Below are positions 1 through 64,000 of a stretch of DNA of 64,000 nt, piece by piece. Position numbers and translations under genes: made by a program. The stretch's first letter is position 1; each line of letters begins with the position of its first letter. The stretch comes from Jaapia argillacea MUCL 33604 (lineage: Eukaryota > Basidiomycota > Agaricomycetes > Jaapiales > Jaapiaceae): contig KL197713.1 of the NCBI GenBank assembly GCA_000697665.1, forward strand, positions 1,824,082-1,888,081. Direction: 5' to 3'. The notes under the pieces were generated by a model. The model was not told the DNA's origin. It searched no databases and saw only the letters and a list, made by a program, of their open reading frames with translations.

Positions 1-1439
1 GCGAGTTCAGCATTTGCTGAAAGGCGGCATTCATAACGCTGTCTTGCGATTGAAGACCATTAGATGTCGTGGTCGTTAGGGAATTTAAAGCAGAGGGTGA
101 GAGCGTTGGTTCGGCGTTATTTGGAGGGTATGTTGGATGCGGTTGATGAGGAGGTGGTGGGAAAGCGCTCGTGCTCGCCGTCGTGGGTGTATTATGGATG
201 GGCTGGGAAGGGGCTGCGTAAGACGTTGAAGGAGTCGTAGCTGGTGCGGCAGGGGTACTCGTCAGCGAACGCGGTGCAACGGATGGAGTGTAAGGAGGTT
301 CCGCTGCGGCTGGTGTGACGGGTTCGGAAGGCGCCGCTGATAGGTGAGGTGAGTCTGCAGGAGCATATGGGGCTGAGATTTTGGGATTAGACTACGGCAT
401 GGAAGATCAAGAGAAAGAACATACCTGACGTTGGCATATGACCATTGGCCTCAACTTCATAGTCCAAACCGTCCATCCCGTCATCATCCTCATCCTCATC
501 CTCACTAACAATCTCCACCGCCTTCACCCTAGAATCACCCCTACTCTCCCGCCCATCACCAATCATCAACCTCTGTCTCTTCCTCGGCATCATCGCCGGT
601 GGACTATGCGCTGTCTCCCCAGCTTTCCCAGCTCCATTATGCCCAAACACGCCCGCCAGGAACTTCAATATCCGATTAATAGTATCCTGCTGCTTCTTGT
701 GTCGATCCCTAGCCACAATAGCCTCCTGCCACAATTGCTGATTAGATGTCTTGAGTTCGTTGAGTTCCTCGGAGATAGCGGTTTGATGCCGTTTGATAAC
801 GGAAATCCCATTGACGACAGAGTTGATGTCCAACAATTGGCCAGCGGTAAGTGACGATGTCGAAGGAGCGACGTTGGGATCTCGGTTCTCCAACAAATGG
901 TCATCGTCAACGCCTCCTGAGGCCGCCTGCTTCTTCCTCTGGATAAGACACAGCAAGTCGGGCTTGCCACGAAGGAAGTTTGGATGTTCAAAATTCCAAA
1001 ATTCTGTATCGGCTTCGCTCTTCAACACGCCTTGTTGAAGATGAGGAATCTTGTGGAAGCCATACATGTTCAATTGTCTGACGAAGGAGCTGAAACGTTG
1101 ATGTTTGAACCATCGTCCCAACAGCTCTTTTGCAAACCGATCGTGGTCCACTACTGTCACCTTCGTCAGCTCTGGCCTCCTACAACAACAAAAGTTCAAA
1201 CGCACCAAAAAACGAATCCCCTGCATCTGACCATCGTATTAAGTCATTGTTACTCGGATCATTAACCATCCTATACACCCAACCGGCGTCAGTTCAAGAT
1301 GCCACAGCAGGAGAAACGTCAGCACTCACTCGTACAGTTTCTGAAGGAAGGGTGGGACTGTCTGTCTGGCAGTCTTTGTGAGGTTCTGCTGCTGTCCTCT
1401 CGAGGGACGAGCCAGGGCTACTTGTTGATCTGTAGCCAT
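1..1439 (-). CDS. HSF1: Heat shock transcription factor (HSF-type), partial at the left edge
   Basis: HSF proteins bind heat-shock elements as trimers in the nucleus and activate chaperone genes. I start at the ATG at 1439 (protein begins MATDQQVALARP). The HSF DNA-binding domain follows, read across two introns: VPPFLQKLYE, then MVNDPSNNDLIRWSDAGDSF, then VVDHDRFAKELLGRWFKHQ, then FSSFVRQLNMYGFHKIPHL and a C-terminal LCLIQRKK. Splicing DSFF to VVDHD needs the acceptor GACAG rather than the nearer TGTAG; only that choice restores the family sequence. A heptad-like oligomerisation segment (NSVVNGISVIKRHQ onward) follows at about residues 155-205, then a basic patch with PRKRQRL and an acidic stretch. 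After an intron near 395-380 a Pro/Ser/Thr-rich region continues to base 1, so the C-terminus lies outside the window. The family call is secure. Which HSF paralogue it is, HSF1 or an Skn7/Sfl1-like form, is inferred: no receiver domain is visible in the part present. Confidence 0.93.
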
Positions 1440-1641
1440 GATGGTAAGAAGGACGGAGCGTTTACTGACAGCCTGAAGCTCAGGAAGCTGAGCAGCCTGA
1501 GATCCGCCACAGGACCAAGCAGAAATAAATAACACGTCAATTTCCGGAAATGGAAAAGGAATCCCACATTATAAGATAATGATAAGGGGTAGGTTACTTA
1601 ATTAACCATAATTCGACGAGTGGCACTGGAGTCCTGGAACT

Positions 1642-2665
1642 TCACCACCTGAGGTCCTTCATATCCTGCCAGAAAGCTCCGCTCTGTCCCTTCATATCCC
1701 CAATAGCCAGGTGTAACGGTGTAATAGTGCCTTCCTCGGGCGACTTGGCGGCGTTCGGACCAGCCATATCCGTCCTCACCCACCCAGGACAACAAGCATT
1801 AATCAACAAACCCGGTTTCTCCTTCCCCTCCTGATAAGCCAACACCCTCGTAAGCCCCGTAACTCCCATCTTCGAAACGGCATAGGCAGCAGAACACCAC
1901 CCCTTCTCCGTCCAATTGCCATTCTTGACATCTGACCTGAACTCATTCATGAGCAAGTCGATGTCAGCCATCGTCTGGGAGTTGCGGAAACGATCGGCTA
2001 GGGTGGTGCTAGAGAGTCGGCTTAGGAAGGAGGCGCCGCTGGTGATGTTGACGATCCGTCCATGATGAGGATCCATAAGTGGGAGGAACGCTAGGCACAT
2101 CTGAACAAGCCTCAGTCTGCGTCTCCCCAAACGAAGCAGATGCGACTCACCTCCTTGGTACCATAGTAGTTCGTTGCGAGGGTGGTCTCAACGACGTATT
2201 CGTTGAAAGTCGGACCCTTGAACGCAATCGCAGCGTTATTGATCAGCAGATCGACCTTCCCGTGTCTCTCCTTAATCTCGCTCGCAAGCTCTTGGATCGA
2301 AGTTTGGGAATCAATATCCAGTTTCAAGAAATCGATCTTGGCTGATGATGGTACGACCTCCTGGATCTCTTTCAAGGCGGCAAGCCCACGGCCCTCATCT
2401 CTCGCTGTTAACTTCGTCATAGGCAAGGGTAAGTGATCTCAGCCCACGGGTGAGACATATCAACCCACGTATACGAGGACGCTGGACGCCCCAGTCGATT
2501 TCGCGAGGTAAGATCCTTCGAACTTCTTTGCCAACTGTTCAACGATAGCCCTTCCCAGCCCCTTGTTCTACAGTTGCAGTGCTTAGCGCACGACGATACA
2601 TAAACCAGTAAAGGCAGATAGCTCACTGCACCAGTAACAATTGCTACCAATTCCTTCGTCGACAT
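1642..2665 (-). CDS. Short-chain dehydrogenase, carbonyl-reductase-like (CBR family)
   Basis: This is an NAD(P)H-dependent oxidoreductase of the classical SDR fold, closest in sequence pattern to carbonyl reductases. The start is the ATG at 2665 (MSTKELVAIVTGA). Three introns are readable. The first joins VTGA to NKGLGRAI, giving the dinucleotide-binding TGANKGLG motif. The second joins SSVLVY to LTARDEGRGLAAL. The third joins NYYGTKE to MCLAFLPLMD. Visible family features are LLINNAAIAF (the NNAG-like motif, about residue 90), NITSGAS (catalytic Ser region), YAVSKMGV (the catalytic YxxxK) and PGWVRTDMAGPNAAKSPEEG, a signature of carbonyl reductases. The protein is about 280 residues, normal for the family, and looks intact. 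It has no signal peptide and is probably cytosolic. The substrate cannot be read from sequence. It lies between HSF and the COX subunit gene, all on the same strand, with no evident functional link. Confidence 0.9.
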
Positions 2666-2968
2666 GTTCAACGTTGACAAAAAAGAGACAAGGCGCGCCG
2701 CAATGACGTCGAAGTCCACGATGTCAGACCAAATATACATTGACGATCATTGGAAGGCGCATGGAAAGCCTAAACTGCCCGAACGGACAATAATAAGTAC
2801 AGCACAGATGAAAAAACCAAGAGTCAAACACGAAAGAGTAGACAAGGGGGACAATGCTCAATGTCGACCATTTCTTCAAGAAGAGGATCACACGTTGGCA
2901 AGGGTGGTGAAAACGAAAGAAGCATGTCCATTCTACGTTGTACTTGATTGTGTAGGGATGAACAATAT

Positions 2969-3728
2969 TTATTTCTCTGTGACGTATCCCTTGCCAGTAT
3001 AACCCTCCGACGAAACACCTACCCGAAATCACAATAGAACGTCAGCAACGAGTTACGGGCGCGTGGGAGAATGATTCTGAAGGGAAGGTCACGTACCCGA
3101 GATGGGATTGATTTTGTGCTCCTTTGCATACTCGTTTGTCGCTTCTTGCCATTCCTTGTTCATGGTCTTCGGGGGAGGTTGAGCTAGCCGCGGGAGAAGG
3201 GACGACAATGAAGATAATAGACATGTTGGAAGTGATGGCGCTGCTTACCGAAGGCCTTGAGGGTGTAGGTAAGGACGGCGGCAAAGACAATCGCGGCGCC
3301 AGTTCCGAAAATGATCTTGGCGACAGTGCCAGGAGGGTTCACAGCAGCTCGAGGTCCATGAGGGCCAAAAGCGACGTAGTAGGCTACCCAATACCACAAA
3401 CGCGTAAGAAAAGACCCAAAAGGTTACCATTCCATTCCGTATCAAACCGACAGCAAAAAAAGAGACACGACATACCAGCCTTCTTCTCATCCAGAGACAA
3501 TTCCTTCCAGTTCTTCTTCTGCAACTCCTCCAACTGGTTATGCACTGCAACTTGGTCTTCGCTGCTCATCCTTTCCCATTGTGCCTCGACGTTGGACAAG
3601 GGAATAATGGATGCCGATCTCGAGGTTGAAGAAGAGGCACCAGAAGACGAAGCAGCCATTGCGATGCTGCGCGACCAGTTGGCTGCAGCAGCTCTAGTAT
3701 GAGGACGCGCCAGGCGGAGGGCTTGCAT
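2969..3728 (-). CDS. COX5: Cytochrome c oxidase subunit IV (fungal subunit V), mitochondrial
   Basis: This is a nuclear-encoded structural subunit of respiratory complex IV in the mitochondrial inner membrane. The start ATG is at 3728 and the first 30 or so residues (MQALRLARPHTRAAAANWSR) form an Arg/Ala-rich amphipathic presequence. The mature part has VEAQWERMSSEDQ, then KELSLDEKKAAYYVAFGPHG across an intron, a single membrane segment (VAKIIFGTGAAIVFAAVLTY, about residues 108-128), then the PPPKTMNKEWQEATNEYAKE motif and a short last exon ending GYTGKGYVTEK. Four exons are joined by canonical GT-AG introns and total about 172 residues, as expected for the family. The short 3' exon (about 3011-2969) is assigned because it restores the conserved fungal tail. 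The gene appears intact. Confidence 0.92.
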
Positions 3729-4157
3729 GTCGGAGGAGGAGGATAGAGGAATTAAACGGAATAATGTTGGAGGGGCAAAAGGAATGGCGGGTCACAAAAT
3801 GGCTCACGGTCGTGTGAGAAAAACAGCGCAGATATGATTCGCTCGGAACGGACCGGCAACAGAGGCATTTCGGCGTTGCTCACATCGAGACTACAGGGCC
3901 ATCACCGATTAACGTAGCTCATTACAATTTCCATGGTCTCGCCGTTGTCCAGCCTTTGCCTTTCGTATATTGGAGGTTATGGTAAGTTCGCTTTCGTGTA
4001 TATGGAGACTGCACACATGACTTTTGACGACGAGCTAAACAGATAACAAATGGAGATACGTTGAAGGGATCGACCAGTGGCATCGAGAGAGACGAGAGAA
4101 CAGAGGGACAGTCAAGAAACAGAATGTGGGCAGTGATACATGGGGGCAACGATACAA
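3729..4157. other. Intergenic spacer between COX5 and the CNBP gene
   Basis: These 429 bases hold the upstream region of the COX subunit gene and the 3' region of the CNBP gene, both transcribed leftward. I see no convincing coding frame, RNA gene or repeat. Confidence 0.6.
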
Positions 4158-5451
4158 TCAAGCACCCTCAGCGGCCTCGGTCGCGGCGGGTCCTGGGCAG
4201 TCCTTCGAGATGTGACTATCAGAGAGAGAAGAGGAGAGTTAACGGAAGATGTGATAAGTCATTGGTAAAGAGCACCCACCCCTCTGAACCACACGTGTAG
4301 CATGCACGCCTCTGGGGTTGAGGGCAGTCCTTGCTAATATGGCCCTGCAAGAGAATGTCAGGAAAATGGCACTGAAAGCCGACGAAGTTGAACTCACGAA
4401 GCCAGAGCAATTGTAGCACTTGGAGCCTTGGACACAGTCACGAGACATGTGTCCTACACCACCACAGGTGTAGCTGCGATGCATCGTGAGATAGTGTTGT
4501 AAGGAAGCCGGGGGAGTACATACCAAGTCTTTTGGGCTCCACCGAAGGAACCGTAGTTTCCTCCTCCTCCGCTGTAACCACCACCGGAAGCTCCACCAGG
4601 GGCCTGGGGGCACGCGCGAGCGATGTGGCCCACCTTGCCACATCGGTAGCACTCAGCACCAGATCCTCCTCCTCCACCGCTGTATCCTCCCCCGGTGTTG
4701 CCGTGATAGCCGCCACCACCACCCGAACCGGTGTTTTGAGGGCAATCACGCGACTAGAAGTCGAGATGATTACAAGACAAATGATGTTGCTTTAAGAGAC
4801 GTTACTTACGATATGACCCTCTTGGCCGCACTTGTAGCACGACTTAGCCTTTGCCTCCATGGTACAATCACGGGAGACATGTCCTTCGAGACCACCTGCA
4901 TCGATCATCGCATCAGCATCGGCAAAGGGGATCTCAAATAGATCGGGAGCGTACAGTTATAACTAGCATGAACAGGACGCAACGTCAGCCCATCCGCTCT
5001 CAACGTTTTCAGAGAGCGCAGCAATCAGAGAATCAATTACCAGGTGGGGGTTCCCGCTTTGGGGCAGCTTGCTGCTTGGTGACCGACTGAGATTTCGTGG
5101 AAACGAATTCATCGATTCAATTTTATGCATTGGCAGAACCGCAGGATTGGTATTTGGGTGGTACATGAAAAACAATAGCCATTAGACGCCGTCAGCAACC
5201 AAACACACGCGAAGAAAGTGAAGAGCGACAGCGGGCGAAAAAGGGTGGAAAAAGGCAGGACGGATTGTCGAGCACGTATTGAATGGACTAGCGATCGTTT
5301 CGAAGAAATGGCTCCATGAAAAAAACCACTCTCGTAACGAAATCGACCACCAATTCAAAGTACACGAAGCATAACGTAGCGTTAAAAGGACGACAACACG
5401 AAAACACCACGCACATCCACCACAGTTGAAGCATCCGCGAGCGCCAGCCAT
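4158..5451 (-). CDS. GIS2: CNBP/Gis2-type protein with seven CCHC zinc knuckles
   Basis: CNBP/Gis2 proteins bind G-rich single-stranded nucleic acid and associate with translating ribosomes and RNA granules. The start is the ATG at 5451 ([12 protein letters not shown]). Seven C-x2-C-x4-H-x4-C knuckles can be read: [84 protein letters not shown] and [15 protein letters not shown] Gly/Tyr-rich linker lies between knuckles three and four. The tail is [12 protein letters not shown]. Most knuckles are split by introns, and knuckle two requires an 8-base exon at 4955-4962. The first intron, from about 5416 to 5086, is long for this window. Total length is about 180 residues, normal for the family. 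All cysteines and histidines are retained, so the gene looks functional. Confidence 0.93.
4955..4962 (-). other. GIS2: 8-nt microexon of the CNBP gene
   Basis: On the minus strand the sequence reads CTAG, then TTATAACT, then GTACGC. Joining TG from the upstream exon, these 8 bases, and GTGGTCTCG from the next exon gives Cys-Tyr-Asn-Cys-Gly-Leu-Glu-Gly-His, exactly the start of zinc knuckle two. Skipping the exon removes the first two residues of the knuckle and puts the remainder out of frame. Confidence 0.8.
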
Positions 5452-6565
5452 TTTTGAGTTGGGTTTAATGGACAAAAGTCGAGTCTGTTGAATAAAGCGA
5501 TGACAAGCGTCAGAAGCTCTGAGCGTCAAACACACAGGGTGTCGCGTCGAGGCAGAAATCGCTGGGAACACCAGGGATTTGAACATACGTTTGCGATTCA
5601 GAATAGTTTTCAGGGATCGGTGAACGACGCCTCGTAAAATCAAAGGATATTGAAGGGGAGAGAAAAGCACTGCGATGGTGGATCAGAAGAAAAAACACAA
5701 CGATCCTTATGCATTACATAACCGACGAACATATATATACGCCTCGAACACGTGTGGCGGAGCGCCCGAATCTCTGCCTCGTTGCCCCCACATTGTCGAA
5801 ACCCGGCGGCAACGCTCTGCTTCCGTTCATGTAAAATTAAATCCTGGCCCTCAGCATCTTGAGCGACGCTGGCTCGCCGAAACGACTGGTGGAACCGCTT
5901 TTTCAAGCGATTTTTTCTGTCGATGGTCGAGCGAGGCGCTCCCCAAAATCTGTTCGGCTCACCGAAGCGCTCAAATCATGCGCCGATTTAGTACCGATCT
6001 GCGGGCTTGGTGAGTTGCTAGAAGTCGTGCCCTGCACAGTACCTGAACCTTGTCTGGCAGTGGCGCAAGACCCATTATCTAGAATATATCGGTCGTTGGA
6101 ACACTTGTGAGCAACGCAAGCCCAAGCAGCTATGGACTCTTGCATCTCGTCGCTACCAGCGTAGCTGGCGCAAAGGAACGGCCTTCCCCCTCAATCCCAG
6201 AGATGCAACTAGTAAAGTGACCACCGCCTGCTTGTTCCCCGAGCTGGCGAAGCCGTGAGTAGCTCCTATGTTAGATTGGAAATGCTGCCACCGCTATCTC
6301 ATTGTTCCATCAAGGACATCTGGATTCCACCATCAAAACGCCTTGTAAGTACCCTCACATTTGCCTTGCTCCATCAACACGAGGGCAACTAGGTGGTCGG
6401 TCCGATTCCACACTATCTGCACAGGTCGGGCCAAGATTCAGAGGCAAGGGCGAAGACGGCTCATCAGGGGAATAGATAATCTACACTAATGTCCTTGTGT
6501 ACATACTTCTTACATGATACTCACTCCTTCTCCCCGTCCATTATCCCTTTCGCTTGGAAGAAATT
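5452..6565. other. Intergenic region upstream of the CNBP gene
   Basis: The stretch contains the CNBP 5' flank. An alternating TA run at 5728-5740 lies about 280 bases before the CNBP start codon and could serve as a TATA element. The open frames in this interval do not agree with one another on either strand and show no family resemblance. I make no gene call. Confidence 0.45.
5728..5740 (-). promoter_or_regulatory. Possible TATA element of the CNBP gene
   Basis: The plus strand reads aacatatatatac here, an alternating TA tract upstream of the leftward CNBP gene. Position and composition are the only support. Confidence 0.25.
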
Positions 6566-8401
6566 TTAACTTGAAATGCTCCTGGCAGACATGGTGGTTC
6601 CAACGACCGTAGACCCAGGACAGCGCTCGCGGTTGGCAAATTTGATTTGCGATAGTTCAACAGCGAATCCACCATGGAGATGTTCGGACATATCTTTGCG
6701 AGCGTTCAAGCTGAAAGTTCTCATTTAGATTCTAGAATCACTCCGTCAAAAAGGGCTGACCTCGCAAGGAAGGAATTGGCATAAACTAGTTGGGTTAAAG
6801 TTAGCGTTATCTCCAGACAGTATAAGGAAATCTCGTCGTACGTTTCCCTTGTATGTTGATCAGGACAATGAATAATAGATTTCCTGGAAGAGCCAGATAC
6901 TGGAGGGGAGACGATGTGTCAGTGTCGCACCCGAAATCTCCGTCACAAATCATACCGTGGTTAAAATGAGGATGGAAGTGACGCTAAAGTTTATCATCTG
7001 AGTTCCCATTAATGAATGTGATGGAGTGGAGAACTCACGAGGTAAGAGCGCTGGTGTGAACCGTACTAGCCATCAATCGGCGAACCACATCGCCAGTCCT
7101 GGATCTCCACACATTCTCAGCCGTTGCCTCCCAACGCAGAAAGAGGAAATTCCTACGATGCTAGACCGCTTTTCGCCCTCCAGAGATAGTAGATCAACGC
7201 TCCTGAACAGACCGAGTCCAGGATCACAGACGACGAAATTCCGAGAACGATCGTATGCTGAACCAGGCGTCAGCGCTGTGTGGCGTTGGGAGAATGAGAG
7301 ATGTAATAAACCTTGCAAGTGATACATTTGGCGTCTGGAAATCGGCCAGCGCGAAACCTGGTAGAAATCCTTTGAGCGAAATGACTACTCAGGAGACAGT
7401 GCCAAAATAACGGACATTAGGACTGCGTTAGCTGCGACAACCTGAAGTTAGAAAATTCAAAGGACACTGGATGAAAATAAGATAAAAACGAACCGGTGGC
7501 AGCCCCTGCAGAGAGTCCAAATCACTAAGCACAAGGAATCGCAGTGCATCGACAAGAGACTTGCCGTATCTCAGAAAGCCGAAGACGAACTACCAGTAGC
7601 ACAAAAATGTCAATTCACTGCTGTTTAATGGAGACAGATGCTCACCATAATGGCCATGAGTGTTATGTTCCGGTTACTCACTAAAACGGTGGTTAAGTGG
7701 ATTAAATTATCAAATCGCAAGGGGGCTCTCACTGATGCAAACTCGTTTGATGTAGTAGCTGGTCGGTTTCGTGAGAGAGGACAGGGATTGGAGGTTACTG
7801 GATAATTACCTATGCACCAAACCAGCTATTAAGACCTAGAACGATAGCGGCCGAGTGAGAGAAAAGATTTATGTCGAGGGTAGCTTGAACATACCGTCAT
7901 CAAATATGCTGGCTACCGTGAACAAGGATTACATGGCTGGAAATGGACTCCAACAAATGCATCAGGCTTACCACGCAACTCCTAGTCGCAGAAGGACGGT
8001 CAGAAACTTCGTGGGCCGATGGATATAAAGGCACGCGTACGTGGGGATGGTTTCAAGATATTTAAAATCCCCGAAATGAGGGATGAGATATGAATATATG
8101 GAATGAATGCAGAAGGCTGTGTGCGCTGATTCCAGAATGAAGACAAGCCCGACCTATGCGTCGGTGTTAACTTGGACAGGACTGTCGTAAAGCGCTGCAC
8201 GTACCATGAGCTTGAGAGACCGTTCATCCTCGCGGTAGGCCAGGTAGTAGCTGTACACTTGCACAATGGTGATACCATACAATCTAAACCACGGAATGAT
8301 GAGTGCGACGAACTTGAACGTTCTGGTGTGGGGAGGACAACGGACATGGAGACGATGAAAAATCCAATAAGGAGAGTTCCTTGAGCGTCCTCGATGGCCA
8401 T
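6566..8401 (-). pseudogene. DUF6534-type multi-pass membrane protein, copy 1 (broken acceptor)
   Basis: Mushroom DUF6534-type proteins are about 300-residue, multi-pass membrane proteins of unknown function. This copy starts at the ATG at 8401 (MAIEDAQGTLLIGFF). It continues LYGITIVQVYSYYLAYREDE, then VGLVFILESAHTAFCIHSIY, several very short exons, then a hallmark segment LDSVCSGALIYYLWRAKSGL (about 7155-7220). It finishes with YANSFLAR and LNARKDMSEHLHGGFAVEL. Every exon has a partner in the copy at 54.3-56.1 kb. One acceptor is destroyed: where the partner has aacag before GTGGAGATCC, this copy has aatgt at about 7097-7101. The nearest upstream AG (CTGAG) shifts the frame to a stop. One donor is GC instead of GT, and the tail is longer than in the partner. 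The simplest reading is an early pseudogene. An unrecognised alternative splice could still rescue it. Confidence 0.6.
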
Positions 8402-9860
8402 TGGATTCAAAGAGGGATGGGAAAATGAGGCTTAAGCATTGGAACATTGTGGGATTATACTGCACGGTGGAGGACCCCAGCTGGCGGAAAGAAACTAGCT
8501 AAGAGGTTGGAGGAACGGGCTAACCAGAAAAGACAATCAGGGGATGACCACAGCCAGCACTATTACGGACATACCTACACACCCCAACGGTGGAGATAGA
8601 GAGTATCACGGGAGCCGTATACAGCCCGTGGTCGCAGAGGCGACGCTGCGATGGGGTGCGATCACAAACCGTGTAAGGGACCGGGCGATGGAGCCAATCA
8701 GAACTTCTCGCATAAAATGGGAGCTTGATGCGACCGCAATCAAGGTAGATCGGTTAACTCAACATGGAAACGCGAGTTTATTAATGAATATGTTGACAGG
8801 GCGAGAGCAAGCCGTTTGGATGAGAGACGAACAATCAAGAGATGGGTGCAAGAAAGGGGCAGGCATGGCAAACTGACAGCCGATGCTTGAGCAGTGGTAT
8901 ATTAAGGCGAGAACAATGACTTCGAGTTTGCATCCTGGAGTTGAATCCATTGGGACTCGGACCCTGCTAGTAACAAAGAACAAATTAGACTCGTCCGGTA
9001 ACTCGGGTTGCTTTTGAATACCGGTGCTGTGTCAAAGCTTAAAGTGCCAGATAATCACCGGAATCCCGCGATGAGGCAGGTAACAATCACTTGGGCGCTT
9101 TGGGGAAGCAGACAGTTACCCTATGGAGATCGACTTTGACGCAGTCATTAGCCACGATCCAGTTGTGAGCATCGGATGAAATGGATAAGAGAGAGGGAGT
9201 TTGGCGATTGGACCTTGCCACGCAATGCCTCCGATGTAGAAACTTGTGCTGGTGATCAACGAGAATGGGTGGGCCCACAGAATCCCGGCACAAGGGCGTC
9301 CGTAACGTATGAAGGCCGGATGATACGTGCATCTGAAGGGGAAGATGACGGCAGAAACGGTGAGCACAACGAATGATTTCAAACGAATGAAGTCGCAATC
9401 CGTTGTTCAATAGTGCACAGAAGGACGACATGACGAACTATCTGAAGTATACAGACACACCTGATGGCTAAGGGGCGTACTGGAGACAGAGGCGTAAGGT
9501 GCAATGTAGCCGTGTACCAAGGGTACGGCAGTAACAATGGATCCCCTGCGGAGCGACTAATGAACTAGCTCGCAACCTAGTGAAGCCTGAGGATCACCGG
9601 CACCGGTCAACAGCGAGTCAATCGGCACATCGTACGTACAGAGTGCCGTACGAATTGTGCGTCTAACAGAATTTCACGTATAGTTATGAGTGGGATCAAA
9701 ACAGTGGACGTACTAGGGCAACTTTGGGAATGACACATCCGGTCAGTTGATACACCGGAGAAAACGACGAGGCCCACATAACGAGAGGCCGGTGAAATGG
9801 AGTTCAGTCAAAATTTCGCCAGTCTAAGTGGAATGACGGACATGAAACATACCGAGAATT
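6590..9860 (-). repeat. Left arm of a diverged 3.3-kb inverted segmental duplication
   Basis: Read on the minus strand, this interval aligns collinearly with 52740-56085 on the plus strand. Examples are the start and exons of the DUF6534-type gene, the block with TATCCATTTCATC near 9165-9177 and 53485-53497, and the block GTTTCATGTCCGTCATTCC at about 9828-9846 and 52758-52776. Similarity covers exons, introns and about 1.5 kb of upstream DNA. By eye it is around 70-80 percent, with small indels. Confidence 0.8.
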
Positions 9861-11080
9861 TGAAGCGATCGACGATATTGTATCATGACGAGGGGAGACT
9901 AAGCAAGGACCCGCAGCTTTTCAATGCAATCAACAGATCAAGTCCAGCCAAACCGTCCATGTGAAGTGATGCGCGAATGATGCTGAATCTGATCAAAGAG
10001 CACGAAACAGCTGCGCAGCGGCGGAATTCCGCGGGAAAGGGTCATAGGGATTCTATGAAGCATGAAGCACAAGAAAAGCTTAGGATGTATAGAGACCGGT
10101 TTTCCTGGTGGATGCCCTGCGACTCCTGCGCCGCCATACGTTGCGGCATCTGTCCGAGAATGCCATTCAGAATTCCACTGAACGAACTTTTTCCCGGAGG
10201 CTGGGCACCATCATACTGGACAAATTGGACTTACATGGTGACCGAGGGTCCACTTCGCGGTGGCTTAAGCGTAAAAAAAAAAGGCTATGTAGGAGCGATC
10301 AAATTTGCCTGTGCCCGCTGGAAACATTGTGGCGTGATAGGAGTCTTGATTTCCGATGGAGAAAATTTGCTGTCAATACCATAAGTATCATCGCGGCATG
10401 TAACACCAGTGAGAGCTAGCAAATCCTACCATCTGAAAATCACCATGCGGTAGAGCGTCAGGCCGTACGGGGAGAGTCCCTGAGAGGCGAGGAGAGAGGG
10501 ATCACCGGTTAATAAAGTAGTTTGGGATGGAAAATAGGTGGATTGAGGGGCCGAAGGTCAATCCGAACGCCACAGCGAAACTAAAAGGTCAGCCGACCGG
10601 CAAATAATGAAACCATTGAACTTAGCGAAGCCAGAATTGCGGTCGGAGAACACCAGGAGGGGCTAGTGTTTGGCTCGTGAAGTGCCATTGGATGGAACCA
10701 ATCTCCTGAAAGTGTAATCTCCGCGAGGCAAGTGATTCGTGGTGAGAACGATAGTTTACAAAGGGACAATGAGAAATATTGAGCGCTGCGGAGATGGAGA
10801 GAGTTATGCAAATGACCCGTAGCTGGCCCCGGCCGCGACAATGGTGCCACAGTCATGGCTGTCGGACGAGCGACTGTTCTTGGACGTCTCGGTATGAAGA
10901 GACAGTGGTAACGTGCGGAAAGCCACCAAGAGATCTTCTTCGATGGGAACATTTGTTACGGTGGCCGCCCGTTCGTCGGCAGATATCATGTTCCTGCCAT
11001 TGGGATAAACGGTCGTTCAGCTTCGATCAGTAAATCTTGACTTGCCAGAGCCTTGAAGAGACTAGCTGATACCAGTGAGA
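9861..11080. other. Intergenic region, no confident gene
   Basis: Several open frames of 80-135 codons exist on both strands (for example 9977-10384 and 10581-10952). None shows a recognisable domain or consistent splice structure. The stretch is probably old, decayed accessory DNA continuous with the duplication arm. Confidence 0.4.
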
Positions 11081-11084
11081 GCAA

Positions 11085-11268
11085 TTAACTATCAGAGTCC
11101 AAATCCGACGGTGGTGATTGTAGCCACGATTCTAAATTGGAGGGATCCGATAACTTGGATCCCTTGTCCAACAGGTACTTAGGCGCAAGGTAGTCCCGAA
11201 TTTCACGATCTATGTGGGAGCGGTATTCGTTCAACTTGGATTTACGTTCCCTGCCTGTGGTCCGAAAA
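11085..11268 (-). CDS. Possible last exon of an unrecognised gene
   Basis: After a good acceptor (CCACAG at about 11269-11274) a frame of about 60 codons encodes a charged sequence with KSKLNEYRSHIDREIRDYL and ends SWLQSPPSDLDSDS before a stop at 11085. A GTGAGT donor precedes it at about 11310-11315, so it has the shape of a terminal exon. I could not connect it to an upstream exon in phase, and I do not recognise the protein. It is divergent from the Rab gene that begins at 11739. Confidence 0.3.
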
Positions 11269-11738
11269 GTGTCAGAGTTCGTCTTGAGTCTAGTCATAAA
11301 GATGCTACCACTCACCGTGAGGACACGACCGAGTAGAATATCAACCCCCCTTTCACCAAGCCTTAGGCACGCTCATCCTGCATGATGCATGATTAGCATC
11401 GCTCAAGGCCAATCGACGCAGGGTATAAACCGTGACAGCCTGGATAAGGAGCCCAGCCAGATATTTTGGGTGTCGCGTGGCATGACGACAGGGGGTAAAC
11501 TGCCGGCTGCAATTGTGGCAACACTCTCCCTCGAACCTTTCACATCACCTTGCAACAGCGAAACCTCATTGTAATTTTGTGCTATTGTTCTCTACCGCTC
11601 TTTCTTGCTACCTGCCACGATCTCAGACACCCTTCGCATCCAGAATTTAATCCAGGAGAATCACACCAGCCATAAGCCCGAGACACTTTTCAAACAGTAT
11701 TTGGCACAAATACCTGCACCTCTCGCTGTTACAACAAC

Positions 11739-12685
11739 ATGGCAGGCATTTCATGGCACTACGTTCTTAAATTCATCATCACTGGTACCCCTAGGATCAT
11801 CTCACCATTTCACCATTTGTGCTAATTCTTCGTTTAACTTTGCAGGTGATTCGGCGGTGGGAAAGTCCTCGCTCCTCATCCGCCTAACCGACCAACGCTT
11901 CATCACGAACCCCGATCCAACGGTGCGTATTCTCCCACCCCTCCCCTCTTCCCTCTCCCTTACTTTCTATCCTCTTGTTACACAATCAATCGTTTCTCAA
12001 TGTCATCATCTGCGCAGCTAGGAGTTGAATTCGGCTCCAAGCTGATTAATATCGAAGAGCAGAACAAGGTTGTCAAGCTACAATGCTGGGATACGGCTGG
12101 TACGGAATCCTTCAGGTCCATAACGAGGTCGTATTATCGAGGTGCTGCGGGGTGTCTTTTGGTTTACGATGTTACAAATCGAACAAGTACGTCCCCCTTC
12201 ACCTCCTTAAGACTCGTCGTTCGTTAACATCTCGCCGTGTGATAGCGTTTACAAATGCCCGCACCTGGCTCGCGGACGTCAGAGAGCACGCAGACCCACA
12301 CTTGACCTGCATCCTCGTCGGCAACAAAGTGGATCTATGCTCCGATGACTCCTCTACTTCAGCGTCGGGGAAGCATCGAGAAGTGCCCACAGAGGAAGCG
12401 GAGTTGTGGGCGAAGGAAGAGGGACTGCTGTTCGTCGAGGCTAGTGCGAAGAGTGGACAGAATGTACAGGAGGCGTTTGAGAAGGCCACGAGAGATATAT
12501 TGGATAAGATTCAGAGGGGCGTGTTTGAAGATGATCGGGTGAGCTCTTGTCGATAATCTTCTGGCCGAGGTGGGGATGCTGAAGAGTTTTGTTTGCAGTC
12601 ACCGGGTGTCAAGTCATCAAGACCGAACAACAACAGCTTAACGCTGGAGTCTTCAAAGGCTAGAGGGACTTGTTGTAATACATGA
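11739..12685 (+). CDS. Rab-family small GTPase (Rab2/Rab4-like)
   Basis: Rab GTPases switch between GDP and GTP forms to direct vesicle traffic. The start ATG at 11739 gives [16 protein letters not shown]. An intron then falls inside the P-loop, which reads GDSAVGKSS after splicing. Further G-motifs are [10 protein letters not shown] (switch I area with the effector Thr at PDPT), [11 protein letters not shown] (G3, with the catalytic Gln replaced by Glu), GNKVDL (G4) and ASAKSG (G5). Four introns are readable, with exon joins ITG/GDSAVGK, PDPT/LGVEF, TNRT/TFTNART and FEDDR/SPGVKSS. The C-terminus ends CCNT, a CCxx prenylation motif found in some Rabs. An insert with [14 protein letters not shown] follows the NKVD motif. 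The Gln-to-Glu change in DTAG(Q) is unusual for Rabs and could slow or alter hydrolysis. The gene is convergent with the phosphatase gene that ends at 12975. Confidence 0.9.
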
Positions 12686-12974
12686 CGGGACGGGACGTTG
12701 TACCAAGGACTTCTTGATGTATGTATGATACCTGTGATCACCACCCAGCTTACCTTACACAATTTAATATGGATGACCTTGACCCTTTCTATTCAAGTCG
12801 GTATAGCATGCAATGCGAAGTGTATGATCAACGTGACGCTAAACAAATCTAGTCCAGCAGCGGAATTATAGCCTCCATAATGGCGATTACAGTACTTTCG
12901 AAAAGTCCGTCCCTCGAGACAAACAGAGGACACAACCAGGACACAACAGCCTCCACACAGGGAGGTATCGACCC

Positions 12975-13529
12975 TCATCGCTTCCTCGTCCCTCTACTAC
13001 CCCCAAGCGAATCCGCATACTCCTGCAACTGACTGATAAACCCAAAGTTCGGTTCCGCCACACTCCTCTTGCTCTTGATATACCCTACAGCCTGCGCCGG
13101 CGTCCACCCATACGTCGCCATCAAATACGCCGCAACGACGCTCGCACTCCTGCTCACTCCCTGTAGACAATGTACCAAGACTTTCGAGTTGGGATCGCGG
13201 AGTGCGTCTCGAAGGAATTGAGTTGATGTGGGGAGATGAGCGGCTAGTTCGGAGAACGGCGAGTCTTCGAGTGGGATTTGGGCATGTGTTAGTGGGAGGG
13301 AGAAGGAAGGGTGGGAGGATGAAGATGGTATCGCGACGTAGCCTCGCATTGCGGAGAGGACGTGTGTGATCCCGAGGTGGGAGAGGATTTTGGGGTCTTC
13401 GGCTACTGTGAGATCAGAGATGTACAGTCTTGGGAGGATTTCAGAGATGTCCGGACGGGCGTTGGATATCGATGGTGACGACGCGTATGATGGGGAGAAA
13501 CAGTTTGGTGAACGTAGGGATGCGGACAT
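12975..13529 (-). CDS. Dual-specificity protein phosphatase (DSP/cysteine-based)
   Basis: This 184-residue, single-exon protein has the atypical DSP fold. The N-terminus is Ser-rich and is followed by EILPRLYISDLTVAED, the usual DSP opening. The catalytic loop is HCLQGVSRS with the nucleophile at about Cys121 and the phosphate-binding Arg at about 127. The general-acid Asp is in IPLEDSP at about residue 89. YLMATYGWTPAQAVGYIKSK and PNFGFISQLQEY match the C-terminal DSP helices. No MAPK-binding Rhodanese domain, membrane segment or localisation signal is present. It would dephosphorylate phospho-Ser/Thr/Tyr or another phosphorylated substrate; the target cannot be inferred. The ATG at 13529 gives the full domain and the stop follows RGTRKR. 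Confidence 0.92.
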   Translation of the reverse strand: MSASLRSPNCFSPSYASSPSISNARPDISEILPRLYISDLTVAEDPKILSHLGITHVLSAMRGYVAIPSSSSHPSFSLPLTHAQIPLEDSPFSELAAHLPTSTQFLRDALRDPNSKVLVHCLQGVSRSASVVAAYLMATYGWTPAQAVGYIKSKRSVAEPNFGFISQLQEYADSLGGSRGTRKR

Positions 13530-15034
13530 GACTGTGAGATGGTTCAGAAGTCTGGGTGATGGTAATACGCCTGTGTTATACTATGTTGGAGATAAAGTCT
13601 AGGCCAGCCACTCACCAATGAAGGATGTTCGTCAGCCGACTAAGGGGCTAGTAATGCGGAGTGGCGTGGACGAGCGTCGAGATAAATGAGAGACAAGAGC
13701 TTGAATAGACGCTGCGATCCAGTAACCAAGGAGTTTAAAAGGGGTCGGGGGGTGGGCGGCGGGGAGATGATGTGGCTCGGGGAGGTGTGAATGTCTCGGA
13801 TCACAAATGTGCTTAGTCCACAATGCCACCAACACTGGTCATTGTCCCCCTCAAGCACATCCAGTATATATACCCAGCAGAGGTGAGATGACAAGGACAG
13901 AGCGTAAAATAAAATTCATCAGGTAAAGAACCACCATGGCGTGAAGCCCCGACGGCGGTTTGATTGAGAGCCGGACAAGAAATGATGGACCAGTGCGAAC
14001 TGATGGGGCTCGTACACCATGTCAAGGAAAGTCACTAGAGCCGAAAGGGAAAACTCTTGATGAACCGGGTTCGGTATCCTTTGTAACCTGAGAGTGCAGC
14101 GTTGATGTCGGCCAAAGGTCGTATTCTGTCATCACGTACGAAAGATGGCTGTGATTTCCAGTCGTGTCTGCGGCTTATTCGCTGTATGATCCGTCAAAAC
14201 AGGCAGGACGACGGAGAAAATTTGGCGCGGAGAAGTTGCAGGCTCCGCTTCCGACGATAGCTGTGCGTTCGGCGCATGGCTGTGGACGTCGGGCAGCGAG
14301 TTGCTGGTTCGACTCGGGGCAGTGCCCATGGGAGAAGTGACGATGCCAGGCATCCGTGGATCATCCTTACTGCCGGCGTGTTCAGCTCACCGACTGACAG
14401 AATTACCGTTCTGCCCCCTGCTATAGGGAACTCGGTGCTCTTAGTGTGGATATTTGCACTGGATGACTTCATAAAATGTCCACCAAGATAGACACGATGT
14501 CAAGTTTTAACTCAGGATCTGCTGCACGAGACTGCAACGAGGTCGGTCGTGTCGTCATCCGTTCACATGAGGCTAGGGGAATGCAGGAGGACAATGGGAT
14601 GAGGCGGAAGGATGGGGAATGGAGTTGGAACGTCGGAGATCTTCCTAGTCACACAAGAATGATGCCTCGAGATCTATTGAATGGACAACATGGGCAGTAG
14701 TAGGTAGAAACATGTAAGTACGAATGCACAGAGAATCCTGATACATGCACCTGACGAGGGAGAAAGAGATCGGAGAAAGGAGGGAACGAAATCGTATAAA
14801 GACAACTAGTAAAATGCTGATGGGCCACGATCAACGTGCAGAGTGTGTAGAGACAATCAACAACAATAGAGCGTGTCATCATGGCGAGAGAGTGATCACG
14901 AGGGCGCGGACAAAGACGAGGATAACAGAAACCTTTTGTAGACTGCTACAGTGATGAGAAAAGCAGGAGAGTTCGTTTGATCGTTGGGTTGTTCGAATTG
15001 CTGGATGCGGCTGATCGATGGGAGTGTTCGTGAT
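13530..15034. other. Intergenic region between the phosphatase and eIF4A-1
   Basis: The interval holds the phosphatase promoter and the eIF4A-1 3' flank. A minus-strand frame at 14132-14353 is Pro/Ser/Thr-rich and mildly coding-like, and it overlaps a second minus-strand frame at 14194-14472. I could not build a consistent gene. The last 170 bases resemble the 3' flanks of the other two eIF4A copies, at about 17.55-17.70 kb and 20.09-20.27 kb. Confidence 0.4.
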
Positions 15035-16710
15035 CTAGATGAGGTCGCTGGAACAAAGGTGTGAGATAGGAAAGAGAACAATGAGCAAGGATCCCAACGT
15101 ACGCAACGTTAAGGGGCATTTCATCAATCTGAGTGTTATAGAATTCTGGGAAGAACAAATAAGTCTCCATATTTTCACTGCCATCTGCTCGAAACACTCA
15201 CGTTCGATATCTCTCAACATCCTGACGTCCTCGGTGGTGACAAAGTTGATGGCGACTCCCTTGCGTCCGAATCGTCCACCACGACCGATTCTGTGGATGT
15301 AGTTCTCCCTGTTGGTGGGGAGGTCGTAGTTGATGACGAGAGAGACTTGTTGGACGTCAATACCACGGGCGAGGAGATCGGTGGTAATGAGGACACGCGA
15401 AGACCCTGATCGGAACTCCTTCATCAGAACTTCACGCTGCTTCTGGTCCATGTCTCCGTGCTGCGAAACATCAGTTTAAGAGGCTAATCTCGGTAAGAAT
15501 AATAAAATACTCACCATGGCCGAAACGGTGAACTCGCGAGAGTGCATCTTCTCGGTGAGCCAGTCGACCTTCCGCCTAGTGTTGCAGAAGATGACAGCCT
15601 GAGTGATGGTGACAGTCTCATAGAGATCGCAAAGCGTATCCAACTTCCACTCCTCCTTCTCCACAGCAATGTAAAATTGCTTGATACCTTCCAAAGTCAA
15701 CTCATCCCTCTTGACGAGAATCCTAACGGGTTCCCTCATGAACTTCTTCGTCACCTCCAAGACATCAGCGGGCATGGTAGCCGAAAGGAGTACGACCTGG
15801 ATATCCTGAGGCAACAACTGGAAAACCTCATAGATCTGATCTTTGAATCCACGAGATAACATCTCATCGGCTTCATCTAGACAGAAGATCTTGATATGAT
15901 CCGTCCTGAGCGCTCTGCGGTTAATCATGTCGAAAACTCGTCCAGGGGTTCCGACGACACATTGGATGCCCTCCTGGAGACGAGCCATGTCCTCGCGGAC
16001 GTTGGTTCCACCAACACATGCATGGCAAGTGATGTTCATGTAGTCGCCGAGGGCGATGACGACCTTTTGGATTTGTTGGGCGAGTTCACGAGTGGGCGCT
16101 AGGATGAGTGCTTGGCAGCCCTTGATCGACATGTCGAGTTGTTGGAGAATGGAGATGGAGAAGGTGGCGGTTTTGCCAGTACCGGATTGGGCTTGGGCGA
16201 TGACATCGTGGCCCTTGATGACGGGGACGATGGCGCGTTGTTGAATGGCGGAGGGACGCTCAAAACTAGGGCATTAGAGAGTTAGCACGAAGCACACCAG
16301 TCACATACTCCATCAAACACCCGGACCACATGGTGCATGGGCGAGGGGGCAAATATGGGTGATCCGAAAAAATCCAGGGGATGGATTTGGATAAGACACT
16401 CAAATCACAATTCCCACAGAGGCCCAGGGTTTCCGATGGAGTGTAAAACGATTTCCTGCTCACCCGTATGCGTAAATACCTCGGAGAAGTTCGGGCTTCA
16501 ACTCCATGTTATCGAAGCTACATAGTATAGATCAATACATCCTCGCCGTCTCGAAGAGGTTCCCAGTACTCACTTGTCAACAACCTGATCCCAATTGGAC
16601 TCGATTTCGCCTTCGGGTACATCTTGAAGCTGTTCTTCACTATCCCATCACATCAAAGCCGTTAACTAGCTGCTTTGAAGCCCAGAGAGCGCCGGGACGT
16701 ACGCGGACAT
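15035..16710 (-). CDS. TIF1: eIF4A DEAD-box RNA helicase, canonical copy (eIF4A-1)
   Basis: eIF4A is the ATP-dependent helicase of the eIF4F cap-binding complex that unwinds mRNA 5' leaders. The start ATG at 16710 gives MSA, and short exons then build [20 protein letters not shown] and [18 protein letters not shown]. All motifs are present: Q-motif [10 protein letters not shown], motif I AQSGTGKT, Ia PTRELAQQ, Ib [30 protein letters not shown], the [10 protein letters not shown] block, V RGIDVQQ and [10 protein letters not shown]. The C-terminus is rebuilt from short exons as [20 protein letters not shown] plus a final Ile, the classic eIF4A ending. Length is about 397 residues. It is the leftmost member of a three-gene tandem array and the only one with a fully canonical motif set, so it is presumably the housekeeping gene. 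Confidence 0.96.
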
Positions 16711-17189
16711 GATTTGGAAAGTGTTCTCAGATTCTGGTGGTCGACTAGCTATGGTCGACAGTAATTTCAGTGGTGGTTTGGACGATAAAGATCGATAGTG
16801 CTTTGCAGCAAAGGTGAGTCGCTGACAACAAATTTTTGTGCTTGAGATCTGACTCGGGCGGTGCCGATTCTTTCAGAGTCAGCTGCACCCGCAGAGCCTG
16901 CACGGACCCGATGCCACATGGCCACTTCAGTTCCGCTGTGGTAAATTAATGCCAGAGTGCATGTTCCAATTGTTCCACTAGAAATCTTCATTTTGAACTG
17001 AGCCTATCCTACTTGGCGTAAATTACTGACGTGTCCGCGGAAAGTGAGTGTAAGTGCACTCTGCACCGATCAAGCAAACACTCATTGGATCTCCTGAAAC
17101 TTGAGTGGAATTTCTCTCATTACATCTCCTCCTCATTTAACGACCTCGTGAAGACTTACTCGTCTCCACTCTTCGCATCACTTGTTGCG

Positions 17190-17530
17190 AGGTTGCGTCT
17201 CGTTCAATAAAGCTGCGGGTATGTTCGCGTTGGACGACACTGGAACAAATCGAACAGGATGAGATGTGACATCGGCGATGCGAAAGGCGCTGATACCGAA
17301 TGCACGTACCTTCGGTTGTGACATGGTCCGAAGAGACGGCGCTCGACAAGGATAATACCCTGCAATGAAATATTGTCTGAGAACATAGGTACAACTTGAA
17401 CAATGCAGGGGCGAGGGTTTGATACCGAGTAGTGTACAGAAACCATATTACTAGAAACATGCAGGAGAGATCGGTGAATACTCAATGCAAAGCTTCCCAA
17501 GAATTATGTGGTGAAACCCAGAGAATGATA
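17190..17530 (-). repeat. Repeat family A, copy A1
   Basis: The minus strand encodes fragments such as GIILVERRLFGPCHN and LILFDLFQCRPTRTY, matching copies A2 (about 19775-20070) and A3 (about 24655-25000). It lies upstream of eIF4A-1. Conservation is at DNA level over roughly 300 bases, and no open gene remains. Confidence 0.6.
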
Positions 17531-17735
17531 AGACGCTGATGGGCCGTGATCAAGGTGCAGGGTATGTGGCGACAATCAAGAACAATAGAGCGTGTCACGA
17601 TGAGAGAGCGATCACGAGAACGAGGACGAGGATAGAAGAAACCTTTTGTGGAGTGATGGGAAAATCAGGAGAGTTCGTTTGATCGTTAAGTCGTTCGAAA
17701 TTGGTGGTGGGGCTTATCGTTGGGAGCGTTTTGGG

Positions 17736-19403
17736 CTAGATGAAGTCGCTGGAACAAACGTGTGAGATAGGAAAGCGAATGACGAGCAAAAAACCCAACG
17801 TACGCGACGTTAAGGGGCATTTCATCAATGCGAGTGGTATAGAATTCTGCGAGGGGCAGATAAGTCTCTACATATTCACCGCCATCTACCCGAGGCACTC
17901 ACGTTCGATATCTCTCAACATCCTGACGTCCTCGATGGTGACAAAGTTGATGGCGACTCCCTTGCGTCCGAATTGTCCACCGGGACCGATTCTGTGCATG
18001 TAGTTCTCCCTGTTGGTGGGGAGGTCGTAGTTGATGACGAGGGAAACTCGTCGGATGTCAACGCCGCGGGTGAAGATATCGGTGGTAATGAGCATACGTA
18101 AAGACCCTGATTGGAACTCCTTCATCAGGACTTCACGCTTCTTCTGGTCCACGTCTCCGTGCTGGGAGATGTCAGTTCACGATTCTGTACTCCGCCAGGA
18201 CAATAAAATACTCACCAAGGCCGAAACGGTGAACTCACGAGAGTGCATCTTCTTGGTGAGCCAGTCGACCTTCCGCTTCGTGTTACAGAAGATGACGGCC
18301 TGGGTGACGCTGACCATCTCGCAGAGCTCGCAAAGCGTATCCAGCTTCCACTCTTCCTTTTCCGTGGCAATGTAAAATTGCTTGATACCTTCCAAAGTCA
18401 ACTCATCCCTCTCGGCGAGAATCCGAACAGGATCCCTGGTGAACTTCTTTGTTACCTCCAAGACTTCAGTGGACATGGTGGCCGAATGGAGCACGACTTG
18501 GATATCCTTAGGCAGCAACCGGAAAACCTCATCGATCTGATTTTTAAAACCACGAGATAACATCTCATCGGCTTCATCAAGACAAAAGATCTTGATATGG
18601 TCCGTCCTGAGCGCTCTGCGGTTAATCATGTCGAAAACCCGTCCAGGGGTTCCGACGACACATTGGATGCCCTCTTGGAGACGAGCCATTTCCTCGCGGA
18701 CGTTGGTTCCGCCAACACATGCGTGGCAATTGATGTTCATGTAGACGGCGAGGGCGACGACAACTTGTTGGATTTGTTGGGCGAGTACACGAGTGGGCGC
18801 TAGTATGAGTGCTTGGCAGTCCTTGATCGACATATCGAGCTTTTGAAGAACGGAGATGGAGAAGGTGGCGGCTTCGCCAGCATTAGATTGAGCTTGGGCG
18901 ATGACATCGTGGCCCTTGATGACGGGGACGATGGCGCGTTGCTGGATGGGAGAGGGACGCCCCAAACTAGTGCATTAGAGAGTTAGCATGGAGTATACCC
19001 TTCGCATACTCCATGAAACACTCGGGCCATACTTATGGTGCATGCACGAGAGCAAATGCGGGTGATCCGAATAAATCCCGGTGTAGGGTTTGGTTTGGAT
19101 ATGACACCCAAACCACATTTCCCACATAGAGACCCAGTGCGATGGAGTTTATAACGATTTCCTGCTCACCCGTAAGCGTAAATACCTTGGAGAAGTTCGG
19201 GCTTCAACTCCATGTTATTGAAGCTGTATAGGACAGATCAATACATCCTCGCCGTCTGGAAGAGGTTTCTGGTACTCACTTGTCGATAACTTGATCCCAA
19301 TTGGACTCGAATTCACCCTCGGGTACATCTTGAAGCTGTTCGCTATCCCATCACATCAATCCGGTTAACCAACTCGTCCTTTGAAATCCACGTACGTAGA
19401 CAT
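17736..19403 (-). CDS. eIF4A paralogue with inactivated ATPase motifs (eIF4A-2)
   Basis: This tandem duplicate shares exon structure and flanks with eIF4A-1 and is open from the ATG at 19403 (MST, then [19 protein letters not shown]) to the stop after NVADFI. Catalytic motifs are altered. Motif I reads AQSNAGEA, so the conserved Gly-Lys-Thr core including the Walker A Lys is gone. Motif Ia reads PTRVLAQQ (Glu lost). The Q-motif is [10 protein letters not shown] (the aromatic Phe and the Glu are lost). The [10 protein letters not shown] block is [10 protein letters not shown]. Motif V is TRGVDIRR. Motif VI is HRIGPGGQ, losing the arginine-finger positions. DEAD and SAT remain. By family knowledge such a protein should not hydrolyse ATP. 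No stop or frameshift is seen, and every splice site I checked is usable. It is therefore either a pseudoenzyme or a gene in the first stage of decay. Confidence 0.85.
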
Positions 19404-19511
19404 GATTTAGACAGTGTTCTCAGATTCTGGTGGTCGACAGTAAGCTCCGTGATGGTTTGGGTGATAAAGATCGATAGAGCTTTGGAGCAAAAGTGAGTTC
19501 AATATTGATAC

Positions 19512-19770
19512 TCAGAAGCGCCTCAGCCATTTAAGTGGCCAAACCTTGGGCCAAACGGATAAAATTGAACGATGAGGGAACGCGGATGAAAGTGGATATC
19601 TGGATGTTGAGTCTTCAATTTGTTGCAGGACACGCATCTCACCTCAAGATGTCCCTCCAGCAGAACTCTATCGACTTGGTCGGATATCGAGGATCTGGTT
19701 GGGGCAACGCGACTTTGCCACCACCTTCAACATGAAGTTCGTGCTTGTCAATTTCTCGAGTAAAGTCGAA
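19512..19770 (+). repeat. Repeat family B, copy B1
   Basis: Matches 22795-22995 and 24999-25275. Shared blocks include aagcgcctcag at the left end, cttcaatttgttgcagga, and cagaactctatcgacttggtc. It sits in the upstream flank of eIF4A-2. Confidence 0.6.
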
Positions 19771-19774
19771 AAGG

Positions 19775-20070
19775 ATGAGATGACATCGGCGATGCAAATG
19801 GCACTGATACCGAATACACGTACCTTCGGTTTCTGACACTGACACGGCCCAAACAGACGGTGCTCGACAAGGACAATGCCCTGCGATGATCTATTTTCTG
19901 GAAAATAGGTACAACTTGAACAAAGCAGGAAGGTTTGTTGCATACCGAACATGGTGTACAGAAAGCATACAACCAGAAACGTGCGAAGGAGACGACATCG
20001 GTGTATAGTATACTCAGTGCAGAGCTCCCCAAAACCATCTGGGGAAACCCAGAGAATAGTAAGCCCTGAT
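19775..20070 (-). repeat. Repeat family A, copy A2
   Basis: Minus-strand fragments GIVLVEHRLFGPCQCQ and FGISAICIADVIS match A1 and A3. It directly adjoins B1 but in the opposite relative orientation to the A3-B3 pair. Confidence 0.6.
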
Positions 20071-20279
20071 GAGCCGCGAGCGTATAGAGACAATATTAAT
20101 CAACAAGAATCGAGGGTGTCATCATGGCGAGTGATCACAGAGTACGAGGACAAAGAGGAGTACGAGGATAACAGAAACCTTTTGCAGACTGCTACGGCGA
20201 TGGGGAAAGCAGGGCAGTTCGTTTGACCGTTGGGTCATTCGAATTGCTGGTGCGGCTGACAGTGGGGAGAGTTCGTGAT

Positions 20280-22759
20280 CTAGATGCAGTCGCTGGAACA
20301 AAGGTGTGAGATAGAAAAGAGACCGATGAGCGAGAAACTCAACGTACGTGACGTTAAGGGGCATTTCTTCCATGTAAATGCTATAGAATTCTGTGAGGGC
20401 CAAATAAGTCTCAATATTTTCACCGCCATCTGCTCGAGACACTCACGTTCGATCTCTCTCATCATCTTGTCGTCCTCGGAGGTTACAAAGTTGATGGCGA
20501 CTCCCTTGCGTCCGGAACGCCCACCACGACCGATTCTGTGGATGTAGTTCTCCTTGTTGGTGGGGAGATCGTAGTTGATGACGAGAGAGACTTGTTGGAC
20601 GTCAATACCACGGGCGAGGAGATCGGTGGTAATGAGGGCACGTGAAGACCCTGATCGGAACTCCTTCATCAGGACTTCACGCTGCTTCTCGTCCATGTCT
20701 TCGTGCTGGGAGATTTCAGCTCACAAGACTCAACTCGGTAAGGACAATAAAATATTCACCATGGCCGAAACGGTGAACTCGCGAGAGTGCATCTTCTCGG
20801 TGAGCCAGTCGACCTTCCGNNNNNNNNNNNNNNNNNNNNNNNNNNNNNNNNNNNNNNNNNNNNNNNNNNNNNNNNNNNNNNNNNNNNNNNNNNNNNNNNN
20901 NNNNNNNNNNNNNNNNNNNNNNNNNNNNNNNNNNNNNNNNNNNNNNNNNNNNNNNNNNNNNNNNNNNNNNNNNNNNNNNNNNNNNNNNNNNNNNNNNNNN
21001 NNNNNNNNNNNNNNNNNNNNNNNNNNNNNNNNNNNNNNNNNNNNNNNNNNNNNNNNNNNNNNNNNNNNNNNNNNNNNNNNNNNNNNNNNNNNNNNNNNNN
21101 NNNNNNNNNNNNNNNNNNNNNNNNNNNNNNNNNNNNNNNNNNNNNNNNNNNNNNNNNNNNNNNNNNNNNNNNNNNNNNNNTAAATGCTATAGAATTCTGT
21201 GAGGGCCAAATAAGTCTCAATATTTTCACCGCCATCTGCTCGAGACACTCACGTTCGATCTCTCTCATCATCTTGTCGTCCTCGGAGGTTACAAAGTTGA
21301 TGGCGACTCCCTTGCGTCCGGAACGCCCACCACGACCGATTCTGTGGATGTAGTTCTCCTTGTTGGTGGGGAGATCGTAGTTGATGACGAGAGAGACTTG
21401 TTGGACGTCAATACCACGGGCGAGGAGATCGGTGGTAATGAGGGCACGTGAAGACCCTGATCGGAACTCCTTCATCAGGACTTCACGCTGCTTCTCGTCC
21501 ATGTCTTCGTGCTGGGAGATTTCAGCTCACAAGACTCAACTCGGTAAGGACAATAAAATATTCACCATGGCCGAAACGGTGAACTCGCGAGAGTGCATCT
21601 TCTCGGTGAGCCAGTCGACCTTCCGCCCGGCGTTGCAGAAGATGACGGCCTGAGTGATGGGGACAGCCTCATAGAGATCGCAGAGCGTATCCAACTTCCA
21701 CTCCTCCTTCTCCACGGCAACGTAAAATTGCTTGATACCTTCCAACGGAAACTCATCCCTCTTGACGAGAATCCGAATGGGATTCCTCATGAACTTCTTC
21801 GTCACCTCCAAGACATCAGCGGACACGGTAGCTGAAATGAGTACGACTTGGATATCCTGGGGCAACAACTGAAAAATCTCATAGATTTGATCGGTGAAAC
21901 CACGATACAATATCTCATCGGCTTCATCAAGACATAAGATCTTGATATGGTCCGTCTTGAGCGCTTTGCGGTTAATCATGTCGAAAACTCGTCCAGGGGT
22001 TCCGACGATACATTGGATGCCATCCTGAAGGCGAGCCATGTCCTCACGGACTTTCGTTCCGCCAACACATGCGTGGCAAGTGATGTTCATGTAGTCACCA
22101 AGGGCGACGATGACTTTTTGGATTTGTTGGGCGAGTTCACGAGTGGGGGCTAAGATGAGAGCTTGGCAACCCTTGATCGACATGTCGAGTTGTTGAAGAA
22201 TTGAGATGCAGAAGGTGAGGGTTTTGCCGGTACCAGCTTGGCCTTGGGCCACGACATCGTGGCCCTTGAGCGCGGGGACGATGGCACGTTGTTGGAAGGC
22301 AGAGGGACGTTCAAAACTAGGGAATCAGAGAGTTAGCACGAAGCACGCCTATCACACACGCCATCGGACACTCGGGCTCGGGCCATCTGGTGCATGGACG
22401 AGAGCAATGCAAGTGATCCGAAGAAATCCAGGGGCAGAGTTCGGAAAAGACACCTAACTACAATTCCCACATAGAGACCCAGTGTGCCCGATGGAGTGGA
22501 AAACGATTTACTGCCCACCCGTAAGCGTAAATACCTCGGAGAAGTTCGGGCTTCAACTCCATGTTATCGAAGCTACATGCCACAGATCAATACATCCTCG
22601 CCGTCTCGAAGAGGTTCCTAGTACTCACTTGTCAATAACTTGATCCCTATTGGACTCGATTTCGCCCTCGGGCAAATCCAGTCCTTCGCTATCAAAACCG
22701 TTAACCAACTTAAACTAAGTACTTTGAAATCTAGAGAGGGCCGGGACGTACGCGGACAT
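20280..22759 (-). CDS. Divergent eIF4A paralogue interrupted by an assembly gap (eIF4A-3)
   Basis: This is the third tandem copy, start ATG at 22759. Motif I (GQAGTGKT), Ia (PTRELAQQ), DEAD, SAT, RGIDVQQ and HRIGRGGR are intact, so ATPase activity is plausible. Substitutions occur at normally fixed sites: NWD in the N-terminal region is NRD, the Q-motif region has [15 protein letters not shown] is [18 protein letters not shown] is [18 protein letters not shown] is HEDMDEKQ, and the C-terminus reads NVTDCI instead of NVADLI. The gene is split by 361 N at 20820-21180. Because 20375-20819 and 21181-21625 are identical, the 445-base segment has been placed twice. Removing one copy and the N restores a single continuous gene of about 397 residues. 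This is a distinct family member, not eIF4A3 of the exon junction complex. Confidence 0.85.
20820..21180. other. Assembly gap (361 N) with identical flanks
   Basis: The gap is a run of N inside eIF4A-3. The 445 bases to its left (20375-20819) reappear unchanged immediately to its right (21181-21625), so the two contig ends overlap rather than being separated. Confidence 0.95.
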
Positions 22760-22794
22760 GGTTTGAAAAGTGTTCTCAGATTCTGAGGGTCGAC

Positions 22795-22995
22795 TCCAGT
22801 GGATGTTGAGCCTTCAATTTGTTGCAGAACTATTCCACCGCAAGACGTCCCGTCATAGCAAATACCTCCAGTAGAACTCTATCAATTTGGTCAGTTGGTG
22901 GTTGGCGCAACTTGAATGCGACTTTGCCACCGCCTTCGCGCTTGTCCATTTCTCGAGTAACAGATGTACAGTACCTGGCTGGTGCTATGGCAAAT
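22795..22995 (+). repeat. Repeat family B, copy B2
   Basis: Begins just upstream of eIF4A-3 with gatgttgagccttcaattt and keeps the cagtagaactctatcaattt block found in B1 and B3. No coding capacity is retained. Confidence 0.55.
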
Positions 22996-24475
22996 TATTT
23001 GTGCCGGATTCGCAGCAAGTACAGTACCGTTCGATAACTTGAAGACAGGCTGGTAGATTAGGCGTCGGAAACACAGTCGCCACCAAGCCATCAGTTACTG
23101 TTAAGGTTCAGGTACTCGGCCGCCTCTCCACATCGTTCTATGCCTCACATGCAGAAATTGTAGTGTACACCGCAGAGTAAACAACCTGAACACATTGCAT
23201 TCCAATTTTGGAGTGAATCCGCCCAGTATTGAAAGAGAAATTGTCTGGCCGAGAGTGCTAAATGGCCATTCCGGAAGAAATTCACACGTGCAGAAACACC
23301 CCTTCCTCCTTGTTCTGTCTCTCCGTCTCGCAACACTGCCTCAAATCCCTCACTTCAACGTCTTGTCTACTCTGCTAGGTCTGGTATATCTGATCCTTTC
23401 TCAAATCACTCTCTATGGCAGCCAGTACCAAGTTATTTCAGAGAAATTTCAGCGATACTTCAATTCTCAGATTCTGGAGCGTTCGGTTCGGATGGGGGAT
23501 TGGGAGATGAGTATGCAGACTCACCTCTGTGACACTATCGTAAGTCATTCTATCGACCTCTCCCTAGCTGATACCATTTTTTATAGGGATCTCTCATCAT
23601 TTCCAGCTTGTATACACGGCTCTCAAGTACAAAATCCATTTTTCGACCCCTCTCCACTCACGAAATAAATTTGGCTTCCCTCGTCACTCTATCAGTCCCA
23701 GTCACCCTCCAGTCGAATCTCTAACATCCTGGGCCCATGATACTGCAATTCTTGTGGTGTTTGAATCATTCCTCGCTCTTCGACACACACTCTCTTGCTG
23801 CACACCCCTCCGACTTGTGTTTTTCGTCTCGGCCACTCGTTATAGCCCCCCGAATACCTGACCATACATTCCACCCAGTTCTTTTATCTTCTTGTATTAT
23901 GTTTATGGGTTCACTATGATGCTCCGTGAGCCCAAACGGCGCATCTGTATGTTGTCTTCCTCTCGTTGTGACATGTGGCCGGGTTGCCGGTCATGGGACA
24001 TTTTGTACCCGTCATCTCAAAATATTCGTAGCACCTGTTGATATATCATGAAAAATATCAAACTGGCGCTCCTACATGGGTACGAAGATGGTCTACAGAC
24101 TACAAAAGACAGCCAAGAATTTACAGGAGGATTGAGGGAGATATTGCTAAAATAGGCTAGAGTGGCCGAGATCTAGGCAATTGACAGTACAATTCCACGA
24201 GAAATGTTGGAGAAATGTTTGCGAAACTTTAGAAACCATAACAAATAGGCAATATTGACTTGGGCGAAATACTTGCACTGTGCTCCTCGTCGACTCGAAA
24301 TTGTCACTTCGTTGCGTGGCTATTGTCATCATTGTTAGACTTTCCCCTTGGTGTCTTTCTGTGCTTGGCTGGTTTCTTGTTCCCGCCAACCCTTGCGCCA
24401 TCCGCTTCGTTTCTGGGTACACCGTGACGAACAAGAAGCATGAGGCTGCACCCTGATCTTTTCCATGACTCTCCA
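22996..24475. other. Intergenic stretch, no confident gene
   Basis: A plus-strand frame at 23195-23668 (157 codons) has no family resemblance and is interrupted in any spliced model I tried. A donor-like GTAAGT at about 23539 suggests a transcript may exist. Nothing else is supported. Confidence 0.35.
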
Positions 24476-24650
24476 TGACTCGAGGATAGTTCTACGCACT
24501 CTACAACTTCTGGGAGCTCTGGCAACGATACAAGGAAAAGATTCCATCATTTACTCCGGCTGCGGAACTGGCAAGGAGCTCTTGGCTCTGCTTCTTGGAC
24601 CTGGTTCTGTTTCCGTCATTATTTGGCCACTAAAAGACACCCCAGCTTGC
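24476..24650 (+). pseudogene. Fragment of a RecQ-like (mushroom-type) DEAD/DEAH helicase
   Basis: The frame reads LQLLGALATIQGKDSIIYSG, then CGTGKELLALLLGPGSVSVI and IWPLKD. This matches the layout of fungal RecQ-like helicases: Q-region, GKD, a P-loop (normally GxGKT), then VISPLK. The P-loop Thr is replaced by Glu and the frame ends soon after, so only the N-terminal ATP-binding segment survives. The fragment passes directly into repeat A3, which suggests that family A derives from, or captured, part of such a gene. Confidence 0.5.
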
Positions 24651-24654
24651 GCAA

Positions 24655-24998
24655 TATTCTGGGTTTCCCAAGATGGTTATTGTGAGAGCTCTGCACTGAG
24701 TGTACACCGATATCGTCGACTCCACGCGTCTCTGGTTATATGCTTTTAGTACGTCAAGCTTAGTATACAACGAACCCTTGCCCCTGCTTTGTCTACACGG
24801 TTTCACCTATCTTCCGAGAATATCTCACCGCGGGGTATTGTTCCTGTCGAGCCCCGTCTGGCAGGACCACGTCAGAACCGAACGTACGTATCTGCATTCG
24901 GTATCAGTGCCATTCGCATTGCCGATGTCATCTCTCATCCTTTTCGATTTGTTCCAGTGCCGTCCAACGCGAACGTATCGAGGCTCATGCTGTAAGCG
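24655..24998 (+). repeat. Repeat family A, copy A3
   Basis: Encodes the fragments GIVPVEPRLAGPRQNRTYVS and FGISAIRIADVIS on the plus strand, matching A1 and A2 (minus strand). It is followed without a break by B3. Confidence 0.6.
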
Positions 24999-25330
24999 CC
25001 TCAGCTACGCATAAGTGGTCGATCCAGCAAGCTAACACTGACCAAGTAGATAAAATTGAATAATAATGGAACACGGACGATGGTCGATGTTGATCCCTCA
25101 ATTTGTTGAAGGACACGTATTTCACCGCAAGACGTCCCTTGATTGCCCAAATACCTCCAGGCAGAACTCTATCGATTTGGTCAAATATCGAGATCTGGTG
25201 GTTGGCGCAAAACGACTTCGCCGCCTTCGTGCCTGTCACTTTCTTGAATAACAGATCTGCCTGGCTGATGCTATGGCAAATTGATTGTACAGGATTCCCA
25301 GTCACCCCAAAGATCGCCTTGATCAAACCT
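24999..25330 (+). repeat. Repeat family B, copy B3
   Basis: Starts with aagcgcctcag, as B1 does, and carries ctcaatttgttgaaggac and cagaactctatcgatttggtc. It extends about 60-130 bases further than B1 and B2. Confidence 0.6.
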
Positions 25331-26045
25331 TTCGAAGAGTGGTAACAAGTTCCGTGCTTGTGCAGGTGCTTCGGAGAGCGCCGATCACGTCATCCAGCTT
25401 TGGATGGTCAAACCCAAATTAGTGGTATGCATTCCTTTATCTTGAACTGCGGTACTGTCGATCTCGCGACACTCTGCAACCTGATCTGCAACTCTCGCTG
25501 CTCCTTTGCTTCTAGCAGGAAACTCAACCCTCCCCCGGGCAAGACGGTGACGCCACAGAGATCGCCAAGCCGAGATCGATCCCAGTCCAAGGTGGACACT
25601 GCGAGAATTCAAAATTGACCATCCGTCCTACTATCTCGCCTGGTACGAAAACCCAACTCTCCCGGGTAAGGCGGTGACGCCAGAGAGATTGACCTGTGCC
25701 TCGAACAGGTACAAGCCGAAATCGATGTCCACCCCGGTCCAGGGACGAAATGTTGCAAGATTCGACTGCCCTATTACCTCGCTTGAAGGGGTAAATTGAC
25801 GGTCTGCCGTCTATGGGCCGTGGTGGATCATCGTGACAGCACGGACGTACGGATGTTTCACAATGTCAATAGCGACAAGATCACCGAACTCGAGGCATGA
25901 CTCGGAGACTGCGCTTAGCAAGCAGAGCATATGCTAGAAAGCCAAAGTGAAATGGATATGTGGCGAATCCTATCGGTATCAGTGTCATTGGCGCTCCTCT
26001 GCTTTTTAAGACCGTGACCCCAACTTGCTAGAATAACTCTTACAG
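25331..26045. other. Spacer with a diverged direct repeat, upstream of the UbiA gene
   Basis: Two tandem, diverged units of about 140 bases are visible, roughly 25505-25645 and 25645-25790. Both contain a cccgggyaagrcggtgacgcc block and an aagccgaratcgat block. No gene is supported. Confidence 0.45.
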
Positions 26046-27180
26046 ATGAAGCCAAGGACTAGCATGGTCAAATTTCCCTATCACTCACCCCTTTCCTCAC
26101 CTCTGTCTCCTCCATCCGTCTTGCTACATGGCATCGAAAACGCAATCGGCACCGTCTATGCTCTTGTTGCATATCACGTTTACACTGTGATCTTATTCAC
26201 CTGGACCGATTACAAGACAATATTTTTTCCGGTGGTAAGTTGACAATACATCCCCCCCTGGTCTTGGTATTAACGTCTTGGAAAGACCGCGTTTGCTTGT
26301 GCCACCGCCCCCGTCTCCTCTCTCTCGACATTCGTTCAAGGGGAATTGTGGATATGGATCCATCTCCTCCTGTGCAACGTCTCCAATCAAGCCCGTAGCG
26401 AAAGTGAAGACGCAGTGAATCGGCCGTGGCGTCCCCTTCCCTCCAAACGTATCTCTCAGCGACAGGCCGTGGCACTACGCTGGATCACGGTTGCATTTTG
26501 CATCATATGGTCCGCTTCGTACAATGTTGGCTTGGTTTACATCACCCTAGCCTTATTCGTCACGACGTTTTTGTACGATGAGTGCGGTTTAGCGAGCCAT
26601 CCAATCGGCAAGAACCTTTGTAATATTGGTGGTTATACGACCTTCGAACTAGGCGCGACGACAATCCTGGGTTAGTTCACCCTTTGCCATACTTCCGAAA
26701 CACGTGGACTGATCGTTTTTTAGGTCATACAGGTGCTCATGTGGACCACCTGGATTCAGTCGCATGTAGGGCTATCTCGCTAAGTGGAATCCTCATCTTC
26801 ACGACGATCCAAGCTCAAGATTTCTCCGACGTCGAAGGCGACTCCGCTCTTGGCCGAGTAACTTTTCCAATATACGCCCCTGAACTCTCGAGAGCTGTCA
26901 CCCTGTTTGCAATGATCGCGTGGTCTCTCTTCCTTCCCCACTTCTGGGGAATTGGCAATGTGAGCGCCATTATCTTTGCAGCGTTCGGTAGCGCTGTCGG
27001 CTGCCGGTTCTATTGGTGGCGTGCTCAAGGCGCTGACAAGCGTTCATATCTAATCTATAATGTTCGTTGGTTCTCCTCCGCTCGTTGTTTTAAAATTGAC
27101 TCACCCATTGCTCCTAGGTATGGCTCATGTTCGCGCATATTCTTCCTCTCCATGCTAGAATAGACGCTCTATCTTTCTGA
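26046..27180 (+). CDS. UbiA-family prenyltransferase-like membrane enzyme
   Basis: UbiA enzymes are intramembrane prenyl/terpenoid transferases or cyclases that bind a prenyl diphosphate through two Asp-rich motifs and Mg2+. Four exons give about 318 residues. The first Asp-rich motif is NQARSESEDAVNRPWRP at about residues 97-113, the fungal NQxxxxxxD variant. The second is QDFSDVEGDSALGR at about residues 222-235. At least six hydrophobic segments surround them (for example IWIHLLLC, VGLVYITLALFVTTFLY, FAMIAWSLFLP). Exon joins FFPV/TAFA, TILG/HTGAHV and LIYN/VWLMFAHI use canonical borders. The start at 26046 is the first ATG of the frame. A P450 follows 0.6 kb downstream on the same strand, so a shared terpenoid or meroterpenoid product is possible. 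The acceptor substrate cannot be inferred. Confidence 0.85.
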
Positions 27181-27807
27181 GCTACGACCTGGTCGGTGCG
27201 TTTTACTTCACCCTGGGCTTCGATACTTGGCTTAGGCTATAATCCAAACTTGAGGAATAACCTCCGGCTCTACGCGCCAAATCGCCAATTTGAAGGCTAT
27301 GGTTAGCTGGTCAGTTTGGATTTGCGACGGAGAATGGGTCCCCGTACTCGGTTATTCCAAATGCTACAGTACCTTATCTATGTTAGAAGTACATGAGCTC
27401 GAGAACGGTCCCCGTTGTGACTTGTCGACTGTAGAGTGCTACTCAGTGCCGTGATGGACCTTGCTCTCGGAGCCTTTATGTATTGCTCATTTACCAATAC
27501 ACGTCGTTCAGGCTAAGCTTGTGTGCCGCTTTGAATTTCGGAGGCTACAGTAATAGTGTTCACTGGATATCTTGAACAAGCACGGATATCACTACTTCGG
27601 ACCGCATCATCCATAATCACCTTCGGATTTGCGACGGCGTCGGATTTGGTGGATAATTGCAACAGAGATCGATTAGGATCGGGAAACTAGGAACCGAAAT
27701 GTAAACTTAAGGCACGATTTGGGGACTCCTTCAACCTCGGAGGTTTGAAGTACATACTCATATATCTGGAGCTTGGACGGCGTTTTGGTATCTTGGTGGT
27801 CAGAGAG
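27181..27807. other. Intergenic region between the prenyltransferase and the P450
   Basis: Contains the UbiA 3' region and the P450 promoter. No gene, repeat or clear regulatory site is seen. Confidence 0.5.
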
Positions 27808-30068
27808 ATGGCTTCCAGCTTATTTGAGAGTTTTATCCTCACTGATTTTGGGCTCTTTGCAGTCGCCTTAATATCTGCAGCGCTCCTCTACTACGCCACC
27901 GTCAGGCAACGACTCCGGGCTAATGGCGGTTCTTCGACAGAATCGACACAACTTCCCTATCCTCCTGGTCCGTCAGCCTACTTACCCATTGTTGGTAATA
28001 TCCTTTCTGTTCCCCGAGAGGCACAATGGGAAGTCTTCACCAAGTGCAAGCATCAATACGGTAAGTCACCCATTTCCACTTCAGATATTCTTGAGAATTT
28101 CCTGTGACCTGTTCTTGAGAAGGCGACCTCGTCTATTTTCACGGCCTTGGGACGAGGATCCTTGTCCTAAACTCAATGAAAGCTATCAATGACTTATTTG
28201 ACAAGAGAGCTCACATATATTCTCATCGTCCCGTATTTACGGTTGTCGGCGAGTTGATGGGCTTGGGACAGGTGAGGAGTTGAATGTTCGGGGGGTTTCC
28301 ATCCCGAACTCAGTCACCGTCGCAGAGCATGCCCCTCCTTCCTTATGGGAAGGAATGGCGAGAACATCGGAAACTTGCTCATGTAGCTCTCAGTCCTACC
28401 GCCGTCAAAAAGTATCATGGGATCCAGGAAGACCTAGCCGCATCCATGATGAAAGACTTCCTGGAGAAACCCAAGGATTTCTTCGAGCATGTTCGATTGT
28501 ACGTAACGCTCATTGGTACTTTCAGCTTGATGATAATATCTGTATTCCAGGACCGCAGGTCGAATCGTCTTGACAGTTACTTACGGTATCTCTGTAGGTA
28601 CTGCGGATGATGAAGTAGGTCTTGTCCTCATTAACAAGATTTCCTCCTGACCCAAATCACGCCGTCAATCCGTCAGTACATCACTCATGCCGAAGAAACT
28701 ATGGAAATCATCGGTAAAGCAACAGTGCCTGGAGCCTTTCTCTGTGACCTACTCCCCTTCCGTGAGTTCCATCTATCCATGCTTTTCCATGTTGTATATT
28801 TCAGTCTCATCGGCCGTTATCTCAAGTGAAATACCTTCCATCATGGATTCCCTTCCAGCAAGAGGCATCTCGAGGCAAGAAGATGATTGAGCACCTAGTC
28901 ACGATGCCTTTCGAACACGTTAAGCAGAAAATGGCGAGTACACACCGTTCTTCCTAACAGGCAAATTGGGAGCTTAATATTTTGCTCAGGTGGACGGGAC
29001 CGCAGAGCCTTCTTTAACCCAAGATCTCCTCAGCCTAGAAAAAGAAGATCCAGCGAACTTTGAGCATCGAGTCAAGTGGACTACTGGTGCGATGTATGGA
29101 GGTGAGTTGCTCATTTACGTGGATCTCCAAAAGTTCATCTCAACCGTTTCAGCGGGTGGGGAGACGGTTGGCATTCCTCCCAGTGTCATAGTCCATGACA
29201 ATTAATGGTTTTATTGGTTCCATAGACCTATGCGACTGTCTTGACTTTCATGATGGCCATGGCATTACACCCTGATATCCAGAAACGGGCCCAGCTTGAG
29301 ATCGACAGCATCGTGGGCCTCGAGAACGTGCCCTCTGTATCGGACACTGGCCGTTTACCGTACGTCAATGCGGTTATCAAGGAAGTCATGCGTTGGCATC
29401 CAGTTTTGCCTCTAAGTAAGCCGCTGGTCAATACCGTGTTCTTTTTTGAAGCTGATGTAGAGAATTAGGTATTGCTCGGCGAAGTGCAAAGGATGACATT
29501 TATGAGGGGTATTCCATACCAGAAGGAACAATTTTGATTCCGAACGTATGGTACTCGAACCCTCTCATCTTCGCATCTGGCTGTGTCACTGAGGTAATGT
29601 CGTCGACTTCAGGGCGGTCGCGCTCGAACCAAATATCAAGTATCCTTCCGACCAATTCATCCCTGACCGGTTCTTGGACCCTTCGCAATCTGGCATTGAC
29701 CCTGCGACTTGGGCGTTTGGTTTCGGAAGAAGGTTCACATTTATCACGCACATTTATGAGCTATTGACCCATGCATTCTATTGTCTTTTTGGCAGGATTT
29801 GTCCAGGAAAGCATTTGGGCGAGAACTCCGTATTCATTCTCATCGCCCATATCTTAGCTTTCTTCGATATACTCCCTCCTTCGGACGGGGTGTTGATACC
29901 GGCTTTTAGTACTCGTCTCGTCAGGTTCGTCGTCGATTCCTTGCCGCCTCGAGAGGAAAACTGATAGTGGAGTCTAGCTATCCTGAGAAGTTTGAATGTC
30001 GTATTATCCCTCGATCAGAGCAGAAAGCAGACCTCATCCGACAGAGGGCCTCTCATTGTAAGATATAG
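27808..30068 (+). CDS. Cytochrome P450 monooxygenase (membrane-anchored, multi-intron)
   Basis: This is a haem-thiolate monooxygenase, probably ER-anchored. The start ATG at 27808 is followed by a membrane anchor ([17 protein letters not shown]) and the hinge [14 protein letters not shown]. Other landmarks are WREHRK (C-helix), AGGETT (I-helix oxygen-binding segment), the K-helix EVMRWHP (ExxR), [11 protein letters not shown], and DRFLDP. The haem loop FGFGRRICPGK has its cysteine at about 29808. At least ten introns are readable. The I-helix motif depends on a 14-base exon (CGGGTGGGGAGACG, 29153-29166). The last intron probably runs from GTCAGG to GGAG, giving [19 protein letters not shown] and a stop at 30068. 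Every motif needed for activity is present at about 510 residues. It follows the UbiA gene on the same strand. The P450 family is not assigned. Confidence 0.88.
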
Positions 30069-33034
30069 AGAACCCTTCTGCGTTCACCAGTGGGTTGGGA
30101 ATTCGATTCTCGAGTCTCGTTGCTCTTCCTGTCCTGGGCGGCTGGTCCGATAAACCAGCTGTACGTTTCGCCTAGATTCATATCTTTCAGAGATATTGAA
30201 TAGACCATCCTGTGGTTGCGAAGAAACTTATCGACGTCGTATTGTTGCAGAGGCCGAGGGAGCGGGTACAGCTCCAACTCATCTATTATTGACGAGAAGG
30301 CGCCGAGCTGGGGAAGTAGCTCGCAGTCTGGCAATGGACCACCACTTACCCCAACGCGGAAGATTTCTACTTGAAGAGAATGCTGTTATCTGAGGCTCTA
30401 TCTAGGATAGCCTCTTCAAAAGTCATTACATAGAGATGCGTTGTAGTCCGCCAATGAAAGCTGAACTCGACGAATCGATCGAGGCAACTACCCACACTGC
30501 CGGCGCTGCGTGGGCGGTTGTATTGATTAATGGACAGTCAGGTTTATCATTCTGCAGCCCGTGCTTTCGCCTCGAGTGATCATGAGGACGAACGGCACAA
30601 TCGAGCTATCCCGAGAAGTTCAATTGCCGTCCAGTAGTATCTCAGCAGCAGGTTGAATCGATCAAGCAGAGGATCGTCTGATGCGAGATGAACAGAATTC
30701 GGTTGGCCACTTGCTTGGTATTGGTATGGTGGGAAATTTGGGGGGCATCCTTGAGAAATGTACTTGTCAGCGAGAAGAACGTGGATGTCAATCGTTAGAG
30801 TTGGGACACAACTCATCTTTCCACCATCAATCAAAAGTCCTGGAGATCGGCTTGCCACATCGTTCTCTTCCAGCCTATCAGTCTGACTCCACGTGCAAGA
30901 GAGAGTCGGAAAAGCCACGTTATCAATGTGGCGTCGCGGACCCCACGCGAGAGATGCAAAAAGGACATTCCGGAATCACCTCCCCACCACTGGCTATCAG
31001 CCAGAGATCACACAAATCCCACAGATTAAGCTCGTAGCCAATCTCTCGACTGGCAACTCCAAGATTGAGTGGAACTTCGAGGAGATAATTGGCGAATGAA
31101 TATGCCACCGGGATCACAGCGTGTTCCTGGACCACTCGAGATGACTGTGGATCTATAGCAACGTGCACGGTAAGGCGGAGCACCATGCATCCACAGCGGC
31201 TCGAACCTGTACAGAGGAATTCGAATTCGGAGCCAATCCTTGTCTCCAGTGACCTGCATTGAAAGAAAGACCCACACTGCTCCATAAAAGGAAAGTTCCT
31301 TGCCAAAAGAGGAAGAGCTACCGAGAAGTGGCCGAGTGGCGGATGCCCGTGGAAGGTTCGGAGATGTGTCAATTTTGAAAGGAGCGTTCGTCATGAGTGT
31401 AATTGAGGAGGAGTGGGATGATTGAGGGGTGTACTATCGCGGAAATGGTGGCGGGAAATTCTCCGAGGGTGAACCTAAGTACTTGGTCATGCAATGGGTC
31501 ATGGTCAGTTTGATTGAATGGTTATGGATGAGGGGGCCGTTCGATCCGCCATCGAGCCGGGCTTACAGCAGCGCCGTGTAAGGCTCGAGACCATGCCATG
31601 ATAGCAACAAAAGCTGTACCGACGGCGCCATCATGCACGGTAAGTAACGGCACATGCAGCTCGTAGTTTCATCTACGCCGACCGCGTATATTCCCATGTT
31701 TGGCAAGTGGTGATCCGCAAGAATGGACTTTATGTTGTTTTTGGACAATGAAGACGATAAGGGGGGATCTGTTCGTCTCCTTGCTCGGGTATTAGAAATG
31801 GATGACTGCGTTTGAATGAGCATCCGACGGGCGCAGGAATATCTTATGTTGCTCCGTAGACATGTCCGAGGGTCCGACCAGGGTCGACTCGAGCCAGCGA
31901 TTCCACCAAGGAAAGAGAACAAGAAAGGTGTCGTAAAGTATAATGTGGCAAGCAGATCTCTTCTGTCGCCACACTGAAGCCCCAGCCTGAGGAACGTAGT
32001 GATGTCGACGTCGGTGCGAATAGATGTGACACGGAATACCATCTTTTCCGCAGGGAACGACCGTGTCGAGTGGCGAATTCACTCCGAATCCCGCGTCCCG
32101 CTTCATCCGGGCTGAGGCTAACCCACTGAAGTAAGTTACATAGGGGACTTCGGATAAACCTCTGCAAATGAATAACGAAAGCAGGGAATGGTATGCGTGT
32201 GGAAATGGTCTGGTAGTGTCTGCAGTTATAGCTTCTCCAGAAGGAAAGTGACGGAGAAGACTATTCCGCCACCGAATACACCGGCTTGCTGTATGTGTCA
32301 GCGTGAAGTGAGGGGTGTGGAGCGGGGGACTTGAGAGGCGAAACTATATGTATAGAAGGGGGCACAGCCATACGAAAGTAGAAACTTGTCGAGTCCAAAT
32401 CACATTTCCAGGTACTGCTCAGAGGCGTAAGTTGCTATGCCCCGAGCACCACGCGGAAGCAATTCCTGAATTTGCACTGTGACTGCGGAGTCACTACGTG
32501 ACATTTCCTTTCGTGGAGTCAAGTGGCAGGTGAGACAGAGCTCGGAACGACAATGTTTCCCACTCCAGGCTTCCGAATTCCCTACAAACGCCCATTTGGC
32601 ACTGTCAAGATTACCGCAGCCTGGAAATACTTATGCCACAGGGTACCACAGGTTCCGTCAAAAGGCGCTTTGCCCGTCATTCGGACGAAGAGCCGAGACT
32701 ACTTGAGAGCCTTGATCTCGAAGCCATACGGTTAATGCGAACTTAGCGGAGGCACACGGACAACCACCTTCACCCACCCTCCTTTTGCTGTGGTTACTGT
32801 GTCCACACTATTCATCCACACCGAGCCGCAGGCCGCGGTACCTTTTTCACTGGATCTTGGGGTGTGGCGGCATAGGTTTTTAGCCCCAGCCCACACGACC
32901 AACCGAATCAGTTTAAAGAACGAGTCTGTCGGGTGTTGACTCCTCTCATCTTGACTCCTTCGTTGGTCTCCTATATCTTCTTCGCTATCCCGCCCTGAGC
33001 TCCTATTCGGACTGCTCACTACTTTGCCTACATC
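30069..33034. other. 3-kb region without a confident gene
   Basis: Three minus-strand frames are mildly coding-like: 30580-30918, 30923-31394 (ATG at 31394, MTNAPFKIDTSPNLP) and 31563-32042, which starts MVFRVTSIRTDVDI and has a hydrophobic LATLYFTTPFLFSFLGG. I could not join them into one protein and do not recognise any. A plus-strand frame at 32523-32735 is equally anonymous. The end next to 33035 is the cyclin promoter. Confidence 0.35.
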
Positions 33035-34454
33035 ATGGTCGTCCTCCCCACCCGAAACAGAAAGCGCTTGGGCTTGGAGCAGTCTTCGTCATCGAAAGGA
33101 CTTAAAGAGGATAAGGTCATATCGCCAGCTGCATTGAGCTCTGCCAGTCTTGTCCACCCTTCCCTACACCACCCTCGTATCGAGGAGCTCCTCCAGCTTC
33201 TGCCCACTTCACCTCCTGTCATCGGTTCGTACCCCTATCGTCTATCTCTCCTTACCCGCCCACTAACTTACTCTTCCATCACAGACTACATCGTTCGAAT
33301 CACCACCGAAGTCGTTGAGCACTCCTTCCGCCCGAACCAATTTGGCGGAGACGCTAGCTTCAAGCCATTCGTACAAACAGTGCTCAAACGCTCAGCGTTC
33401 GGTACTGGGATGATACTGGCCAGTGCCAGTTACATTAAGAGAGCAAAGGTTTATTTGGACATCAAGCATCCGCAATGGGCGTTGCACCGAGTATTCATGG
33501 GCGCGTTGCTTTGTGCTTCCAAGGTACGCTCACTTGCCACATGACATCTCAAAATGAGCGTAAGAGCTAATCGGTTGATGGTAGTATTTGAATGATTCGC
33601 ATTACAAAATCATCCATTGGACACATATCGTTAAGGAATTCGGGAAGGGTGATTTGGCGAGGATGGAGAGAGAGTGGTGTGACGTGCTTGATTTCGATTT
33701 CGCGATTTCGGAGGAGGATGTCCTCAGCCATTATGAGGCTCTGCGGGGTGCACTACCCAAGTCGTCACGCTCATCGACACCCGAGGCTTCATTATCAACT
33801 TTTCCGACGGAATCCGCGAAACTGGCGAGGAAGTCCTCATCAACCAGCTCCCTTACATCACACACCAGCCCGCCTTCATCCTCTCCGTCTTACACACCAC
33901 CAGAACTCACGGTATCATCATCTTCGTCATCCACGTCCTCGTCACCCGACTCTGACAGCCCACAAACGCCATCGCCATCCCAAAACTCATCATCTCTCCC
34001 ACCACGATTCTCCCAGAAACACCACCTCCACACACACCATCATCATTCAAATCCCATCGGTGTCCAACATCAATACCAATACTCCTTGATACCAAAAATA
34101 CACACCAACACCGGGAAAGCTAAATATCAAGAACCCGATTCCGATTTGGAAATTGATTTCGAAGCTCAACTCGTCCAACAACTCAATTCTTTGGCATGGC
34201 CCCCCGCACCATCTTCCGCCACTTCCTCATCCTCATCCTCTTCACGATCACGCTCGCGGTCACGTTCTCCATCTCCCACCGAAGAAGAAGACGAACCCAC
34301 GAGACGCCGAAGCCGCCGGCAACTTACTGTCAACGCTCGGAGATCTCTGAGAGGATGTACGAAGGACCAAGAGAAGGATTTGAGACCCACGAGAGTTTCG
34401 CCGTATCCGACTTTTAGGTGTACACGGTCACGATCCGCGGGTGTTGTGCGGTGA
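33035..34454 (+). CDS. Pho80/Pcl-type cyclin
   Basis: Cyclins of this class activate Pho85-type CDKs and act in nutrient and polarity signalling. Three exons are read: ATG at 33035 to TSPPVI, then DYIVRITTEVVEHSFRPNQF onward, then YLNDSHYKIIHWTHIVKEFG to the stop at 34454. The cyclin box is clear: ASASYIKRAKVYLDIKHPQW, RVFMGALLCASKYLNDSHY (across an intron), WTHIVKEFGKGDLARMEREW and CDVLDFDFAISEEDV. From about residue 260 onward the protein is a long, low-complexity Ser/Thr/Pro-rich tail with His-rich and SRSRSRSPSPTEEEDEP segments, likely disordered and phosphorylated. Such tails are usual in basidiomycete Pcl proteins. The gene is convergent with the dephospho-CoA kinase gene. Confidence 0.88.
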
Positions 34455-34890
34455 TACTTGTGGGTCGAAAGGGTGTGGGAGTTGGATGTGTCCCACTGGT
34501 TGGCCGTTTCGGATTCATGTGGAGATTTGTAAAGTGGATGGCTTGGACGTCTAGTCGTTGTTTCTTGACTCTTATTTTGGGGTGGCGATGGGCTTGTTTT
34601 CATTGGCTCCGCCTTTGGGTCTTGTACGGGATATCTAGAATCTAGTGTAGATGTCGATATGCTTGTACTTGTGGATTTGTGTACTCTAAACTGTTCTTGT
34701 ATTCTTACATCCCTCATAATTGGAGGAGATTTGGCGTTTGACTACTACTGCATATAGCCTTGATGGCCTTTTAACCAGAGATGGCGATGATAATATCGTT
34801 GGGTGGCACTGGTGAAGGCAAAGTCCCAAGTAACATTGATTCGGAGGAAAGGTACCAGTCATGAAACAACAGAATGGAAGATCGATGATC

Positions 34891-35732
34891 TCAAGTCGGA
34901 CGTCGAGTTCTCGACTTTTTACGACCCTTCCTCACGGACCTCCAAAACAATGTCCATAAAGCAGAAACTAAACCAAAGGGAGGGAAGAGCCAACTCAGCC
35001 TCCACGTCCAGCCAATTTCCTTCTCGATACGTTTGAAAGTAGAATCAACTTGCTGTTCAAGTTCTCGTACAGAACCAGAGTTCTCGATGACGAGGTCTGC
35101 GTACTCTAGTTTGTCAGTGATGGGTAGTTGGGAGTTGAGTCGGGATGAGGCGTCTTGACGGGAAGAGTTGTCTCGTTTCATTAGACGCTGAAGTTGGATT
35201 TCTGCGGAGCTGATGAGGCGCAGTGAGTGAGTCGGGTGTGTATGAACAGATGCGCGCTGGTGAAAGAACTTACCAGTAAACGAGTACGACTTTGCCCACC
35301 CATTTGAATAACCCAGCTTCAATCAACAAAGGCACGTCCAGAACACATATTTTCTCCCCTCTCATCCAGTATTTAGCCACAGCCCATACCATCGCTTTCC
35401 TCACAGCAGGATGAACGATCGCATTCAACTTCAACCTCTTCTCGGCATCGTTGAACACAATCGCACCTAGTTTCGGTCGGTCGAGAGTCCCATCCTCGCG
35501 TAAGATGGAAGGACCAAAGACGGCGACGATTCGTTTGAGAGCGGGTGTACCAGGTTCGACTACCTCTCGTGCGAGGATGTCGGCGTCGACAATTGGGATT
35601 TGACATCGTTGGAGGATGGTGGATACTGTGGACTTTCCTGTTGCTATACCGCCTGTTAACCCGACAACTGTGGTATGTGTGTTAGAAATTGGAGGGAAAC
35701 TGAGGGATGTTTGGGGGTACGGTACCTAACAT
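34891..35732 (-). CDS. CAB5: Dephospho-CoA kinase
   Basis: This enzyme catalyses the last step of coenzyme A synthesis, phosphorylating the 3'-hydroxyl of dephospho-CoA with ATP. The start ATG at 35732 is followed after two codons by an intron, restoring MLVVGLTGGIATGKST with the P-loop GGIATGKST. Further landmarks are VDADILAREVVEPG (substrate-binding Asp), HPAVRKAMVWAV, CVLDVPLLIEAGL and, after a second intron, SAEIQLQRLMKRDNSSRQDA. The C-terminus carries a hydrophobic segment (LSWLFPPFGLVSALWTLFW) and a basic end, consistent with the membrane-associated fungal and animal DPCK form. Length is about 230 residues. The gene looks intact. Confidence 0.93.
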
Positions 35733-36738
35733 GATGGCTGTGGCTGTCGGCTGTTGGGCTTCTCCAAATTTGGCAGCATCATATTTGTTTGGGTTCCAGT
35801 CTTTCCATCCGCCAGCCTCCACGTCAACAACAGATCTAGTTACAGGGAGGAGACCTGTTCTTATTACTTGTCGCGACTGAATCACAGGACCATACTAGTG
35901 GTTGAACACGTCTCATGTGTTTTGAGCCTCAGTCACCTTCCACCAATGCATTCACCACCCATGCCATTTATGGTGAGACCCTTAATTCTCCAATCTTTTC
36001 GAGGAGTGGATCCTTGTAGCAGGTCCTAGTTAGTTTCTCGTAAGTAAGTAAGTTCTCAGAGTCGGTTGGCGGAGGGACCCACCATCCACCCTCCGTTTGC
36101 GACCTCTGCTTCTGGTATGTCAAAACTCCGCAGAACCGAACTATTCTATTAACCGATAAGCAGCATTTCTGTGAGTTCGAGGCGAGTAGAACCTGGCGAA
36201 GGACGAAGTTTAATGCCTTCGGTCGGTCCGTATACAGCGACCTTTCTATCGGGGCGCCATCCCATCGATACCGGCGGTCTTTATGTGAAATTTCTTCCTT
36301 CACCTCCTAGTTTCCTACCGGTGCAGGGGACAGAGCTACTCCATCTCGATGTTGAGAAGGCGATGATCGCTACCCAGCTCTAGCGACTAACATTCCAAGT
36401 CAGTGGCTTACAGCTTCACGTTGAATGCAGAACACGTTTCACTCGTGGTCAACGTTGTTCGGTTCAGACCTTGCTCCACAAAGTAAGCGCTCTTCTCGTC
36501 TCATCAGATGACACGAAACGCAGAGTTGACTTTGACACGGCGGCATTATCATAAGCAACGGGAAGCACGGTGTGCACTAAGTATACTTGTTGTCGTCGAA
36601 CGCGGGATGCCGTTTCAACAGGGTAGTCTCTACTTATCACCCCTCCATAAACTTCCGAGTGAAAAGGAAGGTCGCCGCAACTTCAGGGATCGACTGCAAG
36701 ACTGAACACTTCGAGTACACTTTTGTTTCTTGGGCTGA
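35733..36738. other. Intergenic region, no confident gene
   Basis: Lies between the dephospho-CoA kinase start and the DUF6534-type copy 3. Open frames are short and mutually inconsistent. Confidence 0.5.
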
Positions 36739-38650
36739 ATGATCCTCGATAACACCTTGGGCGCCGTGCTCCTTGGAATTCTGGTTGTCGCCATGTGAGC
36801 CCTTCCTCTCATCACATCGTCGTCGTGTTATTACCCATCCATCAAATTACAGGTTATATGGTGTAACATGTTTGCAAACATACATATACTATATGTACTA
36901 TCCAGAAGACCTGCGATTGCTGAAGGCCACTGTAGGGGTTCCAAGTTTCCTTGGGTCCCCGTTAAACACCCTTGATTCTAGGTGCTTATGATATGGATAG
37001 CGGAAACAATGCACATGGCGTTTTGCATCCAGTTCATTTATACGTATGTGATCCAGCATTTTGGAGATATACTCTATCTCGAAAGGATTGACTGGTAATG
37101 GTCCCATTTCCATCAAATGTGCGGTATGCTGAAATATGTTAACATGATTGAAGGACAGCTGGCGTGAGTTTTTAATTTCGTGGATTGCTTCATCTCTGTT
37201 GATCTGGGTTGTAGCTCACTGTCGTTACTGGGGTTCGTCCGAGTTTCTTTATCGGCTATGCAATTGTCTTATGGGTTGTTCCGAACCAGGCCTTGGTTGC
37301 TGCCCCAGTTCACAGGTCATCCCTTCTTCTTCTCCCACAAGCCATCCTTACATCTACTCTCAGCTACTATGTCAAGCGAGTTATGATCAGTTCGTCTTGT
37401 TTCCCCCTCTCGTTGCTTTCCTGGAGATTCTGATACCCGCTACCATTCAGTGAGCAACCGGAATCTCATATTATCTTCTGCCATCGTGTGTCGCCCGTGA
37501 ACGCGTGTCCATTTCGACAATTTCTTGACCATATTCCATCAGGCTGTTCTCGCTGTCTTGAAGTTCGGTATGCAATCTATCTTTTCCATATTTCAGGGTC
37601 GACGATCATCGTTCGTTAGGTTTCGGGATATGTACGCCACCTCCTCCTTCCTCTCTCCTTTTAATCTTACCAATTTTCTTTGTTGAAAGGGTCGGCCTAC
37701 CTCAGGTACCGCTATCTGATGGACACGTCGCATCTCATTCTCACCTCCATCTCTAGTTATCGGTATGACCACTGGAATGATTTCCGGTACGACAAATTGT
37801 GCAATGTCTGTGCCTTTCTTTCGCACTAGAGACGCTGCAGATATGCTAACCTTGGAACAGACTATAGTCACAATCGGGATATCCATTTCCGCTGCTGTTG
37901 ACTGCGTCGCTGCTGGGAGTCTTGTGTATTTCCTAGAGCGCGGCAGGACTGGGATTAACAGGTCAGTCGACTGACCATGTCGCCCGAGGAATGGACCTAA
38001 TGACGTTGGTTTACAGAGGGAGCGATAATCAAATCAATATGTTGGTGAGGTATTTCGTCAACACAGGCGTTGTCACCATGTAAGCACTTTCTATCATGGA
38101 TCCTCGAGGCTCGTCTCACCTAGAAGAGATAGGATCGTATCTGTTTCGGCCTTGATAACAGTGTGTGATTCTTCTCATCTCGGTATGCTTCGATGACCTA
38201 GCTCTTCAGTATCTGGCACTCCCTCGTAGTCTCATCTTTGCCGCCTTCATTGAAATTCAAATCAAATGTAAATTTCCCTACTTCTCGACGCGATGTAACG
38301 CTCATCGTATCTCCTTCCTTAGTCTATGCCAATTCTTTCCTTGCCATGTGGGTACTCTGCGGCCGAGTGTTCCCCCTACGACTCCACACTTACCCACCCA
38401 CGGCCACATGCCCAGTCTCAACGCACGGAAGCATATTCGTACGGCATTCGAAGAACACCCCACACTACCCACCATTCAGTTCCAATCTGTCGGAGTAAGA
38501 CCTGGGACCATGTTTCAGAACAATCCACCGCTCTCGCTCGTGGGTATCCTGCGTTTGATTCTCTTCTTCACACGTTTACATTGTTCGATCAGGAACGAAC
38601 AAACACTATTCGTGAATGGGAACCAATGGTTCATCTGTCACCGGACTTGA
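36739..38650 (+). CDS. DUF6534-type multi-pass membrane protein, copy 3
   Basis: Start ATG at 36739: MILDNTLGAVLLGILVVAM, then after an intron LYGVTCLQTYIYYMYYPEDL, the family N-terminal hallmark. It continues IWIAETMHMAFCIQFIYTYV. The later exons give VDCVAAGSLVYFLERGRTGI, then NMLVRYFVNTGVVT, IEIQIK joined to VYANSFLA, and LNARKHIRTAFEEHP, ending at 38650. About seven hydrophobic segments are expected. The middle exons (37100-37500), with a possible very small exon near 37155, could not be assigned uniquely. Function is unknown for the whole family. It differs much more from copies 1 and 2 than they do from each other. Confidence 0.72.
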
Positions 38651-38832
38651 CGGTGAGTGGATGGGGCGGGATATCAACTTGTTTGTCTCACGCTATTCCC
38701 AGCCATCAAGAGGACACGGTCGCAAGGAGGATGATGGTTCGGTCATGTGTAATTAACCATTGAATTCGTTTGTATCGTGTGTCTATTACGCGTCATCACA
38801 TCATGCGACAGTACCTCGACGTTTGGATGGCC

Positions 38833-40843
38833 TCAGAATTTTCCCCATAATCTGCGCAACACAAGGTATCTCACTGTCAACATCAAGGCGACACTAAACA
38901 TTATCATAGTCCCTGCGAGACAGCATCATGGTCAAGCAAATTGAAACGCTAATTCAATACTAGAACTCACCAGCATATATGCCAACGGCGGTGAAACCGT
39001 GCGTAGCTCCATTGATAGCACCAGAAATAGGAGGCCCTGCAAGCGCTCCAAATGCCTGGATGGTCATCGTCATACCCACCCTCCGACCTACGTCGCCCGT
39101 CTCGCCTAAGGCGAGAATCGGTGCTATGAGGAGTGAGACGTAGACACCAGAAGTCAACCTATCAAGGACACCGGTGAGCAGGATATGTTTATGGTCCAAA
39201 GAAAGAAACATACCCATAGATGATAGCCACGATAATGTAAGACGATTGACTGTGAGCAAATGGCCATACATAGGTCATGATGCCCGCAACCATCGTGAAA
39301 GGTACCATGATGTTAATGCCGCCTAAAGTGATGTGTTCAACAGGCAATAAAAAGAGGAGTCGTTGGAGGAGGACACCCACCAACCCGGTCAGCAAGGAAT
39401 CCACCTAGTAATCTTCCTAAAGCTGAGCTAGCGTTGGCAATAGAAACAAGATATGGAGCGAAATCAGGTGAGATCCCAACTGAAACGGCACTGATGTCGA
39501 TATAGGTCAGGACTGGGGATCAGAAAAAAGTGAGCAGAATCCGGGGAGTTGAAAACGGTGGATAACTGACCAGTATAGAGGCCAAGGAATGCAACAAAGC
39601 ACGTGAAGACATATATCGTGAATGGAGCTGACTTGAATGCTTTCCAGTTGAATAGTCCACCAGAAATATTGACTGGTGGTAGTCGACGACGGAGACACTG
39701 TGATTCAATGTTCGATCAAGGGGCAACTCTGGGGAGAAAGTGAATGGGACGCACCATATTAGCGATACCTATTGTGAAAAAAAGGATAAACCCGATTACG
39801 CGTATCGTCCAGGGGAACCTAGCTGATATGTTGGAAAATATTGAGTAGATGTAGAGAGAGCGACATACCCGATTTTGCCAACGAGATTGCGAAAGACGAT
39901 GGGAAATACCGTTCCGCCTATTGAAGACCCTACCGCAGTTATCCCCAGTGCAGTTTGTCTCCGTTTTTTGAACCAGTGAGCGATGATTCCCTGGGTTGGG
40001 CCAAACATCGCCCCAGACGCCAACTACACAAAATTCAGGTTTCCAACGCATGAGGTGTATCTGGGAGGAACACGTACACCAAGGGCAATCCCCTGACATA
40101 GAAGAAACTGCCAATACTCTTTGCACTCCGCAATGAGAAACGTGGCCGCCAAGTGAATGAGACTGGCGACAAGCAGTGGTATGCGGAAGTAACCAAGGTC
40201 GAAGAGACGACCTGATACTAATCCTGGGAGGAAAACCAAGGAATACTAAAACGGAAGAAATTGGGCAGATGTCCAATTCATTGGGTGGGTTCACGAACCT
40301 GGATAGACCCAATCCAAGCGCTGATGATATTAATGAGAACTGGGTTGGAGGTTAAGCAAAACAAGACTTACATAGCTGATGGAGATGTCCCTGGAAGCAG
40401 TGTTTGTTCGTAATATGCTTGGAATGTCTGGCCAGAGGGTAAGAACGGCTACCTTCCAAGGCAAGTCGATCGTACGCACCCCCCATGCGTTTATAAATCC
40501 AAACCTGATTAACAGATCCATATATCAGCAATGGCTAAACGACCGTCATAAAGAGGTGCCATACAACTTGCTCACGTTGAGAAATTCATGGTCAGGGACT
40601 GCCCAAACCCATCAATCAGGTTTGCCCAAACAGTGTCGCAAACGATCAACTCACCCCCAACACAATCAACCAAGCCTTTGTTCCACCATCTGGGGGCTCA
40701 TCGTCTGTCCGCATGATCGTAATAGGCGATTGAATGCCTTCCTTCTCTTTCGCCAAGTAGTCGACGACCTGAACATTTTGCACTGTCAACTCATCGGCGT
40801 CGCGATCGTCCACGCGAGGTTCATCGGAAGTTTTGGACTCCAT
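38833..40843 (-). CDS. MFS transporter, monocarboxylate-porter (MCT) type
   Basis: Major facilitator carriers of this fungal group include riboflavin and carboxylate transporters of the plasma membrane. The cytoplasmic N-terminus (MESKTSDEPRVDDRDADEL) precedes PPDGGTKAWLIVLG, the D-G-G-x-x-A-W signature that marks the MCT family. Further exons give FINAWGVFQAYYEQTLLPG, SWIGSIQYSLVFLPGLVSGR, FGPTQGIIAHWFKKRRQTAL (the loop 4-5 motif), GITAVGSSIGGTVFPIVFRN, SSALGRLLGGFLADRVG and GETGDVGRRVGMTMTIQAFG. The last exon ends RYLVLRRLWGKF at 38833. About nine introns and twelve membrane segments are visible, around 440 residues. All frames join, so the gene appears functional. The substrate is unknown. 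Confidence 0.9.
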
Positions 40844-42441
40844 CTATGCTCATGGAGCTCAGAACGTCGACGCCGAGCTGAGGATTCGGAGGGGATTTAG
40901 GAAGGAGTCATCGAAAAAGTTGAGGCATTTCTATTTCACCAGAATAACGACGGCAAGAGTCGGTCTTCATCGGCAGGCAAATCTGGTTCTTGCCCGCCGG
41001 CGACTCCAGCGGCCGCGGTGTTCATGTGCATCACGAGGATATTTATACGATGAACCGGAAACAACATTCCTGAAGCGAGCAAAGCTTGTGGCGGGCATGA
41101 GGTGCAGGGATACTAGGAAGTGGTGCATTAAGACAGGAGAGTCGCAGAATAGTACGTTCATTGAGGTAACTAGCCCATTAGAAGGGACGGTCGCAATGTA
41201 TTAAGATTTTAGGAAGCAGAAGCAAAATTGCGGAAGGGTGGAGATTGCACTCTTCGCGAGGCCGATCTTCCTGATATACCTTTGGCACTTGTTCCGAATA
41301 CTCACCGGGTCACATATGCCCCCAACTTTCCCATTGGACACTGCTCACCCGGACCCTTCCTTCCTGATACCTCTCCCACAGACCTTAGCCACCAATTACC
41401 CCAGGCATTGCTCACTACGCGACGGGGAATCAGTTCGCGACCGAGCCTGGCGGGATCAGGGGTTTCCCCTCATCGAACGTTTGACTGGGTGGGACAAACT
41501 GAACCTGTCAGATTGTTGGTGCAAGGAGACGCAAACAAACACACGGAACGTCGCCAAGCGTGGAGATGCCGTAGACCAATCGATACGATGCAGTCAGCAT
41601 ATGGTGCCGATATCACGATGTGGACAATCATACCTCTTGCTGGGAATAACGAGTTGGAGAATGGTTCGGGAGTGCACTATATTGTGAGCAAAGTATGTCA
41701 GCATAGGAAGTTCATCGCCTTCGACGCGAGGCGTCCGCCCTAGGAGACAAAACCTGAGCTTTCATGAACGGTTGAACATTCAAAAGGACCGGAGAAGAAG
41801 ATCCCAAGGACTCGGGGGAGACGATGTGATAGGGCATATGGTTCCATTTCTCAGGAACCTACGATGGAGTGTTCCGCCGAAGGCGTAGTCCTGTGGACCA
41901 AGGGATTGTACTCAGGAGAGGGAATCCGAGGACTGTCCATGGTTCGTCAACTTCAGGCTGAACTTGATGAGATCGCCGATAAACAAGGCGAACAGGTCAC
42001 CGTTAGGTGGAGAGTGCCAATGCATGCGAATAATCATCCAACGAGCCATCAACGCATCAATGTATGTCAGAAAGTAAAACTACAAGAGTGGTCTCGTTGA
42101 TACACCCACATAGATGAAGATCCCCCTATAACTCCTTCGATTTACGCCCCGCCGAGCCTGCTCGAGATTGGGTTCTGGGTGATGCCGTCCTACTAATATA
42201 CAACCCCTCCTCACTCCATCATGATCATCTTCACCCAGTGATTTACTCAGTGCTCCAGATCGTTCCTCGTAGATCATCAGGGGTGACAAAGCTAACGTTT
42301 GAGCTAGGCGGACCTATAACCGAAAACGTTAGGTCGACTGTTGCAACGGACGGTCGACTGATCTGATGCAAGGCGCCTCAGTCATTGTACTCGGGGGAGG
42401 AATCGAGGAAAGAAGACTCACTGGATTAATTGTAGCACCCT
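40844..42441. other. Intergenic region with anonymous open frames
   Basis: A plus-strand frame at 41228-41743 (about 170 codons) overlaps a second at 41238-41687, and another lies at 41864-42100. None has a recognisable motif or a convincing intron pattern. The left part is the promoter of the MCT gene. Confidence 0.35.
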
Positions 42442-44507
42442 CTAGGACCAATTGTTGTTGCTGCAGTGAAATATATTAAGCAGGGCATATCGTGTCAAGT
42501 CCAGCTTCCTTACGGTGAGAAGGTTTACTTGGTTCGGAGACAACAAGATAAACGAGTGAGCTGGAGGGGATGTATCGGGCTTGAACACTTTCCCAACACG
42601 TTGGCGGGCATTGAGACTATACCCATCGAATATCTCGTCAGTGACAGGAGACGGCGACAATTTCAAGGCTGTCAGACTGACGAGGCAAGTGTGGAGCCCC
42701 CGTAGACTTTTTGTCGTCAAAGTCGCTTAAGTATCATCGATATCCGGTGTGAATGAATAACATACATCTGGTTTGAATTTCAATTAGGAGGGTGAATAGA
42801 ATATTGTTGGGGAGTGCGTAGTACTGCGTGCAAAGGAATCGTAGTTGAGCAATGAGCATTGATAATGGGTCAACGTGAGGCAAGGTACCGTTACGGCGAT
42901 GAGAAGGGACATGACGCTGTTTCACATCAGCTAGGATTTCAACGGACAGGCACCAGCGATTGTGACTCACAACAACAGTGCACCCGTGTTGACGAAATAA
43001 GCGACCAACCACTTAACCAATGTGTCTGAGCTAAAACCCCAACATACATTTCTTGAGTCTCCAACCAAGATTCGGCCGCGTGGGACGGGGAGAAATAGAC
43101 AAGGAGAACAGACGAACTTTGTGAAACCCGACCTCATACTCCATAGGTAATAAATCGTTGACCCTGCACAAAGGGAATCAACGACCACGGCGCAAGCTAC
43201 GCTGACAGAGAGGACGATCTATTAATTGAATTATCAAAGGTCAGTTGTGAGAACTATGAGGCAGGAATATGTAGTGGATAACAAACCTTCCAAGAAATGC
43301 CCTCGAAGTCGGCGTATCCCTGAACTCCGGAACTGTAAGAACACCGAAGTGGTCAGCGGGTAGATCTCTGGCATGTGCAGCAGAAAGACTGACATCTTCA
43401 CGACGATAACTAGGGGAGCATCTGTCTTAGTTTGATGATCAACCAAGATGAGGGGAAGGTGCGTACCAATCCCAGAGCCTTGTGGCATCACAACCAGTGA
43501 GCGTCAAGAAGGCAAAGGAATGAATTGCATGCGAGCCTCACCGAAGAAGAGAAGAGCGAACGTGACCTAAAAGCCAAATGTCAATCCGGAATACGAGGAA
43601 CAGACGCCACAAGTGTCATGAAGCTTACTTACCATCGTGGCCGTAAGAAGTCTGTTATACTTGCTGACTGTCGAATGGGGCGATCAGTGAGGGATGATAG
43701 ACGGATTAGGAAGAACGAACGGGTCCACGAGCGTCGAATGTTATAGCTTCACGAGTACAAGTCAGAATCTACCGAGGAATGAACGAGAAGTGGGGGTGGG
43801 TGCGATTACGAACATTTGTGCCATTGCTATAATCACAATCTAACGGACAGCATTAATAACAATAAAGTTGGAGTGCCATCCTTTAAACATACGTTGGAAA
43901 GATATGCAGCCTGGACGAGAGAACGACGAGAGGTCATAAACTCTGGTCACATAAACATCGGTGAGCTAAGGTGACGAACCCCAAATGTACTAGAAAATCA
44001 ACTTCAGAATTGAGACGAGGTGGATCTCAAAGTTTATTCAACACACGAAGGAAGGGTTCCAAAAATCGCAGCATCCCCAAAATGAACGATCAGATAGGTG
44101 TAGAGATACTGGAAGTAGAGTGCCGTATGGAGGGTCTCGCAAAGGAATATTGACGCAACCTTTCGGATAGTATTAGACAAAGGCAAGACAAATTCGAGAT
44201 GAGTGGAGTACCAGTAGTTTATTACGGCGTGTATCTTCGGGGTAGGTCGCAAAATAGACACAAATTTGTGTAAGGATCGTGCCATAGAAACTAAAGAGGA
44301 GTTAGTTATCAGATCGAAGCGCGAGGTATGGCAACATACACTGTTGTGACGAATAATCCGATGAAGAGTGGTCCTTGAATGGCAGACATTGCAGACGAGA
44401 AAGGGAATGGAGGAGACAATCGGGGGGCAATTGGTCACACTAAATACCATGGTTGGCAAGAACAGAACGAGTTCTGGTTTCAGGTCAACATGTAGAAGGG
44501 CGTCCAT
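42442..44507 (-). CDS. DUF6534-type multi-pass membrane protein, copy 4
   Basis: Start ATG at 44507 (MDALLHVDLKPELVLFLPTM), then GPLFIGLFVTT and FYGTILTQICVYFATYPEDT in short exons, then VASIFLCETLHTALYFQYLY and TYLIVHFGDA. The hallmark later exon reads VVDSLCAGSTIYYLWSMRSG, followed by SDTLVKWLVAYFVNTGALLL, ALPNNILFTLLIEIQTR and, after two short introns, LASLNARQRVGKVFKPDTSP. The tail ends at 42442. Two canonical introns rescue an apparent stop near 42700. The exon order matches copies 1-3. Function unknown; multi-pass membrane location is inferred from the hydrophobic segments. Confidence 0.75.
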
Positions 44508-44964
44508 AATAGCATCCCAATCTAGTAGTGGTCACGAATTTGGAGTTGACTCTGCGACGATAGGTAGAGCAGCGCCACAGACGAGAATACCCTTTGCCAG
44601 ATCATAGGAATAGAGCGGTGCATTTGCCGCACGGCAATGATTCATCAAGACTCCCTATCATCCGAGTCGGAAAACGTCAACCACAGTGAGGCGATGTTAT
44701 GCGAATGAAGTTTCATTGGTACAATGGCCAAGTAGGAAACAAGTGGCGAAGTTTGTCCATGACAGAGACTCGGACCCTGGTGATGTGGCTGGCCGGACCG
44801 TGATAGTGGTCAGGCTTCGTCGCAACCGACATGATTCATTCACCTCCGTTCAGTCAGGACCCAGCGCTTCACATTCGGGGGTAGGATTCACCATACCGCC
44901 AATATGGATGGGGTGACAGTTGTCGGTGAATGCGACAGTAATCCTGTGCATTTTGCCGCAAATC
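44508..44964. other. Divergent promoter region between DUF6534 copy 4 and the F-box-like gene
   Basis: 457 bases between two divergently transcribed genes. No other feature is visible. The frame upstream of 44965 stays open to 44920 but has no ATG, so an upstream exon is possible. Confidence 0.45.
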
Positions 44965-46446
44965 ATGTCTCCCAAAGCTCACACCCTGGACCACAGCGCT
45001 CAGTGGACGAAGCTTGTGTCGATTCCAAGTCGAGGTGTGCCAGCTCGAAGGACTCCGACGCAAATTTGGATTTGGGTGGAACAGGTGCGTTCGCTGAACC
45101 AAACCGTATACAGCTCACTCATCGCTCTACGTCAATTATCTCACTCAGATGCCAAGTCAAGCCCTTCCCCGTCCCCGGGATTGCTTCGTTTGCCCTGCGA
45201 AATCATCGAAGACATATCGCATTGGGTATATTGCAATGGATTCGACTCCGACTGGGCCACAATGGTAGAGATCTACATCACAGGCGGTTTTACAGATTTC
45301 GCCTTTTCACGCAACGCCCTCAGCGCCTTCTCCCAGGTCTGCTGGCATGTGAGGGCTCCTGTTGAGGGTATCCTCTACAAGTTGCCTCACCTCTACGCCG
45401 CCTCCTCTGCTTATCCAGGCAGGAATTTTGCTACACAGGCAGGAAATCTTCACCTTCTCTTGAGGACCCTCGAGCAAAGACCAGAGTTATGTCAACTCGT
45501 CCGTGGTCTCTTCCTCGATTGGTTCCCATTACTCGCTTTCTCTGCGCCTGTAATCAAAGGAATCGAACAAGAGACACTGCGATTATTCGAGCTGTGTCCT
45601 CGCTTGGAGAAACTCGCGATGCAAGACGTTCCGACGCACCTCCTCGGACGTCCCTTCCATCCTGCCATATCTTCATTAGCACTACGCTCCCTGGACACTC
45701 TCGAGTCACTGGAAGGCTTCACCCATCTCACCCACCTCTTCATCGCGAATGTTCCCGCATCTCCCGCTCTCGCTACCCCCTTCCCTCCATTGACGACTTT
45801 GAAGCTCCTTGGGAAGGGCAGCGCCCTCTTCGCCCAAGCTTTGGCGCTTTGCGGGGAGACTGTCCTCGAATTATCCATCACCTCTACCTCCACGTTGGAC
45901 GATGACAACGAGCCTGTAGCTCTTTATGCGATGTCAGGTTCCAACCTGTATACTATTCGCCTGGAAGGCTTGGAAATGCTGAGATTTGGCCAGAGTCCAC
46001 AAGCCGTCCTTCTTCGCAGTTTGACCAACTTGCAAATTTTGCACGTGTCAGATCATCTCCTCCCCTCCCGAGACGCGTTTTCAAAGCTGCCCGCTTCCCT
46101 ACGTTGCTTGACCGTCTCCATCCCGGACAAGGGAGCACATCGTATCCAATTGCTGGCAAATGCTTTGTCTCATTGCATCGATAAGGCCACCCGCGTCCCC
46201 ACACATGTCGAAATCTTTGACGACTTTGGAGTCTGGCGAACGAGGAGTAATCCACGTCTGGAACCTCTCATGGATGTTTGTGGACGACTTGGTGTTATTG
46301 TAACATTCCATCCCAAGAGTGAAATATGGCAATACGAAGCTTACTTTGCCATATATTGTGAGCAAAATTTCCTCCCATGTTTCTCATCGTTGACAATGGG
46401 GTTTAGGGAAATAATACGATTGTTTTCTACCCTGTCCTACATCTAG
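44965..46446 (+). CDS. F-box-like/LRR-type protein
   Basis: Long intronless frame of 493 residues from the first ATG at 44965 (MSPKAHTLDHSAQWTK). An F-box-like segment LLRLPCEIIEDISHWVYCNG lies at about residues 72-91, followed by SQVCWHVRAPVEGILYKLPH. The remainder has irregular Leu-rich repeats such as LALRSLDTLESLEGFTHLTH, LTTLKLLGKGSALFAQALA and LEMLRFGQSPQAVLLRSLT. This is the usual mushroom F-box architecture; such families are large and fast-evolving. If functional it would recruit an unknown substrate to an SCF ubiquitin ligase. The F-box match is weak, so the family name is provisional, but coding status is clear from length and composition. Confidence 0.75.
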   Translation: MSPKAHTLDHSAQWTKLVSIPSRGVPARRTPTQIWIWVEQVRSLNQTVYSSLIALRQLSHSDAKSSPSPSPGLLRLPCEIIEDISHWVYCNGFDSDWATMVEIYITGGFTDFAFSRNALSAFSQVCWHVRAPVEGILYKLPHLYAASSAYPGRNFATQAGNLHLLLRTLEQRPELCQLVRGLFLDWFPLLAFSAPVIKGIEQETLRLFELCPRLEKLAMQDVPTHLLGRPFHPAISSLALRSLDTLESLEGFTHLTHLFIANVPASPALATPFPPLTTLKLLGKGSALFAQALALCGETVLELSITSTSTLDDDNEPVALYAMSGSNLYTIRLEGLEMLRFGQSPQAVLLRSLTNLQILHVSDHLLPSRDAFSKLPASLRCLTVSIPDKGAHRIQLLANALSHCIDKATRVPTHVEIFDDFGVWRTRSNPRLEPLMDVCGRLGVIVTFHPKSEIWQYEAYFAIYCEQNFLPCFSSLTMGFREIIRLFSTLSYI

Positions 46447-46737
46447 GGGTATTTCGCTTGGTTGTTAAGGATCTCAGGTAGGCTCGTCAATATTCAATGC
46501 TCGTATCTCATAGTCATGCATACTAAGAAACCGTTTCTTCAGATATTATTGTGCCTACCGAATCACTAGCCATCATCGTTCACTAAAGGGACTGACAGGA
46601 TGCGAGTATGAATGTTCTGGAGAGATGGATACGTATTCAAAGAACCGATGGTTGAAGGAATGAGGAACATACGGGAGGACTTCCCACAACTGAGGAAATC
46701 ACCAAGCGCACAACAACAATAACAATATACTCGCAAC

Positions 46738-48963
46738 TCAAAACTTGAACTCCTTCCCGCCCTTCTTCTCCCGATCCCGATCCATCTTCTGCTTCTTCTT
46801 CGCCATCTCCTTTGCCACCATGTCCGAGAAATCTTCCTTGCTCCCAGGCACACCAGCGCTCCCTCTTGAGTACGACTCGTATTTCCTCCGTAGTTCGTCC
46901 TCTGAGAGACCTTCGAGCTCGGACGCATCTAATGAGATGTCGACGCCGTTCGCTTTGCGCTGCAAGACACGAGGGATCATCGTCAACAACATGACGGAAC
47001 GCCAACAAATGATAGCAGTTTGCTCACCTTCGTGCCTCGCTCCTCTCCAAGGACAGGAACGTTCGATCCAGGTCCGCTAACAGCACTAATATCATACCCT
47101 CGCTCACTCCCCATCAACCCTCTCACTGAGGTCTGTTTCTCAGGAACGACCTGGTACAACGATCGTGGGCCAGAATCAACCTCTGAAGGTGCCCTCTGTG
47201 CATTCTTTCGTAATTCCAAGAAGTCGGGCGTCTCGAGACCACCTGCAACCGTGGATACGACACTGGTCATACCGGAAGGCGTCTCGAGACCCGATGGTGT
47301 TTGGAGACCTTCAGCTGGTGGCGCTTCAGTGGCCTCTTCCTCCTCTTCCTCCTCCTCGCTCTCGTCTTCCTCTTCCTCTTCTGTTAAATCAGTAATTATG
47401 TCAGATTAATCAGGGGAAGTGGCGAGAGATGTCACTTGCCTTCCTCGGGTTCAAGTTCGCCCCATAAGTTCTTGTCGACGGGGGCTCCAATCTGATGCGT
47501 CAAACATTTCAGGAGAATGAGAGACGGATGAAGGGGGAAACACGAACGTCGGTGTCGCTGAGCTTCGGCATGACGCCAAACACATCACCATAAAGCGGAC
47601 GATTGTATTCATCCAAAGGAGGTTTACCCCATCCACCAGGATGAAATCCCCACTGAGCTCTGCAAGACATAAATTATAATGAGCCTAAACATATCGACAA
47701 CAAAAGAATCGGAACTCGCCCTTCAGGAATGGGCGCATTCAAACCAGGTATTCGTAGTGTCGGATAACTTGGCGGAGGTCCGAATCGTTGCATGCTGATA
47801 AGCCATGGTGGGGGAGCGAGGGGAGGAATTGACAGGGCTTCAACGAGTTCTGGTGAAAGATCACCAGGTTTTTTGTGTTTCAGTTGTGTCTCAAACTCCT
47901 TCCCTTCGTAATACCTGACACGCATCGAACGCAAACGAAAACCGGGTAAAACATGATAGCGACGGGTTGAGAATGACAATACTCACATCTCGCCAAAGGT
48001 CGTAACAGGAGGCTTCGTCTGGAACTTGAAGAAGGCATCATGGAGCTTTTGGTAATCGATGTCGACTTTGCCCATTTTCGGTTGGACTCGTTCTCGAGTT
48101 TTGGCTTTGAGAGACATGTTGGCTTCCTTTTCCTTCACTGCGTCTCGCATGGTAGCGATACCGGTATCCGCAATGTATGAAGGCAATTGGAATGGAGGCT
48201 TCTCGATACCTCGTTTGCCTTGTAGGTAGTCTCGTTTGGCACTCCAATGTGTGGGAATAGGGACGGAATTCCGGTAACTCTTGAGATGGAGGAGTAAGCG
48301 AGGGTCGGTAGCACTGACATCCCACCATTCCACGACTTCCGGTTTCTTGACCAGTTGTTTGAGTTCCGCGACCGTTAGACGATTCATCTTTCTCGCCTTC
48401 TTCTTTGACAAAGGTTTCTTCTCCTCATCTTCTGAATCGCCCTCTGAACCCATTTCATCGTCAGAGTAGATAATTTCTCCTTTTGACGGGGCTTGGTCTC
48501 CTCCTATCTGCTGAGGTTTAAGAGGATGAGATGACCAGAGAGAAGATGAGCGACTGGGGAACGCACTTCGTTTTCGTCAGGTGGTAACTGGAAGCGAGCA
48601 AATACGTCGGAGAATGCTTCGAGGGCGGGGTCTTTTAGATCCCAGGGTTCAGATACGTACGATGCTGCACCCTGTCTCTGCCCAGAGACATCATCCATCC
48701 TCACATCGGGTGTCTCTTCTCTCGACTGGGTGCCATCAAGCTCCTGCCGCCACACACCGAACTCGGTTACATTATATCTTGACTTGACAGCAAACAGAAC
48801 ATACCTGGCCATTCTGAGTCTGATTCTTCTTCAACTTGGCCTTTGCTCGCCTGAGCTGGTTCTTGGACTTGATTTTGCCATTGACTTTGAGAGCGCTGGA
48901 AGCATCTCCGTTAATCCCATTAACACCATTGGCGTGTGAAGCAGATTGCACTTGGGTTGCCAT
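46738..48963 (-). CDS. SF3B2: Splicing factor 3b subunit 2 (SAP145/Cus1)
   Basis: SF3b subunit 2 sits in the U2 snRNP and helps anchor it at the branch site. Start ATG at 48963 (MATQVQSASHANGVNG), then a Lys-rich KSKNQLRRAKAKLKKN. The DUF382 core reads LKQLVKKPEVVEWWDVSATD, PRLLLHLKSYRNSVPIPTHW, KRDYLQGKRGIEKPPFQLPS, then FIADTGI-like YIADTGIATMRDAV. After an intron come YYEGKEFETQLKHKKPGDLS and the PSP domain with LPPLAPPPWLISMQRFGPPP and YPTLRIPGLNAPIPEGAQWG. The downstream WGKPPLDEYNRPLYGDVFG is also diagnostic. A poly-Glu stretch and a conserved tail with LEGLSEDELRRKYE and KEFKF end the protein at 46738. About eight exons; length near 600 residues, normal. It shares a 270-base promoter with RPN8. 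Confidence 0.95.
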
Positions 48964-49233
48964 TATAAGTCAGATACCGTGAGCAGACCGTGAGTGATGT
49001 AGAGGATATCGTCGTCAACGTCGTCGTCGGTGTTGTCGACAGCTGCAACGCCCACTTCAAACTGTGGGGACCAGCGCTGAGCTAAGCGAAGCCAGTCCAA
49101 ATGCGGCGGAGGGAAAACAACTCCAAACGAAACGCGCGTCGGGCACAAGTTACGCGTCCAGCATTGGCCTCGTAATCATTTCTGTCAAGTCATCTGCTTT
49201 CCCTCCCAATATTACTGTTGACCTGCTACTAAA
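48964..49233. promoter_or_regulatory. Short head-to-head promoter between SF3B2 and RPN8
   Basis: Only 270 bases separate the two divergent start codons, so the genes must share this promoter region. An inverted CCAAT box (cattgg) is visible at about 49163. No TATA element is obvious. Confidence 0.6.
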
Positions 49234-50466
49234 ATGGTTGCGAGCACATCAGAACAGGTTCGTTGTCCCCTGTCTATTTTTCGAACGGCTTTAGCTGAAG
49301 CCAATGCATAGCTAAACGCACTTTCTGGGACCACAGTTGGTATGTACCAGCTCGCCTGGTCAGTTTAACATATGTTGATAATTTCTCCAGTCGTCCACCC
49401 ACTGGTACTGCTGTCCGTTGCGGACCATCATGCTCGATCCGTCTCGAAGGGCTCGTCCAAACGTGTCATCGGCGTCCTGCTAGGTCAGGATAATGGCAAG
49501 ACAATAAACGTAGCCAACTCTTTCGGTATCCCTTTCGAAGAGGACGAGAAAGATCCCAAGACATGGTTTTTGGATCACAATTACATTGAACAGATGTGGG
49601 AGATGTTCAAGAAGGTTAACGGTCCGTGAGTTGTTTCTCCCATCTCGTCAGGTGTGGAACTTATATTTCTCTCCTCACTTTACCTGTGTCAATTAGCTCG
49701 AGAACGCATGATTGGGTGGTACCACTCGGGACCGAAGCTACGAGCGTCTGATCAGGAAATCAATGACCTTTTCAAACGCTACATCGCACGACCCGTGATG
49801 GTCATTGTAGATGTACGACCACAACACGTGGGCATCCCGACCGACGCGTATTTCGCAGTTGAGGAGATCAAAGATGTTCGTCCCTCCCTTTTCGTTCCTA
49901 GCCATGCCACCCGCTTACAGTCTATTTAGGACGGCACAGAAGTCCGTAAAACATTCCTCCACGTCCCCTCAGCAATCGAAGCCGAAGAAGCCGAAGAAAT
50001 CGGCGTAGAGCACCTCCTCCGGGATATCAAAGATTCCACAACAACAACCCTCTCAACCCGCGTCAGCGAACAACTAGCTTCCCTCCGCGGTCTCGCCTCC
50101 CGACTCTCCGACATCCAAAAATACCTCTCGGACGTCGCTTCAGGTTCCATGCCCGTAAACCATCAAATAGTCTACCATCTCCAAGACGCTTTGAACTTGT
50201 TACCCGATTTGAGCGACCCCACGATGACGCAGAGTTTCGCGACGAGCACGAATGATGAGTTGTTGGTGGTTTATTTGAGTAGTTTGTTGAGGGCTGTTAT
50301 TGCGTTGCATGCTTTGGTGGATAATAAAGCTACTATTGGGAGAGCGGAGTTGGAAGAGGGGAAAGAGGAGAAGAAGGAGAAGACGAAGGGGGACGTGAAG
50401 AAGGTGGAGAAGGATGAGAAGGAGAAGGACGGTAACAAGAAGGATAGTGACGACAAGGGCCTGTAG
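49234..50466 (+). CDS. RPN8: 26S proteasome regulatory subunit Rpn8 (PSMD7)
   Basis: Rpn8 pairs with the deubiquitinase Rpn11 in the proteasome lid. The start ATG at 49234 gives MVASTSEQ, a 28-base exon at 49312-49339 gives LNALSGTTV, and the next exon starts [17 protein letters not shown]. The MPN domain continues [80 protein letters not shown]. As usual for Rpn8 the catalytic JAMM motif is absent. The C-terminal helices read [20 protein letters not shown] and [14 protein letters not shown], and the tail is Lys/Glu-rich ([18 protein letters not shown]). About 340 residues, complete. Confidence 0.95.
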
Positions 50467-50524
50467 ATTGTGTCCATGGTTTATCCTTGTTCTTCATATC
50501 CTCTGACTAGCCCACGGACTCCGA

Positions 50525-52080
50525 GTCCTTGGCAGACAAACCCGCATGGCCTCCTATGGGCCACTTATTTACTACGCGCGTCCTTCCGAGTCTGTGCCCA
50601 GACTACGCAATACCCAAAGCCTACCGCCTCATGCATCCAACTCATCGAATGCCTCCGCAAAATTCTCGAAAGAATTGTTGCGAAACGTCTGTCGTGCCAC
50701 TGACTAGAGCTTTCCATCATGTTGAAGCGGCACGCAATCACGAACTCGCGACGAGACCAAAACCTTACTCACTTTTGATATATCTGGCTTTTTCGACAAC
50801 GGGATCACAACCAGACTTTGAACGGCGTCTCTTAGACGAAAGTTGGTGGAGCAATCCTTTCGTATCAGGCTATCACGAGAGATGAAGAGGAAGCGACTTC
50901 CGTACCTCTCGTTCAATGGACATCGTCTTTCTTGTCCAACCGAGAAGCGGCAGTCTGTTTGCATGGGAAACAAGGTACAATCTGGAGGGATGATTTGCAC
51001 CAAAAATTCCGCCATCGCTTCCCCAAGATAGACCCCGCCCACGAAGGTGACGTTCGTTCCAGGTGACCGAGATCAACTCGACTATGCGGCCTTCATGAAA
51101 AGACGTAAGTGGAAGGAGAACCGCCCGTGCTAGCACTATGGCTAGACTTGTTACGGCGTCTCTCATACACAGCATCCAAAGGCGAGCAGTGTTCTGTCAC
51201 CATGGTGCAAAACGGCAGCATCGGAGATTCATGACACCGCCGATTATTCAAGAACACAATGAACATGTCCGCACTTTTCAATTCAAACCTGACACTCTGA
51301 ATCAGACGGGTCGCCCATAGACGACGAAGGGCTTCGAACAGTCGGGATGGGACTGATAGGATAGCATATACCGAGAGGTGATTATCCGACGAAACGCATA
51401 TTAAAGGGGACGAGAGCTGAAGTTTTCGATGCCGAGATGGAGGGCCTACATAGCATCAGCAGCTCGAGACGCGGTAACGTATATCCACTCACACCCTTTC
51501 ATCAATCATGTCCCTATACATGCCGATAACTACACTTCATTGATCTCTGACGTTGAACCTACGACCAGGGCCAGGCAATACCAAGCCTCCAGCTTTTTGA
51601 ACACAGTCATGAACCCCCTCGACCAAAATGCCAAATGCACCATTGAGCTCGGATGGCCCCTCGGCCTCAAGCCTCAACAATACCAAACGAATCAGGGATT
51701 GGACGGCAGACCCACAAGCTCCCACAAGGTTCGCGGGAGCAAAATCTCTCGCGAACCAACTCCCACCTGCTTGGAAACCGCGGGATCATTTCTTTTCCAT
51801 GAAACGAGACGTCCTCGCCCGACCAGCCCAATGCCGAACAGGCCACGGTTTCTTCGGTGAGTACCGCCGTTTTGTGCCTAACGCCAGTTTGATGAGTCTG
51901 AGTTAGCTCCGGGAAACGTTCCCTGCCGATCGGACATTTTGGCCAGTTCGCGTTCCAAAAACTAAGCTTACGAGAACTTTCGACCGGGGGTCGTTTCTAC
52001 CAATTGGACAACCGGACTCGCCATCGACACTGGGGATTCAGACTATATCCCGTGCCACGTTCTTTTCAGCGCTTCATTCA
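50525..52080 (+). mobile_element. Decayed non-LTR retrotransposon (LINE) with RT and RNase H traces
   Basis: Reverse-transcriptase blocks survive in shifted frames: IQLIECLRKILERIVAKRLS at about 50638-50697 and VPLVQWTSSFLSNREAAVCL at about 50908-50967. An RNase H segment follows (AEVFDAEMEGLHSISSS near 51416-51466, then HADNYTSLISDVEPT), and the C-terminal region has RDWTADPQAPTRFAGAKSLA and CRTGHGFFGEYRRF near 51690-51870. This block order fits Tad1-like fungal LINEs. Multiple frameshifts and stops separate the blocks, so the element is dead. Ends and target-site duplications could not be seen. It lies between RPN8 and the right arm of the inverted duplication. Confidence 0.7.
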
Positions 52081-54296
52081 GCCATTTCTAGGTGTTATTC
52101 TATTCTGCCATATCCTAACTGTAAGTGGAGGCGCACTCGTCATCTGATCTGGAGACAAATGTTGACCTGAGACCTTCTCTCTCAGTTGACAACAGCCAGG
52201 GAATAAATCCAGATGAAGCAGGAAATCGGTACCCTCGAAAGAATTTCGTAGAGAACCCTCCGACCAACGCGTCATCGGATGTCGATAGTTCGTTTCCCTC
52301 ACTGGTACCGGTGAGGCTCTTCGAGTTGAACGACCTCGCGACTACCATTAGCCCAACGGCCGCGACATAATATCTCCCATGGTGATATTCCAGAAGTGTA
52401 CCATGATATTGATTTGTCGACGTAAGGATTGTGTTGGCCAATAGCTCTATCAACTATCCCATCGTGTCTTCACCTTCGCCGTCCACTTTCTTCCAAGAAA
52501 CAATCATTCGTCCGAAGGTCGTGGCTATAGCCAAAGGGGGCCAGGCCCCAAGGCCGGGATAGCCGATATGAATCGTCCGCGTCAGTCTTTCAATGCTCAG
52601 AGGTCCTGAGTATTCAACTTATTCTCAACCGCAGATCTCTGGCCTCGTGGGGGATGCGAACTCCGAGTAGGGAAATTGGCTCTCCAATAGCCCTGAGGGG
52701 GCCTAACACCAGCCTCGTTGCCTCCAGAAACTTGGTTGTCGCTCTTCGGGTTTCGGTAAGTTTCATGTCCGTCATTCCTTCGAGATTGGCTGGGCTCCGT
52801 TTGTTACGAAATCTTTCCCTTGACGCTCTTTCACCGGCCTCTCGTTATCTGAGGCTCTTCGTTTCTTTCATTGTCTCAACTGACCAGAGGCGTAGCACTT
52901 CCGAAGTTGCCCCGATTTGTAGCTCCACAGTTTTGATCATGAGTATTCGCTGATGTTCTCCCGGGCACACAATCCATACGGCATTCTAACGTAAGGTGAG
53001 CACATTCACTTACTCTTAGCCATTCCCGTCGTCATCCGCATTCGCTAACGTTGGGAGCTAGTTCATCAGTTTCTCTGCGGGTGCAACGCTATCACTGCCG
53101 TACCCTTGACACACGACAGCACGCACCATCCCTACACTTCTGGCTCAAGTACATCTTTTGGCCACCGGGTGTGTCTGTACTTCGGGTATCTGGTCACGTC
53201 TGTCCTTCTGTGCCCTATCGAATGACTGATCTCACGACTTGACTTTTGCGAAAAGGCCTCCTGGCACCGTTGCAAATATTCTGTTGCAGCAACAAAGTCG
53301 CCTACATTACCTCACCACATCTCCTACCAACTTCTCCAAACACACGTATCAAGCTTTCCTCTGATATTCATGTGGTCCGGAGTCAATTGGGCCTGTTCGC
53401 CCACTCTCTTTGACCAGTGCACGGAGATTCATATTCGGAACCATCGGGTGGCGAAATCCAATCGCGAAACTCCCTCTTTCTTATCCATTTCATCTGATAC
53501 ACACAGCGGGGTCGTTATTGATGGCTCTCGTTAAGGTCAATCTCCATAGGGCAATTGTCTCCTTCTTCAAGTTCTTGCCACCTTTCACGAGTCGCCGCTG
53601 GCTTTCCGGTGATCATCTGGCACTTTAAGCTTTGACACAGCACCGGTAGTCAAAAACAACCTGATTTCCCCGACAAGTTTATTCTTCTGGCAGCCTGGGT
53701 CGGGTAGAGCTTTTCTTGCCCCAGCGGATTCATCTCCAGGATGTAGACTCGACGTCGTTGTCCTTGCTCTAATATGCCGCTCAACCATTGGTTTTCTGTT
53801 TAGTACGTATGCCATAGATTGTTGCTCGCCTCTTATCCAATCAGACGACAACCGGACTGTTCACACATCTCAAGGTCACCCTTAATAACCTGGCCCGCTC
53901 CTGATAAATTCTCCGTGGAATGGCTGCGAGATGGCTCCCTAGATCGCAGTTATATCAAGCTCCCGCCTTACGGAAAATGATTCTGATTCGTTCTGTCGCC
54001 CATCCCCTTACGTGATTTATGGTCGCACCAGCATTGCAGTGTCGCGTTTGCGAACATGACCTGCATACCGCTCCCGTGATACTCCCTATTTCCACCATTT
54101 GACACATGCGCTTGGGTGTGAAGGTCTGTCCGTAATCGTGCTGGCTGTGATCTTCCCCCGATTGTACATTCCGGTTAACCCATGCCTTCGCCGTCTTAGC
54201 TGGTTTCTTTTCGACAGCTGGGGTCCTCCATCCTACAGTATAATTTGACAATGTTCACAGTGTTCAGCCTCATTGTCTTGTCCATCTTTCAATCCA
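52081..54296. other. Upstream part of the right duplication arm, no confident gene
   Basis: From 52740 this matches the left arm (9860 down to 8402). A short frame at 53450-53500 encoding NPIAKLPLSYPFH is conserved with the left arm (GPIAKLPLSYPFH), which suggests an older coding or constrained segment. No complete gene can be built. 52081-52740 is unassigned. Confidence 0.4.
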
Positions 54297-56085
54297 ATGG
54301 CCCCCATTGATGAAGCTCAAGGAACTCTCCTCGTTGGATTTTTTTTCGTCTCTATGTACGTTATTCTCTCCAGACCAGGGGGTTTTCGTCTAATTCATGT
54401 TTTCGTCGGATAGATTGTATGGTATCACCATAGCGCAAGTGTACAGCTACTACCTGATCTACCGCGAGGATCACCAGTTTCTCAAGCTCATGGTAGGCTG
54501 AAGCCTTTGCTCAGTCCCGTTCACTTCTGGTTGAAACATCATTTGCATAGGTCGGACTCGTATTCCTTCTGGATTCAGCACACACAGCCCTCTGCATCCA
54601 CTCTATATATTCATATCTCGTCACTCATTTCGGGGACTTTGGGTATCTTGTAACCATCCCCATGTAAGTGTGCCCTCTATATCCATGGCTCGCGAAGATG
54701 TTCACCGGCCCTCCGAGAATAGATCCTGCGTGGTAAGCCTTATATAAATTCGTTGGAGTCCATTTCAAGCGATAATCATTTTCGCAATAGCTTGCCTATT
54801 TGATGACGGTGTGCCTAACATATCTTGTCGATAAATCTATTCTCATCCCGCGGCTATCCTTCAAGGTCTTGATAGCAGCTTTGGTGCACGGGTAATACTC
54901 CAATAAATTCACTTTCCTGGCCTCTCTCACAGTTCAACCAGCCACTACGTTAGACGAGTTTGTATCTGTAAGCTCCCCTTTCAACCTGATGTCTTGACCT
55001 GCTCAGGCTTCCCTACTTTAGTGAGTGACCGGAACATTGCACTGACGGCCATCATGGTGAATATCCCCGATTTCAAACAGTAATAAATTGACGTTTTTGT
55101 GCCAGGTCATCGTCGGCTTTCTGAGATACGGTGAGTCTCTGGTCGACCGGGTACAATTTCTTGTAATTAATGATCTGGCTTCCCCGCAGGCACTGCTGCC
55201 GGTTGGTCGTTTATCACACCCCAATTTTCCTTCCCTCTTACTAAACTAAGGTTTTGTAGCTAACGCAGTTCTAATGTCGGTCGTTTTGCCACCCTCTCCA
55301 TATCAATTCTCTCGCTCAAAAGAAGATCGACCAGGTTTCGCGCCGGCCGATTTGCAGACGTGAAATATGCTAATGGCAAGATTGATGTTCGACTGCTTAT
55401 ACTCCCAACACCACACCTGCTGACCTCTGGCACAGCAAACGATTTTTCTCGGAATTTCGTCATCCGTGATCCTGGACTCCCTCTGTTCAGGCGCCTTGAT
55501 CTTCTATCTTTGGAGGGCGAAGAGTGGTCTACCACCGTAAGAATTTCCTCTCCTATGTATCCATCAGGCCATGGCTGAGAACAGGTGGAGATCCAGGACT
55601 TGCGATGTGATACGCCGTTTGATGGTTGGTACGGTTCAAACCAGCGCCCTTACTTCGTGAGCTCCCCCCCTCCTGAGCGTTCCTCCCCGGGAGCTCAAAC
55701 GATGAGCTTATAGCATCACTTCAATCCTCATTTTAACCACGGTATAGTCGTCTTATGAGTTTGGCTAGGATTTCGGGTGCTAGACTGATGCGTTGTCCTC
55801 AGTATCTGACTCTTCCAGGAAACCTCTTGTTTTTCGTCTTGATCAACATACAAGGAAAACGTGTGGTCACAATTTTGTAGATTTTGTGGGACGACGCTGA
55901 CTCTGACCGTCCTAGTATATGCCAATTCTTTCCTTGCGAGGTCAGTCTTCTTTCCGTCAAATGGTGGAGTTATCCTAGAGCTTGAATGAGAGCTTTTAGC
56001 TTGAACGCTCGCAGAGACATGTCCGAACATCTCCATGGTGGATTCGCGGTTGAGATGTCGCAAATCAAATTTGCCAACCACGAAC
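52740..56085 (+). repeat. Right arm of the inverted segmental duplication
   Basis: Collinear with the minus strand of 6590-9860, including the DUF6534-type gene and its upstream DNA. See the left-arm entry for anchor points. Confidence 0.8.
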
Positions 56086-56099
56086 TGGGTCGACGATAG
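54297..56099 (+). CDS. DUF6534-type multi-pass membrane protein, copy 2
   Basis: Start ATG at 54297 (MAPIDEAQGTLLVGFFFVSM). Spliced exons give LYGITIAQVYSYYLIYREDH, VGLVFLLDSAHTALCIHSIY, SYLVTHFGDFGYLVTIP, LAYLMT joined to VLIAALVHG, RNIALTAIM, VIVGFLRY, the hallmark LDSLCSGALIFYLWRAKSGL, then RTCDVIRRLMVGTVQTSALT, SILILTT, GNLLFFVLINIQGK joined to VYANSFLAR and finally LNARRDMSEHLHGGFAVEMS, stopping at 56099. The acceptor lost in copy 1 is intact here (aacag before GTGGAG). Around a dozen short exons are needed; one or two central ones remain uncertain. It is the better-preserved member of the inverted pair. Function unknown. Confidence 0.7.
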
Positions 56100-56300
56100 T
56101 TGGGACCAACAAAGTCGAAATGTCGCAAAGTGAGAAGGATACTCGGCGAGTAGGAGTATTTTTATTTAACGACATTAGCGTGGACATATATATACATTTC
56201 CTTCATGAACTTCGCTCCGCTGAATCTGGGCACGAAAGACCTTGATCGAAAATAGCATAAGCAGGCGGGATATAGTGTACAAGAAACCGAGGAAGCCAGA

Positions 56301-58044
56301 CTACAACTCCAAATGCGCCTGAAACGTCGAAGCAACTCTCACAGTCCCAGGATCCTGCCACCTCATAACCGGCACCCAAAACACCCCACCCTCAATCGCA
56401 TAAACCCCATGTTTCCTCTCCCACTCCCTCCTCTCCCTCCCTTTCCTCATAGGATCTACCACCACCTCCCTCACGTGCAACGTCGGAGGATAAGTGAAAG
56501 AATGGACGGAAAGTGAGCCTTCGTATGAAGGGTGTAAGAGGACTGAGGCTGGGCCTCGGGTTGAGGTTGCTTCGAGGTCCAGTGTCAAGCCTGGTGGGAG
56601 GGATGGGATGGTTAGGGAGAGGGAACCGTTTAGGGATGAAGAGGTTATGCTGTATGCGCCCTTGTGGATTGTTGATGGGGAGAAGAGGTTGATATTGGAT
56701 TCGACGAATCTGAGGGATGGGAAATACGGTAAGTTGGGGGGTGTGGAGAGGGTGATGGAGTAGTTTACCCGTTGGTGGATTTCAGGAAGAGGGTGTTGGT
56801 GATTAGTGGGTTTCGGTTGTAGAGACTGATGTTTGTGGATATACTACCATCAACCGCGGATAGCTTTAGTGCGTTTCCAATACGGAATGTACCCTCGATC
56901 GTTCCTGATGATGTTTCCATCTCAGCTTCGAAAGCAGAAATCGACTAAATATGTACAACGTTCAATGTCAACTACGACAGTGATACGAAAAATGAATGAA
57001 CTCACGTCAACTTGAATTGATGATTCAGTGGTGACCAAGCTTGCTGAGCGGAAATGTACGACATCGGATAAATCCCCAATGTGATGGGAGAATGAGGGGA
57101 GGTTGGTGGTTAGCTTGGGGATAGTCAAGGGGGGGGCCCATGACATGGGGAATCGAACTTGGATGTCAAAGACGACATGTAAGACATCCGCGGAGATGGT
57201 GATGCGTGAGTCTTGGTCTGGGGTCTACGCTCGAGGAATATCTTTGGTTCGATCATGGTCACTCTACAGGTTAGATGGAGAACGTACGAAAATCCCAAGT
57301 CCGATCCTGCTTTTATCACGCTTCAGCAAGCATATATTGGCTTGCTTGAAGACTTCATCTGAGTAATAACTGGCTGATACAGAGGCTTCTACATCCATAC
57401 CATCTCCGGGCACAAACTCGATCGAACCCCTAGAGAAAGCGCCACGAGAGAAGAAAAACAGCTCTTCGGCGTCTACGGGTAATTTGAAGGATGTATTGGC
57501 TGAGAAGAGAGTGGGGGAATCGAGTGGTGAACTTGAGGATGGGGGTTCGAAGGAAGATCGGTCCCAGTGTGGTCCGAGGATACAATGTCCAATTTCTCCG
57601 TCGCTCTCTTCCGGCCACTCCACAGGGAAACCAGGTCGTCGGGAAGGCGGGTCAGACTAGGCCGCGGTCAACAATCAAAGAGAACAACGAATAACTTTGG
57701 AGACTAACTTCTTTGACAGGCCATGGCCAGCGGTACGTTGGATGACCGCGGTTGATACGCAGAGCCAAGAACATGCCATCCAAAAAGATGAAGGCCCATA
57801 TACAAAAGGCTACTCCGAACGCCTTCCAGAACCTCTTCGCTGTCGATTCACGGGGAGCATAGTGCTCCTCAGGATAGACGGGCTCGGTGGCTTGATAACT
57901 TGAAGTGTATGGGGGTGGGGGTGGTCGTGGATCTGATTCGGGTCCTATTGCATCGAGTGAAGGATTGGTGTTCGCTGCGTCAGTAGCCTTCGTGGTGGCC
58001 CCGTCTGCCAGTGGGAATTGGGATTCTTCGTCTAAGATGATCAT
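56301..58044 (-). CDS. Single-pass membrane protein with a beta-rich extracellular-type domain (DUF7330-like)
   Basis: Start ATG at 58044 (MIILDEESQFPLADG). An N-terminal Pro/Tyr-rich cytoplasmic part with RPPPPPYTSSYQ precedes one membrane segment (FWKAFGVAFCIWAFIFLDGM, about residues 74-93). After an intron come GEIGHCILGPHWDRSSFEPP, SVSASYYSDEVFKQANICLL, DSRITISADVLHVVFDIQVR, LPSFSHHIGDLSDVVHFRSA, SISTNISLYNRNPLITNTLF and, in the last exon, LDLEATSTRGPASVLLHPSY and FWVPVMRWQDPGTVRVASTF. This matches the layout of a fungal membrane-tethered beta-domain family. The DUF7330 assignment is from memory of the pattern and is tentative. The gene is divergent from fibrillarin with a 480-base spacer. 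Confidence 0.65.
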
Positions 58045-58526
58045 TGCATTCCTAGGTATCAAGTCTTGGCCTCGTGTAACCCGACGATAACAAACCTGCG
58101 GGGATGGAGGTGGTGGAAATTAAAGCGTGTCGAAAGAGGTGGGTTCAGACGCTCAGGCATGCTGTGATCCGTAAGCGATAGTTGAACTCTACGGCGGCTG
58201 CGAGCTGCGGAATCATTGACGCTCGCTCTGTTGACTCTTTTGAGTCGTAGGCCATACGCTGCTGGCCTGAACGACGGAGGTTTATGTTGTAATGTTCTAT
58301 AGGTAATTCGAAAGACTTCAAATCTTTCTGGAGGGATATACCATCACTTTCATTGCATCTTTACTGCAATTCGGGTTTGGGTCTGCCAGTGGATGATGTG
58401 AGGTCCCAGGAGTTCGGTCCATAACGGACCTTTGGTTTCCACGCCTCGCCCAAATTTCCTCTTCCAAAAATTTCTGCTACTCAACTTCTGCACAACAAAG
58501 AACGCATCCTTCGCCAGACAATATCC
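58045..58526. promoter_or_regulatory. Divergent promoter region between the membrane-protein gene and NOP1
   Basis: 482 bases between opposed start codons. No gene is visible. A 5' UTR intron for either side cannot be excluded. Confidence 0.4.
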
Positions 58527-59821
58527 ATGGCATTCGGTATGTCTACTATACCCTCTAATTCAACCAAACCGCTATATCGTTGATCCAATTCTGATTTTCC
58601 AGGAGGTTCAGGAAACCGTGGAGGATTTGGCGGAGGGGGAGGTAGAGGCGGAGGAAGAGGAGGTGGAGGTGGACGAGGAGGTTTTGGTGGTGGACGAGGT
58701 GCACCTAGAGGTGGAGGTGGGGGTTTCGGAGGCCGTGGTGCGCACTTTCTTCGATTGACTCTACTTGTTATTTGACATTCTGACATATTTTGGATAGGCG
58801 GAGTGGCAAAACGCGGTGGTGATAGAGGTGGTCGTGGTGGAGGCCGAGGAGCCCCACGCGGTGCAGGTGGTCGTGGACGAGGTGGACCAGCAGGGCGAGG
58901 TGGCCGTGGAGGAGGAGGTAGGGGAGGCGCTCGTGGAGGATCCAACGTCGTTCTCGAGCCTCACAGACATCCCGGCGTTTTTATCGCAAAGGGCAAAGAA
59001 CATTTATTGGTCACCAAGAACCTCGTCCCAGGAGAGTCAGTTTATGGCGAGAAGCGGATATCCGTGGAGGGTGGTGTTGATGGGACAAAGATTGAGTATC
59101 GTGTGTGGAACCCTTTCAGGAGTAAATTGGCTGCCGGCGTGCTTGGAGGGTTGGATGATATCTTTATTGCGCCTGGTAAGAAGGTGCTGTACCTTGGTGC
59201 TGCCAGTGGAACGAGTGTCAGTCATGTTGCTGATATTGTTGGCCCGGTGAGTTTTCCTTATTGAACGGATCAGGCACGGTCTCTGACGGGCATTTGTTTC
59301 ACCTTCAGGAGGGCGTGGTCTACGCAGTTGAATTCTCACCGAGGTCAGGTCGTGATCTCATCGGTATGGCCAAGAAGCGCACGAACGTTATTCGTGAGTT
59401 CCTCCCATTAATGACATTCCAACCATCTAATTGCATGCCCAGCTATTGTCGAGGATGCTCGACTCCCACAAAAGTACCGGATGCTAGTGTCAACGGTCGA
59501 CGTTGTCTTCGCCGATGTCGCCCAACCCGATCAAAGTCGTATCGTCTGCCTAAACTCCCAGATGTTCCTGAAAAATGGTGGCCACGTCGTAATCTCCATC
59601 AAGGCCAACTGTATCGACTCTACTGCAGATCCTCACGTCGTCTTTGCCAAAGAGGTGGACTTCTTGAGATCGGAAAAGTTCAAGCCTCTTGAACAGATTA
59701 CTCTGGAGCCTTATGAACGTGATCATGCTATGGTTACCGGTGAGTGTCATTGTCCATCCTAGCTTGGTTAGCCATCACTTACGATGAATGGAATATAGCT
59801 GTCTATCAGCGTCACCAGTAG
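58527..59821 (+). CDS. NOP1: Fibrillarin, rRNA 2'-O-methyltransferase
   Basis: Fibrillarin is the catalytic subunit of box C/D snoRNPs in the nucleolus. The ATG at 58527 is followed by MAFG and an intron, then an N-terminal GAR domain of about 85 residues (repeated GGRGG units, split by a second intron). The core reads [73 protein letters not shown] (SAM-binding loop), [60 protein letters not shown] and [20 protein letters not shown]. The catalytic Lys-Asp-Lys-His elements are in place. The last exon ends AVYQRHQ. About 310 residues and six exons, all in phase. Confidence 0.96.
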
Positions 59822-60182
59822 TTGACTGCCCTTCAGTTTGGTTTTTGTGTTTCGTGTTGTGCGTCTCGGTTGTATCTCTACTACTTGTCTCCTTTCTTTA
59901 TCTTGCTTTCTCTACAAATACTTTCCTGTGCCTGCAACACATGGTCCCACTTCGGGGATCATCCTCGTCGTTACTTGCCAAAATTTCGACGAACTTCAGC
60001 CATCCTGACGTGGCGATTATTCGCACGTGGGCTGCGCGGCTTGATTGAAATGGCAATGCCAACGGAATAGATATCACTGACTGCCCGAATACTCTGCTGG
60101 CAACGACCCAGCAACAACAACCCTGAACTATATCGGTCAACAAGAGCCCTAACGGCGCCCCAAAAACCGAAAATTTTGGCGG
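59822..60182. other. Intergenic spacer between NOP1 and the PMT gene
   Basis: Holds the NOP1 3' region and the PMT promoter; nothing else is seen. Confidence 0.5.
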
Positions 60183-63100
60183 ATGCGGCCGGCTCAAGTG
60201 GCGATCAACATTGGTCCACCGTCTGACGACAACAGCTCAAGCCAGCGTACTTCGTCTGACGAATCTTTCGAACAAGTTCATTATCCTACTGCTTTTGCTA
60301 CTACTACTGCCAACTCGGGTCACTGGGGCCCGACCTCTTCACACCTTCACGTCGAGGAGCTTCCATTACATTATATGAGTGAGGATAAGGCGCGTCGTAG
60401 AGTTTTGAAGGGGCCTGGAGGTGTTGGGGAGGAATATGAGGGTGATGGTGGAGTTGGTGTCGTTGCACCGGAAAAGACGTCGTGGTATCATGACGATGGG
60501 AAGGATGTGTATGCCAAAGCCGCTGCTGGCAGACCTGGTATGCATATGGGCCCCGCTAGGTACAGGAGGGCACCCCCACCGCCTCCTGCAACCTTCGTAC
60601 GTGGCGATGTGCTGTCGGCGCTAAGACGACGTTACTGACTGACCCTTACAGAAAGAGTTCATCCAACAAAACCTCGAACACCTCCCACCCGCCATCTACA
60701 CTCTCCTCTCATGTTGGACTCGCTTCCACAAGATTGGCAAATCCAACCTCGTCATCTGGGATGAAGCCCATTTCGGAAAGTTTGGCTCTCATTATCTCAA
60801 GAGAGAGTTTTACTTTGACGTTCACCCGCCTTTGGGGAAGATGTTGGTTGGTTTGGCGGGGTTGCTTTCTGGCTATGATGGGGGGTTTGAGTTTAAGAGT
60901 GGGGCGGAGTATCCTGATACTGTGCCATATGTTGCTATGAGGGTGCTTATGGCGATGTTCGGTGTGGCGATGGTCCCTCTGGGGTGGTACACCGCTGTCG
61001 AACTTGGGTTCTCTCGGAGAGCATGTCATTTGGTCGCTCTGATGGTCCTTTGCGGTGAGCGCCTAAATTTTACTTTCGTCGGAGCTGCCCACTGATACTC
61101 TTCGATCCTTCAGATGTCGCTTGGTTATGTATATCTCGGTTCATTCTATTGGATTCGATGCTTCTGTTCTTTACCTTCACCACCGTCTTTTGTCTTTCAA
61201 AGTTTCATAATCAACAATACCAGTAGGTCATTCTCTGTTGGGTTCGCGGCGGCGGTAATTAACGCCTGTGTCTTGTAGATCGTTTTCTTTGGACTGGTGG
61301 CTCTGGCTTGCCATGACTGGATTTTCTATCGGATGCGTAACGAGGTTGGTGGAATTTGTCGTTTTGCAGTATTTAGTCGCTAATGGTTTGACAGCGTCAA
61401 GCTAGTTGGGCTCTTCGTGACAGCGCTCGTTGGTCTCTACACTATCGAAGATCTTTGGGAGAAGTTTGGTGACCTCAAGATGTCTGTTGTGAGTACCACC
61501 CTCCCTTCCCATATTGGCTCTCCCATCTGACTTGGAACGACCAGCATGATCAAGTGAAACATTGGACGGCGCGAGTGGTTTGCCTCATCATCCTCCCGAT
61601 CTTAGTTTATATGGCGTCCTTCAAGATTCATTTCATGATCTTGAACCATTCTGGTCCTGGCGATTCTCAGATGAGTTCGCTCTTCCAAGCCAATCTTGTC
61701 GGGAACGATTTCGCTCAGAACCCTCTCGGTAAGAATCTTGCCACCCCAATCATCCCTTCTCGTCTGACCTCCGAACCAGATGTCGTGTATGGATCAAAAT
61801 TGACGCTCAAGAATATGGGTTACGGTGGCGGTCTCCTCCACTCGCACGTTCAAACCTATCCCGTTGGTTCGAGCCAGCAACAAGTAACTTGTTACCACTA
61901 CAAAGACGATAACAACAACTGGCTCGTTCTGCCTCGATGGGATGAACCCGCATACGATCCCAACGCTCCGTTGAAGTACCTCACGGATGGAGCAGTAATT
62001 CGCCTCCAACACACTTCCACCACACGTAACCTCCATTCCCACACGGTCGCCGCTCCCATAACCACACTGAACCACGAAGTCTCTTGTTATGGTAACTCCA
62101 CCATTGGTGATTATCACGACTATTGGGTCGTAGAGGTTGTCGATGATGTGAAGAGAGGCAGAAAGGAGAACTTTGAGACTATCCATTCGTTGACTACGCG
62201 GTTGAGGTTTAAGCATCAAGTGCTGGGATGTTATTTGAGGGCTGCAAATGCGTTGTTGCCGCAATGGGGTTTCAAACAGGTTGAGGTCAGTTGTGATAAG
62301 GAGAATAACCCGGAGGATGTGCATACATACTGGAATGTGGAGAGTCATTGGAACGATCGACGTATGTCTTCTCTTTCCTTCTCCGCCGTCTTGATCTGAT
62401 CATTTCTCCTTTCCAGTTCCCGCAGGAGACGCTAAATTCTACAAATCTCCTTTTCTCCGTGACTTTATCCACCTCAATGTCGCGATGATGACCTCTAATA
62501 ACGCTCTTGTCCCCGATCCGGATAAGGAAGACATCCTCGCCTCCAAGCCTACGGACTGGCCTTGGCTTCGTCTTGGTCTAAGGATGTGTGGTTGGGGTGA
62601 TCATCAAACCAAGTACTACTTGCTTGGGACACCGGTTATTTGGTGGGGTGGAACTGCCAGTCTCGGGGTGTTTGTCATTGTGCTTGGAGTGTATTTATTG
62701 AGGTGGCAGAGGAAGTATGTGGATATGGAGCCTCGTGAGTACCGTTATGACTGGTCTGTACTTGCTGGATGTTGATCGGATTTGCAGGTGAATGGGACCA
62801 GTTCTTGTATGTCGGCAAGGTTGCATTCTTGGGATGGTTTTTGCACTACTGTGAGTCTCCATTGATATCTCTTCTTCCTTCGTTGCTCATTTGTTTGTTC
62901 CAGTCCCATTCATGATTATGGGACGCGTCACATATGTTCATCATTATGTACGTCTTCCCTCTGACCAACACCCTCTCTACTAAGACGTCTCTTCTAGCTT
63001 CCGACTTTGTACTTTTCGGTTTTGATGCTCGCTCACCTCCTCGATCACTTCATATTTACATCTCGAAGGCTCAGCGAACGAACAAAGTGGATCTCGTTCG

Positions 63101-63283
63101 CTGTATGCACGACTATCATCGTTGGAACGTTTTGGTGGTTCAGGGGTATGGCTTGGGGAATGGACGGATCCATCAATGATCACTGGGGTCTTCTTTGGCG
63201 TAAAGTGCGTGCTTTCTCATCGTCCTTTGACTTGGAACGTTACTGATGAGATGATTTTACAGAGTTGGAATATATATAATTAG
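60183..63283 (+). CDS. PMT2: Dolichyl-phosphate-mannose protein mannosyltransferase, PMT2 type
   Basis: PMT enzymes in the ER membrane transfer mannose from dolichyl-phosphate mannose to Ser/Thr. The ATG at 60183 opens a cytoplasmic tail, then LVIWDEAHFGKFGSHYLKRE carries the catalytic Asp-Glu pair and FYFDVHPPLGKMLVGLAGLL follows. Membrane segments include VAMVPLGWYTAVELG, DVAWLCISRFILLDSMLLFF and VVCLIILPILVYMASFKIHF. PMT2-subfamily sequence is clear: LNHSGPGDSQMSSLFQANLV. MIR repeats lie in the lumenal loop (VVYGSKLTLKNMGYGGGLLH, IRLQHTSTTRNLHSHTVAAP, VLGCYLRAANALLPQWGFKQ). The C-terminal exons give DWPWLRLGLRMCGWGDHQTK and VTYVHHYLPTLYFSVLMLAH. A tiny last exon (SWNIYN) ends at 63283. About 750 residues and ten exons. 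Confidence 0.93.
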
Positions 63284-63463
63284 TTGTGGCAACTTGTGTC
63301 GCTTGTATATTGTGGATAGACAATGTGGACTTGCTCCTATCTCAGCTACTATGGGTACACCTGTTCCTTTTAAGTTTTTTTGCTGTAGCATTTTTTGACA
63401 CTACTAGAACTCCCATTTTCTCAATTCGTTCGGATTTGGGGATGTGGAGACGAGTCGAAGAGC

Positions 63464-64000
63464 TTAAACCTCAGGAACGACAACCAGAGTTTTGACGGTC
63501 TGGAGAGTGTTGACCAGGCCACTTGCTTGTACCACAGCGACCAGAGACGATGATAGCGCTGCATCCAGTTCATCCCATCGCAAGTCGATAGACATCTGAA
63601 TCAAAGGCGACTAGGATCATCCTGGAGAATCTTCGGTTGTGGGACCAGTTGATTCAATCCGACCCCGTTCCGCGTCCGAGTCCATTCGTCCATCCTTAGC
63701 TTCTTCTGTCAGATAAACGGTCCCTTCACGGTCCCTCAACTGTCCTTTGCCGAGCACGCGAGTGTTCCCACACAGCCACCGGGTCATCGTCCCGTCGATC
63801 TTCGCGTGCTTCGTCTAGATCCAGCATCGGGACCATCGACACTGCGACCGTTAGCTGGGGCGGACTTTCGTGCAGAGGCCTGTGGCTTGTCATGAAATTC
63901 GGCACTCTTCCAGTAAGGTTTGATTCCGAGTGTGAAGGTTGGGTCAAGTAGTCTACACACTCTGAGAGCTCACAAAGTGCAGCACGGAGTGGGCGTTCTG
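63464..64000 (-). CDS. 3' end of an unrecognised gene entering from the right edge
   Basis: The last exon is probably 63464-63595: directly after a TTCAG acceptor it reads MSIDLRWDELDAALSSSLVA, VVQASGLVNTLQTVKTLVVV and PEV before the stop. Upstream, from base 64000 to about 63750, one minus-strand frame is open and coding-like (ERPLRAALCELSECVDYLTQ, then VSMVPMLDLDEAREDRRDDD). Several GT donors between 63735 and 63780 could join the two. I recognise no domain. Everything 5' of base 64000 is outside the window. Confidence 0.4.

Follow-up and report, generated by a model that had tools for sequence, protein, structure and literature searches.

The helicase eIF4A is strongly conserved, and inactivated forms of the protein serve in the laboratory to poison translation. 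The R362Q variant is dominant negative and inhibits translation by preventing the recycling of eIF4A through eIF4F, as stated in PMC10362145. R362K and R365K eIF4A are cited in PMC7470955 as devoid of helicase activity and impaired in RNA binding and ATPase, and they did not stimulate translation in a tethering assay. According to PMC11897408, R362/365Q blocks RNA binding. The nearest precedent that we found for a natural counterpart is Utp25, which its authors present as the first fully validated pseudohelicase (PMC9539457). In a helicase survey of Ustilago maydis (2025), one eIF4A gene is named (PMC12511879), and a natural dead eIF4A paralogue was not found in the open-access literature searched, for which one listing comprised the best 15 of 332 matches.

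The gene described here, eIF4A copy 2, is the middle one of three tandem eIF4A genes. It resembles eIF4A-I/II (DDX2; Tif1/Tif2 in yeast) in its collinearity over the full length and in both Pfam helicase domains, but departs from these proteins in that the Lys and Thr of Walker A, the Phe of the Q motif, the Glu of motif Ia as well as R362 and R365 of motif VI are replaced. It shares with the laboratory variant R362Q the changed arginine of motif VI, but is natural and combines R362P with R365Q and four changes in Walker A. Like Utp25, as described in PMC9539457, copy 2 is a helicase-like protein with defunct motifs that is kept in the genome. However, Utp25 is an essential ribosome assembly protein that is found in yeast as well as in human and has no DEAD sequence, whereas copy 2, a tandem eIF4A paralogue, has DEAD and SAT in place. 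Our best reading, to which we give slightly less than even odds (about 0.48), is that copy 2 represents a pseudoenzyme of the DEAD-box type on which purifying selection acts weakly. If true, it would offer a ready test of cells tuning eIF4F by a dead eIF4A, and a pseudoenzyme would have been caught next to two siblings, the active copy 1 and copy 3, which is accelerated to an equal degree but has intact motifs.

A tandem array of three eIF4A genes

The window, that is the whole stretch of 64,000 nucleotides that was analysed, is located at the end of one contig (C5) in a genome assembly of 43.7 Mb and 95 contigs, whose genes and short introns point to a fungus. The three eIF4A genes are arranged head to tail (Table 1). 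The tandem unit measures ~2.5–2.7 kb and takes in introns, flanks and an intergenic segment of ~300 bp. DNA common to copies 1 and 2 extends ~110 bp 5' of the ATG and 225 bp 3' of the stop codon, and upstream of copy 2 only these ~110 bp can be aligned with copy 1 as a single block. When the DNA of copy 2 was searched against the genome, with the best candidates being scored, the array alone was listed, and the matches listed in a search with the first copy of the intergenic segment were its three places only. An origin of copy 2 as a processed retrocopy is ruled out by the retained introns, and an allelic or haplotig duplication by the presence of three tandem units, the shared introns and intron differences of ~17–18%.

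The ends of copy 2 are exact, with the A of the ATG at 19403 and the last base of the TAG at 17736 on the minus strand. Its seven exons comprise 1191 nt, corresponding to 396 amino acids plus stop. Internal stops and frameshifts were looked for in the coding sequence and none was found, and all six introns carry GT...AG, i.e. all 12 dinucleotides are canonical. The assertion in the earlier note that the gene is fully open is thereby upheld. As to copy 3, the N run with its exact repeats probably represents redundant scaffold ends, or else a very recent extra partial copy; given this structure, the number of copies in the array may exceed three.

Table 1. Positions of the eIF4A array, of copy 2 exons and of further duplicated features (window coordinates unless a contig is given).
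Feature	Position	Strand	Remarks
eIF4A copy 1	15035..16710	-	canonical, 397 aa; every listed motif intact; conserved gene
eIF4A copy 2, ATG to stop	17736..19403	-	396 aa; catalytic motifs lost
eIF4A copy 3	20280..22759	-	395 aa if read across assembly gap; catalytic motifs largely kept
Copy 2 exon 1 (ATG)	19396..19403	-	8 nt
Copy 2 exon 2	19280..19342	-	63 nt; one in-frame 3-nt deletion vs copy 1
Copy 2 exon 3	19170..19223	-	54 nt
Copy 2 exon 4	18216..18966	-	751 nt; Q motif to motif IV, SNAGEA
Copy 2 exon 5	17903..18161	-	259 nt; carries motif IVa
Copy 2 exon 6	17804..17846	-	43 nt
Copy 2 exon 7 and stop	17736..17748	-	13 nt
Duplicated unit around copy 1	14810..16819	-	84.6% identity to 17529-19498
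~300-bp intergenic segment	17223..17522	.	part of tandem unit; repeats at 19762-20053 and, inverted, 24658-24974; ~77-80%
N run within copy 3	20820..21180	.	361 N; flanks are an exact 445-bp direct repeat, 20375-20819 and 21181-21625
Inverted pair outside the eIF4A array	6627-9234 and 53435-56083		~2.4 kb; roughly 75% identity
eIF4G gene A	C46 from about 83,500		canonical; YDREFLLQF; nearest solved chain yeast eIF4G p150, 2vso_E
eIF4G gene B	C46:77,600-79,900		inverted local copy; N-terminally truncated; MIF4G open
eIF4E duplicate pair	C24:388,223 and C24:405,146		17 kb apart; two of four eIF4E-like places

Catalytic motifs and eIF4G contacts of copy 2

Copy 2 belongs to the eIF4A family. The Pfam domains DEAD (131 bits) and Helicase_C (102 bits) both score above cut-off, and the protein comprises two RecA-like domains, is collinear with eIF4A throughout and ends in an NVADLI-type tail, NVADFI-stop as compared to EEMPLNVADLI in human eIF4A-I. 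Among the best candidates scored in the genome search mentioned above, it is closest to eIF4A and not to other DEAD-box genes; the putative eIF4A-III matches copies 3 and 1 at 67–68%. Over 387 aligned residues, 311 are identical to human eIF4A-I in copy 1, 262 in copy 2 and 276 in copy 3. Among the copies, identities amount to 333/396 (1 vs 2), 341/395 (1 vs 3) and 295/395 (2 vs 3).

For comparison of motifs we used a list of our own, set on copy 1 from definitions of the DEAD-box motifs; residues are given in human numbering. The Q motif, which reads GFERPSAIQ in copy 1, carries F52L, E53G and A57P in copy 2, and Walker A has become AQSNAGEA in place of AQSGTGKT (G79N, T80A, K82E, T83A). Motif Ia changes from PTRELAQQ to PTRVLAQQ (E111V), and motif IVa, DQKQREV in copy 1, carries Q310K at a position where the human residue is E. 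Five changes fall in motif V (L331I, L332F, A333T, I336V, V338I) and three in motif VI (I357M, R362P, R365Q), whereas GG, Ib, II (DEAD), III (SAT) and IV are the same in both copies. The alignment bears out the four losses that had been read from the sequence before, namely that of the Walker A core, the Ia Glu, the Q-motif aromatic residue and motif VI (HRIGPGGQ for HRIGRGGR). The changes in motif V were absent from that description, as was copy 3, which has diverged about equally with its catalytic motifs retained. Copy 2 thus no longer has the intact Q motif, the Walker A GKT and the HRIGRxxR of an active helicase, while it is otherwise collinear with its homologues, which is the sequence pattern of a pseudoenzyme. 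Some changes, e.g. L212H (just before SAT), Y197D and A57P, look damaging to the fold in our judgement.

Copy 3 retains GTGKT, Ia, DEAD, SAT, V and VI and shows lesser motif changes (A76G, S78A, I58F, N139K, T281A, Q308E). Among alignment columns with the same residue in human eIF4A-I and copy 1, departures confined to copy 2 occur at 16/72 motif and 26/239 other positions (odds ratio 2.3, p=0.018), and those confined to copy 3 at 6/72 and 24/239, respectively (p=0.82).

Because mutants at R362 and R365 are known to lose these activities, we strongly infer that copy 2 would be without ATPase and without an RNA clamp, and only weakly that it may compete for eIF4G. The earlier designation of the gene as catalytically dead accordingly stands as a strong inference from known mutants. 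Five positions on eIF4A, R45, D265, E268, D296 and T298, are modelled as contacts to eIF4G (PMC7470955). Copy 2 carries R45Q and D265E and retains E268 and T298; position 296 is Glu in all three copies, and none of the five is changed in copy 3 as compared to copy 1. The D preceding (LV/SI)ELRERKW in eIF4G, presumably the residue that pairs with R45, is kept in both eIF4G genes of this genome (see below), so that R45Q lacks a compensating change. At the putative counterpart of human Q783, numbered by residue spacing, eIF4G gene A has Q and gene B has K.

If copy 2 is indeed a pseudoenzyme, it would have arisen via tandem duplication of eIF4A and lost the handling of ATP and RNA, the rest of the protein since being kept by weak purifying selection. 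It would be expressed and folded, yet neither hydrolyse ATP nor clamp RNA. Most likely, it would occupy part of the eIF4A-binding surface on eIF4G, or on a paralogous eIF4G, in a non-productive manner. It would thereby damp eIF4F as R362Q does, but more weakly, because some of the eIF4G contacts are changed and because strong expression would poison translation.

Selection on copy 2 and competing readings

A three-branch codon model yielded dN/dS ratios of 0.057 for copy 1, 0.525 for copy 2 and 0.497 for copy 3; these values derive from three sequences without a nucleotide outgroup, and the copy 2 branch includes the stretch between copy 2 and the root. Copy 1 differs from copies 2 and 3 (p=0.0002), and the ratio is below 1 for copy 2 (2dlnL 6.62, p=0.010) as well as for copy 3 (p=0.008). 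According to the earlier note, a Ka/Ks near 1 on the copy 2 branch together with a lack of expression would have made the gene a young pseudogene; the ratio obtained falls short of this value, and stop codons, frameshifts and splice-site losses are likewise missing from copy 2. Pairwise dN/dS over 395 aligned codons is 0.30 (1–2), 0.29 (1–3) and 0.46 (2–3), at dS of 0.25, 0.23 and 0.29, which is near the intron distances of 0.21, 0.19 and 0.21, respectively. By parsimony, excluding 25 positions with three different codons, unique synonymous/nonsynonymous changes number 16/2 in copy 1, 28.5/43.5 in copy 2 and 24/37 in copy 3.

To localize the constraint, 77 DEAD-box motif codons were compared to the 318 others. 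In copy 2, dN/dS is 0.80 in the motifs (vs 1: p=0.48) and 0.46 in the rest (below 1, p=0.003), whereas the values in copy 3 are 0.28 and 0.55. The contrast between motifs and rest has p=0.062 for copy 2 alone and p=0.048 for the contrasts of copies 2 and 3 jointly. Counting residue changes, 17/49 fall in motifs in copy 2 (copies 1 and 3 agreeing) and 6/40 in copy 3 (Fisher p=0.051). In motif constraint copy 3 mirrors copy 2, and it may be an eIF4A that still works but has become specialised. The amino-acid changes in copy 2 are milder than expected from random nonsynonymous mutation (mean BLOSUM62 0.41 vs -0.30, P=0.002), and so are those in copy 3. Between copies 1 and 2 there is a single coding indel, of 3 nt, as compared to seven indel events over 463 aligned bases in introns. 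Along the gene, the nucleotide changes of copy 2 show no significant clustering (P 0.06–0.19, depending on window size), and GC3 is uninformative as a hint on expression (0.646, 0.651 and 0.641). Of the 164 unique changes of copy 2, 53 are C>T/G>A and 51 the reverse, a balance which argues against RIP-like mutation as the source of its divergence. However, CpG sites account for 21/53 of the C>T/G>A changes in copy 2 and for 199/828 of its C/G sites, an enrichment that is absent from copy 1 (11/37 vs 195/784) and copy 3 (10/51 vs 188/828), so that a mild CpG effect persists in copy 2.

The absence of stop codons was evaluated by simulating the copy 2 branch, starting from copy 1 codons rather than a reconstructed ancestor and with 0.438 neutral changes per codon. 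Under full neutrality, 0.65% of 2000 runs remained stop-free. When the branch was constrained at first and neutral for its last 30, 40 or 50%, ~19, 10 and 6% of the runs were stop-free, respectively, and a neutral final ~40% reproduces the observed number of amino-acid changes. The earlier argument that a random pseudogene would have acquired nonsense changes therefore holds for a pseudogene that was free of constraint from its origin (P(no stop)=0.0065), while its force against late decay (~0.10) is only moderate.

Such late decay, in which copy 2 was long a working eIF4A and recently lost selection with no disabling hit yet, is the main rival and a real possibility, if a somewhat doubtful one. 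Besides the stop-free runs that also attain the right number of amino-acid changes, it would be in line with the changes that look damaging to the fold, with the borderline motif excess and with the CpG enrichment, which could be a mark of methylation-type decay. The changes that look damaging to the fold and those at CpG count against the pseudoenzyme reading, as do the borderline motif contrasts (p=0.062 for copy 2 alone, p=0.051 for copy 2 vs copy 3), R45Q and D265E at the modelled eIF4G interface, and the mere ~110 bp of upstream DNA that align with copy 1 in one block. Moreover, relaxation is common to copies 2 and 3, because copy 3 with its intact motifs has an equal overall dN/dS, and this too speaks against a pseudoenzyme. 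On the other hand, late decay should strike motifs and rest equally, which is at odds with the fitted ratios for copy 2 given above. When the simulation also allows for splice losses and for frameshifts, the rate of the latter being derived from introns with 70% assumed to break the frame, the probability that the gene stays fully intact drops to 0.006, 0.001 and 0.0002 for neutral fractions of 0.3, 0.4 and 0.5, respectively.

A further reading has copy 2 retained but not fully dead, with weak binding of RNA or partners and in the role of an eIF4A that is regulated, low in activity or RNA-chaperone-like. The unaltered DEAD, SAT, GG, Ib and IV motifs fit this idea, and ATPase-deficient E183Q eIF4A1 replaced the wild type in one cell-free assay reported in PMC11897408, in contrast to the tethering assay in the same source, which required ATPase activity. 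However, R362/365Q failed to substitute in the cell-free assay (PMC11897408) and copy 2 is altered at both positions, in addition to having lost the Lys and Thr of Walker A, which makes this reading distinctly unlikely. Mis-assembly of the array, with copy 2 being chimeric or error-laden, appears more improbable still. The array is evidently hard to assemble, given the 361-N gap and the exact 445-bp redundant flanks in the adjacent copy 3; copy 2, however, is free of gaps and differs from copy 1 throughout exons and introns (5–28 differences per 100 alignment columns) without a frameshift. Random sequencing error is an unlikely source, because differences spread in this manner with no frameshift are not expected from it.

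Duplicates of the other eIF4F subunits

Each eIF4F subunit has at least one local duplicate in this genome, whereas no close second copy of the putative eIF4A-III and DHH1 (both read by eye) or of PABP (by its MLLE domain) was revealed by the genome search. As a measure of background duplication, the initial 12.6 kb of the window yield one unrelated inverted pair of ~75% identity (one of two candidates scored). Duplication of all three eIF4F subunits is hence not callable as beyond background.

A search of the genome for MIF4G gave eight matches, the two strongest of which lie ~7 kb apart (eIF4G genes A and B; Table 1). Pairwise dN/dS between them is 0.17 at dS 0.37 over MIF4G, and 0.35 at dS 0.57 in the linker preceding it, where gene B has in-frame deletions. 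Gene B is likely under selective constraint, the pairwise value pooling both branches. The YDREFLL sequence of gene A, which we take to be the eIF4E-binding motif, reads YDRGLLP in gene B. In keeping MIF4G, lacking the N-terminal half and carrying an altered putative eIF4E-binding motif, gene B resembles DAP5/p97 (eIF4G2), which is not known to bind eIF4E; it differs in being a local, inverted and truncated duplicate and not a DAP5 orthologue. One could imagine that the degenerate local duplicates form a partial second eIF4F, in which a dead copy 2 would pair with the truncated eIF4G gene B in a cap-independent complex without unwinding activity, whereby translation would be damped or redirected, but we consider this unlikely.

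The eIF4E duplicates share 90% DNA identity over 1.1 kb and 81–87% in flanking pieces. The second eIF4E copy has two 1-nt gaps in exons read as coding, and over one exon of 118 codons the pair shows 14 nonsynonymous and four synonymous differences, i.e. a dN/dS of 0.97 at a dS of 0.054, which is imprecise. Going by its sequence, this copy looks like a pseudogene. It thus appears broken at a DNA divergence similar to that of copy 2, a contrast that helps the case for retention of copy 2.
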